Part shown: positions 1 to 52,996 of the stretch, in pieces | How the letters are laid out: each line of letters begins with the position of its first letter | How positions within the stretch are numbered: position 1 is the stretch's first letter | Assembly (NCBI RefSeq): GCF_001280425.1 | Contig: NZ_LIUF01000012.1 | Location: forward strand, 1-52,996 | Origin: Haloarcula rubripromontorii | GTDB taxonomy: Archaea > Halobacteriota > Halobacteria > Halobacteriales > Haloarculaceae | DNA: 52,996 nucleotides | Direction of reading: 5' to 3' | The notes under the pieces: model-generated | Told to the model about the DNA's origin: nothing | The model's database searches: none | The model's input: the letters and a program-made list of their open reading frames with translations, nothing else | Position numbers and translations under genes: made by a program

Positions 1-438
1 CACCTATACATCACGAATCTACCGAGAGAGGAGTTTCTCCCGGCGGATCTAGCGACGCTGTATCGGTGTCGATGGGAAGTAGAAACGTTGTTCCGTGAGT
101 TGAAGACGCAGTACGAACTGGACGAATTCGACACGAACAACCCTGATGTCGTGAAGATTCTACTGTACGCAGCGTTGCTGTCACTGCTGGTGAGTCGTGA
201 GTTGTTGGATCTGGTCACTGAGCAGGCCGACGATGAGATCGTGTTTCCGCCGGAACGCTGGGCGGCGACCTTCCGGTCGCACGCCCAGCTCATCCTTCAC
301 GAACTCGGTGAGTACCTCGGTTACTCGCCACCGCCGTTGTTGGAGCGGCTAATCGAAGATGCCCAGAAAATCCACCAACAACGACCGATCTTACAAGAGA
401 CGCTCGCTACCGCTACACAACCGAGGTGTGAGTCTTAG
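1..438 (+). CDS. IS4-type transposase, C-terminal part (cut by window edge)
   Basis: The frame is open from the first base, so the start lies outside the window. It encodes the last ~145 residues of a DDE transposase. The stretch YRCRWEVETLFRELK, about 21 residues in, matches the IS4-family signature Y-(2)-R-(3)-E-(6)-K exactly and holds the catalytic Glu of the DDE triad. A Leu-rich helical tail follows, as in haloarchaeal ISH8-like elements. An internal TTG at 88 is not a real start. The right end of the element probably lies in the following 150 bases, where ATATCAGGTTAGTAC could be part of a terminal repeat, but the left end is not visible. Family assignment is firm; the named element is not. 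Confidence 0.85.
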   Translation, partial: HLYITNLPREEFLPADLATLYRCRWEVETLFRELKTQYELDEFDTNNPDVVKILLYAALLSLLVSRELLDLVTEQADDEIVFPPERWAATFRSHAQLILHELGEYLGYSPPPLLERLIEDAQKIHQQRPILQETLATATQPRCES

Positions 439-826
439 CTAAAGACGAATACGATTACGAATTGATTAGTAAACGGCCAGTAAATCGTCCCACCCAAATA
501 CGCCCGGTTCATTTTGAGACCACATCAGCAACCTCTCATCAAAACTGATATCAGGTTAGTACAGAGGGGATAGTTTGTTTGACTGCGGTGCCTGTAGGAT
601 TTGCCACCCGGCCAAACAATCAGTTCCTCTCCCAGTCTGCTAGTGTGCCGAAATACAGAACTGTTGTCGGGGATAACGACACTCATAGTGACTTACACGC
701 CGGTTTCTCACCTTACTTCCGGCAACCTGCTTCCCTTTTGTCGGACTACTGTCGGTGTATGACTCATCGTTGTCATAGCGCCCATATTTGCAGTGACTAA
801 TAGTGCATATTGGTACGCTGTCCGGC
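439..826. other. Non-coding gap between IS element and transducer gene
   Basis: No convincing gene is seen. Short frames on both strands here have poor haloarchaeal codon use. The first ~140 bases are probably the untranslated right end of the IS4-type element. The rest is lower in GC than coding DNA and leads into the transducer promoter. Confidence 0.5.
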
Positions 827-854
827 ATGAAACCATCAAATTTGATAATTTCAT
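827..854. promoter_or_regulatory. 28-bp near-perfect palindrome in transducer promoter
   Basis: The left arm ATGAAACCATCAAA meets the right arm TTTGATAATTTCAT at 840/841. Twelve of the fourteen positions pair. The core ATCAAATTTGAT is perfect. It ends 36 bases before the transducer ATG, just upstream of a TATA-like ACTATTAT at about 862, so it sits where a repressor or activator would act. The binding protein is unknown. Confidence 0.5.
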
Positions 855-890
855 ACACAGGACTATTATTTCTGAGCGCTTTCTGAAGGC

Positions 891-2804
891 ATGGCAAATA
901 GTAACTTGACAGGTGCTGGAAACATCGGGGACAAAGACACCGCCGCTGGCGATGGTGGTTTCCTCTCGACCATCCCGAATGGGAGTTCAATCCCCGACGA
1001 GACGTGGCAACGCCGCCACAAATATTTCATCATCACAGTCCTTGCGCACATTCCGTTCCTGCTCGCTCTGGGACTTATCGAGACGGCACAGAGTCCGATC
1101 ATCGGCGCAACCATCCCCGCTGTGCCGACCGGACGGGTGTTTCTTCAGATCGGTATCATTGCTGGGTTTGCGTTCGCTGCAGCCCTTCCGCAACTAGGCC
1201 GTCGAGTGCGAACTGTGCTCGCGGTCACAGCCCTCGCGTTCTGTACCGGCACGCTCGTGCACTTCAGCGGCGGGTACATTGAAGCGCACTTCCACTTCTT
1301 CATCGCAATCGGCATTGCCGCGGTCTATGAAGACTGGATTCCGTTCGGCATTGGCATCGCGTACGTCATCGCGAGCCACATCATCTTCGGCATCATTGAC
1401 CCCACGTCGGTCTACAACCACACGGCAGCGCAACTGAACCCCATCGCCTGGGGCGCTGTCCACGGTGGTTTCGCCGCAATGCTGGCTATCGCACTGACAA
1501 TTCACCTGAGTTCTATCGAGAAGTCTCGACAGAAGGCACAGACGGAGATTGAGCGCGCCCGTAAACGCGCGAACAAGATCGATAACCTCGAAGAAGAGCG
1601 GGCCGAAATCGAACAGCAGCGCGAGGAAGCGCAACGCCTCAGAGACGAGGCCGAGCAGGAGCGTGAAGAGGTCGCCGCGCTCAACAGCCATCTCGAACTG
1701 AAGGCCCAGACGTACAAAGACGCGATGGAGGAAGTGGCAGACGGCGACTTCACAACACGCGTCGATTCGGACAGTATGAACGACTCGATGGCTGAAATCG
1801 GCATCGCGTTCAACGGTATGGCGGACGAACTCGAAGCGACGCTCGGCGAGATTCAGTCGTTCGCAGCTGCCGTCGATAGGCAGGTCACGGAGTCCGATTC
1901 AGCACTGCGGGAGGTCGCAACGGCGAGCGACGGTGTGAGCGGTTCTATCCAACAGATCGCTGCCGGCGCTGATGAACAGCGGGGAATGGTCGAAGAGGCG
2001 AGCGCCGAGGTCTCGAACTTTTCAGCGGCGGTGGAGGAGATTGCTGCATCGGCTGATGAAGTCGCACAGACCTCTGCCGACACCGCAACAATCGCGACTG
2101 ATGGGCAATCACTCGCCGAAGACACGTTAACTGATGCCCAAGACGTCAAGGCGTCGATCGATGAAACCGTGACGACAGTGACCGAACTCGACGACCAGAT
2201 GACGGAGATTGCGACGATAGTGGACTTCATCTCTGACATTGCGGAACAGACGAACATGCTGGCGCTGAACGCGAACATCGAAGCGGCCCGCGCGGGGAAC
2301 TCCGAGACGGGAGATGCAGGCGATGGCTTCGCTGTTGTGGCTGACGAGGTCAAGACACTGGCCGACGAGACACAGGAGTCTGCAGGCAATATTCGAACCC
2401 GAATCGAAAACATTCAGGACCAGACCGGCACTGTTGTCGGTCAGGTCGAACGGGCGAGCGAGCTAGTCGAAAAAGAGATCGAAGCCGTCGAGCGGTCCGT
2501 CACTGCGTTCGAGCGGGTTGCTGAGAACGCGGCGGAAACCGATACCGGCGTTCAGGAAATCAGCGACACGACTGATAGCCAGGCAGCGACCAGTGAAGGT
2601 GTTGTGTCGATGATCGATGAGGTGGCGGAGATCAGTGTCGAGTCTGCCGATGAAACGGAATCCGTGTCCGCGACGGTCGAAGAACAAACTGCCGCTATCA
2701 CTGAAGTGAGCAACCGGATGGAGTCGCTGTCTGAGCAGGCACAGCAGCTCGAAACGCTGGTCGGGTCATTCACTGTCAGCACCGACGCTGCTCAGGCACA
2801 GTAG
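891..2804 (+). CDS. Membrane-bound methyl-accepting chemotaxis transducer (Htr)
   Basis: A 637-residue haloarchaeal transducer that would pass a sensory signal to CheA/CheW at the membrane. Residues ~43-205 form about six hydrophobic helices and include a GGYIEAHFHFF segment, a His-rich membrane motif shared with other six-helix sensors such as the Htr8-type aerotaxis group. A coiled coil follows (~205-275), then a HAMP-like stretch with DGDFTTRV and a long helical signalling domain. The conserved hairpin tip, EQTNMLALNANIEAARAG, lies near residue 452 and is followed by VVADEVKTLADET. There is no extracellular ligand domain, so sensing is probably within the membrane. The Htr8-like subgroup is an inference from the membrane motif. 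It is a single gene with an operator-like palindrome upstream. Confidence 0.93.
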   Translation: MANSNLTGAGNIGDKDTAAGDGGFLSTIPNGSSIPDETWQRRHKYFIITVLAHIPFLLALGLIETAQSPIIGATIPAVPTGRVFLQIGIIAGFAFAAALPQLGRRVRTVLAVTALAFCTGTLVHFSGGYIEAHFHFFIAIGIAAVYEDWIPFGIGIAYVIASHIIFGIIDPTSVYNHTAAQLNPIAWGAVHGGFAAMLAIALTIHLSSIEKSRQKAQTEIERARKRANKIDNLEEERAEIEQQREEAQRLRDEAEQEREEVAALNSHLELKAQTYKDAMEEVADGDFTTRVDSDSMNDSMAEIGIAFNGMADELEATLGEIQSFAAAVDRQVTESDSALREVATASDGVSGSIQQIAAGADEQRGMVEEASAEVSNFSAAVEEIAASADEVAQTSADTATIATDGQSLAEDTLTDAQDVKASIDETVTTVTELDDQMTEIATIVDFISDIAEQTNMLALNANIEAARAGNSETGDAGDGFAVVADEVKTLADETQESAGNIRTRIENIQDQTGTVVGQVERASELVEKEIEAVERSVTAFERVAENAAETDTGVQEISDTTDSQAATSEGVVSMIDEVAEISVESADETESVSATVEEQTAAITEVSNRMESLSEQAQQLETLVGSFTVSTDAAQAQ

Positions 2805-2878
2805 CCAGAGTTTCTCCAAATTTCCAGTTTCCGTCTGCACCAACTCCTACAGTTTGTGGCCACTGGCGAAACGCGCAC

Positions 2879-3313
2879 TTACTCTGACTCGGAAACGTCC
2901 ACAGTCAGGACCGGCACGGACGACTTTGTGACGACCTTCTGTGCTGTGCTCCCGAGCATATTCTTTTCGTATTCGTCTGCCTGCGTTCCCATCGTGATCA
3001 GGTCAATGTCGGCGTCGGAAACATACGACACAATGCGGTCCGCTGGTTTGCCCCGCTGAATCGCTGTCGAGACTTCGATTCCGTCCTGTTCCAGCGTCTC
3101 TCGGACGGCCGATGTGGCCGCTTCGCCCTCCGCTCGCATGTTCTCAAGCACTTCGTCCTGCATCTCGTCGGCCATCGACAGGAACGCCCGGTCGTCGATG
3201 ACATACAGCGCGTGGACGGTAACGTCCCGTCCGTCGGCAATATCGAGTGTGTGTTCCAGTACCTGTTTCATTGACGCACTTCCATCCGTTGGAACGAGAA
3301 TATCGCTATACAT
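2879..3313 (-). CDS. Universal stress protein, UspA family
   Basis: A 144-residue single-domain UspA protein. The N-terminal strand and loop MYSDILVPTDGS are typical of the nucleotide-binding fold. The C-terminal motif is usually G-2X-G-9X-G-(S/T). Here it reads MGTQADEYEKNMLGST (~108-123), so the middle Gly is Ala112 while the last Gly-Ser is kept. ATP binding may be weakened. It is transcribed towards the transducer and has no operon partner. Family assignment is secure; the physiological role is unknown. Confidence 0.92.
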   Translation of the reverse strand: MYSDILVPTDGSASMKQVLEHTLDIADGRDVTVHALYVIDDRAFLSMADEMQDEVLENMRAEGEAATSAVRETLEQDGIEVSTAIQRGKPADRIVSYVSDADIDLITMGTQADEYEKNMLGSTAQKVVTKSSVPVLTVDVSESE

Positions 3314-3432
3314 CGTTCGTACAAATCAAGTTGTCACAAACATCCCTTTCGGTTCTACCCAGGCGTCCGAACTACGGTCGCGATAGCGCGAGCGGTGATG
3401 CTGCTGTGTGGCCCGGTCCCGTTTGCACCCAG

Positions 3433-4788
3433 TCACAGATAGCCGAGTCGCTCCAACCGCGACTTGACGTCTATGTCGTCAAAGCCATCGATGTCGTATT
3501 CGGCCATTTCGTCTTCTCCGGCAGCGAGTGCAGTAATGTCGAGTGACTCACTGTGCTCTGCGGAGTCAGCGACAACGTCGGCCGGCGGGCGGTCGATAGG
3601 GGTCCCGTCGCTGGGCTCGGACCGCCGACCATGCACGACCGATTCGTACTCGTCATCCCCCCACGCTGCGCGCTTGTAGACGGTGTCGCCGGGTCCGTCT
3701 TGGTACACGAGCGACGCAGACTGTCGGAATCGGTCCGGTTCGTCGGTGTACTGTTCGGCGTACTCCGCCGTCTGCCCGGTCGGTGGTGCCTGATACGCAG
3801 TCGTCTGCCCGTTTGGTGCGACGAACAACCCGGAGTCGTCCGCTTCGCCGTCGAAGGCAGCCAGCACGGCGTCGGGAAATCGCGCCAACGTCGCCAGGGA
3901 CTCGATCCGCCGCCCCTCGGTCTGCCCCGGTCCGCTGACGACCAGTGGAACGTGAAACAGTTCCTCCTGTGTGCCCATGCCGTGCATAACGGCCGGTGGC
4001 TCAGTAGCTGCCTGTGGCGGCTCCCCGAACCCGTCGCCGTGGTCCGACGTGATGACGACGAGCGTATCGTCCAGAACCCCTCTCGCCTCCAGAGCACCGA
4101 TGACCCGCTCCAGAATGGCATCGGTCTGTCGAATCGCCCCGTCGTACAGCGGTTCGAGCAGTTGTCCGACGCCCGCCGGGAGTTGCTCCCCGTAGACGCT
4201 CCACTCCCACTTGATCGGGAGTTCGTCGTGCATCGCCCAGTAAAACTCCGTGCCCCACGCATCGTAGGCGTCCCGCGTCGCGTACGGCATGTGCGCGTCC
4301 ATCAGATTCAGACACGCAGCCCAGGGCTCCGGTTGTTCGTCAGTCCACTCCATCAGCCTGTCAGCGTACCAGAACCCGTCGACACCGTTGCGGGTCTCAG
4401 ATGGGTCGTCAACGGCTGTCGAATCGGGGCGCTCTGTAACGACTGTCTCGAAGCTGTCGCTGAGTCCGGACGGATGCACCGTGAGATACGGGTTCTCGGT
4501 GAAGACACCGGTCTCGTAGCCTTCGTCGTGGAGGAAATCAAAGATAGTCTGGCCGGGTTCCAGCCGTTCGGTTATCCGGAGTGTGTGGCCCTCGGACGGA
4601 ACGCCGGTGAAGAGGCTCGTATGGGCCGGCAGCGACCAGCTCGCGGTCGTCCGTGCCTGCGTGTACACCGTCGCCTCACGAGCGAACGCTTCGAGGAAGG
4701 GTGTGGTCCTGCGTCGATGACCTAACAGCGAGGTGTTCGCCGCGCGTACGCAGTCGAGAACGACGAGTAATACGTTTGGCCGACCCAT
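3433..4788 (-). CDS. Sulfatase-like hydrolase/phosphotransferase (alkaline phosphatase superfamily)
   Basis: A 451-residue protein of the sulfatase/phosphopentomutase/phosphodiesterase fold. RPNVLLVVLDCVRA at the N-terminus supplies the first metal-ligand Asp12. The nucleophile region is SWSLPAHTSLFTG (~51-62). MDAHMPY near 163 and SDHGDGFG at 248-255 (Asp249, His250) carry further metal ligands. True sulfatases need C/S-X-P-X-R at the nucleophile for formylglycine formation. This one has SLPAH, lacking the Arg, so it may be a phosphoester hydrolase or a transferase instead. No signal peptide is seen, so it is probably cytoplasmic. The substrate cannot be deduced. Confidence 0.85.
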   Translation of the reverse strand: MGRPNVLLVVLDCVRAANTSLLGHRRRTTPFLEAFAREATVYTQARTTASWSLPAHTSLFTGVPSEGHTLRITERLEPGQTIFDFLHDEGYETGVFTENPYLTVHPSGLSDSFETVVTERPDSTAVDDPSETRNGVDGFWYADRLMEWTDEQPEPWAACLNLMDAHMPYATRDAYDAWGTEFYWAMHDELPIKWEWSVYGEQLPAGVGQLLEPLYDGAIRQTDAILERVIGALEARGVLDDTLVVITSDHGDGFGEPPQAATEPPAVMHGMGTQEELFHVPLVVSGPGQTEGRRIESLATLARFPDAVLAAFDGEADDSGLFVAPNGQTTAYQAPPTGQTAEYAEQYTDEPDRFRQSASLVYQDGPGDTVYKRAAWGDDEYESVVHGRRSEPSDGTPIDRPPADVVADSAEHSESLDITALAAGEDEMAEYDIDGFDDIDVKSRLERLGYL

Positions 4789-5107
4789 TGTCAGGCTTTA
4801 GAAGGTCTCCACGGCAAAAGTATGTTCTGTAATCGGGATTCTTACTGTCGTACTGGTGACCCGTGTCGACACGTCCATGGGAGAGGACCGCCGTACAGAA
4901 CCGGGTGCTTCCGTGCCACCCGGCAGGACTGATTTTGTACCAGTGAGTACAGGGGTCACTGCCTACTTCGCCAGCACTCGTCACCGCTAAACGTTCTGCG
5001 CTACGGGAGTTTACCATCAAATAGGCGACACATAAACAATCAACAGACAGTGTCCCAGACCCCGCGGGAGTATATTTTATATGGGTCGACAGTCTGATGA
5101 GTAATAC
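4789..5107. other. Divergent intergenic region
   Basis: About 320 bases between two divergent genes. It holds a short palindrome CGTGTCGACACG near 4862. It also holds an AT-rich TATATTTTAT at 5071-5080, about 30 bases before the GTG of the downstream gene, which is a good TATA box for a leaderless transcript. No gene is seen. Confidence 0.5.
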
Positions 5108-5506
5108 GTGGTCAAATCAACGGTCCGGTTTCCCGAAGCGGTGATGGACTGCGTCGAGGAGATGGTCGAAGAGGGTGTCTTCTCGAACAAGTCCGAGTTT
5201 CAGCGCTTCGCCGTCGAGTACGTCCTATCGGAAATCGAGGACTACGAACCCGAGATGGTTGATTTCGACGAACTCCAGAAAGAGGTCTTCCAGCACCAGC
5301 CGGTCTCCAGTCGGGCCGAGATGTCGCCGGAGATCAACGAGAACTTCTACGAGAACGCTGCGCGCGTCCGCCAGTTCGCAATCCGCGGTGACATCGAGAC
5401 GGCAGAGGAGTACATCGACACTGCCTACCCCGTTACTGACCCTCGCTGCTTGCTCCTCGACGACTTGCTTGAATCCTATCGACAGCGCGAAACCGGCGAC
5501 GAATAG
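5108..5506 (+). CDS. Ribbon-helix-helix domain protein
   Basis: A 132-residue protein starting with GTG. Residues 1-45 (STVRFPEAVMDCVEEMVEEG, then NKSEFQRFAVEYVL) fit the CopG/Arc ribbon-helix-helix DNA-binding fold: one strand, a helix, then the turn before the second helix. The acidic C-terminal half, ~45-132, has no motif I recognise and may mediate oligomer or ligand contacts. A TATA-like element about 30 bases upstream supports the GTG start. It is convergent with the flavoprotein gene downstream and has no toxin-like partner, so it is more likely a free-standing transcription factor than an antitoxin. The target is unknown. Confidence 0.8.
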   Translation: MVKSTVRFPEAVMDCVEEMVEEGVFSNKSEFQRFAVEYVLSEIEDYEPEMVDFDELQKEVFQHQPVSSRAEMSPEINENFYENAARVRQFAIRGDIETAEEYIDTAYPVTDPRCLLLDDLLESYRQRETGDE

Positions 5507-5563
5507 GGTCCAGATCTGAGACGCAGTTGCCTCCCCGTATTTGATTGAGTAGTCTCCGGAGCG

Positions 5564-6631
5564 TCAGTCGTCGTCAGCGCGGGCCTCTGGCGTTCTCTCC
5601 GAGCGTGGCCCGGCGGCGTGGCCCTCGTGGGCCAGCGCCGTCGCGAACAGCTCTTCGGAGACGGCAGGCACCTCTGTCTCTTCGACTGCCCCCTCGGAAT
5701 CGATGTCGTCGACTGAACGCGGGTACTTCCTGAGGTCCTTGTGGATAGCGATGCCCGCGTCCGCGCCCTCACCCATAGCGACCGGGATCTGGTTGTGGCC
5801 CGGGGCGAGGTCACCCACGGCGTAGACGCCGGAGACACTGGTCTCGCCGTGGTCGTCGACAGCGACCGTCCCGTCATCGTTTCTCTCAAGCCCCAGTTCA
5901 TCGGCCAGTGCCGCGTGATAGTCCGACCCCAGCATCGGGAAGCCGCCCTTGTACTCTCGAACGCTTCCGTCTTCGAATTCGTAGGCCGATAGCCAGCCGT
6001 TGTCGTCGGTCTGCTTCCCGGACATCTCCGTCTCGACAATCTCGACCGGGTGATTGTCGAGCATCGTCTGCGTCTCGTCGCTCCACTCGGGGTCCTCGCC
6101 GCGAGTCAGGATGTCCACGTCGTCGGTGTAGTTCAGCATAATCATCGCGACGTGAGCCGCGGACTCGCCGGTGCCCATGACGAACACCGGTTCGCCGACG
6201 AACATGAACGCGTCACAGTGGAGACACCAGTGTAGTCCCTTCCCGGTCCGTGGCAGCGGGGGGTCCGGCCGCTCGTCGGCGAACCCGGTCGCCAGTACGA
6301 CTCGCTTGACAGTCAGTTCGTCGTCGCTCGTCGTCACGGTGAAACCGTCCTCGTCGGCGAGTGAGTCCACCGACTCGACGAAGCCCCGCTCGTAGGTTCC
6401 GCCGTAGTCCTGGACCTGCTCGCGGGCCGTCTCCAGGAACTCGTTGCCCGAAACGTCCTCGGTGACGCCAATGACGTTGTGCGTGTCGGTCATCATCGCA
6501 GCGCGGCCCCCACCGCGGTTGATAACAACCGTATCCATCCCCAGTCGGGTGGTGTATAGCGCGCTCGTCAGCCCGGCCGGGCCACCGCCGACCACGGCGA
6601 CATCGTAATCGTACTGCCCGTCAGTATACAT
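5564..6631 (-). CDS. Thioredoxin reductase-like FAD/NAD(P)H oxidoreductase
   Basis: A 355-residue flavoprotein. An FAD dinucleotide-binding motif VAVVGGGPAGL lies at 11-21. A redox CxxC, WCLHCDAF, lies at Cys136/Cys139. An NAD(P)H-binding GTGES is at 153-157, and the FAD-contacting GVYAVGDLAPG is near the C-terminus. This order is that of thioredoxin reductase, but residues after ~310 form an acidic tail beyond the usual ~310-320 length. Several such paralogues exist in haloarchaea, so the partner may be a thioredoxin or another small thiol protein. I chose the ATG at 6631 because TTTTATTG centred ~27 bases upstream is a plausible TATA box. An ATG at 6637 is also possible. Confidence 0.9.
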   Translation of the reverse strand: MYTDGQYDYDVAVVGGGPAGLTSALYTTRLGMDTVVINRGGGRAAMMTDTHNVIGVTEDVSGNEFLETAREQVQDYGGTYERGFVESVDSLADEDGFTVTTSDDELTVKRVVLATGFADERPDPPLPRTGKGLHWCLHCDAFMFVGEPVFVMGTGESAAHVAMIMLNYTDDVDILTRGEDPEWSDETQTMLDNHPVEIVETEMSGKQTDDNGWLSAYEFEDGSVREYKGGFPMLGSDYHAALADELGLERNDDGTVAVDDHGETSVSGVYAVGDLAPGHNQIPVAMGEGADAGIAIHKDLRKYPRSVDDIDSEGAVEETEVPAVSEELFATALAHEGHAAGPRSERTPEARADDD

Positions 6632-6749
6632 CACCATATCGTACGTGCTCAAGCAATAAAAACAGCAGAACGGCGGCGACCGACGCGGCAATTTAGCGCT
6701 GGCGAGTCACGCTCTGAGTGGCGCAACGACAGGCTCGCTGGCACCTCAC

Positions 6750-7424
6750 TCATCCGGGGCCAAGGGCTGCGATGTCGGCCCCGACTGTCGCCTGTGCATC
6801 GGCCGGATTCGGATCACTGTCAGCCAGATGCGTCCACTCGTGTGCGGGCAGTGCCGACAGATGGTCCGTGATTGCGGTGCTGTACGGAGTCGCTTTCACG
6901 GTGCTTTCGCTGTTGCCCCAGATATGGTTGATGACGGTCATCGAATCGATGCGTACCTCGACTGATTCGGGGTCACACCGCGCAGCCAGCGCCTGCAGGC
7001 CGAGATGGAGTGCGGCGTATTCGGCGACGTTGTTGTTTGTCCGGGAACCGACCGGTCGGCCGAGCCGGGCAATCGGTGTCTCGTCCGCCTGAATCACCGC
7101 TCCGGCTCCGGCCGGCCCGTTACTGTGTGCGCTGCCGTCCACATAGAGGACGACCCGTGACGCGTCGGCATCAGTCGCGGCCTGCTGTGCTGGGGGCGAG
7201 CCCGATTCGAGAAGTTCGTCGACTGCAGTCCGTATCTCCGCAGCGGATGTCGCCGGATCGAATAGGCCACCGTAGCCAGCTACGGCACCATTGATTGCAT
7301 CGATAGCAGGGGTGAGTTCATATCGATACAGTGCAAGCAGCTCGTCGACCCGCGTCGCCAGCGGCGAGAGTGTCTCCGCCGGGAGACGCTCTCTATCACT
7401 CGCCGTCGTATCGTGACGGTCCAT
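6750..7424 (-). CDS. rnhA: Ribonuclease HI
   Basis: A 224-residue protein whose C-terminal ~135 residues are an RNase H domain, which cleaves the RNA strand of RNA-DNA hybrids during replication and repair. The four acidic catalytic residues are visible: LYVDGSA (Asp96), NVAEYAAL (Glu135), RIDSMTVI (Asp160) and NPADAQA (Asp209). The N-terminal ~85 residues are a helical extension typical of haloarchaeal RNase HI; its function is not clear. I chose the ATG at 7424 over the TTG one codon earlier. CCTTTTACC ~26 bases upstream may be its TATA box. It is divergent from the sugar dehydrogenase gene. Confidence 0.92.
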   Translation of the reverse strand: MDRHDTTASDRERLPAETLSPLATRVDELLALYRYELTPAIDAINGAVAGYGGLFDPATSAAEIRTAVDELLESGSPPAQQAATDADASRVVLYVDGSAHSNGPAGAGAVIQADETPIARLGRPVGSRTNNNVAEYAALHLGLQALAARCDPESVEVRIDSMTVINHIWGNSESTVKATPYSTAITDHLSALPAHEWTHLADSDPNPADAQATVGADIAALGPG

Positions 7425-7567
7425 CAATAGCGCGTAGCCGCGGACGGGTAAAAGGTACTTGGCTGTGACAGGCCCGAGATGGCCAGCGGCGTATCGTAAG
7501 TACTGGCTGTTGAGCGAGCATTTTCCCCGGAGTCAGGACCGCAGTTAACAGCGCTGAGACCGTAGCC

Positions 7568-8785
7568 GTGGCTACAATGGACAGACGAGCGTTCCTTACT
7601 GCGAGCGGGCTTGCGGTCGCGGGCACAGTGACTGGCTGTAGTGCCCCCAGTAACGGCCAGCAAGGGGACGGCACGACAGCGACGGATACCGGACAGGGAG
7701 ACAACGGGGCGACTGGTGTGGCCGTCGAGACCGTCGCCGACGGACTCGAAGCGCCATGGAGCGTCACGCCGCTGCCTGACGGCTCACGGCTGTTGGTCAC
7801 AGAACGCGTTGGTCGCGTGGTGCTGGTCGACCCGGCGGACGGCACGACCACACCGGTCAGTAACGCACCGTCGGTGTACGCGAGCGGACAGGGCGGGATG
7901 CTGGATACAGCGCTCCATCCCGACTTTCCGGACCCGTCTTGGGTCTACCTGACATATTCGGGGGCCAATGACAGCGGTGAGTCGGCCACCCATTTAGGCC
8001 GTGGTCGCCTGAACGTGGCTGACGCGCACTTCGAGACGTTCGAACAACTGCACGTCGCCGAGCCGTTCGTCGACTCCGACGGCCATTTCGGGTCCCGCGT
8101 CGTGTTCGGCCCTGACGGCCTGGTGTACATGACTGTCGGCGACAGACAGTTCAAGGACTTCGGCCCCGACCACGTCGCACAGGACCGGACGAACGAACTC
8201 GGGACGACGCTTCGACTGACCCCCTCGGGCGGGATTCCCGATACGAACCCGTTCACTGACGATCCGAATGCAGTCGATTCGATATTCAGCTACGGCCACC
8301 GCAACGCACAGGGAATGACCGTTCATCCTGACACCGGCGCTATATGGCAGGCCGAGTTCGGCGAACAGGACGGCGACGAAATCAACATCGTCGAACGGGG
8401 CGGTAACTACGGCTGGCCGGTCGCCGACGAGGGCTGTACCTACGGCAGCGGCGAGCCAATCGGCGTTAGCCACGCGGAGCGCGACGATGTCATTGCCCCG
8501 GTGTATTCGTGGGAGTGTGGGTCAGGAGGGTTCCCGCCCAGCGGCACGACTTTCTACACCGGCGATGCCTTCTCCGAGTGGACCGGCGACTTGCTCGTCG
8601 GTGGGCTGGCGTCGCAGTACCTCGCCCGGTTCACTGTTGCTGGGCGAACGGTAGAGGAAGCGACGCCGCTCCTTGCCGACCGAGGGTGGCGAATCCGTGA
8701 TGTCGCAGTCGAGCCCGATACCGGATACATTCTCGCGGCCATTGACTCACCGGACGCACCGATTGTTCGACTCCGCCCCGCCTGA
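7568..8785 (+). CDS. PQQ-dependent sugar dehydrogenase-like lipoprotein
   Basis: A 405-residue exported protein. MDRRAFLTASGLAVAG is a twin-arginine signal, and VTGC ends in the lipobox Cys24, so it should be anchored outside the membrane. The mature part is a soluble aldose/sorbosone dehydrogenase-type six-bladed propeller. Typical stretches include LEAPWSVTPLPDGSRLLVTE, GMLDTALHPDF, SRVVFGPDGLVYMTVGDR, GHRNAQGMTVHPDTG and ERGGNYGWP. The propeller Arg/His residues that hold PQQ seem present. Electron acceptor and sugar are not known. Whether this haloarchaeon has PQQ is unclear, so the protein may bind another ligand. Confidence 0.88.
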   Translation: MATMDRRAFLTASGLAVAGTVTGCSAPSNGQQGDGTTATDTGQGDNGATGVAVETVADGLEAPWSVTPLPDGSRLLVTERVGRVVLVDPADGTTTPVSNAPSVYASGQGGMLDTALHPDFPDPSWVYLTYSGANDSGESATHLGRGRLNVADAHFETFEQLHVAEPFVDSDGHFGSRVVFGPDGLVYMTVGDRQFKDFGPDHVAQDRTNELGTTLRLTPSGGIPDTNPFTDDPNAVDSIFSYGHRNAQGMTVHPDTGAIWQAEFGEQDGDEINIVERGGNYGWPVADEGCTYGSGEPIGVSHAERDDVIAPVYSWECGSGGFPPSGTTFYTGDAFSEWTGDLLVGGLASQYLARFTVAGRTVEEATPLLADRGWRIRDVAVEPDTGYILAAIDSPDAPIVRLRPA

Positions 8786-8914
8786 ATCAGGTGCGTCGGC
8801 GACAACTGGTCTGGACCGTCCCCGTCTCATAAGCCGAACCGAACCCGCATCGATTATACCCGGTTAGCGATCCCGGATCGCGCCATTTTTGCTTCTGAAC
8901 CCGCTAAACTGGCT

Positions 8915-9088
8915 GTGAATCAGACTGCGATTCTGCATGCCGCGTTCGGAGTACTGATAGTCGCAGGGTTCCTCGTTTCGGCACCATTGAGCTATGGCTT
9001 GTACGGGCTGGGAGCTGTGTGTTTCATCGCCGGCATCGTACTCGCCCGGCAGGATAGCGATGAGCCGGACGCCGCTGACAGCGCTTGA
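8915..9088 (+). CDS. Small two-helix membrane protein
   Basis: A 57-residue frame beginning with GTG (MNQTAILHAAFGVLIVAGFL...). It has two clear hydrophobic helices, about residues 6-22 and 28-45, then a charged tail RQDSDEPDAADSA. The codon use, hydrophobic pattern and acidic tail all look like a real haloarchaeal gene. It lies alone between the sugar dehydrogenase and the convergent SDR gene. No function can be assigned. A possible TATA (GATTATACC, ~8850) is rather far upstream, so the promoter is uncertain. Confidence 0.6.
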   Translation: MNQTAILHAAFGVLIVAGFLVSAPLSYGLYGLGAVCFIAGIVLARQDSDEPDAADSA

Positions 9089-9188
9089 CCTCGGAAATCC
9101 TGCGACGACCAGTAGGGACTGTCGTGATTGTCAGACTCTCGCCGTACCGATATCTGCTATGAGCTTACACCGATTGGTGGCTGCCCGG

Positions 9189-9929
9189 TCACGCTTCCTG
9201 TAGTCGACCACCGTCGACAGCCACGTTCTGGCCGGAAATGTAGTCAGCCGCGTCGCTACAGAAAAACAGAATGGGTGCCGCAACGTCCTCGAATGTGGCC
9301 GGTCGTCCACGGGGGTACTCTGAGACATCCACGACAGTGTTCTCGACCGCGAAGGGCGACACGGCGTTGACTGTAATCCCGTCGTCCTGCGTATCATATG
9401 CCACTGTTCGCGTGAACTGCAGGACTGCCTTTTTCGCTGCGAAGTACGGAAAATTCATCGGCACGGCTCGGTCATCGCGCGCGTCCGCCACGCCGAAGTT
9501 GATAATCCGTCCCCAGCCGGTCGCCCGCATCGGCGGGAGCGCTCGCTGCGAACACAGATACGTCGAGAATAGACACCCCTCAACAGCAGTTCTCCACTCA
9601 TCGAGGGACAGTTCGTCCCACCGCCCCTGTGGGAGCGGACCAACTGCGTTGACCAAGATATCGATATCACCTAGTTCCGACTCACAGTCCGAGAACAGCG
9701 AATCAACAGCGTCGGGCTCCGTTACGTCGCCTGCTACCGTGGTTGCCTCGACACCGTGATCCCGTGCGCTGGCTGCCGTCTCCGCCGCTGCTTCTTCGCT
9801 CGTCCGGTAGTGCACGGCGACATCGGCACCGGCAGCCGCTAACTCAAGGAGTATCTCACGGCCGACCCGCTTTGCAGACCCCGTCACGAGAGCAGTACGC
9901 CCGTCTAGCTCCGGCTGAATTGCTACCAC
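9189..9929 (-). CDS. Short-chain dehydrogenase/reductase (SDR) family oxidoreductase
   Basis: A 246-residue classical SDR. The cofactor motif is TGSAKRVG (TGxxxGxG-like) near the N-terminus. NAG is represented by the VNAVGPL stretch. The catalytic YxxxK reads YFAAKK, and the C-terminal SGQNVAVDGGRLQE closes the fold. The Ser expected before the Tyr is not obvious: the text reads INFGVADARDD where many SDRs have a VNISS-like loop, so activity may differ. I chose the GTG at 9929 (MVAIQPELDGRTALVTG). The longer TTG frame adds only nine unlikely residues. It is probably an NADP-dependent reductase of a carbonyl compound; substrate unknown. Confidence 0.85.
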   Translation of the reverse strand: MVAIQPELDGRTALVTGSAKRVGREILLELAAAGADVAVHYRTSEEAAAETAASARDHGVEATTVAGDVTEPDAVDSLFSDCESELGDIDILVNAVGPLPQGRWDELSLDEWRTAVEGCLFSTYLCSQRALPPMRATGWGRIINFGVADARDDRAVPMNFPYFAAKKAVLQFTRTVAYDTQDDGITVNAVSPFAVENTVVDVSEYPRGRPATFEDVAAPILFFCSDAADYISGQNVAVDGGRLQEA

Positions 9930-10140
9930 TTGTCGATGTATGGCGGGAAACGTCAAAAGTATGAGGGAAAATTCCGCGGAAAGGGGAACCTCACTATGCC
10001 AGCAGCCACCCTCGGACTAGTGGCTAGGCTTCCCTGTGTACGGAGTCTTGGAGAACCGAATTTCACTCGACGCTATCGCCGGCGAGTCGGCTACGCATCC
10101 TGCCGGCGGTTTTATCAGATCGGTGGGAATATTCTGTCAT

Positions 10141-11571
10141 ATGCCTGAACAGCCTGTTGATGTCGGCCCAGGAGGCGAGAACGTCGCTGGTGAGGCACCC
10201 GCCGCGGAGCCGGAAACCGTTACCGACGACGCAATCCTCCATGACGACGACGTTGAACTCGAACGGACTATCGGGCTAATCGGCGGGCTGGCAATCGGGA
10301 TTGGGACGATGATCGGGGCCGGTATCTTCGTCTTTCCAGGGCTAGCGGCCGCCAGCGCTGGACTGGCAGCGACGCTCTCGTTCGCAATCGGTGGGCTGAT
10401 CGCGTTGCTCGTGGCGCTTCCGACCTCCGAACTCGCCACGGCGATGCCACGGAGCGGTGGCGGGTACTACTTCATCTCGCGGAGTATGGGGACGGCGTAT
10501 GGCGCGATAGTGGGGCTCGGGCTGTGGCTCGGACTGATGTTCGCCTCGGCGTTCTATCTGGTCGGACTCGGTCACTACGCGAGCGCCGTGTTCGCTGAAC
10601 TCAATATTGCGCTCCCGGTTAGCCCGGTCATCGGTATCGGGCTGCTGTTTGGGGCTGTCCTGACGGCACTGAGTATCGGTGGCACGGAAAATACGGCAAA
10701 GCTCCAGAACGTGGTCGTGGGGGTCCTCCTCGTGGTGCTTACAGTGTTTCTCTCCTACGGTGTTCTCGATGCCGTGGGTGTGTTCGGTGGCGGCACCGTT
10801 CCGGAGCAGTTCTTCTCCAGGGGGTACTTCCCGGTGTTGACGACCGCTGCACTCGTGTTCACGTCGTATCTGGGGTTCGCTCAGGTCGCCACTGTCGCGG
10901 GCGAAATCAAACAGCCGGGTCGGAATCTCCCACTGGCGATGGTGGGCTCGGTTCTGATCGTCACCCTCTTTTACGTTGTCACAATCTTCGTCGCGACCAG
11001 TGCGTTCGGCGCTGAACGACTGGGAGAGTTCGGGGAGACAGCGATGGTCGAAGTCGCCCGTGACTTCCTCGGGCTGCCCGGGGCGGTCGCAATACTTGGT
11101 GCCGGACTGTTGGCGACGTTTTCCAGCGCGAACGCGTCGATTCTCAGTGCTTCGCGGGCGGTCTACGCGCTGAGCCGCGATGCATTGCTCCCCAGAAAGG
11201 CGAGCAAGGTCAATCTCCGGTACGGCACACCGCACGTCGCGTTGCTCGCTGCTGGCGGACCGATACTCGTCCTCGTCGCGACTGGCCGGGTCGAACTCCT
11301 CGCCGAAGTCGCCTCGTTCCTCCATCTGATCATGTACGGGCTGATGTGCGTTGCGCTGATCGTGTTGCGCCGTCGCAATCCAGATTGGTACTCACCCAGC
11401 TATCGAGTGCCGGCCTATCCGGTGGTTCCGGCCGTCGGTGCGATCGCGAGTTTCGGACTGATCGCCTTTATGCAGCCAGCGTCAATCGGCATCGGCATCG
11501 TGGTCATGCTCGCCTCGTACCTCTGGTACCGTTATTACGCTGGGGACGTGACACTCAAAGGAGATCTCTGA
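10141..11571 (+). CDS. Amino-acid permease, APC superfamily
   Basis: A 476-residue membrane protein with about 12 hydrophobic helices. Helix 1 carries [15 protein letters not shown], the substrate-binding loop that defines APC transporters (consensus IGxGIF). The ATG at 10141 is preceded by a TTTTATCAG element ~28 bases upstream, which argues for a leaderless start here rather than the longer upstream frame. The first ~40 residues are an acidic cytoplasmic tail. The next gene, a tandem UspA protein, follows by two bases, a pairing seen often in haloarchaea, where the UspA part is thought to sense nucleotides and tune the transporter. Substrate is probably a cationic or neutral amino acid; not determinable. 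Confidence 0.92.
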
Positions 11572-11573
11572 GT

Positions 11574-12308
11574 ATGACGGACCGACAATCGATACTCGTC
11601 CCGATTCGCGTTCTCGAGGGGGAATCGGTCCCGGAGGGTGTCCCCGAACTGCTCGCCCATTCGCACGTCGTCCTGGTGGGGTATCACGTCATCCCGGAGC
11701 AGACTGCGCCCGGACAGGCGCGGTTGCAGTTCGAGGACCGGGCCACGGAACGGCTCGATGAGTACGAGGAAATGTTCGAAGGTGCGGGGGCCACCGTCGA
11801 ACGTCGACTGGTGTTCACCCACGACGGCCAGAAAACCATCGACCGCATGATTGCCGAACACGACTGCATGGCCGTTCTTGTTCCGAACGCCACGGGACCA
11901 GTCGAAGACGTACTGGTCCCAGTCCGCGGGGCCGTCGGTGTCGACCGGCTCGCCCGCGTCGTCGCGAGTGTGTTCGGGGCGATGGACGCCGACGTGACGT
12001 TGTATCACGTTGCGGCCGCAGACACGACGGACGACGATGTCCAGACCCTCCTCAGTGGAATCACGGAGCGTCTGGTGGAGTTCGGGATGGATCCGTCAAC
12101 TATCGAGACACGGATTGACCGCGACCGGAACCCCCTTGATGCAATTGTAGACGTGGCTAAGTCGTTTGACACGGTCGTGATGGGAGAAACCGACCCGTCG
12201 CTGGCGACGTTCGTGTTCGGGATGCCAGCCACGCAGGTCGCCAACCGGTTTCTCGGGCCGGTGTTCGTGGTCCAGCGAGAGCGCGCTTCAGCGGACGAAG
12301 ATGGGTAA
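11574..12308 (+). CDS. Tandem UspA-domain protein coupled to the permease
   Basis: A 244-residue protein with two UspA-like halves: residues 1-~105 (SILVPIRVLEGES...AVLVPNATG) and ~110-235 (DVLVPVRGAVGVDRLARVV...VVMGETDPSLATFVFGMPATQVANRF). It begins two bases after the permease stop, so the two are co-transcribed and probably translationally coupled. The classical ATP motif G-2X-G-9X-G-S is poorly kept in both halves, suggesting altered nucleotide binding. Most likely it is a cytoplasmic regulator of the permease, an inference from the gene pairing. Confidence 0.85.
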   Translation: MTDRQSILVPIRVLEGESVPEGVPELLAHSHVVLVGYHVIPEQTAPGQARLQFEDRATERLDEYEEMFEGAGATVERRLVFTHDGQKTIDRMIAEHDCMAVLVPNATGPVEDVLVPVRGAVGVDRLARVVASVFGAMDADVTLYHVAAADTTDDDVQTLLSGITERLVEFGMDPSTIETRIDRDRNPLDAIVDVAKSFDTVVMGETDPSLATFVFGMPATQVANRFLGPVFVVQRERASADEDG

Positions 12309-12369
12309 CTCACCCTGATTCAGCATCCGGTCGGCTGAATAGTTGTGTGTCTGTCCTCCTGTCGTGCCC

Positions 12370-13986
12370 TCAGTGCCCTACTGCCCACGGATACCCACCT
12401 GTCGCCGCGTGGGAGTGGTCGTGTTCACTGTCGGTTCCGCGCTTGTCTGGGCTGGTCCGCACGATGTCATCGACTCGAAGGATCTGCGTCACGACGGCGA
12501 CTGCTCGCTGCAGTGCACTCGTGAACACCGTTGCTGGTTCCAGAACACCTGCTGCAATCATATCCTGGGGATGACCATCGGGGCCGACACCGACCGTCTC
12601 TGAGCCGGAGTCGTGTCGCTGTTGTATCGTCGCCAGCGTGTTCAGTGGGTCCGTGCCCGCGTTCGTCGCCAGTGTCCGCGGGAGTGCTTCCAGCGCGGTT
12701 CCGAACCCATCGAAGACGAGCTGTGTCCGGTCCGGTATGCCACTGGACAGGGCGGCGAGGTCCATTGCCAGCGCGGTCGGCACCGCACCTCCACCCGGCA
12801 CGAACGCGCCGTCGTCAAGTGTGACACGAGTAACGTCGATACAGTCTGCCGCGATGCGGCGGACCTCGCCTGCAACGTGTGGCGTGCCGCCACGGAGCAG
12901 TAGTGTTGCTCGTTGTTCTTCGGGACAGCCCTGTAGCGTGAGCGTCTGGGTGGTCCCCACGGTACGCTGCGTGACCGACGCAACAGTGCCAGTAGTGTCC
13001 GCAGTAAGCTCGTCGACGGACAGCACTGGCGTGCTCCCTGTCGCTCGGGCAATGACATCAAACTCGTCCCGCCGAGTCCGCTCGACGGGGAGCACACCTC
13101 GCTGGACGAGCGCTGTCCTGACCGCTTCGTCGATGGATTTCTGACAGAACAGGACGGTCGCACCTGACTGCACCACCTGCGCTACGAGTTCCGTTCTCCG
13201 GTCCTGTTCGTGGGCCTGCAATTCGCTCCGCTGTGTCGTGTCTTGCAGCGTCACCGACTCGATGTGGCTCGGTTCCTCGATACCGATTTCGGCGTCGACC
13301 ATCGCGATGGCGGGCTCGGCGTGCGTCTGAGTGCCTGGGTGACTGAGGGTGTCGAGCGATGTCGATGACGTCTCCAGGTCGACCACCACCCCATCGAGAC
13401 AGACGGACTCACGGAGTTCGCCGCCGGGATAGGACTTGAGCGTCAGCCTCGATGTGTCGAACTCGACCGCCTGCAGCGCAGTTAGGGCCAGTTCGCCGAA
13501 CCGCTCGGTCGAGGCGTCGTCCCATCGTCCCGTGACGGCGGTCTTTGCAATCTGTGCCAGCCGGTCGTCGTGCCGGCTGTGGAGGCTCCGTTCGTACTGC
13601 GCAAGGTGGTCAATAGCAGTCTCGGCAGCCCTGCCGTAGCCGTCGATGATTGTCGTCGGATGCAGCCCGTCCGAACGAAGCGTTGCGGCCTCTTCGAGAA
13701 GTGCGCCGATCAGCACGACGACTGTGGTCGCCCCGTCCCCGACGGCACTGTCCTGCGCAGCGGCGGCCTGCTCGACCAGCTGACCGACAGGATGCGTGAT
13801 ATCCATCCACTCGATGATTTTCGACCCGTCGTTCGTGACAATGACCGTTCCGTTCTCGCCGACGACCATCTTGTCCAGCCCGCTGGGCCCGAGCGTCGTT
13901 CGGACCGCGTCGGCAAGTTCGCCTGCGGCGGTCTGTGTGTTGTTCGGCTCGTCAGTGCCGTCGTCAGCGGTCGTCTCTCCCAACAT
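12370..13986 (-). CDS. Divergent group II chaperonin (thermosome) subunit
   Basis: A 538-residue TCP-1/Cpn60 family protein. TTLGPSGLDKMVV (~30-42), TNDG (51-54), the ATP-binding GDGATTVVVL (83-92) and FVPGGGAVPTALAM (~388-402) place it in the thermosome family. The apical domain is recognisable by GATVLFCQKSIDEA and LLLRGGTPHVAGEV. It departs from housekeeping subunits in several ways: a short N-terminus, a shortened region after VPGGGA, and a C-terminus that ends in SEHDHSHAATGG-type sequence instead of the GGM repeats that fill the cavity. It may be the third, specialised subunit seen in haloarchaea. ATP-binding residues are intact, so it is probably active. Confidence 0.88.
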   Translation of the reverse strand: MLGETTADDGTDEPNNTQTAAGELADAVRTTLGPSGLDKMVVGENGTVIVTNDGSKIIEWMDITHPVGQLVEQAAAAQDSAVGDGATTVVVLIGALLEEAATLRSDGLHPTTIIDGYGRAAETAIDHLAQYERSLHSRHDDRLAQIAKTAVTGRWDDASTERFGELALTALQAVEFDTSRLTLKSYPGGELRESVCLDGVVVDLETSSTSLDTLSHPGTQTHAEPAIAMVDAEIGIEEPSHIESVTLQDTTQRSELQAHEQDRRTELVAQVVQSGATVLFCQKSIDEAVRTALVQRGVLPVERTRRDEFDVIARATGSTPVLSVDELTADTTGTVASVTQRTVGTTQTLTLQGCPEEQRATLLLRGGTPHVAGEVRRIAADCIDVTRVTLDDGAFVPGGGAVPTALAMDLAALSSGIPDRTQLVFDGFGTALEALPRTLATNAGTDPLNTLATIQQRHDSGSETVGVGPDGHPQDMIAAGVLEPATVFTSALQRAVAVVTQILRVDDIVRTSPDKRGTDSEHDHSHAATGGYPWAVGH

Positions 13987-14020
13987 CAGTGTCGACAGCC
14001 CGTGTTGTCTTTAGCCCTCA

Positions 14021-15292
14021 TTACAGCGGGTCGTCAGTGACACAGATGTCACCGCGGTCAGCGCTATTGTGCTCGATGCCCTCTGGGGACGCATCGAACT
14101 CGAACGCGCCCGTCGGGAGCGCCAGCGTCGAGCAGGCGTTCGGTACGTCCACGACGCCGCTCTGGCGGCCCTCGACCGGGACAGTGCCGAGGATGTGCAG
14201 CGCCTGCTGGCCGGTGTAGCCGAACTGCTTGAGGTAGTCGATGGCCTGCAAGCACGCCCGCCGGTAGGCGGTGTGGGAGTCGATGTACTTCTGCTCGCCG
14301 TCCTCCGTGACTGAGTAGCCACAGAAGGTGACGTAGTCCTCGAAGTTCGGGCCGCGGTGGCCCGGCTCGAAGATCGGGTGGTCGACGCCGAACTTCTCCA
14401 TCCCGTCTTTCACGAGGTCGAATTCGAGATCGACGTAGGCGGCCATCTCGATTGCGCCACAGAAGGATATCTCGCCGTCGCCCTGCGAGGCGTGGAAGTC
14501 GCCGATGCCGAACTTCGCGCCCTCGACGTAGACTGGGAAGTACACCGTCGAACCGATGGAGAGGTCTTTGATGTCGTGGTTCCCGCCGTGTTCGCGGGGC
14601 GGGACGGTCCGGGCCGCGACCTCCGCTGCCTCCTCGGCCTCGTCGGGGTCCATCTCGCCCATCAATGCACCGTCGGGCGTCGGTGGGTTCGCCACGCCGG
14701 GCTCTGACTCGCCGGTCGGATGGTTCGGTATCGATTCGGGGTCCTCCGCGTGTTTGTCGATGAGTTCCTGTTCGCGCTCGTTCCACGCTTCCAGCAGTTC
14801 TTCGCTGGGGGCACATCCTGCGAGGCCGGGGTGGATCTTCCCCTCGTACTCGACATCGGGGATATGGCGCGAGGAGACAGTGTAGCCGTCGATGTCCCAG
14901 ATGGACTTGGCCGCCTTGGGAAAGTGGTCGGTCAGGAAGCCGCCGCCGTTTTGCTGGGAGAACGTGCCGGTGAAGCCGAACTCCGACCGGTCATTGAGCG
15001 GTCCCATGTCGTGGAACTCGACTTTCAGCAGGTCGCCCGGCTCGGCACCGTTTACGTGTACGGGACCCGCGAGGTAGTGGACCTGCGAGAGGTCCACGTC
15101 CCGGACCTCGTTGGCGTCGTCATTGTCGGTTATCTGTCCGCCGGTCCAGTCCAGGGCCTCCAGTCGCATGCTCTCGCCGGGGTCCGCTTCGACGACCGCC
15201 GGGATGTCCGGGTGCCACCGGTTGAACGGGTTCGCGCCCGGCTGTTCATCTGGCGCACTGTCGACATCTACCTCGAACTTCGTTTCTGGCAT
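14021..15292 (-). CDS. fmdA: Acetamidase/formamidase family protein
   Basis: A 423-residue cytoplasmic hydrolase expected to release ammonia from short amides such as formamide or acetamide. Family marks include HYLAGPVHVNGAEPGD, the GFTGTF region, HPGLAGCAPS, FHASQGDGEISFCGAIE (the conserved metal and active-site region), and GYSVTEDGEQ. The length fits the FmdA family. I chose ATG 15292 because ACTTATGT, ~30 bases upstream, makes a good TATA box for a leaderless message. A frame ten codons longer is possible. No amide transporter or regulator is adjacent. Confidence 0.92.
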   Translation of the reverse strand: MPETKFEVDVDSAPDEQPGANPFNRWHPDIPAVVEADPGESMRLEALDWTGGQITDNDDANEVRDVDLSQVHYLAGPVHVNGAEPGDLLKVEFHDMGPLNDRSEFGFTGTFSQQNGGGFLTDHFPKAAKSIWDIDGYTVSSRHIPDVEYEGKIHPGLAGCAPSEELLEAWNEREQELIDKHAEDPESIPNHPTGESEPGVANPPTPDGALMGEMDPDEAEEAAEVAARTVPPREHGGNHDIKDLSIGSTVYFPVYVEGAKFGIGDFHASQGDGEISFCGAIEMAAYVDLEFDLVKDGMEKFGVDHPIFEPGHRGPNFEDYVTFCGYSVTEDGEQKYIDSHTAYRRACLQAIDYLKQFGYTGQQALHILGTVPVEGRQSGVVDVPNACSTLALPTGAFEFDASPEGIEHNSADRGDICVTDDPL

Positions 15293-15501
15293 TACGGCTA
15301 CAGTATCGGATAGATTACACATAAGTGTTCGGCTGGTTGACGTTTAGAACGTACAGTTTCAGACGACAGTCAACAGTATCCAAATACGAATTTTCACTAG
15401 GCCACTACATATCTGTATAGATAGGGGTTATAAGTGTACATGCGCCATATAAAAATCCCGATTATTTGTCCGGTTAGTTTTGATTATATTATATGTTGGC
15501 C

Positions 15502-15519
15502 TACTCTGAGTGTAGAGTA
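15502..15519. repeat. Perfect 6+6+6 inverted repeat
   Basis: TACTCT and AGAGTA flank the spacer GAGTGT. It lies ~210 bases from both divergent starts, too far for a core-promoter operator. A distant regulator site or a chance repeat in AT-rich DNA are both possible. Confidence 0.3.
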
Positions 15520-15605
15520 TCTCACCACAGTTATCACGCATCATATAGCTGGTATACGGGCCTATTGAGCACGCAGAATCATCGAAACCCAGTCGGATTG
15601 TGAAA

Positions 15606-15620
15606 CCAGTCGCAGACTGG
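15606..15620. repeat. Short hairpin CCAGTC-GCA-GACTGG
   Basis: A 6-bp stem with a 3-base loop, 116 bases before the Sco1 start. A second CCAGTC copy lies at 15589-15594, so the right arm could pair with either copy. It could be an operator or part of a leader RNA; a terminator is unlikely without a T run. Confidence 0.3.
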
Positions 15621-15735
15621 GAACTCTGCAGCATCGATAGACACTCACAACCAGCGTTCATACGAACGCCGGCGAACGGCTGTTTACGAGAGTCACACCA
15701 GATTCTCCAAATATTCGAGGGCACAAGCACCGTGT

Positions 15736-16410
15736 ATGCGCCGACGGACGGTTCTCAAATCGACGGGTGCGGTTGGAACAATTGTCGGAGTCTCCGGGTG
15801 TCTCGGCGGTAGCTTCGGCGACTCGAACCCTGATGTCGTCCTCGAAGAACCCGACCGGGAGTTCGAGAGCAGCGACGTTCCGTATCCCGCATGGGGTGAA
15901 CAGATCCCAGACGTACGTGTCGCCACACCGACCGAATCACGCGAGATCCGGTTGCGAGATATTGAAACGCCGACTCTCCTCACGTTTTTTTACAGCCACT
16001 GCCAGACTGTGTGTCCGGTTCTCATCTCGACGCAGCGAAACATCCAGAGCCACGCACAGAACAACGGCTACGCGGATGCGGTCACGCTCCTCCCGATGAC
16101 GTTTGACCCCGCCCGTGATACCGCAGAACGACTTGGAGCGTACGCCGACAAGATGAACGTCGACGCCGATAGCGAAAGCTGGCAATTCCTTCGACCGGCG
16201 TCGAAACAGCGGGCGAAGGCTGTCATACAGGACCAGTTCGGAGTCATGTTCCAGCGAACTGAACCCGAGGACATGGATATGTACATGTTCACACATACGG
16301 CACTGACGCTACTGGTCAACGCTGATGGGTTCGTTGAGCGTGCGTATCGCTCAAAGTCACCGGACGAGGAAACGATCATTGCTGACCTGAAGGCGGTGAG
16401 AACCGCGTGA
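15736..16410 (+). CDS. Sco1/SenC-family copper chaperone lipoprotein
   Basis: A 224-residue exported protein. RRRTVLKSTGAVG is a twin-arginine-type signal and GVSGC ends in lipobox Cys22. The thioredoxin-like domain has the Sco copper motif CQTVC (Cys89, Cys93) and the distant ligand His187 in MFTHTALTLLV. Sco proteins deliver copper to the CuA site of cytochrome c oxidase or act as thiol reductants. It starts an operon with TlpA and CcdA homologues; its stop overlaps the next GTG. This arrangement supports a role in maturing copper or haem-thiol proteins outside the membrane. Confidence 0.93.
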   Translation: MRRRTVLKSTGAVGTIVGVSGCLGGSFGDSNPDVVLEEPDREFESSDVPYPAWGEQIPDVRVATPTESREIRLRDIETPTLLTFFYSHCQTVCPVLISTQRNIQSHAQNNGYADAVTLLPMTFDPARDTAERLGAYADKMNVDADSESWQFLRPASKQRAKAVIQDQFGVMFQRTEPEDMDMYMFTHTALTLLVNADGFVERAYRSKSPDEETIIADLKAVRTA

Positions 16411-16934
16411 ACCGCCGGCAGGTCATTGCCGCGCTGACTGGGCTCTGTCTCACAGGGGGAAGCCTGTGGGTTTCCCAGAATGGCCTGTCGAGTATCCAGC
16501 CGCGGGACACGGAACAGCTTCCGGTCCGGGTGGAAACCCTCGATGCGCGCGGTTCGTCAGCAGGCGAGACACCCGTGCCGACGCCGGGAACCGTCACAGT
16601 GGTCGACCTGTTCGCCACGTGGTGTGCGCCCTGTGACGACCAGCTAGAAATTCTCGACGCGATTCGACCCGAGTACACCGACGTGTCATTCGTCTCAGTA
16701 ACGAACGAGCGGCCGAGCGAGACTTTGACGAGGGCTGACATCAGCGAGTGGTGGAATCGCAACGGCGGTGCCTGGACTGTCGGACTGGACCCCGGAAGCG
16801 AATTGCTGGCTGCGTTCGGGGCAGACGGACTTCCGTACATCGCGATTACTGACGAACGCGGGACCGTCCAGTTCAGCCACAGCGGGCTTGCCGCTGAAGA
16901 AACGCTTCGAGACGAACTCGACGCGCTGGCGTAA
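16407..16934 (+). CDS. TlpA/ResA-like membrane-anchored thioredoxin
   Basis: A 175-residue protein starting with GTG that overlaps the Sco1 stop by four bases. An N-terminal signal/anchor (MNRRQVIAALTGLCLTGG) precedes an extracytoplasmic thioredoxin fold. The active site is FATWCAPCDD (Cys73, Cys76), and the cis-Pro loop reads GLPYIAITD. ResA/TlpA-like proteins reduce disulfides in apocytochromes or CuA sites. The adjacent CcdA would supply electrons through the membrane. Confidence 0.9.
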   Translation: MNRRQVIAALTGLCLTGGSLWVSQNGLSSIQPRDTEQLPVRVETLDARGSSAGETPVPTPGTVTVVDLFATWCAPCDDQLEILDAIRPEYTDVSFVSVTNERPSETLTRADISEWWNRNGGAWTVGLDPGSELLAAFGADGLPYIAITDERGTVQFSHSGLAAEETLRDELDALA

Positions 16935-16935
16935 G

Positions 16936-17595
16936 ATGACTGGGGTTGCTGTACTTGGGACACTTGTGTTCGCCGCGAGCGCCGGCGTCGCGACGTTCTT
17001 CGCCCCGTGTGCGTTCCCACTTCTCCCGGGGTACGTCGGATACTACATGCGTGAGAGCGAGGGAGATGTCGGCATGCTGCCACCTGCAACTGCCGCTGCT
17101 GGCGGAGCACTTGTCGCGCTCACCCTCGTTGCGCTACTTGTCCTCGCGCTCGGGCAGCCACTGAAGAACGCACTCCCGATGCTCGAACCGGTGATCGGAC
17201 TCGGTCTGGTCACGTTCGGCGTTGCGATGCTCCTGAACCGCGAGCCCGAACTCCGCGTCCCGCTGCCACAGCGACCGGCGTCCGTAACTGGATTCGGCGT
17301 GTTTGGGGCTGTGTATGCAATCGCCGCAGCCGGCTGTGTCGTGCCGCTGTTCTTCGGCGTCGTCACCCAGGCGCTTGCACTGCCAGTCCACGCGAGCGCT
17401 CTCGCCCTGACGGTGTACGCGCTCGGCGTTGCCCTTCCCCTTGTCGGCGTGACGCTCCTCGCGGGCGTTGGCATCGGCATCTGGCACACCGTCGGCACGT
17501 ACCTGCAACGGATACACCAGATCGCAGCCGTCGTGATGATACTCGCCGGAGGCGGGCAGATTTACCTCGCAGTGTTCGAACTCGGCGTGGTGTAG
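16936..17595 (+). CDS. ccdA: CcdA-like transmembrane thiol-electron carrier
   Basis: A 219-residue protein with six hydrophobic helices. It carries the two membrane cysteines typical of CcdA: FFAPCAFPLLPGY (Cys25) in helix 1 and AAGCVVPLFFG (Cys134) in helix 4. CcdA moves reducing power from cytoplasmic thioredoxin to exported thiol proteins. The ATG lies one base after the TlpA stop, so the operon is Sco1-TlpA-CcdA. The frame extends upstream but those residues are an out-of-frame reading of tlpA. Confidence 0.93.
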   Translation: MTGVAVLGTLVFAASAGVATFFAPCAFPLLPGYVGYYMRESEGDVGMLPPATAAAGGALVALTLVALLVLALGQPLKNALPMLEPVIGLGLVTFGVAMLLNREPELRVPLPQRPASVTGFGVFGAVYAIAAAGCVVPLFFGVVTQALALPVHASALALTVYALGVALPLVGVTLLAGVGIGIWHTVGTYLQRIHQIAAVVMILAGGGQIYLAVFELGVV

Positions 17596-17712
17596 GTCCA
17601 CTCCAGTGGCGACTGACCCCTCTCCAACGAGGACTCGCGTGGCATTCGCACGGAGGCACGCAGATTTACACCACAAGCGATTTATCGGTATATTGACTAC
17701 TTCGGCACAGCA

Positions 17713-18723
17713 ATGCGCTGTTCCCGCCGCCACGCCCTCCGACTTATCGGCGCGTCCGGGGTAATCACCGCGACCGGCGGTTGTCTCAATCCCGGCAGTC
17801 TCGACAACTACGCGCTCATCGCCAGCGAACATGACCTCTCGTCAGTCGGGCGGCCGTATCTCTGGCCCGACCCGACCGCAATTGATGCGACCACCAGAGT
17901 CGACTTTACCGCAGAGACGAAACAGCAGTATACGTCCGAACTGTTCGACACCGGCAGTGTCACCGTCCAACAGTGGCCACTCGTCGGACGAGATCGGTGG
18001 GGCAAAGACACGCGACCACGCCCAACGTTTCTCCGGCAGGACGGGATCTTTTATCACGTCCAAATCAGCGAGGAACAGCATCTCGAACGGGAACGCTGGC
18101 ATTTCGCGGTCACACGGACTGACGAGACACCACCAGACGACGCCACGGTCGAACGCACCCCCTTCGACCGCTCGACACAGGACAAACGCGTCCTTGAAGC
18201 AGCGCTCGACGCGGTCTACGCGGGCAACGATGGGTTTCTCGGCGAGCCGCAATTCGAAAACCTGCAGGCCGTCGAGTATCACCACCACCTTGACGCCGAA
18301 GCCAGTGATCTCGTCCCATCGCCGCCCTTCGATTACGTCGAGTACGAGGACGAATATTTTCGCCCCGTCACGGAACAGCGGACGGTAACCGTCCCGGAGT
18401 GGACGTACACTATCGACGAAATCACGAATGATCGCGAAGCGTTCCAGGAGTACGCACGAACGGCGATTCTGGACCTAGATTTTCGCTCGCGCGACCTCTC
18501 GGAATCCGCTCGTGGCGTAATCGACGACGCAATCAGCGAGGAGCCTCGCCGCTACGAAGAGGGCGCACCGCCCTCCGACAGACTTGCGGAGGTTTTGGAC
18601 GCGCTCGGCATTGCTGAGGACCTCCAGCCAATAGACAGTTACGACGACCGAGTCGACTTCCGGGGCGTCGTCGCCGAATACGAGGGCACAGTATATCGGT
18701 TCAGCCTGATTGTGACCCCGTGA
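17713..18723 (+). CDS. Lipoprotein of unknown function
   Basis: A 336-residue exported protein. RRHALRLIGASGVITATGGC is a Tat-like signal with lipobox Cys23. The mature part is acidic and mixed alpha/beta, with YHHHLDAEA in the middle and a final VAEYEGTVYRFSLIVTP. I recognise no domain. A TATA-like GATTTATCGG lies ~40 bases upstream. It is convergent with the next membrane protein, and the functions of both are unknown. Confidence 0.8.
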   Translation: MRCSRRHALRLIGASGVITATGGCLNPGSLDNYALIASEHDLSSVGRPYLWPDPTAIDATTRVDFTAETKQQYTSELFDTGSVTVQQWPLVGRDRWGKDTRPRPTFLRQDGIFYHVQISEEQHLERERWHFAVTRTDETPPDDATVERTPFDRSTQDKRVLEAALDAVYAGNDGFLGEPQFENLQAVEYHHHLDAEASDLVPSPPFDYVEYEDEYFRPVTEQRTVTVPEWTYTIDEITNDREAFQEYARTAILDLDFRSRDLSESARGVIDDAISEEPRRYEEGAPPSDRLAEVLDALGIAEDLQPIDSYDDRVDFRGVVAEYEGTVYRFSLIVTP

Positions 18724-18730
18724 TTGCCCG

Positions 18731-19579
18731 TCACTGGCCGGAACTCCGCGAAGTCACGGACCTTGAAGAGTGTCGACGGGCGGTACTCTCGGTCGCGTTC
18801 TCAGAAGCGACCTCCCGGGCTGTGTCGACCCACCTGTGGTCCGGGAAGGTTTCGGGACGTACATCGTACGTATACCGATACTCACGCCCGTCTCCGTCGA
18901 GCGTGATATCGAACGCGTAGATAATCCCATCCTGGACCCCGAGCTGGAGCGTGCCGTTGAGAGGGGGTGAGAGAGTAGTAGCGGTGTCGCGCTCGCCCGA
19001 GAGCCGGTACGTAATTACAGGGACCGAATGGTGAGTCGTCCTGTTGATGGCCGTCCATGTGTATGCTTTGAGCATCTCTGTGTGTCGGCCGATATTTGTG
19101 GGCGCAATCTGTCCGTACCGCGGGTCGTACCGGTAATACGCGTCAGTAGTGTTATCGTACACATACGCGCTATCGGACTGCAGTTGCTCTCGCTGGTGTT
19201 CATTCGGGATACCGTCGGCCCGCTGGATGACCGCGTACGTCGTTCCGTTCCGATAGACTGTAGCGTTGTGCCACCGGTCGGCGAGTATCTCGCCTGTGGT
19301 GGAATTGATGTAGTAATCACCCTCCACGAGCCGCCGGTCGGGTGGCTCGGTGTGGACGATAGCATACGAGTCCCAGTGTGTCTGCGGTGTGTGCGATACG
19401 TTCATGCCGTGTACCTCAAGTGCCGAGAAGTTGATGTGATCCGGCCCCGCCCCTGCAGGGTATGCCTGACCGGAGTCGGATGCGAGCATCTGTGGAGGCC
19501 AGAGGCTCGTGAAAGCAAACGCCGCGACACCGACCACTACGAGTACGACAGTAAGGCCACTGACATAGCGCTGATCCAT
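18731..19579 (-). CDS. Membrane-anchored extracytoplasmic protein, unknown function
   Basis: A 282-residue protein. One N-terminal transmembrane helix (~7-27, GLTVVLVVVGVAAFAFTSLW) anchors a large outside domain with several N-x-S/T sequons, such as NSTTG, NATVY, NGTTY and NRTTH, which fits an N-glycosylated surface protein. The short Ser/Arg-rich C-terminus is unusual. The ATG at 19579 is preferred over a start 15 codons upstream, because CACTTAGTT ~28 bases before it is a better promoter fit. No recognised family. Confidence 0.75.
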   Translation of the reverse strand: MDQRYVSGLTVVLVVVGVAAFAFTSLWPPQMLASDSGQAYPAGAGPDHINFSALEVHGMNVSHTPQTHWDSYAIVHTEPPDRRLVEGDYYINSTTGEILADRWHNATVYRNGTTYAVIQRADGIPNEHQREQLQSDSAYVYDNTTDAYYRYDPRYGQIAPTNIGRHTEMLKAYTWTAINRTTHHSVPVITYRLSGERDTATTLSPPLNGTLQLGVQDGIIYAFDITLDGDGREYRYTYDVRPETFPDHRWVDTAREVASENATESTARRHSSRSVTSRSSGQ

Positions 19580-19869
19580 ACTGGGTCGAAAACCAGCGTC
19601 GGTAACTAAGTGCCCAAGAGTCAAACCAGACTTTGTCCGTTACATCGGATCAACCCACGTCTCGGTCGTGGAAGAGCGTGCTCTGTGCTGCCTACTCCGA
19701 GCCGCGACCGACCGCTCGGTGTCCTCAGCACCGACAGGGACAGCGTAACAATGTGGACGGGAACACTTTAATGTCAACTGTCTGTCTCAGCGCTTGATGA
19801 ATCCAGTGGCTGCCACGCCGGGCTAGATAAAACCGCGCCGCTAGTCAGTAGCAATTAACAGATATGAAT
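19580..19869. other. Gap downstream of the orphan 5S rRNA gene
   Basis: About 290 bases between the membrane-protein gene and the 5S 3' end. No gene is supported. On the minus strand, GCCCGGCGTGGCAGCC (~19811-19826) recalls the 5' part of a tRNA, but no anticodon stem or T-loop follows. A T-rich GGTTTTATC ~40 bases after the 5S end could serve as a terminator. Confidence 0.45.
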
Positions 19870-19991
19870 GGTGGCGGCGAACCGCGTTTCCCAGAGGCTC
19901 GCGCACTCCAGTACTCCCCGGAACGCTGGTGGGCTTATCTTCCGTGTTCGGGATGGGTACGGGAGGCAACCCCACCGCTGTGGCCGCCTAT
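19870..19991 (-). rRNA. rrf: 5S ribosomal RNA, isolated copy
   Basis: The minus strand reads a complete 122-base 5S rRNA. It begins ATAGGCGGCCACAGCGG and ends GGTTCGCCGCCACC, with the core CCCATCCCGAACACGGAAG between. The terminal helix GGCGGC/GCCGCC can form. Compared with the H. marismortui 5S sequence as I remember it, I see only a changed first base and one change near the 3' end (AAACGCGG for AAACCCGG). There is no 23S or 16S gene on either side: a membrane protein lies upstream and another downstream. This is an orphan 5S gene, not part of an rrn operon. Confidence 0.93.
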
Positions 19992-20013
19992 ACAATCCCT
20001 CTGGCAGCCACAG

Positions 20014-20019
20014 TTATAA
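20014..20019 (-). promoter_or_regulatory. TATA box of the orphan 5S gene
   Basis: On the minus strand CTCTTATAACTG places TTATAA with its centre 25-26 bases before the mature 5S 5' end. That is the normal TATA-to-start distance in haloarchaea, so the gene can be transcribed on its own, with a start at or very near the mature end. Confidence 0.65.
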
Positions 20020-20261
20020 GAGTAGCTAATCGGAGACGAGAACTATCCGAAACAGTTCAGCCGCTCAACAGTACACAGGTGACACCGATGCTATCTTCAG
20101 GCAAGTATCAGGAATTATTACATAATCTATCACAGTCATATACTGCCAATCAAACCAGAGTGTGACCGCGGTTGTCTATCCTACCCTGACACGTCTAAAC
20201 GGGTCTGTCCAGACTTGAACCGAGGATCGTGTTTGCACTGCAACTGCAGCCAGAGAACTGG

Positions 20262-21587
20262 TCAGCAGTCAGACGAAGGAACGGCAAGCGATACGCCGGC
20301 GAGGAATATCGGGAGACCGGCGATCACAACGGCGGCGGCACTGACCATGACAACTGGGATGAAAAGCACGCCCAGTCCGTACGGCGTGGGGAGTACCGGG
20401 AGGACTGGCAGCATCGACAGCACGAACCCGATAGCAGCCGTTTTTATCGCCAGCCAGCGGTTCCCGTGGCCGACTGCGTATCCGGCCGGGAGAAGCACAA
20501 ACGCAGGTCCAAGAACCAGCAGCGCTGCCACCGGGGGCGTGGAGCCGTCACTGACGACCATCGGAACTGCCGCTATTGTCGCTCCCAAGGCGATACCTGC
20601 GCCGACTACAGCGCCGCCAACGACCCTCTGATAGCTCGTGTGCTCACGGATACGCCGCTGTGACAGGGCGATGCCACAGACGAACAGCGAAGTGCCACCG
20701 CCGAACAGCGGTGCTACGGTGCCACCCAGACGCAAAACGCCCGTCGCTCCAAGAAACGACAGAACAGTCGATACCGCGCCGACACCGGCGAAGATGATAC
20801 CCGCGGACTCCCGGACGCGTTTCAAATCCCAATCAAGCCAAGCGACGCCTCCGGCGGCAGCGCCGATCAAGAGGGTAAACACCGCTGTGGGGAGGGTGAT
20901 GTATGCGAGTGCCTTCACCGCCATCACAGGTCCGAGAAGTGTGCCGACCGCAAGTAGGCTCAACAGCGGCCCGACGGCCGTCTCACGGGGGACAAAGGTT
21001 ACGATACGCCCGTCGTTGAGTTCGGTCACCGTCATCCGCTGTCCGTCGTCTGAGACGGTCGCGCCATCGATGGGCCGCCCGACTCGCATCCCGTCGGGAG
21101 CAACGACGACGAGCCGGTCAGCACCGAGGCCATCGAGGTTTCGATACCCGTAGGCCTCAGTAAACTCGCCTGTCCGGACCGTCCCGCCGATGGACTGCTC
21201 GGCGAAATCAGCCTCACGGTAGCGCAACGTTATGACACCATCGCCAGACACGTTCGCGCTCAGGAGTTCGGCGTCCCACATCGCTCTGTCGGCGATAGCG
21301 GCTCGGAGGCTCTCGTTTTCCCGAAGTTGTGTTGTCCCCTCTGTGCTAGACAGTCGGTTGTGGACGACCCACGTTGCGCTTCCGTTGTTGTCGACGGTGA
21401 CGGTAGCGTTGCTGTGAGTGACTGCGACCGAAACACCGTGTGACTCGGCTGTTGATTCAAACGAGTCACCGCAGGCGTCACACAGCGGCCGCGGCGGCGG
21501 TGCTGCGCCGGCAGGCACGGCGATACAGAGGAGCGATGTACAGACCAGACAGAGGAGGGCAAGGTGATGGCGTTGATACGGGGCCAT
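20262..21587 (-). CDS. Polytopic membrane protein with exported N-terminal domain, unknown function
   Basis: A 441-residue protein. A signal peptide (to about residue 28, ending VPAGAA) is followed by CDACGD and an extracellular ~170-residue domain. About seven or eight hydrophobic helices follow (~205-435). The exported domain begins with a possible metal- or disulfide-forming CDAC pair and contains repeated beta-like segments. The layout resembles haloarchaeal sensor-like or transport-accessory proteins, but I recognise no family. It is transcribed towards the orphan 5S gene and is divergent from the ABC transporter operon. Confidence 0.75.
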   Translation of the reverse strand: MAPYQRHHLALLCLVCTSLLCIAVPAGAAPPPRPLCDACGDSFESTAESHGVSVAVTHSNATVTVDNNGSATWVVHNRLSSTEGTTQLRENESLRAAIADRAMWDAELLSANVSGDGVITLRYREADFAEQSIGGTVRTGEFTEAYGYRNLDGLGADRLVVVAPDGMRVGRPIDGATVSDDGQRMTVTELNDGRIVTFVPRETAVGPLLSLLAVGTLLGPVMAVKALAYITLPTAVFTLLIGAAAGGVAWLDWDLKRVRESAGIIFAGVGAVSTVLSFLGATGVLRLGGTVAPLFGGGTSLFVCGIALSQRRIREHTSYQRVVGGAVVGAGIALGATIAAVPMVVSDGSTPPVAALLVLGPAFVLLPAGYAVGHGNRWLAIKTAAIGFVLSMLPVLPVLPTPYGLGVLFIPVVMVSAAAVVIAGLPIFLAGVSLAVPSSDC

Positions 21588-21689
21588 GAATGTATCTATC
21601 CTGTCATATGTTTATAGATATTGGTTACTCAAACAACGGTTATACCAACACGGACGGCGGACGACACTGGGACCAATACACCTCGACTA

Positions 21690-22000
21690 ACTGTACTGTT
21701 CAGTACATATTTCCCCGGCGCTGCCGGCCGTGTTCCCCCATCTTCGGTGTCGCGGCCGAGCGGAGCGGCCGCCGCTTGGGCGTCGTCGATTAGGTCTGGC
21801 ACCCACTCGCTTATCTCGGGATGCGTACAGCGAATACTGTCGCAGCTGCCGTCGCGTTCGCGGTCGCTGGTCGGGAATGCAGTCTCGTGTCAGGAACGCG
21901 GTTTCGCCGTCGGTGAACTCGAGACCGGCGGAGACAGATTCGAGAATTTCGATATATGTGTCCGCCAAGCCGTTATTAACGTATCTGGACTGTTCTTCGA
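21690..22000 (-). pseudogene. Possible frameshifted remnant of a small gene
   Basis: The minus strand reads ADTYIEILESVSAGLEFTDG then ETAFLTRD in one frame. After about 21885 the protein-like sequence moves to the next frame: CTHPEISEWVPDLIDDAQ, then AAAAPLGRDTE. Both parts have the acidic, GC3-rich look of real haloarchaeal protein. No single frame covers them, and the second frame has a stop just before the switch. I do not recognise the family. A broken small gene is more likely than two tiny genes. Confidence 0.3.
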
Positions 22001-22012
22001 CAGTATAACAAC

Positions 22013-22018
22013 TTATAC
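22013..22018 (+). promoter_or_regulatory. TATA box of the ABC transporter operon
   Basis: CTTATACC lies ~31 bases before the GTG at 22049, fitting a leaderless or nearly leaderless transcript and supporting that start. Confidence 0.45.
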
Positions 22019-22048
22019 CGACACAACCACGATGGTAGGCAGAACGCC

Positions 22049-22795
22049 GTGACAGCAATCGAGATCGAGTCGCTCTGGAAGTCGTACGGCGACGTGACCG
22101 CGATATCGGACCTCTCGCTCAGCATCGACGATGGAGAGTTCTTCGGACTGCTCGGGCCGAACGGGGCTGGCAAGACCACCACGATGGAGATACTTACCGG
22201 GCAGCTCACCCCGGACAGCGGTCAGGCAGCGGTACTCGGTGTCGACCCGGCAACCCGGCCCACGGCGGTCCGCGAACGGGCGGGGATTCTTCCTGAAAAG
22301 GAGTCACCGCCGAGTTTCATGACGCCGCGCGAGTACTTCGACTTCGTCGGTGCTATCCGGGATCTGCCCGACGATGTGGTGACAGCGCAGACCGAGTCGT
22401 GGGCCGACCGTCTCGGCTTTACCGAGAAACTCGATACACTGTCCTCGGACCTTTCGCGAGGCCAACAGCAGAAAGTGATGATCGCCGGCGCGTTCTTCCA
22501 CGAGCCGGACGTCGTGTTCATCGACGAACCGCTGGCGAACCTCGACCCGATCGTTCAGGAGCGTGTCAAGCGGTTCCTGCACTCCTACCGGGACGCCGGC
22601 AATACGATTGTCGTCACGACACACGACGTCGATGTCGCTGCCGAACTCTGTTCACGGGTCGGCATCATGTACGGCGGCGACCTCGTCGCCGATGTCCGGC
22701 CGGCAGAACTCGACGCTGATGTGACGCTCCTCGACGTGTTTCTGGACACCGTCGATGCAACAGTGGACCGGGAGAAACAAACTGCTGACATATGA
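22049..22795 (+). CDS. ABC transporter ATP-binding protein
   Basis: A 248-residue nucleotide-binding domain. Walker A is GPNGAGKTT (36-44), the signature reads LSRGQQQKV (~135-143), and Walker B with catalytic Glu is VVFIDEPLANLDP (~154-166). The H-loop follows in VVTTHDVD. It belongs to the exporter-type group that pairs with polytopic permeases (CcmA/NatA-like). The next gene, its permease, overlaps by four bases. Confidence 0.95.
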   Translation: MTAIEIESLWKSYGDVTAISDLSLSIDDGEFFGLLGPNGAGKTTTMEILTGQLTPDSGQAAVLGVDPATRPTAVRERAGILPEKESPPSFMTPREYFDFVGAIRDLPDDVVTAQTESWADRLGFTEKLDTLSSDLSRGQQQKVMIAGAFFHEPDVVFIDEPLANLDPIVQERVKRFLHSYRDAGNTIVVTTHDVDVAAELCSRVGIMYGGDLVADVRPAELDADVTLLDVFLDTVDATVDREKQTADI

Positions 22796-24225
22796 GTGAC
22801 GGACGAGTGCGCAGGGTGTTCGTCGAGATGCTCCGCGAGGAGTGGCGACTCCACAGCCGGCTCTTCGGCGGCAGTCACTTCTCCCTGTTTCCGGTGTTCA
22901 TTTGCCTGCTCGTTGGGGGCGCAGCCAAGCTCCTGTCCGTTACAGGGACTGACCCGCAAACCGTGTTCGCCGGCCTCCACGCACTGGTATTCGTCTTCGG
23001 ACTCCACACGGGGTCTATCGGCTTTGTGGGCCGTGATGCCCTCCAGAATCTTCTCGGTGACGTGACGCTGCTGGTGTTCTCTGCCCGTACACTCCCGCTC
23101 TCGCAGAGTACGCTGCTGGGACTGTTCGTCGTCAAGGACAGTGTCTACTACGCGGTGCTGTTTCTGCTACCGATCTCTCTCGGAACGGTGCTTGCAGTGC
23201 AAGGGACTGTCGGCCCGCTCCTCGTCATCGAGACTGTCTCCATTCTGTGGACGACGCTGGTACTGATGTTCGTCTTGGGAATGGGAGCGACGATTGCAGC
23301 TCTCGGTCTCGCTGGGCGCGGCGTTCCCGGACTGGCGCTACTCGCGGCCCCACTCGCCGCTGTCGGTGCTGCGGTTGTCAGTGGTGTCGATGTCGTTTCC
23401 TACACCCCATACGGTCTGTTTCTCGCGCAGACTCCAATGCGGGTCGGCACGACAGCTATCGGTATCGTCGGCGTCTTTCTGCTGGGTGCAGTCACTTTCG
23501 ATGCGACCGCGCCTCGCCCCGCTCAAACGGTCGAACCAGCGTTTCGCGCTTGGTGGCGTCGGCTCGGTGACCCAGTCGCCACGAAGAGCCTGCTTGACAT
23601 CCACCGTAGTGCAGGCGGGTTCGGGAAAGTCCTCTTTTCGGCGGCAGTGCTGTTCGGCGTCACCGCTGCACTGGTCGATTTCGCCGGACAGATCACGGGC
23701 GTACCGCCGTCGCCTGGTATCTCATTCGGTGCGATTCTCGGACTCTCAGGGTTTACGACCTACAACTGGCTCACGCAATCTGACGACGTGACCCTGTATT
23801 TCGCCCATCCGCTCTCTGTGAGAGCCGTTTTGAGGGGGAAGTTCCGGGCGTTCCTCCTGCTCGGCCCGTTGGTCGGACTTGCATTCTACGGACTCGCACT
23901 CGGCTGGCGTGGCGGACCGGTCGCTGAGGCCGCCGTCGGGGCCATCCTGCTCGTCGGCGTCGCCTGCTACATCTTCGGCACCACCGTCTACCTCACCGGC
24001 CTCTCTCCGAACGAATTCCTCTTCGACACGGCCCTGTTCGCGGTTTTCGGCGTGGCGATGGTCCTCCCGCTAGTCCCGGTCCTCATCGTTGGGTTCGCCA
24101 TCTCGCCGCTGTCTGGGACTCTGCTCGCCGCGCTCGGTGGGTCTGGTGGCGTCCTCGGCGCTGTTGGCGTCGGCCTCTACCGTCGGTCGGTACCGAAGTG
24201 GGCGACGCGGTATCAACAGGCGTGA
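22792..24225 (+). CDS. ABC transporter permease
   Basis: A 477-residue membrane protein with roughly 10-12 hydrophobic helices and the N-terminal MLREEWRLHSRLFGG seen in ABC-2-like haloarchaeal permeases. Its ATGA overlaps the ATPase stop, so the two are translationally coupled. Together they would form a transporter, probably an exporter, since no binding protein is present. The substrate is unknown. Confidence 0.85.
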   Translation: MSDGRVRRVFVEMLREEWRLHSRLFGGSHFSLFPVFICLLVGGAAKLLSVTGTDPQTVFAGLHALVFVFGLHTGSIGFVGRDALQNLLGDVTLLVFSARTLPLSQSTLLGLFVVKDSVYYAVLFLLPISLGTVLAVQGTVGPLLVIETVSILWTTLVLMFVLGMGATIAALGLAGRGVPGLALLAAPLAAVGAAVVSGVDVVSYTPYGLFLAQTPMRVGTTAIGIVGVFLLGAVTFDATAPRPAQTVEPAFRAWWRRLGDPVATKSLLDIHRSAGGFGKVLFSAAVLFGVTAALVDFAGQITGVPPSPGISFGAILGLSGFTTYNWLTQSDDVTLYFAHPLSVRAVLRGKFRAFLLLGPLVGLAFYGLALGWRGGPVAEAAVGAILLVGVACYIFGTTVYLTGLSPNEFLFDTALFAVFGVAMVLPLVPVLIVGFAISPLSGTLLAALGGSGGVLGAVGVGLYRRSVPKWATRYQQA

Positions 24226-24388
24226 GTGGTCGATTGCGCTCGTCACATCGTCCCCGGCACCGACCCGGTTTCATCATCGGATTTTCGTCGCCTGTGTGGC
24301 GTCCGCCGGCTGCGATACTCCGGACGGACAGCAGCGGTCGTACTGCGGTTTTCGAATAGCTTTTCTTGATCAGTAGTGGCACTGGAGT

Positions 24389-25207
24389 ATGGACCGTCGT
24401 ACCGCGAGGCTGCTCAACGGTGCGCTAGCGCTGTGCTGTCTCGTGCTTGTACTCGCCGCTGTGTATCCGGTCACTACCGCAAAATCGCACGCGAAGCAAC
24501 CGACGGATAAACGGTTCACGGTGCCCGAGTCCGACGACTACCGGACGACGGGAGCGATTGTCGCGGATAGTGAGACAGCGCTGGAATTCGAGGGCGCTGT
24601 GGCCGCTGACGGCGGGCGCTACCTGTTCGTTGACGAAGGTGATATCCGAACCGAACAGTTTCAGGCGTCGCCGGGCGCTCCGGTCTACAGTCGTATCGTT
24701 GTCGAGGATGCCAGCAGCACCGACCGCCGAGGAGAGCAGATCCAGAGCGATACCGATCGAGAACTCCTCCGAGTGAACCAGACTGAAGGGGCCGTCACGT
24801 TCATCGTCAAGCAGGAGTCAGAGAATGTGGCCGACGAGGTCTCGGGAACTGCATCTGTCGTCGTCAGGAGCCTGTACGTCGTCGAATACCAGCGGGACGC
24901 CGATCCCTCTCAGGAAGCGACCGTCTACAAGCCGAAAAACGGCTGGTACGATGGCCGCGAACCGTACCATATCACCGGGGCTAGGGGGCAAGTGCGAACT
25001 GTCGGTGACACGACTGACGTTCGCTCCGCGGCAGTTACGTGGGACCAGACGGAATCAGCGGGGACGTATGCAGAACTCGTTCTGGTCAGACTAACGGGCG
25101 ATGCGCCGACAACGTACGACATCTCCGTCGAGTTCGAGTCGGGCGAGACGACAGTGCGTCGACCGGCGTGGGTCACCGAGGTCAAAACCGGATCGGAGGA
25201 CCGATAG
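24389..25207 (+). CDS. Exported/anchored protein of unknown function
   Basis: A 272-residue protein. Residues ~10-30 (LNGALALCCLVLVLAAVYPV) are a signal or anchor. The rest is a beta-rich, acidic exported domain without cysteines. It is downstream of the ABC genes in the same direction but 163 bases away, so it may be the last gene of that unit or have its own promoter. No recognised domain. Confidence 0.75.
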   Translation: MDRRTARLLNGALALCCLVLVLAAVYPVTTAKSHAKQPTDKRFTVPESDDYRTTGAIVADSETALEFEGAVAADGGRYLFVDEGDIRTEQFQASPGAPVYSRIVVEDASSTDRRGEQIQSDTDRELLRVNQTEGAVTFIVKQESENVADEVSGTASVVVRSLYVVEYQRDADPSQEATVYKPKNGWYDGREPYHITGARGQVRTVGDTTDVRSAAVTWDQTESAGTYAELVLVRLTGDAPTTYDISVEFESGETTVRRPAWVTEVKTGSEDR

Positions 25208-25408
25208 TCACAGGGGGACTGTCCAGTACGAACTCTCTGGAGCCGTCACGTCTCGGGGAACGGTCTGCAAGTGACGATGAAGCGCTGTACGGCCAGAGGT
25301 GCAGGAAGCGGTGTCGGAAGCTGCGTTCTGCGTTCTTTCAGCCGATAGTGTCACGTCTGCCGTGTATACGGTCGGTTTTTATCTCTTCCCCTGTGAAGCC
25401 CGGACAGA

Positions 25409-25960
25409 ATGGCATCCTACGACGCGTTTGACTCCGCTGTCGAAATTAATGGGCAAACGGTACTCACGATAGTCGAGGCGGCGATGGGGAAGTTCTCGGA
25501 CGAGTACCGGGACCGCGCCCTGACGGCGCTCGCTTCCGAGGGGATCACCGAACCGGCGGCTGACGAGTGGTACCCACAGCAGGCCTGGCTGAACGCGTTC
25601 GAGACAATTGCTGCTGACCTGCAACCGCACGTTCTTGATCGACTCGGCGAACAGATTCCTCACGTTGCGGACTGGCCAAACGACTTTGATACTGTTCCGG
25701 AGGCCCTCCAGTCGATAGACGAGGCCTACCAGCGAAACCACCGTGGCGGCGACATCGGACACTACCGCTTCGAATCCGTCGGCGAGCGGACCGGCGAGGT
25801 GACGTGTGAGAATCCGTATCCGTGTCCGTTCGACCGCGGTCTCATCCGGGGCGTCGCCCAGCAGTACGCACCGGTCGACGCGTTCGTCTTCCTCGAAGAA
25901 ACGGGTGAAACGTGTCGCCGGAACGGGGAGGATGCATGTACCTATACGGTCTACTGGTAG
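25409..25960 (+). CDS. V4R-like small-molecule-binding protein
   Basis: A 183-residue cytoplasmic protein. The C-terminal half has the marks of the 4-vinyl-reductase (V4R)/haem-NO-binding-like fold: YRFESVGERTGEVTCENPYP, CPFDRGLIRGVAQ, and a closing GETCRRNGEDACTYTVYW with paired cysteines near the end. The four Cys (CENPYPC, GETC, DAC) could bind a metal or a small ligand. There is no DNA-binding or kinase domain, so it may be a stand-alone sensor. GGTTTTTATC ~27 bases upstream supports the ATG. It is convergent with the GbsR-like regulator. Confidence 0.65.
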   Translation: MASYDAFDSAVEINGQTVLTIVEAAMGKFSDEYRDRALTALASEGITEPAADEWYPQQAWLNAFETIAADLQPHVLDRLGEQIPHVADWPNDFDTVPEALQSIDEAYQRNHRGGDIGHYRFESVGERTGEVTCENPYPCPFDRGLIRGVAQQYAPVDAFVFLEETGETCRRNGEDACTYTVYW

Positions 25961-25968
25961 CGCGGTGA

Positions 25969-26472
25969 CTACCGCTCGTAAGCCGCAAGTGCTTCGCGGA
26001 GTTCGGCGGCCGAGTACTCCGACACGAGCTGTACGATCTCCTCCAGATCTTCATAGGTCCCGCGGAGATTGCGAACGCGCTCTTCCTCGCGAGTATCTGC
26101 CGCTACCTGCTCTTCTGCCCGACGGATGGTTCTGAGCGTCGTCTGGACCTCCCGTTGGATGTATTGCTGGAACACGTCCTGTAGGATGAACCAGATTTCA
26201 CGTTCAGCCTCGAACCGGACTCGCCTGCCGCCTCCCGTGGACGACCTGCGGTGGATAAGCCCGAGACGCGACAGCGTCCGTGTGACGTTACTGACCGTCG
26301 ATTTCGCGTAGCCCGTCTGGTCGACGAGTTCCGGGATAGAGAGCGGGTCTGCTGCGAAGTACAGCACGCCGTAGATGCGCCCGGCACTTCGACTGAGACC
26401 GTACACTTCGGCTGATTGCTCCATCGATTCGATGACGCGTTCCCGTGCCACCGAACTGTCATCGTCACTCAT
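25969..26472 (-). CDS. GbsR/MarR-type HTH transcriptional regulator
   Basis: A 167-residue winged-helix protein. The DNA-binding part runs ~25-95: GRIYGVLYFAADPLSIPELV, then DQTGYAKSTVSNVTRTLSRL, then the wing RRSSTGGGRRVRFEAE. This is the GbsR pattern known in haloarchaea for osmolyte or transport genes. The C-terminal ~70 residues are helical and probably dimerise. It is divergent from a second HTH gene; a strong inverted repeat lies between them, so cross-regulation is likely. Confidence 0.85.
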   Translation of the reverse strand: MSDDDSSVARERVIESMEQSAEVYGLSRSAGRIYGVLYFAADPLSIPELVDQTGYAKSTVSNVTRTLSRLGLIHRRSSTGGGRRVRFEAEREIWFILQDVFQQYIQREVQTTLRTIRRAEEQVAADTREEERVRNLRGTYEDLEEIVQLVSEYSAAELREALAAYER

Positions 26473-26561
26473 GCATCCGAGTCGCCTGCCCTGTTTGTCG
26501 CGTGTCCTGCTGTGTCATATCTCCGGCTATTACTTTCGTAAGTATTAAATTGTTTGATTGG

Positions 26562-26585
26562 TTTGTTCGGATTGAGCCGAACAAA
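26562..26585. promoter_or_regulatory. Perfect 9-bp inverted repeat between two regulators
   Basis: TTTGTTCGG and CCGAACAAA flank the spacer ATTGAG. The site ends 31 bases before the ATG at 26616, that is over or next to its TATA box, and lies ~90 bases before the divergent GbsR-like gene. It is a strong candidate operator. The DNA between it and GbsR (26531-26544) holds a smaller repeat, TACTT-TCGT-AAGTA. Confidence 0.6.
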
Positions 26586-26615
26586 GAAAAACATCCGTCG
26601 ATACACCCACAATCC

Positions 26616-26969
26616 ATGGCAAGCGCCTTCCCCCACCACCCGCCGGTTGACTATGTACCCCGTGAGCAGACGAACGTCGTAGTCAACGGTACCGAACCGA
26701 CTGACGTTCTTCAGATTCTCTCGTCCGAAGCCGCTCAGGAGATACTTGGAGCAGTCAGAAATGAACCGCGGACCGCCTCGGACATCGCCGACGCAGTCGA
26801 CCGCTCGCTCCAGAGCGTCTCCTATCACCTCGACCGTCTCTGTGAAGCTGACCTCATCGAACCCGCCGAAACGTGGTACTCGGAGAAGGGGACGGAGATG
26901 ACAGTGTACGCCCTCGCTACGGAACGGCTGGTCGTGCAGTTCGGTGATAGCGCTGACCGATCCGTCTAG
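26616..26969 (+). CDS. ArsR-type winged-helix regulator
   Basis: A 117-residue protein with one winged HTH at ~40-95: LSSEAAQEILGAVRNEPRTA, SDIADAVDRSLQSVSYHLDR, then a wing with AETWYSEKGTEMTVYAL. The last element is typical of haloarchaeal ArsR-like helix-turn-helix proteins. No metal-binding cysteines are seen, so it is not a classical metal sensor. The ATG at 26616 is chosen. The longer upstream frame crosses the inverted repeat and has poor coding character. Confidence 0.83.
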   Translation: MASAFPHHPPVDYVPREQTNVVVNGTEPTDVLQILSSEAAQEILGAVRNEPRTASDIADAVDRSLQSVSYHLDRLCEADLIEPAETWYSEKGTEMTVYALATERLVVQFGDSADRSV

Positions 26970-27088
26970 TGTCCAGCGGCTTCACGGACTGCCTGCTCCC
27001 GAAGCATGCAGTCAGATTTGGCTGGCGTTGTTTTCGCCGCAGAGACTGAGACAAACAGACCTATTGGACCGTTTCTCGTGTGTCGAAT

Positions 27089-27964
27089 ATGGACGAGGGG
27101 GCGGGCACCGAACGATCCGAGGCGACAGTACTACAGCGGGTTTCGAGCGTATTAGACGCCGATGCTCACGACGTGACGAAACTCGATGGCGGAGAAGTCG
27201 GATCGGTCTACCACGTCTCGTTTCACGACCGGCCTGACGTGGCGGTGAAAGTCGACGACTCGCCACTTGGAATCGAGGCGGCGATGCTTCAGTACCTCAC
27301 CCGTACCACATCTCTCCTCGTTCCGGAAGTCCTCCACGTCGAACCGAACCTGCTCGTACTATCGTTCATCCGTGGCGACGGCCGATTCGGTGAACAGGCC
27401 GAGCGCGACCTCGCGCGCCACGTCGCGTCCCTCCACGATATCTCGGCCGATGCGTTCGGCTTTCAGTTTGACACCCTTTCGGGCCCGTTCAGCCAGTCAA
27501 ACCCATGGACCGATTCGTGGGTTGATTTCTTCCGCGAGCAACGGGTGCTCCCGTTTGCAAGGGCCGCACGGAGCGATGGCACCTTGCCGGCCGCCGAGTT
27601 CGACCGGGTGCAACGACTGGCGGAAACGCTCGACGCCCGACTCGTCGAACCGGCCACGCCATCACTGCTGCACGGCGATATCCATCCCGGTAACGCTGTG
27701 GTGGCAGATGGAACCGTTCGGGCGGTCCTCGATCCGGCGATATATTTCGGCCACGCTGAAGTGGACTTGGCGTACGTCGACCGACTGGATTCGATCGGTG
27801 CTGCTTTCTACGACGAATACCGCCGCCACCGTGATATTTCCGCGGAGTACTTCGAAAGGCGACGCGACGTGTACGTTGCTTTCCACGCACTGGAGAACGT
27901 CCGATTTTTCGGCGACGACAGACTCCCGAGGCTCGATAGCGCGTTAGATCGTCTCGGTCTGTAA
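27089..27964 (+). CDS. Small-molecule phosphotransferase (aminoglycoside phosphotransferase fold)
   Basis: A 291-residue kinase of the APH/choline kinase-like fold. The catalytic loop LLHGDIHPGN (~192-201) carries the invariant Asp, and LDPAIYFGHAEVDLAYVD (~213-230) is the metal-binding DxD-like region. ALLR is replaced by VAVKVDDSP for the ATP-lysine. The substrate could be a sugar, fructosamine or a small amino-alcohol. A convergent sugar transporter follows, hinting at sugar metabolism. The start could also be the GTG at 27080; the ATG three codons in is preferred. Confidence 0.85.
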   Translation: MDEGAGTERSEATVLQRVSSVLDADAHDVTKLDGGEVGSVYHVSFHDRPDVAVKVDDSPLGIEAAMLQYLTRTTSLLVPEVLHVEPNLLVLSFIRGDGRFGEQAERDLARHVASLHDISADAFGFQFDTLSGPFSQSNPWTDSWVDFFREQRVLPFARAARSDGTLPAAEFDRVQRLAETLDARLVEPATPSLLHGDIHPGNAVVADGTVRAVLDPAIYFGHAEVDLAYVDRLDSIGAAFYDEYRRHRDISAEYFERRRDVYVAFHALENVRFFGDDRLPRLDSALDRLGL

Positions 27965-28006
27965 AAGCCACAAACGGCGGTCTGACCGCCCGTTCCGATA
28001 GCCGGC

Positions 28007-29386
28007 TCAGTCAGCCAGCGAGATATTCTGCCGGAGGTCGTCTTCGATTGCTTCCAGCGTCCGACCCTTCGTTTCGGGGACAGTACGGTAGACAAACACC
28101 AGTCCCGCGAGGCTGCAGAGGCCGAACAGCCAGAACGTCGCCGATGTTCCGACGCTGTCAGTCAGGACGGGGAACGTCAGCGATACGAGGAGGTTCGCAC
28201 CCCAGTTGGCGACGGTGACGACGCCCATCGCCGAACCGCGAACGGAAAGCGGATATATCTCTGAGATAAGGAGCCAGAAGACCGGGCCGAGACCGATAGC
28301 AAAGAAGGACACGAACAGCATCAGACTGATCGTGGCGATGATACCGAGGCCCCCGCTCAGACCAGGCAGGTAGAACACGGTACCGAGGACGGCGAGCGTC
28401 GCAACCATTCCACCGACACCGACAAGGAGCAGTCGGCGACGACCAACGCGGTCGACAAGCATGATCGCCACGACGGTCATCACAACGTTTATCGTTCCGA
28501 TTCCAACTGTCGCGAGGATCGATGCCACATTTCCGAGGCCGGTCGATTCGAGAATCGTCGGAGCGTAGTAAATGACCGCGTTGATACCGGTGATCTGCTG
28601 GAACACGGCGAGTCCGAGTCCGACAACCAGCGCGGGGCGGAGCCACGATGCCAGCAGATCTCGAACGCCGGTTTCGGCCTGTGTTTCGACGGTCTCTTGA
28701 ATCTCGTCGAGTTCCTGCTCGACACCGCCGGACCGCGTTCGCTTGAGCACGGCTCTGGCTTCGTCTTTCCGCCCGTGTTCGAACAGCCAGCGCGGGCTCT
28801 CGGGCATCTTCAGAATCCCGATAGCAAGCACGACGGCGGGGACCATTCCGGCACCGAGCATCCAGCGCCACGCGCCCGCGTCGGCGAACGCGTAGTTGAC
28901 GAAATACGAGAGCAGGATACCGGTAGTCACCATGAGCTGATTGAGCGATGTGAGTCCACCGCGAATATGCGGCGGTGCAATCTCTGAGATGTACAGCGGC
29001 CCGACAATCGAAGCGAAGCCGATAGCGACGCCGTCGATAAGCCGTCCGGCGACGAGGACGGGAACGGTCGGCGCAACGGCCATCGTGAACGAACCGACGA
29101 AGAACACAATGGCTGCAATGAGGATGAGTCGGCGGCGACCGAGGCGGTCGGCTAACTGGCCACCCACGGCCGCACCGGCCGCGGCCCCGGCCATCGCGCC
29201 ACTGACGATGATCCCCTCGACGAGCGGCGACATGACGAACGAGTCCTGAATGAACAGGAACGCGCCCGAGATGATCCCGGTGTCGAACCCGAACAACAGT
29301 CCGTTCAGCGCGGCTAACGCGGAGACGACGTAGACGAACCGGTCGCCGTCACCACGGAGGACGTTCCGTATGGTAGCTGTGGACAT
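28007..29386 (-). CDS. MFS sugar transporter (sugar porter family)
   Basis: A 459-residue membrane protein with 12 helices. GLLFGFDTGIISGA in helix 1, ADRLGRRR in the loop after helix 2, PESPRWL at the end of the first half, and VPETKGRTLEAIEDDL at the C-terminus are all sugar-porter marks. The gene encodes a symporter or facilitator for a hexose or similar sugar; the substrate is not predictable. It is convergent with the phosphotransferase gene and divergent from nothing close upstream. Confidence 0.95.
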   Translation of the reverse strand: MSTATIRNVLRGDGDRFVYVVSALAALNGLLFGFDTGIISGAFLFIQDSFVMSPLVEGIIVSGAMAGAAAGAAVGGQLADRLGRRRLILIAAIVFFVGSFTMAVAPTVPVLVAGRLIDGVAIGFASIVGPLYISEIAPPHIRGGLTSLNQLMVTTGILLSYFVNYAFADAGAWRWMLGAGMVPAVVLAIGILKMPESPRWLFEHGRKDEARAVLKRTRSGGVEQELDEIQETVETQAETGVRDLLASWLRPALVVGLGLAVFQQITGINAVIYYAPTILESTGLGNVASILATVGIGTINVVMTVVAIMLVDRVGRRRLLLVGVGGMVATLAVLGTVFYLPGLSGGLGIIATISLMLFVSFFAIGLGPVFWLLISEIYPLSVRGSAMGVVTVANWGANLLVSLTFPVLTDSVGTSATFWLFGLCSLAGLVFVYRTVPETKGRTLEAIEDDLRQNISLAD

Positions 29387-29535
29387 CTATGTAAAATTGA
29401 ACTCGAATCTGTGTAAAAGTCTTTCCAAGTCTATTCGCACGACAGCGGGGCCGTGGGTCCGACCGGCTTCCATTACGGTACTGATATTTGGCTACGTCCG
29501 ACTGAATACGGTTCCGCGATGAGCGGAGATTCCTA

Positions 29536-30741
29536 TCACTCAGATATTCCTTCCGTGATGATCTCAGCGAGGTGCGCCCGGTCGAACAGGTGCGTCTCGG
29601 TAAACTCGTCAGGGAAGTAGGCCTTTGCGTACCGTTCAATCATGAATAGGTTATGCAGCGGGCCGGTGTAGATCGGACCGCCGCGAAACACCCTGTCATT
29701 CTGGACGGCCCGCAACTGGCTGCCCACTTCGTGGTCTTTCATGTATGCAAGTACTGAGTTCTCGAACTCCTCACGGGTCTTCCCCTCTCGGTGATATCGC
29801 AGCAGGAGTGAGTCCGGATCTATCTCTATCAACGTCTCGTAATCGAGCGATTCAGAGCCGGAGTACCCCTCGACTCCGGTATCGGCAAAGGCGTCGGAAA
29901 TTCCGAGCGTTTGGAAGTGTTCCTTATTTGCCCCGTTTCCGCTGATCCGGTACGGCGTGAACTCCTCCGGTTCCTCACCAGCGAACACCAGCGCGGCGTT
30001 TGGCCGGTCCGCTGGTGCCGGGAGCCGGGCCTGCACCGTTTCGACCAGCTCGTCATGTATCGAGCGGATTGCCTCGAAACGCGCCTGTTCCTGAACCATT
30101 GCAGCGACCTTCTCGAACGCCTCGTACAGGCTGTAGTACCGGTAGTCGTGCCAGTCATCAGTCTGCCGGAAGATGAGGTTCCCGATAAACGGTGCGACGT
30201 TCTCCCGAATCTCTGTGAGGTCAGACTGATCCCACGCCCCGAGCCAGTCGATAAGCGCGTTCGGATCGATGAGGTGCAGGTCTGCGTCCATCTCGTAGAA
30301 CGGTTCCTTCGAGACGCCGTCGTTCCAGAGCTGTGTGAGCCCGTCGAGGTCAATAGACACTCCATCAAGCTCCTCGTAGTGCAGCGTCTTGTACCGCCCA
30401 CGGTACCAGATCGACTGTACTGCGTCGCCGTGACCAAGCGCGACCAGCATGTCGATGTAGTCCGCAGTGAACGGGGCGATTGTCTCGGGCACAGAGTCGA
30501 ACTCGACGGTACCGACCGGTTCCATCGTCACCGAGTACGCTTCGTTGGAAGTCGCTGGTGCGGTCTCAGTACCGCCAGCTCCGGTATCTGTGGGTGTGTC
30601 GTTGCTCTCCGCCGCCGAAGACTCCTGCCCACTATCGCTCAAGCATCCGGCGAACAATCCACCGAGAGCGAGTGCGCCACCACTTTTGACTATATCCCTC
30701 CGTGTCGGCCGCTGGCACGCTGTGCTATCCGGATCAGTCAT
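29536..30741 (-). CDS. Iron/siderophore-type ABC substrate-binding lipoprotein (third of three)
   Basis: A 401-residue binding protein. RRDIVKSGGALALGGLFAGC is a Tat signal with lipobox Cys33. The mature part is a two-lobed periplasmic-binding-protein (FepB/BtuF-like) fold: VTMEPVGTVEFDSVPETI, VALGHGDAVQSIWY and LDYETLIEIDPDSLLLR are shared with the two neighbouring paralogues. It overlaps the middle gene by four bases. It is the last gene of the operon. No permease or ATPase is nearby, so transport genes must be elsewhere. Confidence 0.9.
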   Translation of the reverse strand: MTDPDSTACQRPTRRDIVKSGGALALGGLFAGCLSDSGQESSAAESNDTPTDTGAGGTETAPATSNEAYSVTMEPVGTVEFDSVPETIAPFTADYIDMLVALGHGDAVQSIWYRGRYKTLHYEELDGVSIDLDGLTQLWNDGVSKEPFYEMDADLHLIDPNALIDWLGAWDQSDLTEIRENVAPFIGNLIFRQTDDWHDYRYYSLYEAFEKVAAMVQEQARFEAIRSIHDELVETVQARLPAPADRPNAALVFAGEEPEEFTPYRISGNGANKEHFQTLGISDAFADTGVEGYSGSESLDYETLIEIDPDSLLLRYHREGKTREEFENSVLAYMKDHEVGSQLRAVQNDRVFRGGPIYTGPLHNLFMIERYAKAYFPDEFTETHLFDRAHLAEIITEGISE

Positions 30742-31919
30742 TCGAAATCACCCGTGACGATATCGGCGATTTGCTGCCGGTCGAAGAGTTCGGTGTCGGA
30801 GGTCACGTCGCCGAAGATATCGGGATAGAGCTGTTGGGCTGCCCGTTCGGTCAAGAAGAAATTATGAATCGGACCTTGGCGGAGGTAGCCACCTCGATAC
30901 ACGCGTCCGTTCTGTACCGCAGTCAGCTGACTGCCGACGCTGTGGTCCTCCATGAACTGCAGGACGGTCTCCCGGAACTCGGTCACTGATTTCCGCTCGT
31001 GGCCGCGGATGAGGATCACGTCTGGATCGACCGATAGAAGCGTTTCGTAGTCGTATTCACCCCGGTTGGTCGTACTGAGATTGTCAATATCGGTTCCGGC
31101 AAGCGCATCAGTAACGCCGAGGTCACGCCATTGCTTCTTGCTCGTGCCCTTGTCGCTCAGTCGATAGGGAGAGAACGACTCCGGTTCGTTAGTGCCCTCG
31201 AAGGTGAGGAGAACGCTTGGACGCTCCTCGGCCGGCGGGAGTTGGCTCTGGATCCCCGCGATGTAGTCGTCGTGTAGTTGCTTGAATGCCTCGTACCGGG
31301 CCTGTTCCTGGAAGACCTCCGCGATCTTTTCGAAGGCTTGATAGAGCGTATAATACCGGTAGTCATGCCACTCGTCGGAGCGACGGAATATGAGATTCCC
31401 TATGAACGGAGCGACGTTCTCGGCGATTTCGTCGATGTCCGATTCCGACCAGTCGAACCAGTTGACGAGCATCTGTGGGTCATAGAGGTGTACGTCGCTG
31501 TCGAGTTCGTAAAACTCCTCTTTCGTTCGGACCTCCGGATACTCGTCAATCGTCTCTTGATCGACGGAAACACCGGGCAGCTCATCGTAGACGTAGGTGT
31601 AGTAGCGATCCGCGCCGCCGATACCCGTGATACCATCGGCTTGCCCGAGAGCCACGCCCATATCGGCGTAGGCACCGCCGTAGGGAAGCCACCGCTCGGG
31701 AGCCGTCTGGAACGTAACGTCACCTACCGGCTCCATGGTGACGGTATACGATTCCGTCTCGGTTGTGGTGGGCGTCTCGCTGTGCTCTGTTGCGGTGGAA
31801 TCTGAGACAGCATCGCTGGCACACCCAGCGAGTAAACTGCCGCCCGCGATCACCCCGGCACCCTTGATGTAGTCTCTACGTGTTGGTCGGGCACGCGGCG
31901 GTTTCTCGGCGTCAGTCAC
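30738..31919 (-). CDS. Iron/siderophore-type ABC substrate-binding lipoprotein (second of three)
   Basis: A 393-residue paralogue of its neighbours. TRRDYIKGAGVIAGGSLLAGC is the Tat/lipobox signal. VTMEPVGDVTFQTAPERWLP, FIGNLIFRRSDEWHDYRYYT and YDYETLLSVDPDVILIRGHE are family marks. It overlaps both neighbours by ATGA. The clear paralogy and tight overlap suggest tandem duplication and co-expression. Because its ATG sits at the stop of the first gene, translation may depend on ribosomes completing that gene, which carries an amber codon. Confidence 0.9.
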   Translation of the reverse strand: MTDAEKPPRARPTRRDYIKGAGVIAGGSLLAGCASDAVSDSTATEHSETPTTTETESYTVTMEPVGDVTFQTAPERWLPYGGAYADMGVALGQADGITGIGGADRYYTYVYDELPGVSVDQETIDEYPEVRTKEEFYELDSDVHLYDPQMLVNWFDWSESDIDEIAENVAPFIGNLIFRRSDEWHDYRYYTLYQAFEKIAEVFQEQARYEAFKQLHDDYIAGIQSQLPPAEERPSVLLTFEGTNEPESFSPYRLSDKGTSKKQWRDLGVTDALAGTDIDNLSTTNRGEYDYETLLSVDPDVILIRGHERKSVTEFRETVLQFMEDHSVGSQLTAVQNGRVYRGGYLRQGPIHNFFLTERAAQQLYPDIFGDVTSDTELFDRQQIADIVTGDFE

Positions 31920-33166
31920 TGTCCCTCACCCGTGATTATATCTGCGACCCGCTGGCGATCAAACAGCTGTTCCTCGGCGGGGATTTCGGGATACGGATCG
32001 CCGTTAGCGTAGCCCGGCCACTCACCGAACTGGTCGGGATACAGTTGTTTCGCGGTCATCTCAGTCTGAAACAGGTTCAGAATCGGACCCTGCCGACGCG
32101 CACCTTGAGCGTATATCCGCCCCTCTTGCACGGCAGTCATCTTTCTCAGCACCTCGTCGTCTGCCAGTTGTGACCGAATGTCGTCGAGGTTGTGGTACTC
32201 TGTCATCGGCCCGAGGACAAGCAACACGTCCGGATCGGCATCGAGAAGCAGTTCGGAGTCGAGCGTGATGTTCCGACCGTCATCGCCGTACCCGTCACCG
32301 ACGGCATCGGCCTACGCGTCAGTCGCACCCAGTGGACGAGTGTGTGCAGCGTAGTAGCCCGGGTGGTTCATCTTATACCCCCAGATTTTCTCGTCGGACG
32401 TGGAGAACAGGACCAGGGCCGCGCTCGGTCGGTCACTCTCCGGCGGAAGGCCCGCGCTGATGGTTCGCATCATCGAATCGCGGACAGATCTGAACGCCTC
32501 ATATCGCTCTCGTGCCCGAAAGACCTCGGCGAGCTTTCCGAATATTTCCCAGAGGGTATAGTATTCGTACGCATCGGCCCAGCCGGATGGCGGGTCCTGC
32601 TGCGTGCCGCTGAGTGTGTTCCCGAACCACGGGCCAACGTTCGAGCCGATCTCTTGGATGCTGTTGTTGTCCCACCCCTCGGCCGTCGCAACCTTCGCTG
32701 GGTCAGCTACGTGGACGTCGCTGTCGAGTTCGTACAGTTTCTCCTTCGACGGTGGCCACGAAGAATAGAGGCCCTGCCAGTCGATTGAGACACCCTCAAG
32801 TCGGTGAAGGAACTTCTGATACAGTGACTGGTGGTATTCGGGCGCGTGCATCGCGTTGATTGCATCGCCCTGACCGAGTGCGACCAGCATATCTACGTGG
32901 TGGCCCAGTATCGTGAACACGCTCTGGGGAACCGAATCGAACTCGACGGTCCCCATGGGTGACATTGTAACAGAATATCCGTCGTCATCCGTCGTCGGGT
33001 CGGCTGTTGTGGACGACTGCCCGCCTGAGTCTGTCTGGGCCGGGGTTGCTTCTGCGCCGGACTGATCTACACAGCCCGCTAGCAAGCCGCCAGCCACCGC
33101 TGCGCCGCCATACTTCATGTAGTCACGTCTCGTCGGGGACCTGTGGTCCGGCTCGTCTTTCGACAT
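31916..33166 (-). pseudogene. Siderophore-type binding lipoprotein interrupted by one in-frame amber codon (first of three)
   Basis: Frame 33166 to 31916 is one gene of 417 codons with a single TAG at 32312-32314 (GCG TAG GCC). Sequence on both sides is in the same frame and fully protein-like: ...TRPLGATDA, stop, ADAVGDGYGDDG..., then LLLDADPDVLLVLGP, which matches the paralogues. There the aligned residue is Leu or Phe, so one change such as TTG to TAG explains it. The signal TRRDYMKYGGAAVAGGLLAGC is intact. The product is probably a truncated, non-functional ~284-residue protein. Read-through or sequencing error remain possible. The promoter carries an iron-type operator. Confidence 0.85.
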
Positions 33167-33171
33167 GAGTG

Positions 33172-33185
33172 TTAGGCCAGCCTAA
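33172..33185. promoter_or_regulatory. DtxR/IdeR-type operator (perfect palindrome)
   Basis: TTAGGC and GCCTAA flank the two-base centre CA. TTAGG...CCTAA is the core of DtxR/IdeR boxes known to control iron uptake. It starts five bases before the binding-protein ATG (33166) and abuts a TATA-like TTATATATTT (33186-33195 on the minus strand), so a bound repressor would block initiation. The regulator itself is not in this window. Confidence 0.65.
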
Positions 33186-33207
33186 AAATATATAACTGCT
33201 TCGGATT

Positions 33208-33221
33208 TTAGGCAGACCTGA
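33208..33221. promoter_or_regulatory. Second, imperfect copy of the iron-type operator
   Basis: TTAGGC-AG-ACCTGA keeps the left half and four of six positions of the right half. It lies 36 bases upstream of the perfect copy, on the far side of the TATA element, so two dimers could bracket the promoter. Confidence 0.4.
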
Positions 33222-33524
33222 AAATCTGGGGGCTGCTGTGGGTTCCATCCGACTATTTCGACGAGACATCCGGTGAGGACGCCGTCGAGCATGAGCTTCT
33301 ATGTCTATACGACTCGACGACAAGGTGGTAGTTGCTTCAGATTCGGGAGAGCGTGCGTGACCGGACCGTTCGCACTGATGTCACATCTATTTCTCGGCGT
33401 CACAATTCTTCGCTGCTACAGCAATCAGACCTGACCCATCGGCCGATAGCGCGAGAGCGGTCGAAGCCGCCGCGGTGTTGTTGCCAGCCACAGCAGCGAT
33501 ATCGGGGGAACGTACAACAGTAAA

Positions 33525-33543
33525 GTGTCCTTGCTCCGGACAC
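33525..33543. promoter_or_regulatory. Inverted repeat at the Lrp-gene start
   Basis: GTGTCC and GGACAC flank TTGCTCC and end seven bases before the ATG at 33550. A TATA-like ACAGTAAAG precedes it at the right distance. Lrp/AsnC regulators often bind such repeats over their own start, so it is a candidate autoregulatory site. Confidence 0.45.
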
Positions 33544-33549
33544 ACTAGT

Positions 33550-34023
33550 ATGGCCGACGAGGAAATCGACGACGTGGACAGGGCAATCCTGTACGCATTA
33601 CAGGAGGACGCTCGAAATATGTCGTCCGGCGACATCGCAGAGCGAACCGATACGTCCGACAGTACCGTCCGCAAGCGCATCAATCATCTGGAGTCCAGGG
33701 AGGTCATCAAGGGCTACAGCGCCGATGTCGACTATCAGCAGGCAGGCTACCCGCTCCGGATGCTGCTTTACTGCACTGCGTCGATCCCAGACCGGGGCGA
33801 GTTAATCCCAAAAATCCTCGATATAGACGGTGTGGTATCGGTACAAGAACTCGTCACCGGCGAGGAGAACCTCCTTGTGACGGCTGTCGGCGAATCAGAT
33901 AGCGATATCACCCCAGTTGCGCAGGCACTGCTCGATATGGGGCTGACGGTGGCCGACGAAGTTCTCGTCCGAAGTCACGAGACCACGCCGTTCGGTAAGT
34001 TCGATTCCGAGAACGAGAGCTAG
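33550..34023 (+). CDS. Lrp/AsnC-family transcriptional regulator
   Basis: A 157-residue protein. The N-terminal HTH (~1-55) reads DDVDRAILYALQEDARNMSS, SGDIAERTDTSDSTVRKRIN. A C-terminal RAM-like alpha/beta domain (~65-150) would bind an amino acid or other small effector: LRMLLYCTASIPDRGELIPK, then VVSVQELVTGEENLLVTAVG. The ATG at 33550 matches the family N-terminus. It is divergent from the iron-binding operon, so it could control that operon or act as a global regulator. Confidence 0.92.
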   Translation: MADEEIDDVDRAILYALQEDARNMSSGDIAERTDTSDSTVRKRINHLESREVIKGYSADVDYQQAGYPLRMLLYCTASIPDRGELIPKILDIDGVVSVQELVTGEENLLVTAVGESDSDITPVAQALLDMGLTVADEVLVRSHETTPFGKFDSENES

Positions 34024-34457
34024 CGGGGGACGATGCTGTTTTTGCGGAGCCGTTGGCCGGACGACTGCGTACCCGGGAGTACACGACCGGGCGAGTTATC
34101 GACGTGACTGCCTCGTCTTCTGTAAGGTCTTGCTTTCGAGCGGCCGCGACGAACAATCTGGTTATCTCGGCACCCTCCATACTCAATTAGTCCTCGACAG
34201 CCGATTCCGTGCGTCTATGAGTGCGGACCCTATTTCGAAGAAACTCGCCGGTTCAGGCTGCGAGGTGCCTGGCTACTACCGTGAGAGTGCGTTCGACTGA
34301 ACACCATTCAAAAAACATAATGTTCTATAATATACTTTTTCAGGAACAAATTGGTAGTATAGAAGGATTTAATAACCAGTCCGTTCGCACTAGGGGTGAA
34401 GACAGCCAGAATCGGTCAATCACAGTCCGTGATTGCCGTGATTGGTCACGAACAACG
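34024..34457. other. Long upstream region of dabB
   Basis: A 434-base gap. The first part has weak coding character only. AT-rich stretches at 34312-34340 (CTATAATATAC) and 34364-34375 (GATTTAATAAC) are two candidate promoters, followed by a repeat-rich leader just before dabB (see separate entry). A GTG at 34396 opens a frame that runs into dabB out of phase. Confidence 0.45.
34417..34450. promoter_or_regulatory. Three-arm repeat in dabB leader
   Basis: CAATCAC at 34417-34423 is an exact inverted copy of GTGATTG at 34429-34435 and again at 34438-34444, so arm one can pair with arm two or arm three. The third arm also forms CGTGA-TTGG-TCACG (34437-34450). The set ends only seven bases before the dabB ATG, where it could affect transcription factor binding or translation. 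Confidence 0.45.
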
Positions 34458-35945
34458 ATGTCAGGACACAACTCATCGAAAACGGTCGGATCACTCCCGG
34501 ACACGACGGCTGACTCGCCGCTCGTGCCCGTCGCACTCACATGGCTCGTGTGGTCGATGTTTGCCGCGAGCATCGCTGTGCTTGCCGTCCGGGTCCGAAC
34601 CGGGTTCGCCTGGGAGATACCCGGCGCGGTCGCCATTGATGGGTTGACCGTTCTGATGTGGGTGGTCGTCACCTTCTTCAGCGGCATCGTTCACAGCTAC
34701 TCGCGCCGCTATCTGGCGGGGAGTCGCGTCAAAACGGCCTTTTTCGCCACCGTGTTCGGCTTCACGGTGGTCGTGATGGGGCTGGTCGCGGCGGACCACC
34801 TTGCCCTGTTCGGAGCGCTGTGGCTCGCCATGGGGCTGCTGATGGCGAAGCTCATCGGTATCGCCAGCGGCTGGGACCAGGCACAGGCGGCCGCCACGGT
34901 CGCCCGAAAGTACTTCGTCGCCAGCAGCGCGCTTCTCACCGTCGCGCTAACGGCACTGTGGTGGGCGACTGGCGTGACCACGGTCTCCGGAATTGCGGCG
35001 GCCGCCGACTCACTCGGTGGCCCGGTGTGGCTGGCCGCCGCAGGCGCGCTCGTGCTCGCGGCGATGATTCAGTCCGCCCTGCTTCCGTTCCACGGCTGGC
35101 TCCTCTCTTCGATGACCGCACCGACGCCCGCCTCCGCACTGATGCACGCCGGATTCGTCAACGCGGGCGGCATTCTGTTGACCCGCTTCGCCCCGGTCAT
35201 CACCGTCGATCCTGCGCTCATGCTCGCAATCGTCGGTGTCGGCGGTGCCAGTGCCATCGGCGGGAAACTCCTGAAATCGGTTCAGACGGACATCAAGGGC
35301 AAACTCGGCTGTTCGACGGTCGGGCAGATGGGATTCATGATCATGCAGGCCGGCCTCGGCTTTTTCGGGGCTGCTATCACCCACCTCATCCTGCACGGCT
35401 TCTACAAGGCCTACCAGTTCCTCAGTGCCGGCGGACAGGTGGAACACACGAGCCCGAGCGAGGGAACGCCACATACGATCGGAACGACAGCGAGTATCGT
35501 TGGCGTCATCGGTACGCTGCTGACCGGGCTCGCCGGCGGCGCGGTGTTTGCACTGTTAACAGGCAAAGGGATGACAGTCGACAGTGGGCTCTTGCTGACC
35601 TTCTTCGTGGTGTTCACGACGCTCCACGCGGCCAGAAACGCCGTCCAGCAGACCTCGCTTCCGACGGTGGCCCGCTACGGGGCCGTTCCGGTGGTTTTCT
35701 TCCCGGCCATCGTCGTCTACGCCGCAGTTTACACCGGTGTCTCGGGACTCATGCCTGTCAGCCCTGCAACGACTGAACTGACGCTCCTACACGGCGTCAT
35801 CGCCGTCGTCTTCGTCGGCATTTACACCGCTATCGAGACCGGGATTCACGAGCGGAGCCAGCGCCTCTACGTGGCGTTGCTGAACGCTGGCCAACCGGCG
35901 GCCGACACTGTGCTGACCACGACGGAGGACTACAATGAGTACTGA
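34458..35945 (+). CDS. dabB: DabB-like membrane subunit of inorganic carbon transporter
   Basis: A 495-residue polytopic protein of the NuoL/MrpA ion-pump family. The motif QTDIKGKLGCSTVGQMGFM and HLILHGFYKAYQFLSAGG are the classic proton-antiporter-like core. It directly overlaps DabA. In bacteria, DabB couples ion flow across the membrane to DabA, which hydrates CO2 to bicarbonate (an energy-coupled DIC accumulation system). The chosen ATG follows long leader sequence; a frame 79 codons longer is open but its upstream part lacks coding character. Overlap with dabA is 11 bases. Confidence 0.9.
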   Translation: MSGHNSSKTVGSLPDTTADSPLVPVALTWLVWSMFAASIAVLAVRVRTGFAWEIPGAVAIDGLTVLMWVVVTFFSGIVHSYSRRYLAGSRVKTAFFATVFGFTVVVMGLVAADHLALFGALWLAMGLLMAKLIGIASGWDQAQAAATVARKYFVASSALLTVALTALWWATGVTTVSGIAAAADSLGGPVWLAAAGALVLAAMIQSALLPFHGWLLSSMTAPTPASALMHAGFVNAGGILLTRFAPVITVDPALMLAIVGVGGASAIGGKLLKSVQTDIKGKLGCSTVGQMGFMIMQAGLGFFGAAITHLILHGFYKAYQFLSAGGQVEHTSPSEGTPHTIGTTASIVGVIGTLLTGLAGGAVFALLTGKGMTVDSGLLLTFFVVFTTLHAARNAVQQTSLPTVARYGAVPVVFFPAIVVYAAVYTGVSGLMPVSPATTELTLLHGVIAVVFVGIYTAIETGIHERSQRLYVALLNAGQPAADTVLTTTEDYNEY

Positions 35946-38337
35946 ATCCACCATCCACGACAGTATCGACACCGCAGCAACCACCGTCGGCTCCCTCTGG
36001 CCCATCCACTCGTTCGTGACGGCGAACCCACTCGCGGGGTTCGAGGACCAGCCGTTCAGTGAGGCGGTCGCGCAGGCGGCCGAACTGTTGGGCGGCCGTG
36101 GCTACCCCAGCGCGGAGACGTTCCGTGCGGCGCTGGAGCGCGGCCAGATCGATCTGGAGGTTCTCGACGCGGAACTCTCCGAAGCCGGCTACGAGAGCGA
36201 CCCCGAGACACTGCTCAACCGGCTGGCAGAAGTGACCGATGCGACAGACAGTGACTCCAGCACGACTCCAAATCGCGTCGACCAGGTGTTGACAAAATGG
36301 CTGTCGGCGTTCCTCGACGAGGGGAGCGCCCACTGGTCGATGCCGAACCGCGAAGCGGGGTTCTACACTGCTTTCCGCGGGGTGGCCGAACACGACGACG
36401 AAATCCCCGAGGCGGCCGTCGACGCCCTCGCCGAGACGCCGACCGAGACTATCGAGTCGGTGCTCGCGTCGTACCCGGAGCATCAGTGGGAGGCCATCTT
36501 CGAGGAGCAACTGGCCGCCCTCCCGGGCTGGACGGGACTCGTCAAACAGCGCGCCGACGACGAGGGCGCGTGGCAGTCGGCGTACCCGATTACGCTCGCG
36601 GGATACCTCGCAGCACGTCTGGCGCTGCTGGATGCCGTCGGTGCCGACATCGCCCCCTCGGACGGCGGCATCGACCCGGACCCGACCGCCGAACTCGCCG
36701 GAGCGTTCCTGCGTGCCTGGGAGGCGACCTATCGCGGCGACCTCGTTGAAACCGTCGCCACTGAGAGCCAGTCACTCACCAACAGCGACACCGACGGCCG
36801 CCCGGACGCCCAACTTGTCTTCTGTATCGACACCCGATCGGAAATCATCCGCCGCCATCTTGAGGCCGTGGGCGACTACGAAACCCACGGGTACGCCGGT
36901 TTCTTCGGGATTCCGATGGAGTACCAGGGCTACGACACTGATGTGTCGGTCGATGCCTGCCCGCCGATTCTCGACCCGCAGCACCACGTCACCGATGTTC
37001 CGACTGACAGCGAGACCCAGAAGAGCCACGACCGCTTATCGGGCCTCCGTGAGACTGCCGACGAAATTGTCGAGACACTGGAGGCCAACGCCGCCACGGC
37101 CTACGGCTTCGTCGAGACTGCCGGGAGCGGATACGGCCTTGCGCTCGCGGCCCGCACGCTCGTCCCCGGGCGCGTGCAAGACCTGTTTGACGCGGCCGAG
37201 GACTCAGTGCCGGACGACCACGAGTTCTGCGACCCGCTCGTCCATCACCAGCACACCTACACCGGTGACTTGCCCGTTGGGCTGACCACCGAGGAGAAAG
37301 TTGAGTACGCCGCCACCGCGTTCGACCTGATGGGCTGGGAGACGTTCAGTCGCCTCGTCGTCTTCACCGGGCACGCCAGTGAAACAACCAACAATCCCTA
37401 CGATTCGAGTCTGGACTGTGGCGCCTGCGCCGGCAACCCCGGCGGCCCGAACGCCCGCGTGCTGGCTGAAATCTGCAACGACGAGGAAGTCAGGGCCGCG
37501 CTTCGCGACCGCGGATTCGAGATTCCCGACGATACCGTCTTCCTCGCCGGTGAACACAACACGACGACCGCTGAGGTGGACCTGTACGACAGCGATGTCC
37601 CCGAGAGCCACGCTGATGACCTCTCGCAGTTGCGTGCCGACCTCGCGACTACCCGCGAGAACGCGGCCGCCGAGCGTGCCGAATCGATGGGCGTCGACGG
37701 TTCGTCGGGGGTCAGCGAAACGGAACGCCGCGCCGCCGACTGGGCCGAGACCCGCCCCGAGTGGGGGCTGGCCGGTAACGCCGGCTTCGTCATCGGTCCC
37801 CGCGAACTGACGAGCGGTGTCGACCTCGACGGCCGCGCTTTCCTCCACTCCTACGACTGGTCGACTGACCCCAACGGTGAGGCGCTCGAAGCAATACTCA
37901 CCGGCCCAATGGTCGTCACGCAGTGGATCAACACCCAGTACTACTTCTCGACGGTCGACAACGCTGTCTACGGCAGCGGGTCGAAGGTGACCCACAACCC
38001 CGTCGGCAACGTCGGCGTCTACCAGGGCAACGGCGGCGACCTCATGACTGGCCTGCCGCTGCAGTCGCTCATGGCTGCCGACGACGAGCCGTACCACCAG
38101 CCGCTCCGCCTCTCGACGGTCATCCACGCGCCGGTCGACCGCGTCACCGACATCCTCGCCGACCACGGGGAGCTGGCAGCACTGCTCGACAATGACTGGC
38201 TCTCGCTGACGGTCGTCGACCCCACACAGGACCACCGGGCCTTCGAGTACGAGCATGACCTAGAGTGGTCGCCAGTGTCTGCCATCTCCGAAGCCGATGT
38301 TGCGGAGTCGACCTCGCCTGCGGCCGCGGACGACTGA
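35935..38337 (+). CDS. dabA: DabA inorganic carbon transporter subunit (UPF0753/DUF2309)
   Basis: An 800-residue protein with the beta-carbonic-anhydrase-like zinc site of DabA. The ligands are Cys297 and Asp299 in LVFCIDTRSE, His480 in FTGHASETTNNPY and Cys495 in LDCGACAGNPGG. Spacing between the last two (15) is as in characterised DabA. It is bound to the membrane through DabB, encoded immediately upstream with an 11-base overlap. Known function from bacterial homologues: energy-coupled conversion of CO2 to bicarbonate for DIC accumulation. For a heterotrophic haloarchaeon, the likely use is supply of bicarbonate for carboxylases. Confidence 0.93.
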   Translation: MSTESTIHDSIDTAATTVGSLWPIHSFVTANPLAGFEDQPFSEAVAQAAELLGGRGYPSAETFRAALERGQIDLEVLDAELSEAGYESDPETLLNRLAEVTDATDSDSSTTPNRVDQVLTKWLSAFLDEGSAHWSMPNREAGFYTAFRGVAEHDDEIPEAAVDALAETPTETIESVLASYPEHQWEAIFEEQLAALPGWTGLVKQRADDEGAWQSAYPITLAGYLAARLALLDAVGADIAPSDGGIDPDPTAELAGAFLRAWEATYRGDLVETVATESQSLTNSDTDGRPDAQLVFCIDTRSEIIRRHLEAVGDYETHGYAGFFGIPMEYQGYDTDVSVDACPPILDPQHHVTDVPTDSETQKSHDRLSGLRETADEIVETLEANAATAYGFVETAGSGYGLALAARTLVPGRVQDLFDAAEDSVPDDHEFCDPLVHHQHTYTGDLPVGLTTEEKVEYAATAFDLMGWETFSRLVVFTGHASETTNNPYDSSLDCGACAGNPGGPNARVLAEICNDEEVRAALRDRGFEIPDDTVFLAGEHNTTTAEVDLYDSDVPESHADDLSQLRADLATTRENAAAERAESMGVDGSSGVSETERRAADWAETRPEWGLAGNAGFVIGPRELTSGVDLDGRAFLHSYDWSTDPNGEALEAILTGPMVVTQWINTQYYFSTVDNAVYGSGSKVTHNPVGNVGVYQGNGGDLMTGLPLQSLMAADDEPYHQPLRLSTVIHAPVDRVTDILADHGELAALLDNDWLSLTVVDPTQDHRAFEYEHDLEWSPVSAISEADVAESTSPAAADD

Positions 38338-38557
38338 CACAGGTTCGAGTAGGTGGTATCTGGACGCGGAATAGACTGTCGATACTTGTAACACGCTATT
38401 CTCGAGCTACGTTCTGAGTTCCAGTTCTCGTCTCGTAAATTAAACCCTACGTATATCCAGACCGACTATATACAATCAGATTTGCACTACGAAGGAATCT
38501 ATACGGCAGTTATGATCTTGTCTATCGGAGTCACAACTGCAGCAAACCGGCCGTGCT

Positions 38558-39628
38558 TCACAGCGGGGTGCCACAGCTTGGGCATAGCGGGGGGCCGGAA
38601 TCGGGGATTGAGAGTCCGCAGTGTGGGCACTCGCCATCGCCCCCTGACATCCGTATTTCTGAGACAATGTCGGCTGTGTGCGTACGAATCGTCTTTTTTG
38701 TAGCTATTTCCGCACATCCACTAGCAAGCTCCTCGCCACGGTTCTGGGATAGAGCAAACTGTACTCGCTCTGCGACAAACTCGTGGTCGTCGGTAAGTGC
38801 GTCGAGCTGGAGTTGTGGGAACGGTTCTATATCATCAGTGGCGGCGAGCAAACCAAGCGCTTCGGCCGCCCGCCCACGGACGTATCTGCTTTCGTCTTCG
38901 AGACATGAAATGAGCGCTTCCCTGGCGTCTGCAAGCTGTTCAGGATGCTCAGAACCGATAACGACGAGCGCCGTGCTCAGGTGATATCGGACCAGTTCGT
39001 TGTCCGCGTGAAGATGCTCGGCGAGTGAATCGACCTGATACCGGAGTCTGTCGGGACTACCTAGGGCGATGTGGGCCAGGGCCTTCGCCAATTTCTCTCG
39101 TACCTCTGGTTCGTCGAACTCCAAGCCGATACGCAGGTCTGCTACGACCTCCGGTGAGACGACGGCATCAGGATGGTCGATGGCGACGTAGCCCAGCGCC
39201 TCCGCACACCGGGCACGGACGTAGTAGAACTCCGATTCGTCCGCGAGTCGCTCGACAAGCGCCGGGACAACTGGAACCACGCTGTCCGGCGCGCCCTCGC
39301 TGACTGCGACGAACAATTTCGCGGTCGTAAGCCGCGTTGGCCGCTCGCTGTCCTGTAAAAACTCCGTGAGCGATGGCAGGACGCCATCGAACAGCTCCGG
39401 TTGGCCCTCGGCGGTGGTTTTGAGTGACTGCAGGCACGTCTGTTGGGTCTCTGGTTCGGCCCTCGAAAGACCCTCAAGCGCGGCCCGCGCGTCAGCTTCC
39501 TTCCCTTCTTCTAGTAATGTCGCAACTTTTGTCTCTGGAGGTGCACCGGGTTGGTCGTCCATCGGTCCGTTGTCGGTGTTTCTCACAGAATCCACAAAAT
39601 CCCTTGCCTCCCGGTCGTTGCTCGACAC
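38558..39628 (-). CDS. HEAT-repeat protein with C-terminal zinc ribbon
   Basis: A 356-residue cytoplasmic protein. From ~70 to 300 it is built of HEAT-like helical pairs, for example VREKLAKALAHIALGSPDR, VRYHLSTALVVIGSEHPEQ and YVRGRAAEALGLLAATDD. The C-terminus has a zinc ribbon of four cysteines, CPHC...CPSC (~334-353). This pairing suggests a scaffold or protein-protein adaptor. The start is a GTG at 39628; an ATG 22 codons in (39562) is also possible. Function not known. Confidence 0.82.
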   Translation of the reverse strand: MSSNDREARDFVDSVRNTDNGPMDDQPGAPPETKVATLLEEGKEADARAALEGLSRAEPETQQTCLQSLKTTAEGQPELFDGVLPSLTEFLQDSERPTRLTTAKLFVAVSEGAPDSVVPVVPALVERLADESEFYYVRARCAEALGYVAIDHPDAVVSPEVVADLRIGLEFDEPEVREKLAKALAHIALGSPDRLRYQVDSLAEHLHADNELVRYHLSTALVVIGSEHPEQLADAREALISCLEDESRYVRGRAAEALGLLAATDDIEPFPQLQLDALTDDHEFVAERVQFALSQNRGEELASGCAEIATKKTIRTHTADIVSEIRMSGGDGECPHCGLSIPDSGPPLCPSCGTPL

Positions 39629-39922
39629 AAATACAACCGCTCACCGCTGCAACTGCTATGCCGCGACTGAGGCACTATCTAGTGACGGAAATAGCTAAGT
39701 ATAGCCATCTATGCGTAATCTAATCTACGAGTGCAAAATTCGGAGATATTGGGGCGACTGAAACACAAATTCGGACTGTAAACGGAATTAAAATTGCTGA
39801 TATAATACAATATACCGTCCGATGGGGAACGGAAGATGAGCGTTGAGCGACACCATCTGTTGGACTGTCATCTCTTTCAGACAAAAATTAAATGATGGTG
39901 TAGGTTTTCGGTTCAGGTATAG

Positions 39923-40444
39923 ATGGAAAGCAAACGCGCTTCGTTCGAGGGATCTCTCGAAGCATTGGGTGTGTCAGTGTCCAGCACACCTGAGGCTGAA
40001 CTTGCAGCCGCTGTCACGGAGGCAGTCACGGAGCCAGCAGTCGGGATCGCTCTCAACGAGTCGATCGGCGGCGAGGCGTTTTCTCTCGCAGAGACGCCGG
40101 TCACGGTCGACCCGACGCCGGTTGCGCTCCGCGAGGCGACCACCGGCGTAACCGGTGCCGAACTCGGTGTCGGCGACTACGGCTCACTCGTCCTCACGAT
40201 GACCGAACAGGCCAGTGAACTCGTGAGCCTGTTCGTCGAGCGCCACGTCGCTATTCTTTACGAGGAGGATATACGGCCTGATATGGACGCAGCGGTGGCA
40301 GAACTGGACGAGCGGTTTACCGAAACGAACGGGAGTGCGATCATCGCAACAGGACCGAGCGCGACAGCCGATATGGGTGCGCTCGTCAAAGGCGCACATG
40401 GGCCTAAGGAGGTCCACGTCATCATCGTCGAGGAGGGGGCCTGA
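39923..40444 (+). CDS. lutC: LUD-domain protein, LutC/YkgG-like
   Basis: A 173-residue LUD (lactate utilisation) domain protein. The C-terminal GSAIIATGPSATADMGALVK and GPKEVHVIIVEE are the conserved end of the family. In bacteria LutA, LutB and LutC together oxidise L-lactate, probably through LutB Fe-S centres. It is the first gene of a tight pair; the next starts two bases after its stop. Confidence 0.88.
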   Translation: MESKRASFEGSLEALGVSVSSTPEAELAAAVTEAVTEPAVGIALNESIGGEAFSLAETPVTVDPTPVALREATTGVTGAELGVGDYGSLVLTMTEQASELVSLFVERHVAILYEEDIRPDMDAAVAELDERFTETNGSAIIATGPSATADMGALVKGAHGPKEVHVIIVEEGA

Positions 40445-40446
40445 CA

Positions 40447-42627
40447 ATGGCGACGGCCGACGAAATCCGCGAGCTGATGCGGACCGAAGGGGCAGCAATT
40501 GCGGAGAACACGCAGGGGTTTAACGCGGGGCGCTACGACTCTGTCGGGGACCTAGAAGACTACGAGGACCTCAAGCGAGCAGCCCGCAGTATCAAGGAGG
40601 ACGCGATCACGGAACTACCGGAGCTTCTCGACCAGCTCACGGAGACCGTCGAAGCGAACGGCGGGACAGTGTACATCGCAGACGACGCCGCCGACGCGAA
40701 CGAGTACATCCGCGAGGTAGCCGACGAGCGAGCGGCTGACCGGGTCGTCAAGAGCAAGTCGATGACCAGTGAGGAGATCGAGGTCAACGAAGCGCTCGAA
40801 GCGGACGGCGTGGACGTGGTCGAGACGGACCTCGGCGAGTGGGTGTTGCAGGTCGCCGACGAAGCCCCGTCACACATCGTCGCCCCCGCGATTCACAAGT
40901 CCCGCGAGAGCATCGCTGAGCTGTTCAACGAGCGGTTCGACCCCGACGAGCCACTGGAGACGGCCAAGGAACTGACACATTTCGCCCGCGAGAAACTCGG
41001 CGAGCAGATCGCCGACGCGGAAGTCGGCATCACCGGTGCGAACTTCATCGCGGCCGACACCGGGACAATGGCGCTGGTCACCAGCGAGGGCAACGCCCGC
41101 AAGACAGTGGCCGCGACGGACACGCACGTCGCTGTCGCTGGCGTCGAGAAGGTCATTCCGACAGTCGCGGACCTTCACCCGTTTATCGAACTTATCGGTC
41201 GGTCGGGTACCGGGCAGGACATTACGTCGTACGTCTCCTTGCTGACCCCACCAGTTGACACGCCGGTCGTCGACTTCACGGACGACGAAACACCGCTGTC
41301 GGAATTTGATTCCGACCGCGACTTCCACCTCGTACTTATCGACAATGGCCGACTGGAGATGCGAGACGACGAACAGCTCCGGGAGACGCTGTACTGCATC
41401 CGCTGTTCGGCCTGTTCGAACTCCTGTGCAAACTTCCAGAGCGTCGGCGGTCACGCCTTCGGCGGGGAGACGTATTCGGGCGGTATTGCGACGGGCTGGG
41501 AAGCCGGCATCGAAGGGCTGGACGTGGCCGAAGAGTTCAACGATCTCTGTACCGGGTGTACGCGCTGCGTGAACGCCTGCCCGGTTGGCATCGACATCCC
41601 GTGGATCAACACCGTGGTCCGGGATCGGATCAACCGCGACAAGGAGACCCCCGGCGAGTGGCTCGTTGACGGCCTCACCCCCGACGAGGAAGACGACGGC
41701 GCACCCCTCCAGAAACGCTTTTTCGGAAACTTCGAGACCGTCGCAAAGCTCGGCAGCGCCACCGCGCCGGTGTCGAACTGGCTGGCCGATACGGGCGTCT
41801 CGCGGCAGGTCATGGAGCGAGTGCTTGGCATCGACCCGCGGCGCGACCTGCCGACCTTCGAACGGGAGACGCTCGTCGACTGGGCCGCTGCCCGTGACTC
41901 ACAGGTCGATGATCCCGAACGCCGGGCGGTGCTGTATCCGGACCTGTACACGAACCACGTGCAGGTCGAGCGCGGGAAAGCCGCGGTAAAGGTGCTCGAA
42001 TCGCTCGGCGTCGATGTGGTGGTTCCGCCGGCGCCGTCCAGCGGCCGTGCGCCGTTTTCCCAGGGGATGGTTGCGACGGCGACAGACCACGCCGAACGGG
42101 TCACGGAGGCTCTGGACCCCCACATTCAAGCCGGCCGCGACGTGGTCGTTATTGAGCCGAGTGATCACGCGATGTTCACACGGGAGTACGAACGCCTCGT
42201 TGACGAGTCGACGTTCGCTGACATCGCGGCGAACAGCTACGAAGTGTTCGAATACGTGTTCGGGCTGCTCGACAACGGAGCGTCCGTCGACGCGCTTTCG
42301 ACCGTCGAAGGGGCCGAAATCGCGTACCACAGCCACTGCCAGCAGCGGACGCTGGGACTCGAAGCCCACACCGTCGCTGTACTTGAGGAGTGTGGGTACG
42401 ATGTCGTCACATCTGATGTGGAGTGTTGTGGCATGGCTGGCAGCTTCGGGTACAAGTCCGACTACTACGAACTGAGCATGGATGTCGGCGACAGACTCCG
42501 GACACAACTACGAGACGACGGCGTACAGGACCGGCCCGTTGTCGCCAGCGGGACCTCGTGCCTGGAGCAGATCGATGCTCTGCTGGAGCGGCAGCCCCGT
42601 CACCCTATCGAACTGCTGGCGACGTGA
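40447..42627 (+). CDS. lutB: LutB-LutA fusion: LUD, 2x[4Fe-4S] and CCG domains
   Basis: A 726-residue fusion. Residues ~60-290 form a LUD domain (ITGANFIAADTGTMALVTSE). Two [4Fe-4S] motifs follow: CIRCSACSNSC at ~317-327 and CTGCTRCVNACP at ~368-379. The C-terminal ~300 residues resemble LutA/GlpC CCG domains. The second CCG motif is complete (DVECCGMAGSFGYKSDYY, ~656-673). The first, normally CCGxxxxxxG, reads PSSGRAPFSQG and has lost its cysteines. So this is LutB fused to a LutA with one degenerate cluster site. It would oxidise lactate or a related hydroxy acid, passing electrons to the respiratory chain. Confidence 0.9.
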   Translation: MATADEIRELMRTEGAAIAENTQGFNAGRYDSVGDLEDYEDLKRAARSIKEDAITELPELLDQLTETVEANGGTVYIADDAADANEYIREVADERAADRVVKSKSMTSEEIEVNEALEADGVDVVETDLGEWVLQVADEAPSHIVAPAIHKSRESIAELFNERFDPDEPLETAKELTHFAREKLGEQIADAEVGITGANFIAADTGTMALVTSEGNARKTVAATDTHVAVAGVEKVIPTVADLHPFIELIGRSGTGQDITSYVSLLTPPVDTPVVDFTDDETPLSEFDSDRDFHLVLIDNGRLEMRDDEQLRETLYCIRCSACSNSCANFQSVGGHAFGGETYSGGIATGWEAGIEGLDVAEEFNDLCTGCTRCVNACPVGIDIPWINTVVRDRINRDKETPGEWLVDGLTPDEEDDGAPLQKRFFGNFETVAKLGSATAPVSNWLADTGVSRQVMERVLGIDPRRDLPTFERETLVDWAAARDSQVDDPERRAVLYPDLYTNHVQVERGKAAVKVLESLGVDVVVPPAPSSGRAPFSQGMVATATDHAERVTEALDPHIQAGRDVVVIEPSDHAMFTREYERLVDESTFADIAANSYEVFEYVFGLLDNGASVDALSTVEGAEIAYHSHCQQRTLGLEAHTVAVLEECGYDVVTSDVECCGMAGSFGYKSDYYELSMDVGDRLRTQLRDDGVQDRPVVASGTSCLEQIDALLERQPRHPIELLAT

Positions 42628-42801
42628 CTGGCTTTGCGTCCCAGCCGACTGCTGTTCTGGCTGTCTCACACGCACGTTCGACCCGTCCAGGACCTAACGT
42701 GTGTACAGCCGTTATTTATCCCGCCTTTATTAGATCGTATGTCGAGATTGTGAGATCACTATCCCCGGAAACGCGAATGCGGAGGGACAGGCTCCCGACG
42801 G

Positions 42802-44151
42802 CTATTCGCGAAGCGACGGGGTGACGAACCGCCCGTCGTCGAACTCGATTGGCGATGGCTCCTCGACGACGCGCAGGTCCTCGCGACCGCGCGCGGCCTC
42901 GACCAGCGCGGGTGACGCGTAGAGGCGGTGGAGATGCATCGTGTCGGCCGCGCGAAGCACGCGAACAGTATCGGGGTCGACGACGCCTATCGTCGACAGC
43001 GCAGCGACGATGCCAGCACGGTCGGTTTCGACCACCGGTGGCAGCTTCACCCCGCGAATCGTGCTTGCAGTGAGTGCATTGATGAGCGACGTTTGCGCGT
43101 CGAGTTCTGCGACAACATCTTCGTGAACGACATCCGCTGAGCCGACGCCCATCGCGTTCCCGTGGGTCTTCTCCGTCAGCCCGCGCGTATAGATACGCTT
43201 GACCTCCGGCGTCTCAGGTGCCGGTTCATTTATCGAGAACGGTCGACGGCCGATGACGTTGGTATCGAGTCCCTGACCGCTGATTTCCTTTCCTTGGCGG
43301 TCAAATATCACGAGGTCAAGATCATCGAACGGGAGCGTCGGCATCAGTTCGTAGGCAGTCTCTAACAGCTCCGCCTCGCGGTCGAGGAAGCCACTGGGCG
43401 GTACACCCTCTATCAGCGTCGTCTCGTCGTGCTGATCCTCGACGATTGCGACGCCGCCGACGATGGGCAGTTCTTCGAGCAACTGCCCGGTGATCTCCGG
43501 AATCATCCGGCGGAACGACCAGTCGACGGCCCACTTGTGGGCTATCTGAGCGCCCCGTTGCTTGCCCATGCCGATGACGAGCATCTTCGAGAGTCCGCTT
43601 TCGACGGGACCGTCGAAGTCCGTATGCGGCTTGACGCGATTGATTGGGATGATTGCATCAGCCGCCACAGCGGTGTCGTCGGCGACAACGGGCACGTCCC
43701 GGTCCGGCGTCCGTCCGACCTCGACCACATCCATAGTCGACCGGATTTCACAGCCGATTGCCGACTCTGTCACGCCCAGCTCGTTCAGCATCGTTCGCTG
43801 GCCCTCGCCGGTCGCGCCACCGTGACTCCCCATGGCTGGGAAGACGAACGGCTCGTAGCCGGCAGCAGACACTGCTTCAACGACGCCGGTGACGATAGAG
43901 GGAAGGTTCGCGATACCGCGACTACCAACGCCAATCGCGACCTCGCCGCCCGCAGGGATGTCGGCAAAAGATAGTGACTCGACTGCTCGCGCTGCGTGTG
44001 CTGTGACGTCGTCCGGCGCTATCGGGTCTGTCTCCCAGCGCTGTTCGATGATGCCGAGTTCAGGGAGTGGCGGGTCGCCACAGGCATCGACGATTGTCTC
44101 TTCCGGGACGGAGAGGGCGTCCGCCGCGACCTGTTGATCGGGTGTGTTCAT
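42802..44151 (-). CDS. Lactate racemase (LarA)-like DUF2088-domain protein
   Basis: A 449-residue protein with the DUF2088/LarA N-terminal domain. Signature stretches include GVGSRGIANLPSIVTGVVEA, FPAMGSHGGATGEGQ and INRVKPHTDFDGPVESGLSK. LarA interconverts lactate stereoisomers and needs a nickel-pincer cofactor in characterised members. Some members act on other hydroxy acids. The Lys in NRVKPHTDF fits. No larB/larC/larE maturation genes lie nearby, so activity is uncertain. It is convergent with the LUD operon, suggesting shared hydroxy-acid metabolism. ATG at 44151 is chosen by TTTATCAGC ~27 bases upstream. Confidence 0.8.
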   Translation of the reverse strand: MNTPDQQVAADALSVPEETIVDACGDPPLPELGIIEQRWETDPIAPDDVTAHAARAVESLSFADIPAGGEVAIGVGSRGIANLPSIVTGVVEAVSAAGYEPFVFPAMGSHGGATGEGQRTMLNELGVTESAIGCEIRSTMDVVEVGRTPDRDVPVVADDTAVAADAIIPINRVKPHTDFDGPVESGLSKMLVIGMGKQRGAQIAHKWAVDWSFRRMIPEITGQLLEELPIVGGVAIVEDQHDETTLIEGVPPSGFLDREAELLETAYELMPTLPFDDLDLVIFDRQGKEISGQGLDTNVIGRRPFSINEPAPETPEVKRIYTRGLTEKTHGNAMGVGSADVVHEDVVAELDAQTSLINALTASTIRGVKLPPVVETDRAGIVAALSTIGVVDPDTVRVLRAADTMHLHRLYASPALVEAARGREDLRVVEEPSPIEFDDGRFVTPSLRE

Positions 44152-44276
44152 ACGCGGCATATCAGCCCGTCTGCTGATAAACGTGATCCACGGATCGAAC
44201 AGAAGCTGCCACTGTCCCGTGCTACAGCAGGCCGGTAGTACCACCTGAGAGTAGCCACCGCGTACCTGTGGTGCCC

Positions 44277-45611
44277 TTATTCGCTCGGGGCTGGAACAAC
44301 GAGTACAATCACGTCGTTGACGTTCGTCCCAGTCGGTCCGGTTTCGACTGTCGCCTCGATTTCTGAGAGGTGTGGGCCGGCATCATTTGCAAGCAGCGCG
44401 CCGCGGGCTCGTTCGCGGTCCTCGATGCTGCTCGTATTGGCGATAGCCCCGGCCACGTCAGAGCTTCCGTCCTCGCCATCAGTGTCAACTGCAGCGATGA
44501 CCGCGTCGCCGTCGTGGGCCAGTACTCCCGAGAGAACAACTTCCTGATTAGGGCCTCCCTGTCCGCCATTTCCGCTTACCGTGACGGTCGTCTCGCCACC
44601 GGCAAGGAGGACTGCTGGCGGTTCGACCGGTGTGCCAGTCGCTGTAGCTTCTTCGGCGATAGCGACGAGCGGCTTCGCTACCTCGCGGGCCTCGCCGCGC
44701 AGCCGAGACGTGAGGACTACTGGTTCGTAGCCGGCCTCCCGCGCGACGGCAGCGGCGGCATCAAGTGCGGTTGCGTTGTCCGCGATGAGGTGGTTCGTAA
44801 CACGGTCGAAGGCAGGGTCGTCGGGAGACGGCGTTTCCGGGATTTGGCCCTCCCGCCCAGCTTCGAGATGGTCGTGAACGGCTGGCGGCGGCGCGAGGTC
44901 GTATCGGTCGAACACATCGAGTGCATCTCCATACGTTGTTTCGTCCGGGACTGACGGACCGCTACCGATGGTCGAGAGGTCGTTTCCGACGACATCGCTG
45001 ATTAGTACCCCGGCGACAGTAGCGGGAGCCGCGCGCCGTGCTATCTGTCCACCTTTCAGGTCTGAGAGGTGCTTCCGGACCGCATTAATCCCTGTAATCG
45101 GAACGCCACCACTGAGAAGTCTATCGGTCGTTGTCTGGAGATCCTCCAGTGTCAGGTTCCCAGCCGGAGCCGATAGCAGCGCGCTGGCTCCGCCGGTCAG
45201 GACAAACAAGATGAGCGTGTCCGTGCCGGCTTCATCGACAGTCTCTAGTATCTCGGTCGTCGCCCCAACGTTCTTATCTGACGGTAACGGGTGGTCCCCG
45301 ACCGAAATCTGAACGGTTTGAGTGTCGACGGCTTGCTTGGAGACGATGTGGCCGCCGCAGAGGCTGTCGCCGAGTACAGACTCAAGCGCCCGTGTCACGC
45401 CGCCTGCGGCTTTCCCGCCGCCGACAACGACAACATCGGTGTACTCGTCAAGATCGTAAGTCGTCCCGGCGATCGTCAGCGTCTCGCCGTCGCGGCTGAC
45501 GGTCGATTTGGTGGCTGCCGCAGGTGCAGCCGCGTCCACGGCGGCTTCGATACAATCGAGTGCCACCTCGTGTGCAGCGCTGGCAGTCAGTGCGCTCCGG
45601 TTATGAATCAT
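44277..45611 (-). CDS. Glycerate 2-kinase (MOFRL family)
   Basis: A 444-residue protein of the type-2 glycerate kinase family. VVVVGGGKAAGGVTRALE (nucleotide-binding part) lies near the N-terminus, FVLTGGASALLSAP in the middle, and LLAGGETTVTVSGNGGQGGPNQ in the MOFRL C-terminal domain. It makes 2-phosphoglycerate from glycerate, typically in modified Entner-Doudoroff or serine/glyoxylate pathways. The ATG at 45611 is preceded by TTTTTTACC, a good TATA match; the longer frame lacks such support. Confidence 0.92.
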   Translation of the reverse strand: MIHNRSALTASAAHEVALDCIEAAVDAAAPAAATKSTVSRDGETLTIAGTTYDLDEYTDVVVVGGGKAAGGVTRALESVLGDSLCGGHIVSKQAVDTQTVQISVGDHPLPSDKNVGATTEILETVDEAGTDTLILFVLTGGASALLSAPAGNLTLEDLQTTTDRLLSGGVPITGINAVRKHLSDLKGGQIARRAAPATVAGVLISDVVGNDLSTIGSGPSVPDETTYGDALDVFDRYDLAPPPAVHDHLEAGREGQIPETPSPDDPAFDRVTNHLIADNATALDAAAAVAREAGYEPVVLTSRLRGEAREVAKPLVAIAEEATATGTPVEPPAVLLAGGETTVTVSGNGGQGGPNQEVVLSGVLAHDGDAVIAAVDTDGEDGSSDVAGAIANTSSIEDRERARGALLANDAGPHLSEIEATVETGPTGTNVNDVIVLVVPAPSE

Positions 45612-46004
45612 ACGACCGCTTCCGTCCGAACCGGTAAAAAATCCCACGCACAAACAGTGACCAGTGGTCCAGAAGTCGCGTCCAATCTGGAGGCAGTGCA
45701 GGCTCTGTGAATCAGCCCTTTGATGACTCCACAACGAACCGTACTGTCGTATCTGCCGGGATATAACTGGGAATGTCAGCAGGCAACAGCACGGCTGTCC
45801 TCGTTTTCAACTGCGTTTATCAGAATCAGTGTTAGACGCTATTTTATATCAGTATGCCTTGATTATCTCATCGCTGTGTGGGGACAAGTACTGACTTCGT
45901 GACAGAAAAGGTAACTATCTCGGTACTATCGAGAGCAAGAAAATTGGCCTGAATGAGACTCTCGCCCCGAATTTGCAATATCCGTTAGCAGCAACAGGAG
46001 GTGT
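45612..46004. other. Intergenic region, nothing recognised
   Basis: About 390 bases between the kinase start and the epimerase stop. A short GTTAGACGCTATTTTATATCAGTA (AT-rich stretch near 45831) could hold a promoter, but no downstream gene starts nearby. No gene is seen. Confidence 0.4.
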
Positions 46005-46934
46005 CTATTCGCCTTCAGCGCTGAGCGTTGATTCAAGCCCCTCTCGAAGAGACACGGTTGGTTCATATCCGAGCAATGTGCGTGCATCACTGAGGTCCGC
46101 TTCGCTCTCCCTGATATCGCCCACCCGCTCGGGGACGTGTTCAATTGCCACATCCGTTCCAACGATGTCCCGGACGGTTTCGGCGAGTTCGTTGATACTG
46201 ACGCTTCGTCCAGTTCCGACGTTGAACGGCCTGCCGGTAGCATCTGTCGTGGCTGCAAGCAGGTTGGCCCGGACGACATCATCGACGTGAACGAAATCCC
46301 GCGTCTGGTTTCCGTCTCCTTCGACTGTGAGAGGGGTGCCAGCCTGCGCCTGACGGATGAACGTGCCGATGACACCAGCGTATTCCCCGTCAAGCCCACG
46401 CGGCCCATAGACATTGAAGTACCGTAACGGGACTGTCGGCAGACCGTACTGCTCTGTATAAAACCGCGCATACTGTTCACCGAGATGCTTCTCGATTCCG
46501 TACGGAGTGCGTGGGTCAGCCGGTTCCGTTTCGGTAATTGGGACCGTATCGGGGGTACCGTATACAGCGGCACTTGAGGCGAGTACGACCCGTGCATCTT
46601 GTCGTCGAGCGCAGTCGAACACAGTGACGGTTGCCGATCCATTAAGTTCGTGACAGGCGACCGGCTGCTCGATTGACTGTGGGACACTAACCATTGCGGC
46701 CTCATGAAAAACTACGTCAACACCATTCATCGCCTCGTCGAGCGTTTCCTTATCTCGTATATCGCCCTCAACGACAGTCACATCGGCTGGGAGGTTGGCA
46801 CGCCGTCCTGTTGAGAAGTCATCAAGGACTCGCACATCGTTCTCCCCCGCTAGCGCTGACGTAAGATGGCTCCCAATGAATCCACCGCCGCCAGTAACTA
46901 ACACCCGACAATTACGGATCTCATTCGTCGACAT
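46005..46934 (-). CDS. NAD-dependent UDP-sugar epimerase/dehydratase (GalE-like)
   Basis: A 309-residue extended SDR. The NAD motif is TGGGGFIGSHL (14-24). Catalytic Ser in LASSAAVYG and the YxxxK pair Tyr145/Lys149 in YGIEKH are present. RYFNVYGPRGLDGEYAGVIG is typical of UDP-glucose/GlcNAc 4-epimerases. It is the first gene, divergent, of the glycan block and likely supplies UDP-galactose or UDP-GalNAc. The ATG at 46934 is chosen by its spacing from CTTAAGCC ~28 bases upstream. Confidence 0.9.
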   Translation of the reverse strand: MSTNEIRNCRVLVTGGGGFIGSHLTSALAGENDVRVLDDFSTGRRANLPADVTVVEGDIRDKETLDEAMNGVDVVFHEAAMVSVPQSIEQPVACHELNGSATVTVFDCARRQDARVVLASSAAVYGTPDTVPITETEPADPRTPYGIEKHLGEQYARFYTEQYGLPTVPLRYFNVYGPRGLDGEYAGVIGTFIRQAQAGTPLTVEGDGNQTRDFVHVDDVVRANLLAATTDATGRPFNVGTGRSVSINELAETVRDIVGTDVAIEHVPERVGDIRESEADLSDARTLLGYEPTVSLREGLESTLSAEGE

Positions 46935-47283
46935 ACTACCCAAACAGGGGGTTTTCATGGCTTAAGTTATTCGTAGACATACGCCTCGGTTCCTGGGCGA
47001 GTACTCTTGGTATCACAGGGTATATGCCGAAGGAAAGTCCTGTGAGACCGTAGCGGCCATGTGTCGTATCCCCACAGCAGTCCATACTTTGTTACCGTCT
47101 TTTTGCGGATAATACAGAACTGGCGCAATCTCGGAAAGCTGGGAATAACAATATGATAACTCGTACACAGCAGAGCACAACGGAGTCCACTATTCGCCAC
47201 AATGACACCACTGAACGTACCGGAGCGTGTGGACGATCACACCGGACGACCGCAATCGAGCGCGGTTCCGGAGTGGAACTGAG
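46935..47283. other. Divergent glycan-cluster promoter region
   Basis: About 350 bases. An AT-rich GGAATAACAATATGATAAC at 47141-47159 is the likely promoter of the glycosyltransferase gene, leaving a ~110-base leader that holds a 26-codon mini-ORF (47202-47282, listed separately). Confidence 0.5.
47202..47282 (+). CDS. Candidate upstream mini-ORF (leader peptide) of the GT2 gene
   Basis: ATG at 47202 opens 26 codons (MTPLNVPERVDDHTG...) ending at TGA 47280-47282, one base before the glycosyltransferase ATG. The acidic tone is protein-like, but it is too short to judge. It may couple translation to the gene that follows, which lacks a clear ribosome binding site. Confidence 0.25.
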   Translation: MTPLNVPERVDDHTGRPQSSAVPEWN

Positions 47284-48603
47284 ATGTCGGATAGAATTCA
47301 GCAATCGCCCGCTAATGACAGCACCCGGGAGGTTTCGAAGAACTTGCCCGCCGTTGGATTAGTCGCAACCGAGTCAAACGCAGAGTGGATTGCGGCTGAG
47401 ATTCTTCGTATACACTCACGGGCGCACCAAGCAATTGTTACGGCTGCAGTTGATGCTGATCTTCAGGCACTCACTTTTGCCCGGTGGCTCGATGCAGAAG
47501 TGGTTCTCCCCTCTGGAAACTGGGCTGAGGCCGATTCCCCCCGCGAGCGACTGCAGCTGTTCGCTAAGGAAGCTGGGTATCCCGGACTTCTCTACCATGG
47601 TGAGGAGGATGGGTCAGTTAATCTCCCGGCAAGCCGGGACGCCCTGAAAAATACCGAGAAATTCACCGTCGACGCCCAACTTGAACCCGTCACCGAGGCG
47701 GATCCGACTGTTATGGTCGGAATTCCGGCGTATAACGAGGCGGCGACGATTGGTACGGTGGTGGAGTCAGCCAAGAACTATGCAGACACCGTTCTGGTGG
47801 TCGACGACGGGAGTACTGACGACACTGTCGAAGTCGCAGCGGCAGCGGGCGCGACAGTGTACGAACACGACCGTAACGTCGGCTATGGTGGTGCCCTCAA
47901 CAGTATTTTCGACCAAGCTGACCGGGGTGATGCCGACTACCTGGTCATTCTTGATGCTGATGGGCAACACGATCCCAGTGATATCCCGGAATTGATCGAA
48001 CAGCAGCAGGAGTCGGGAGCCGAAGTCGTTATCGGAAATCGGTTCGATGAGGACGCAGACACCGAGATGCCGTTGTATAGGCGGTTTGGTCTGTTTGCGG
48101 TGAATCTCATGACTAATCTCAGCCTTGGAATCCTCAGGCCGACCAAGCAGATCAGCGACACTCAGAGCGGTTTCCGTGCGTATAGCACAGAGGCGATAAG
48201 CTCACTCGCTGAAGACAACTCAATCGGCGACCACATGGATGCAAGTACCAATATTCTCTATCACGCACACTCGAACGGCTACCAGGTCGTCGAGGTTCCA
48301 ACGACGATAGATTACGACGTGGAGGCTTCTAACAACCTTGGCCCAGTTGAGCATGGGCTCACCCTCGTCGGCAATATTATTCGGACGGTTGAGCGAGAGC
48401 ATCCTATCATGTTGCTCGGTGTGCCTGGAGTCTCCTGCGTTCTGATGGGATTTGTCTTCACCTACTTTACGATGTTCAATTATCTTCAGTCCGGGAGCTT
48501 TCCGCTTGGATATGCTCTGGCTAGCACTACGTTCACGATCATTGGGATCCTCGCATCCTTCACCGGAATTATTCTTCACTCCTTGGAGTTGTACCGGAAA
48601 TAG
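47284..48603 (+). CDS. GT2 glycosyltransferase with N-terminal extension and two membrane helices
   Basis: A 439-residue protein. Residues ~1-135 are an extra domain with VGLVATESNAEWIAAEILRI, reminiscent of a nucleotide-binding-like subdomain. The GT-A catalytic domain (~143-370) contains VGIPAYNEAATIGTVV, VVDDGSTDDT (173-181) and the metal-binding LDADGQHDP (223-231). Two C-terminal helices (~375-435) anchor it, like dolichol-phosphate glycosyltransferases (AglD/AglJ type). It probably moves a sugar onto a dolichol-phosphate carrier for S-layer or exopolysaccharide assembly. Product unknown. Confidence 0.9.
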   Translation: MSDRIQQSPANDSTREVSKNLPAVGLVATESNAEWIAAEILRIHSRAHQAIVTAAVDADLQALTFARWLDAEVVLPSGNWAEADSPRERLQLFAKEAGYPGLLYHGEEDGSVNLPASRDALKNTEKFTVDAQLEPVTEADPTVMVGIPAYNEAATIGTVVESAKNYADTVLVVDDGSTDDTVEVAAAAGATVYEHDRNVGYGGALNSIFDQADRGDADYLVILDADGQHDPSDIPELIEQQQESGAEVVIGNRFDEDADTEMPLYRRFGLFAVNLMTNLSLGILRPTKQISDTQSGFRAYSTEAISSLAEDNSIGDHMDASTNILYHAHSNGYQVVEVPTTIDYDVEASNNLGPVEHGLTLVGNIIRTVEREHPIMLLGVPGVSCVLMGFVFTYFTMFNYLQSGSFPLGYALASTTFTIIGILASFTGIILHSLELYRK

Positions 48604-48739
48604 CCAGCGGTTCAGGAGTTGAGCGGCCGTATTATGTGGTCCAGACGCCTTTATCAGGTCTGGGTTTACCATGATGTCATCTCTATTACTAGAAACAACT
48701 TCTGCATAACAAAGGGTAATCTATATGATTCGTAAGTCA

Positions 48740-48826
48740 ATGCGAAGCGAATCAACATCAGACTATCCGGCACAGCGACAGCGTGGCGAATCAAAACCGA
48801 AACGATCGAGCCCACAGAGAGCATGA
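48740..48826 (+). CDS. Candidate upstream mini-ORF of wecC
   Basis: ATG at 48740 (or an in-frame ATG at 48725) encodes a short basic peptide (MRSESTSDYPAQRQRG...) of 28 residues. Its stop TGA overlaps the wecC ATG as ATGA. TATA-like sequence (CATAACAAAG, GGTAATCTATAT) lies 20-35 bases upstream. This overlap is what translational coupling uses. No evidence that the peptide itself acts. Confidence 0.3.
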   Translation: MRSESTSDYPAQRQRGESKPKRSSPQRA

Positions 48827-50103
48827 GTATCTGCGTCCATGGCCTCGGCTATATCGGGCTCGCGACTGCATCGTTGTTCGCCAACGCAGGTACTGATGTC
48901 ACTGGTTTCGATGTTGACGAAGGCGTAATCGATCGCCTCAACGAGGGAGACCCGAACGTCAGCGAGCCTGAACTTGAGTCGTACATTCAGGATGCGCTAG
49001 AGTCCAATCTAACGCCGAGCCACCGTCCACAACCCGCTGATGTACATATTATCTGTGTTCCAACCCCGTACGACGAACTGAACGATGGAGCGGATCTGAC
49101 ATATGTGAAAGATGCCGGACGAACCGTGGCGAACGTTCTCAGGTCGGGCGACACCGTGGTGTTGGAGTCAACAGTACCGCCGGGCACAACGACCGGAATC
49201 CTGGCGCCAATCCTGTCACAAGGTGACCTCGAGATCGGTGAGGATGTACACTTAGGGTACACGCCTGAGACGGTGATGCCAGGGAATACGCTCACAGAGC
49301 TCCGAACCAACGATCGAATCGTTGGTGGTGTTGATGAGGACTCAGTCAGCGCCATCAAATCTCTGTATGAACCACTCACCTCAGGAGAGATACATGTCGC
49401 CGCAGACCCAACGACTGCCGAGTTCGTGAAGCTTGCACAAAACGCCGAACGAAACGTCAGTATCGCGTATGCTAACACGCTTGCACTCCTCGCAGAGAAC
49501 TACGGCATTGATGTTCGGTCTGCAATTTCCCTCGCGAACAACCATCCACGGGTTGATATTTTGAGCCCTGGTCCGGGCGTGGGTGGGCACTGCCTTCCTG
49601 TCGATCCACATTTCCTGAGCGATGGGTCTGGTGCCACAGAGCTACTCGATATCGCGAGCCAAGTCAACAGCAGGATGCCCGAACACGTCGTCAGAATGCT
49701 CGAAGATGCCATCGACTCACTCGAAGACAAGACTGTGGCCGTCCTTGGAATCACGTATAAGGGCAACGTCAGCGACACTCGCAATTCTCCGGGGTTGGAA
49801 ATAGCCAAACTGCTCGGGACTGTCACGGTAGATACACGCCCGGCCATGGATGGGGGTTGGGACGAGGGGTCAGTCACGATTCATGACCCACGGGCAACGG
49901 ACTCCAGATTGCAGCTAGTACCCCTCGATGTAGCAGTTGACGGCGCTGACGCAGTGATATTTGGGGCTGCACACGATGAGTTTGCAGCGCTCGACCCAGA
50001 GGACATCAGGTCGAAGATGGCGGGCCGAACTGTGGTTGACCCGGTCGATGTCATCGACACGGCGCAGTGGACTGAGCAGGGATTCGATGTCCGGACACTC
50101 TGA
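48823..50103 (+). CDS. wecC: UDP-N-acetyl-D-mannosaminuronate (UDP-ManNAc) dehydrogenase
   Basis: A 426-residue UDP-sugar dehydrogenase. The N-terminal NAD motif is HGLGYIGLATASLFANAG (5-22). The catalytic Cys257 lies in GPGVGGHCLPVDPHFL, a WecC/UDP-ManNAc DH form of the active-site loop. The C-terminal GITYKGNVSDTRNSPGLEI is also typical. It oxidises UDP-ManNAc to UDP-ManNAcA. The 2-epimerase that makes its substrate is encoded just downstream. Together they would supply a uronate sugar for S-layer N-glycans or exopolysaccharide. UDP-glucose dehydrogenase activity is the main alternative. Confidence 0.92.
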   Translation: MSICVHGLGYIGLATASLFANAGTDVTGFDVDEGVIDRLNEGDPNVSEPELESYIQDALESNLTPSHRPQPADVHIICVPTPYDELNDGADLTYVKDAGRTVANVLRSGDTVVLESTVPPGTTTGILAPILSQGDLEIGEDVHLGYTPETVMPGNTLTELRTNDRIVGGVDEDSVSAIKSLYEPLTSGEIHVAADPTTAEFVKLAQNAERNVSIAYANTLALLAENYGIDVRSAISLANNHPRVDILSPGPGVGGHCLPVDPHFLSDGSGATELLDIASQVNSRMPEHVVRMLEDAIDSLEDKTVAVLGITYKGNVSDTRNSPGLEIAKLLGTVTVDTRPAMDGGWDEGSVTIHDPRATDSRLQLVPLDVAVDGADAVIFGAAHDEFAALDPEDIRSKMAGRTVVDPVDVIDTAQWTEQGFDVRTL

Positions 50104-50208
50104 GCTAGTGCTACGAATAGCCGTCTGCTAGAACCAATTCTCCCACAGGCAATCAGCAACGGCGTAGGAGGCCTATAACAAATCTTATCGGCTACTCACG
50201 AAACCGCT

Positions 50209-50274
50209 ATGAAACTGACTAGATGGACTCTCACCGGGCGTTCAACTAACGGAATCGGGAGCAACAATGACTGA
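50209..50274 (+). CDS. Candidate upstream mini-ORF of wecB
   Basis: ATG at 50209 encodes 21 residues (MKLTRWTLTGRSTNGIGSN...) ending at 50274, eight bases inside wecB. CCTATAAC ~30 bases upstream is a good TATA box, so the message would begin a few bases before this ATG and not at wecB itself. Coupling to wecB is possible. The peptide is too short to assess for function. Confidence 0.3.
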   Translation: MKLTRWTLTGRSTNGIGSNND

Positions 50275-51382
50275 CAGCACCGTTGGGTTTGTCCTTGGAA
50301 CGCGCCCAGAGATTATCAAGTTAGCCCCGGTGATCCAGGAGTGTCATCGGCGTGGCGTCGATACACACATCGTCCACACTGGTCAGCATTACTCGGACTC
50401 GCTTGATGCCGTCTTTTTCCGACAGCTCGGGTTATCACCACCAGATGTGAACCTCGAAGTCGGATCTGACGATCACGGGGCACAGACTGGTGCGATGCTC
50501 GCTGGTATCGAGGAAGAACTTCAGGCTACCGAACCCACAGTGGTGTTTGTCCAAGGGGACACGAACTCGACTCTTGCGGGCGCACTCGCGGGGAGCAAGA
50601 TGGATGTCGACGTGGCTCACGTCGAAGCTGGGCTTCGAAGTTTCGATGACGAAATGCCCGAAGAGACAAACCGCGTCATCATTGATCATATCGCTGAGTA
50701 TCTGTTTCCACCGACCGCCGAGACAGCAGCGTTACTCCGAGACGAGGGGATTCCCGAGGACCGTATCACAGTCACTGGAAATACCATTGTCGACGCAGTC
50801 GAAACCTTTGACAATGAGGCTGCAACCAGCAGTCAGATTCTGAGTGAGCTCGGCGTTTCGGAGGGCCAGTTCGACCTCTTGACCGCTCACCGAGCGGAAA
50901 CAGTCGACGACCGGGAAGCGTTCGAGCGGATTCTCAGCGGCGTCGCACGAGCAAGCGCTCAAGCGGAGCGGGAAGTCATCTACCCGATTCACCCCCGAGC
51001 GGAGGACCGCCTCGAAGAGTTCGGCATCGCAGTTCCCGACCAAATTCGTCTTATCGAACCACTGGATTTCTTCGATTTCCTCAGACTAGAGAGTACAGCG
51101 GACCTGGTGTTCACCGATTCAGGAGGTGTGCAGGAAGAGACCAGCATCCTCGGAACACCGTGTGTGACGCTTAGGTATGGAACTGAGCGCCCTGAGACAG
51201 CATTTGTTGGTGCGAACTGCGTTGCCGGCCGGGAGCCGAGTAGTATCACCGCGGCGGCGACACAAATGCGCGGAAAGGCTGGGGACTGGAACACGCCGTT
51301 CGGAGATGGGACAGCCGCTGTTCAGATTCTCGATGCAATCCCGGAACTCCCCGACAGAGAAGCAGTCACGGCCCCTGAGTGA
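50267..51382 (+). CDS. wecB: UDP-N-acetylglucosamine 2-epimerase
   Basis: A 371-residue non-hydrolysing epimerase. GFVLGTRPEIIKLAPVIQ, HTGQHYSD, VFVQGDTNSTLAGA, HVEAGLRSFDDEMPEETNR and TDSGGVQEETSILGTPC are its hallmark segments. It converts UDP-GlcNAc to UDP-ManNAc, which the upstream wecC product oxidises. The two genes are 163 bases apart. A short mini-ORF precedes and overlaps the start. Confidence 0.95.
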   Translation: MTDSTVGFVLGTRPEIIKLAPVIQECHRRGVDTHIVHTGQHYSDSLDAVFFRQLGLSPPDVNLEVGSDDHGAQTGAMLAGIEEELQATEPTVVFVQGDTNSTLAGALAGSKMDVDVAHVEAGLRSFDDEMPEETNRVIIDHIAEYLFPPTAETAALLRDEGIPEDRITVTGNTIVDAVETFDNEAATSSQILSELGVSEGQFDLLTAHRAETVDDREAFERILSGVARASAQAEREVIYPIHPRAEDRLEEFGIAVPDQIRLIEPLDFFDFLRLESTADLVFTDSGGVQEETSILGTPCVTLRYGTERPETAFVGANCVAGREPSSITAAATQMRGKAGDWNTPFGDGTAAVQILDAIPELPDREAVTAPE

Positions 51383-51673
51383 CCAGAGCCGGCAAGCGCT
51401 GTCTCTCAATAGTGAGTCTATTCTTGAGTACGAGTTGACTGGTCCCCGAGGTTGGCCTGACTGGGGGGAGACGGATGACGACTCAATTGCGTACAACTGG
51501 ACGCTCATGGACTGCACAGTTGCTTTCCAAGTGGCAGTTCATCAACTGACAGCAGTCTCCTTGCCATCCAGTGAGTAAATAGAGAGGCCAGATTACGGAC
51601 GACAATCTTTGATCTGCCTGTCTGCACTGGTAGTAACTGTCTAATTTTATTACTTCACTCTCATCAAACGATA

Positions 51674-52651
51674 ATGGCTACTGATGCAGGTGCGAACATC
51701 GAGACGGAGTCGTTCCCGATCGATCTTCTGCTGGTCGGACTCCTTGGCCTCTGGCATCTCGCCGCCGTCGAAGGGTATATCGGACAGTCGCCCGCAAGAG
51801 TTCTGTTAGGGTTGGTGGCGGTGCTTATCGCGCCGGGATACGCTCTGATTGCGCTTCTATTCCCGCGCGGTTCCGCCGAGTCAGATGGATTGTTTGACAA
51901 CTGGAGGGGAGGAATATCCACAGGCGAACGATTTGTCCTTGCAGTCGGAAGCAGTGTCTGTATTGTCCCGCTACTGGGGCTAGGAGTAGTCTTGGTTTCG
52001 CCTGGTGGGACTACTGGACCGTACCAGCTCTCTATCGGCGTAACGACTGTTCTTCTCACGATTGCTGCAACGATTCGACGGCTGCGAGTGCCAGCAGACG
52101 AGTGTTTCAGTCCCGTAGGTTGGGTGATAACTATCCGGAGCAGAGCGTCTCTACCACCAATTAGGAGTGTTCCGACGCTGCGGGTTTTGCTTGTATTCGG
52201 GCTTCTTCTCTCCGGTACCGGGATCGGTTACGCGGCCATATCGACTGAACGTGGTGAACAGTTTACTGAGTTTGCGCTGGTAACCGAATCCGACAGCGGA
52301 GAGCCTATTGCGTCTGAGTATCCGTCAGAGATTGCACTCGGCGATTCCCGGACTGTGCAGGTCACCATCGGCAACCATGAGGGACAAGAGCTAAATTATA
52401 CAGTTGTAGTCATCGCTCAGAGAATCGAGAACGGCAGTGTCCTGGCTACCGCGCAGATTGGTCGGTTCAGGAGCCGCGTTGCCGCTGGTGAAACTCTTGA
52501 GCGATCGCACGAAATGTCTCCCACGCTGGTTGGGGATGATATTCGCGTTTCATACCTTCTCTATCGGAACGAAGCCCCAGTTGGATCGAACCCTCGCCCC
52601 GAGAACGCGTACCGACGGACGCATATCTGGGTTAGCGTTACTAGTGATTGA
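51674..52651 (+). CDS. DUF1616-domain membrane protein
   Basis: A 325-residue protein. About five hydrophobic helices in the first 195 residues include LGLVAVLIAPGYALIALLFP, the DUF1616 core. A beta-rich outside domain follows (~200-325) with VTIGNHEGQELNYTVVV and an acidic end. DUF1616 proteins are common in archaeal surface-glycan clusters, but their activity is not known. TTTTATTAC ~26 bases upstream fits a leaderless transcript. The C-terminal domain has two N-x-S/T sequons. Confidence 0.88.
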   Translation: MATDAGANIETESFPIDLLLVGLLGLWHLAAVEGYIGQSPARVLLGLVAVLIAPGYALIALLFPRGSAESDGLFDNWRGGISTGERFVLAVGSSVCIVPLLGLGVVLVSPGGTTGPYQLSIGVTTVLLTIAATIRRLRVPADECFSPVGWVITIRSRASLPPIRSVPTLRVLLVFGLLLSGTGIGYAAISTERGEQFTEFALVTESDSGEPIASEYPSEIALGDSRTVQVTIGNHEGQELNYTVVVIAQRIENGSVLATAQIGRFRSRVAAGETLERSHEMSPTLVGDDIRVSYLLYRNEAPVGSNPRPENAYRRTHIWVSVTSD

Positions 52652-52782
52652 TAGCACCGGCACACTTTATTATGAAGTTATCGCCCGTCTACACCTGTAT
52701 GACGCCTTCGTTTGAGAACCCCCACCTGTCTTGGAGCTATCACAATGAATGGCTGTGTTGAATCGCCATACAGCAGTGGAAT

Positions 52783-52996
52783 TCACTGTTTCACGGCTCG
52801 CTTGATGTTATAGACGACACACATCAGCGCGATTTCACGGAACTCCCGGAACCAAGTACGCGCTCGCACGGCGAAGCCGAGCGAGCGCTTCACAGCCGAG
52901 TTCACAGTCTCGGTCATCGAGCGCTGATTGTAGCGCTGTTCGTCGATTCTGGCGTTGTGCGCGTGGTCGTAAGGTGCGAAGATACGATGTTTGATG
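52783..52996 (-). CDS. IS5-type transposase, C-terminal part (cut by window edge)
   Basis: The minus-strand frame is open to the window end and encodes 70 residues. YNQRSMTETVNSAVK matches the DDE signature Y-(2)-R-(3)-E-(6)-K, giving the catalytic Glu. The close MCVVYNIKRAVKQ is typical of haloarchaeal IS5-group elements. The element's end probably lies just outside the stop, near GGCTGTGTTGAATCGCC (52751-52767). It starts ~130 bases after the DUF1616 gene. Confidence 0.85.
   Translation of the reverse strand, partial: IKHRIFAPYDHAHNARIDEQRYNQRSMTETVNSAVKRSLGFAVRARTWFREFREIALMCVVYNIKRAVKQ

Follow-up and report, generated by a model that had tools for sequence, protein, structure and literature searches.

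In Crenarchaeota/TACK archaea, 5S rRNA genes are as a rule transcribed separately, and such genes are also found in Thermoplasma (PMC8339473). The original prediction for the locus described here, i.e. that an orphan 5S gene with a fitted TATA box is unusual in archaea, thus does not hold for the archaea at large. The operon 5S genes of Haloferax volcanii have no transcription start site (TSS) of their own (PMC4983044), and the relevant passages of two papers on Haloarcula rRNA mention operon 5S genes only (PMC5368182, PMC6373231). In the literature searched, which consists of open-licence papers and is hence weak evidence of absence, we found no description of an orphan 5S gene of this kind and no separately transcribed 5S noted in haloarchaea. 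An autonomous extra 5S gene has apparently not been described in this group.

The analysed DNA (hereafter the window) is a stretch of 52,996 nucleotides from Haloarcula rubripromontorii, i.e. contig C12 of a 3.97 Mb, Haloarcula-type genome in 18 contigs. It contains a full-length 5S rRNA gene on the minus strand (19869–19991, base 1 at 19991), which is the sole Rfam match when the whole window is scanned with cmscan (RF00001, model positions 1–120, 80.5 bits against a gathering score of 38, E = 1.4e-15). No 23S or 16S gene occurs anywhere in the window, and ARAGORN finds no tRNA in it; the prediction of a full-length 5S gene standing alone is thus borne out. Two further 5S genes are present in the genome, on C6 and C8, each behind 23S sequence, so the window gene is an additional, unlinked 5S. 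The only 23S match of the genome lies on C6 and the 3' part of a 23S also precedes the C8 5S at the contig edge; neither is on C12. The orphan is 99.2% identical to both operon copies. A second 16S gene stops at the end of C1 (G000:C1:1021598-1022420), and a 23S 3' part with its 5S opens C8 (G000:C8:1-1258). Because this 16S is cut at the contig end, the second rRNA operon is probably split across contig ends. The orphan is flanked upstream by a gene for a 441-aa hypothetical protein with several hydrophobic segments (20262–21587, minus strand), which is syntenic among relatives, and downstream by one for a 297-aa hypothetical protein with a hydrophobic stretch near its N terminus (18731–19624, minus strand), which is absent at some loci. 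Both had been called membrane-protein genes; by eye they do look membrane-associated, but neither matches a Pfam or NCBIfam model.

We then compared the locus across the genus. An orphan 5S gene with the same promoter and with no 23S in its flanks is present in 14 Haloarcula genomes (14 of the 28 complete genus genomes), and most copies are syntenic and lie on a megaplasmid of the pNG700/pHH400 type. This confirms that relatives carry a conserved orphan at the same locus, a check that had been proposed with the original prediction. Four copies are on complete plasmids, i.e. pNG700 (H. marismortui, at 61599), pHH400 (H. hispanica, at 122577), pHsi388 (H. sinaiiensis) and one plasmid from Haloarcula sp. 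CBA1115; a pattern scan also finds the orphan, within the same 14, in H. sebkhae, H. amylolytica, H. mannanilytica, H. argentinensis, H. vallismortis and H. japonica. An assembly error with a 23S gene nearby, the escape that the original prediction had left for itself, is ruled out by these independent assemblies and complete plasmids. The RefSeq tables of the four plasmids each skip one locus tag right at the 5S (RR_RS02515, HAH_RS17870, SG26_RS17470 and KDQ40_RS19210), which suggests, on our reading of gene tables that omit RNA genes, that the RefSeq annotation already includes an RNA gene at this place.

In a tree built from rpoB' nucleotide sequences, the 14 orphan-bearing genomes form one group (support 0.85) with no orphan-less member inside, and G020 is the closest relative that lacks the orphan. 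The orphan appears to have had a single origin, at the root of one Haloarcula clade, and no loss is seen there. The clade is young, so part of the conservation of the orphan reflects shared ancestry. At twelve loci the upstream 441-aa gene is kept along with further genes of the window. On one side the kept neighbours include an ABC transporter; on the opposite side they include SCO, formamidase or thermosome genes, and the content of the fetched stretches varies. The G004 locus shares one side and fragments, and that of G012 shares no neighbours within 4 kb; the promoter is kept at both. The whole window is homologous to pNG700 and pHH400, which are collinear and probably ancestral (PMC3528665). 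The locus also takes insertions: both H. marismortui and H. hispanica have a nitroreductase gene there, and H. hispanica has in addition acquired Trk potassium-uptake genes and a gene for a universal stress protein. A second, unrelated orphan 5S gene (L045:6001-6122; G022:C5:135376-135497; 90.7% identical) has neither a 23S gene nor the TATA/palindrome element, and a convergent ORF that resembles RNase J by eye ends ∼470 bases from its 3' end. This second 5S may be functional, since it scores 82.1 bits against Rfam and retains the A5-U118 pair of helix I.

The promoter of the 14 orphans, AGTAGCTAC-N-CTTATA, is far more conserved than its flanks. The predicted minus-strand TTATAA some 25 bases before the 5' end is indeed present (20014–20019, minus strand, read from 20019 to 20014); it spans −28 to −23 from base 1 and is centred at −25.5, and CTTATA is invariant at all 14 loci. 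At the usual position of a BRE lies a palindromic element (20022–20029, minus strand; consensus GTAGCTAC, in the window TTAGCTAC) conserved to about the same degree as the TATA box; in the window copy an outer base is altered and TAGCTA remains. A GTGGC motif just 3' of the TATA box (20007–20011, minus strand; −20 to −16) is likewise conserved, giving a long consensus of tctcCaAGTAGCTAC-N-CTTATA-agtGTGGC. The spacing between promoter and 5S gene is fixed, with no insertion or deletion at any of the 14 loci. Mean conservation per column is 1.84 bits at −40 to −31 and 1.50 bits at −30 to −21, against 0.32 bits at −200 to −61, in an ungapped comparison that overstates distant divergence because indels break the register but that little affects the contrast within the last 60 bases. 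Conservation stays above background down to −1, with peaks at −40 to −20 and at −1. The TATA box is beyond chance, because every orphan carries an unchanged CTTATA at one and the same distance while the distal region averages so few bits.

This promoter is specific to the orphan. The exact pattern AGTAGCTACNCTTATA occurs once each in 12 of the 32 genus genomes, always before the orphan; in G000 and G030 it is present with a single change. The 16-base promoter pattern is found at most once per genome, only before the orphan 5S, in the 32 genus genomes, and the linked promoter–5S pattern was not found in the other 21 genera of the family. The palindrome does not mark a general regulon: its one-mismatch relatives are no commoner than a reversed-pattern control, and the exact pattern precedes the orphan only. 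Nor did a search of the class with this TATA spelling reveal like orphans: outside Haloarcula, hits to TTATA-spacer-GGCGGCCA are scattered and about as numerous as those of the control, and none of the 30 such loci fetched contains a 5S gene. Haloarchaeal promoter motifs have been described as TTWT for the TATA box and CGAAA for the BRE (PMC4983044), and the TTAT of the orphan fits the former. The CGAAA motif is absent at the orphan promoter, its position being occupied by GTAGCTAC. Not every archaeal promoter needs a good BRE match, and so this absence does not exclude a working promoter.

Base 1 itself provides the best evidence on where transcription begins. On the basis of the H. marismortui 5S sequence and of the start of the Rfam model, we take base 1 to be the mature 5' end. 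It is a purine in all 14 orphans (13 A and one G) and T in all 25 operon copies compared. The orphans also share T at −1, so that the junction reads T|A or T|G; in the window the putative start (19991–19992, minus strand), located by sequence comparison, has T at −1 and A at +1, a pyrimidine–purine step. By contrast, the operon 5S genes of orphan-bearing genomes read G|TTAGGCGG at base 1, after a conserved spacer end of the CGACTCG(A/G)C type. In most copies base 1 is unpaired with its nominal partner, and the 5S fold therefore demands no particular letter there. RNA polymerase in archaea favours a purine start after a pyrimidine. A TATA box centred at −25.5 combined with a base-1 purine after T points to initiation at base 1. 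The original prediction, that transcription could start at or very near base 1 with no 5' processing, is thus plausible in view of the fixed spacing and the purine switch. The operon 5S genes of H. volcanii have no TSS of their own, so the mode that we infer for the orphan would differ from the operon mode.

The mature sequence resembles that of an ordinary 5S RNA. Mean column identity among the orphans is 98% in the 14 genomes, and in some species the orphan is identical to the operon 5S except at base 1; a 5S pseudogene was rejected, as the gene is full length and shows no decay. Two bases separate the window copy from the operon copies of its genome: base 1 (A instead of T) and base 12 (C instead of T). 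Over bases 3–120, base 12 is the sole difference from them, and operon copies with exactly the sequence of the window copy occur in H. marismortui, H. hispanica, G027 and G031. Two changes had been predicted relative to the H. marismortui sequence, and read as slow divergence or a condition-specific variant. They hold against that reference sequence only: the two differences from the genome's own operons are at bases 1 and 12, and AAACGCGG is shared by the orphan and these operons. Since AAACGCGG occurs in operon copies of the same genome and of H. marismortui (two of its three, L080, L081 and L082; the third has AAATCCGG), as well as in those of H. hispanica and in other operons, it is an ordinary allele, and neither reading of it stands. 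The form attributed to the H. marismortui ribosome structure, AAACCCGG, equals neither AAACGCGG nor AAATCCGG of the genomic operon copies.

Pairing changes among the orphans are consistent with the 5S fold. Relative to their own operons, the orphans of H. marismortui and G024 show a compensatory change from U18-A62 to C18-G62; pair 74-106 shows a one-sided change and 73-107 is broken in some rows. Variable sites are few, and covariation support comes from one pair. Single-sequence folding is not significant (z −1.23) and is uninformative either way. H. marismortui is a classic organism of ribosome structure. At bases 1, 18, 41 and 62 its orphan reads A, C, U and G where the operon copies have U, U, C and A, so that the orphan share of ribosomal 5S would be readable by RNA sequencing.

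At the other end of the gene, the 3' end and trailer CCATTCATA (19863–19871, minus strand) are conserved and also follow operon 5S genes, and conservation drops after about +132. No hairpin-plus-T (intrinsic-type) terminator was found after the orphan 5S. A weakly conserved block, GAGCGACGCG followed by TGCTGTAG, lies ∼148–170 bases from base 1 in most orphans (window 19822–19844, minus strand); it may signal termination or 3' processing.

The account that we consider likely, judged from sequence comparison, is that the orphan is a functional extra 5S rRNA gene, forming its own transcription unit with a start at base 1, whose RNA joins ribosomes and adds to the 5S supply. It is probably a working gene, because the same gene with the same precisely placed promoter is present in every sampled member of the clade. 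In this mechanism, (i) TBP would bind CTTATA at about −26; (ii) TFB and/or another factor would bind the palindromic GTAGCTAC just upstream; and (iii) RNA polymerase would start at base 1, on a purine where the operons have U. An RNA that starts there would need no cleavage, of the kind that releases 5S from the operon transcript, to have its final 5' end. Its 3' end would be trimmed, the RNA would enter ribosomes alongside operon-derived 5S, and the 5S supply would be raised or buffered independently of the rRNA operons. Extra dosage is the simplest idea for its purpose. The conservation of the palindrome, about as strong as that of the TATA box, and its uniqueness to this gene would also fit a regulated or specialized 5S, in which a regulator or a particular TFB binds the palindrome and the orphan is made under certain conditions (e.g. 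stress, stationary phase or temperature) and marks a subset of ribosomes. Haloarcula does use different 16S genes according to temperature (PMC5368182, PMC6373231). However, the mature RNA is nearly operon-like, and identical to it bar base 1 in some species, so its sequence gives no sign of a separate ribosome type, and no regulator was identified; we regard this possibility as unlikely, though not negligible. A related idea, to which we give similarly little weight, is that a dedicated regulator or alternative TFB at the palindrome sets the 5S supply apart from the operons, such that ribosome assembly would be tuned by 5S alone and ribosomes would contain 5S with a triphosphorylated purine at its start.

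Two further readings were considered. By permutation, the orphans are somewhat closer to their own operons than chance predicts (P = 0.04), a hint of some gene conversion, and both share one trailer stretch; the gene might accordingly be a silent relic of an operon 5S, kept similar by conversion and not by its own function. Conversion with the operons cannot account for a promoter that does not resemble theirs yet keeps its spacing at 14 loci, nor for the base-1 purine in all of them, which would have outlasted any such exchange, and decayed copies are not seen in the clade. We find a relic improbable. Since the upstream 441-aa gene lies on the same strand, the 5S could instead be read through from an upstream promoter and processed as in an operon, the TATA box serving something else. 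This is very improbable: the orphans lack CGACTCGACG before TTAGG, the context in which operon 5S is processed, and the upstream neighbour varies, as with the nitroreductase insertion noted above, while the promoter is constant.

If transcribed as proposed, the preferred reading of a self-contained extra gene means that a 5S free of operon processing exists while the operon copies persist, and the orphan gives a clean natural setting in which to ask why more 5S than 23S should be needed. Compared with the 5S genes of the Haloarcula rrnA/B/C operons, the orphan has a nearly identical mature RNA and the same trailer, CCATTCATA, but the operon 5S has U after G and is cut from a long precursor, whereas the orphan is preceded by a separate promoter and begins with a purine after T. 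Plasmid rRNA operons (e.g. in Halomicrobium, Halorussus, Natrinema and Halorubrum) likewise place 5S on a large plasmid, but all nine other haloarchaeal plasmid 5S genes tested sit behind a full 23S and none is an orphan. In Crenarchaeota/TACK archaea and Thermoplasma, 5S is unlinked from 16S–23S and independently transcribed, as is probably the case for the orphan. There, however, an unlinked 5S is the normal arrangement, whereas the Haloarcula orphan is an extra megaplasmid copy in a euryarchaeon that retains its operon 5S. Independent 5S is itself known; what appears to be new is the combination of an extra copy, a euryarchaeon with intact operons, a megaplasmid location and a unique palindromic promoter.
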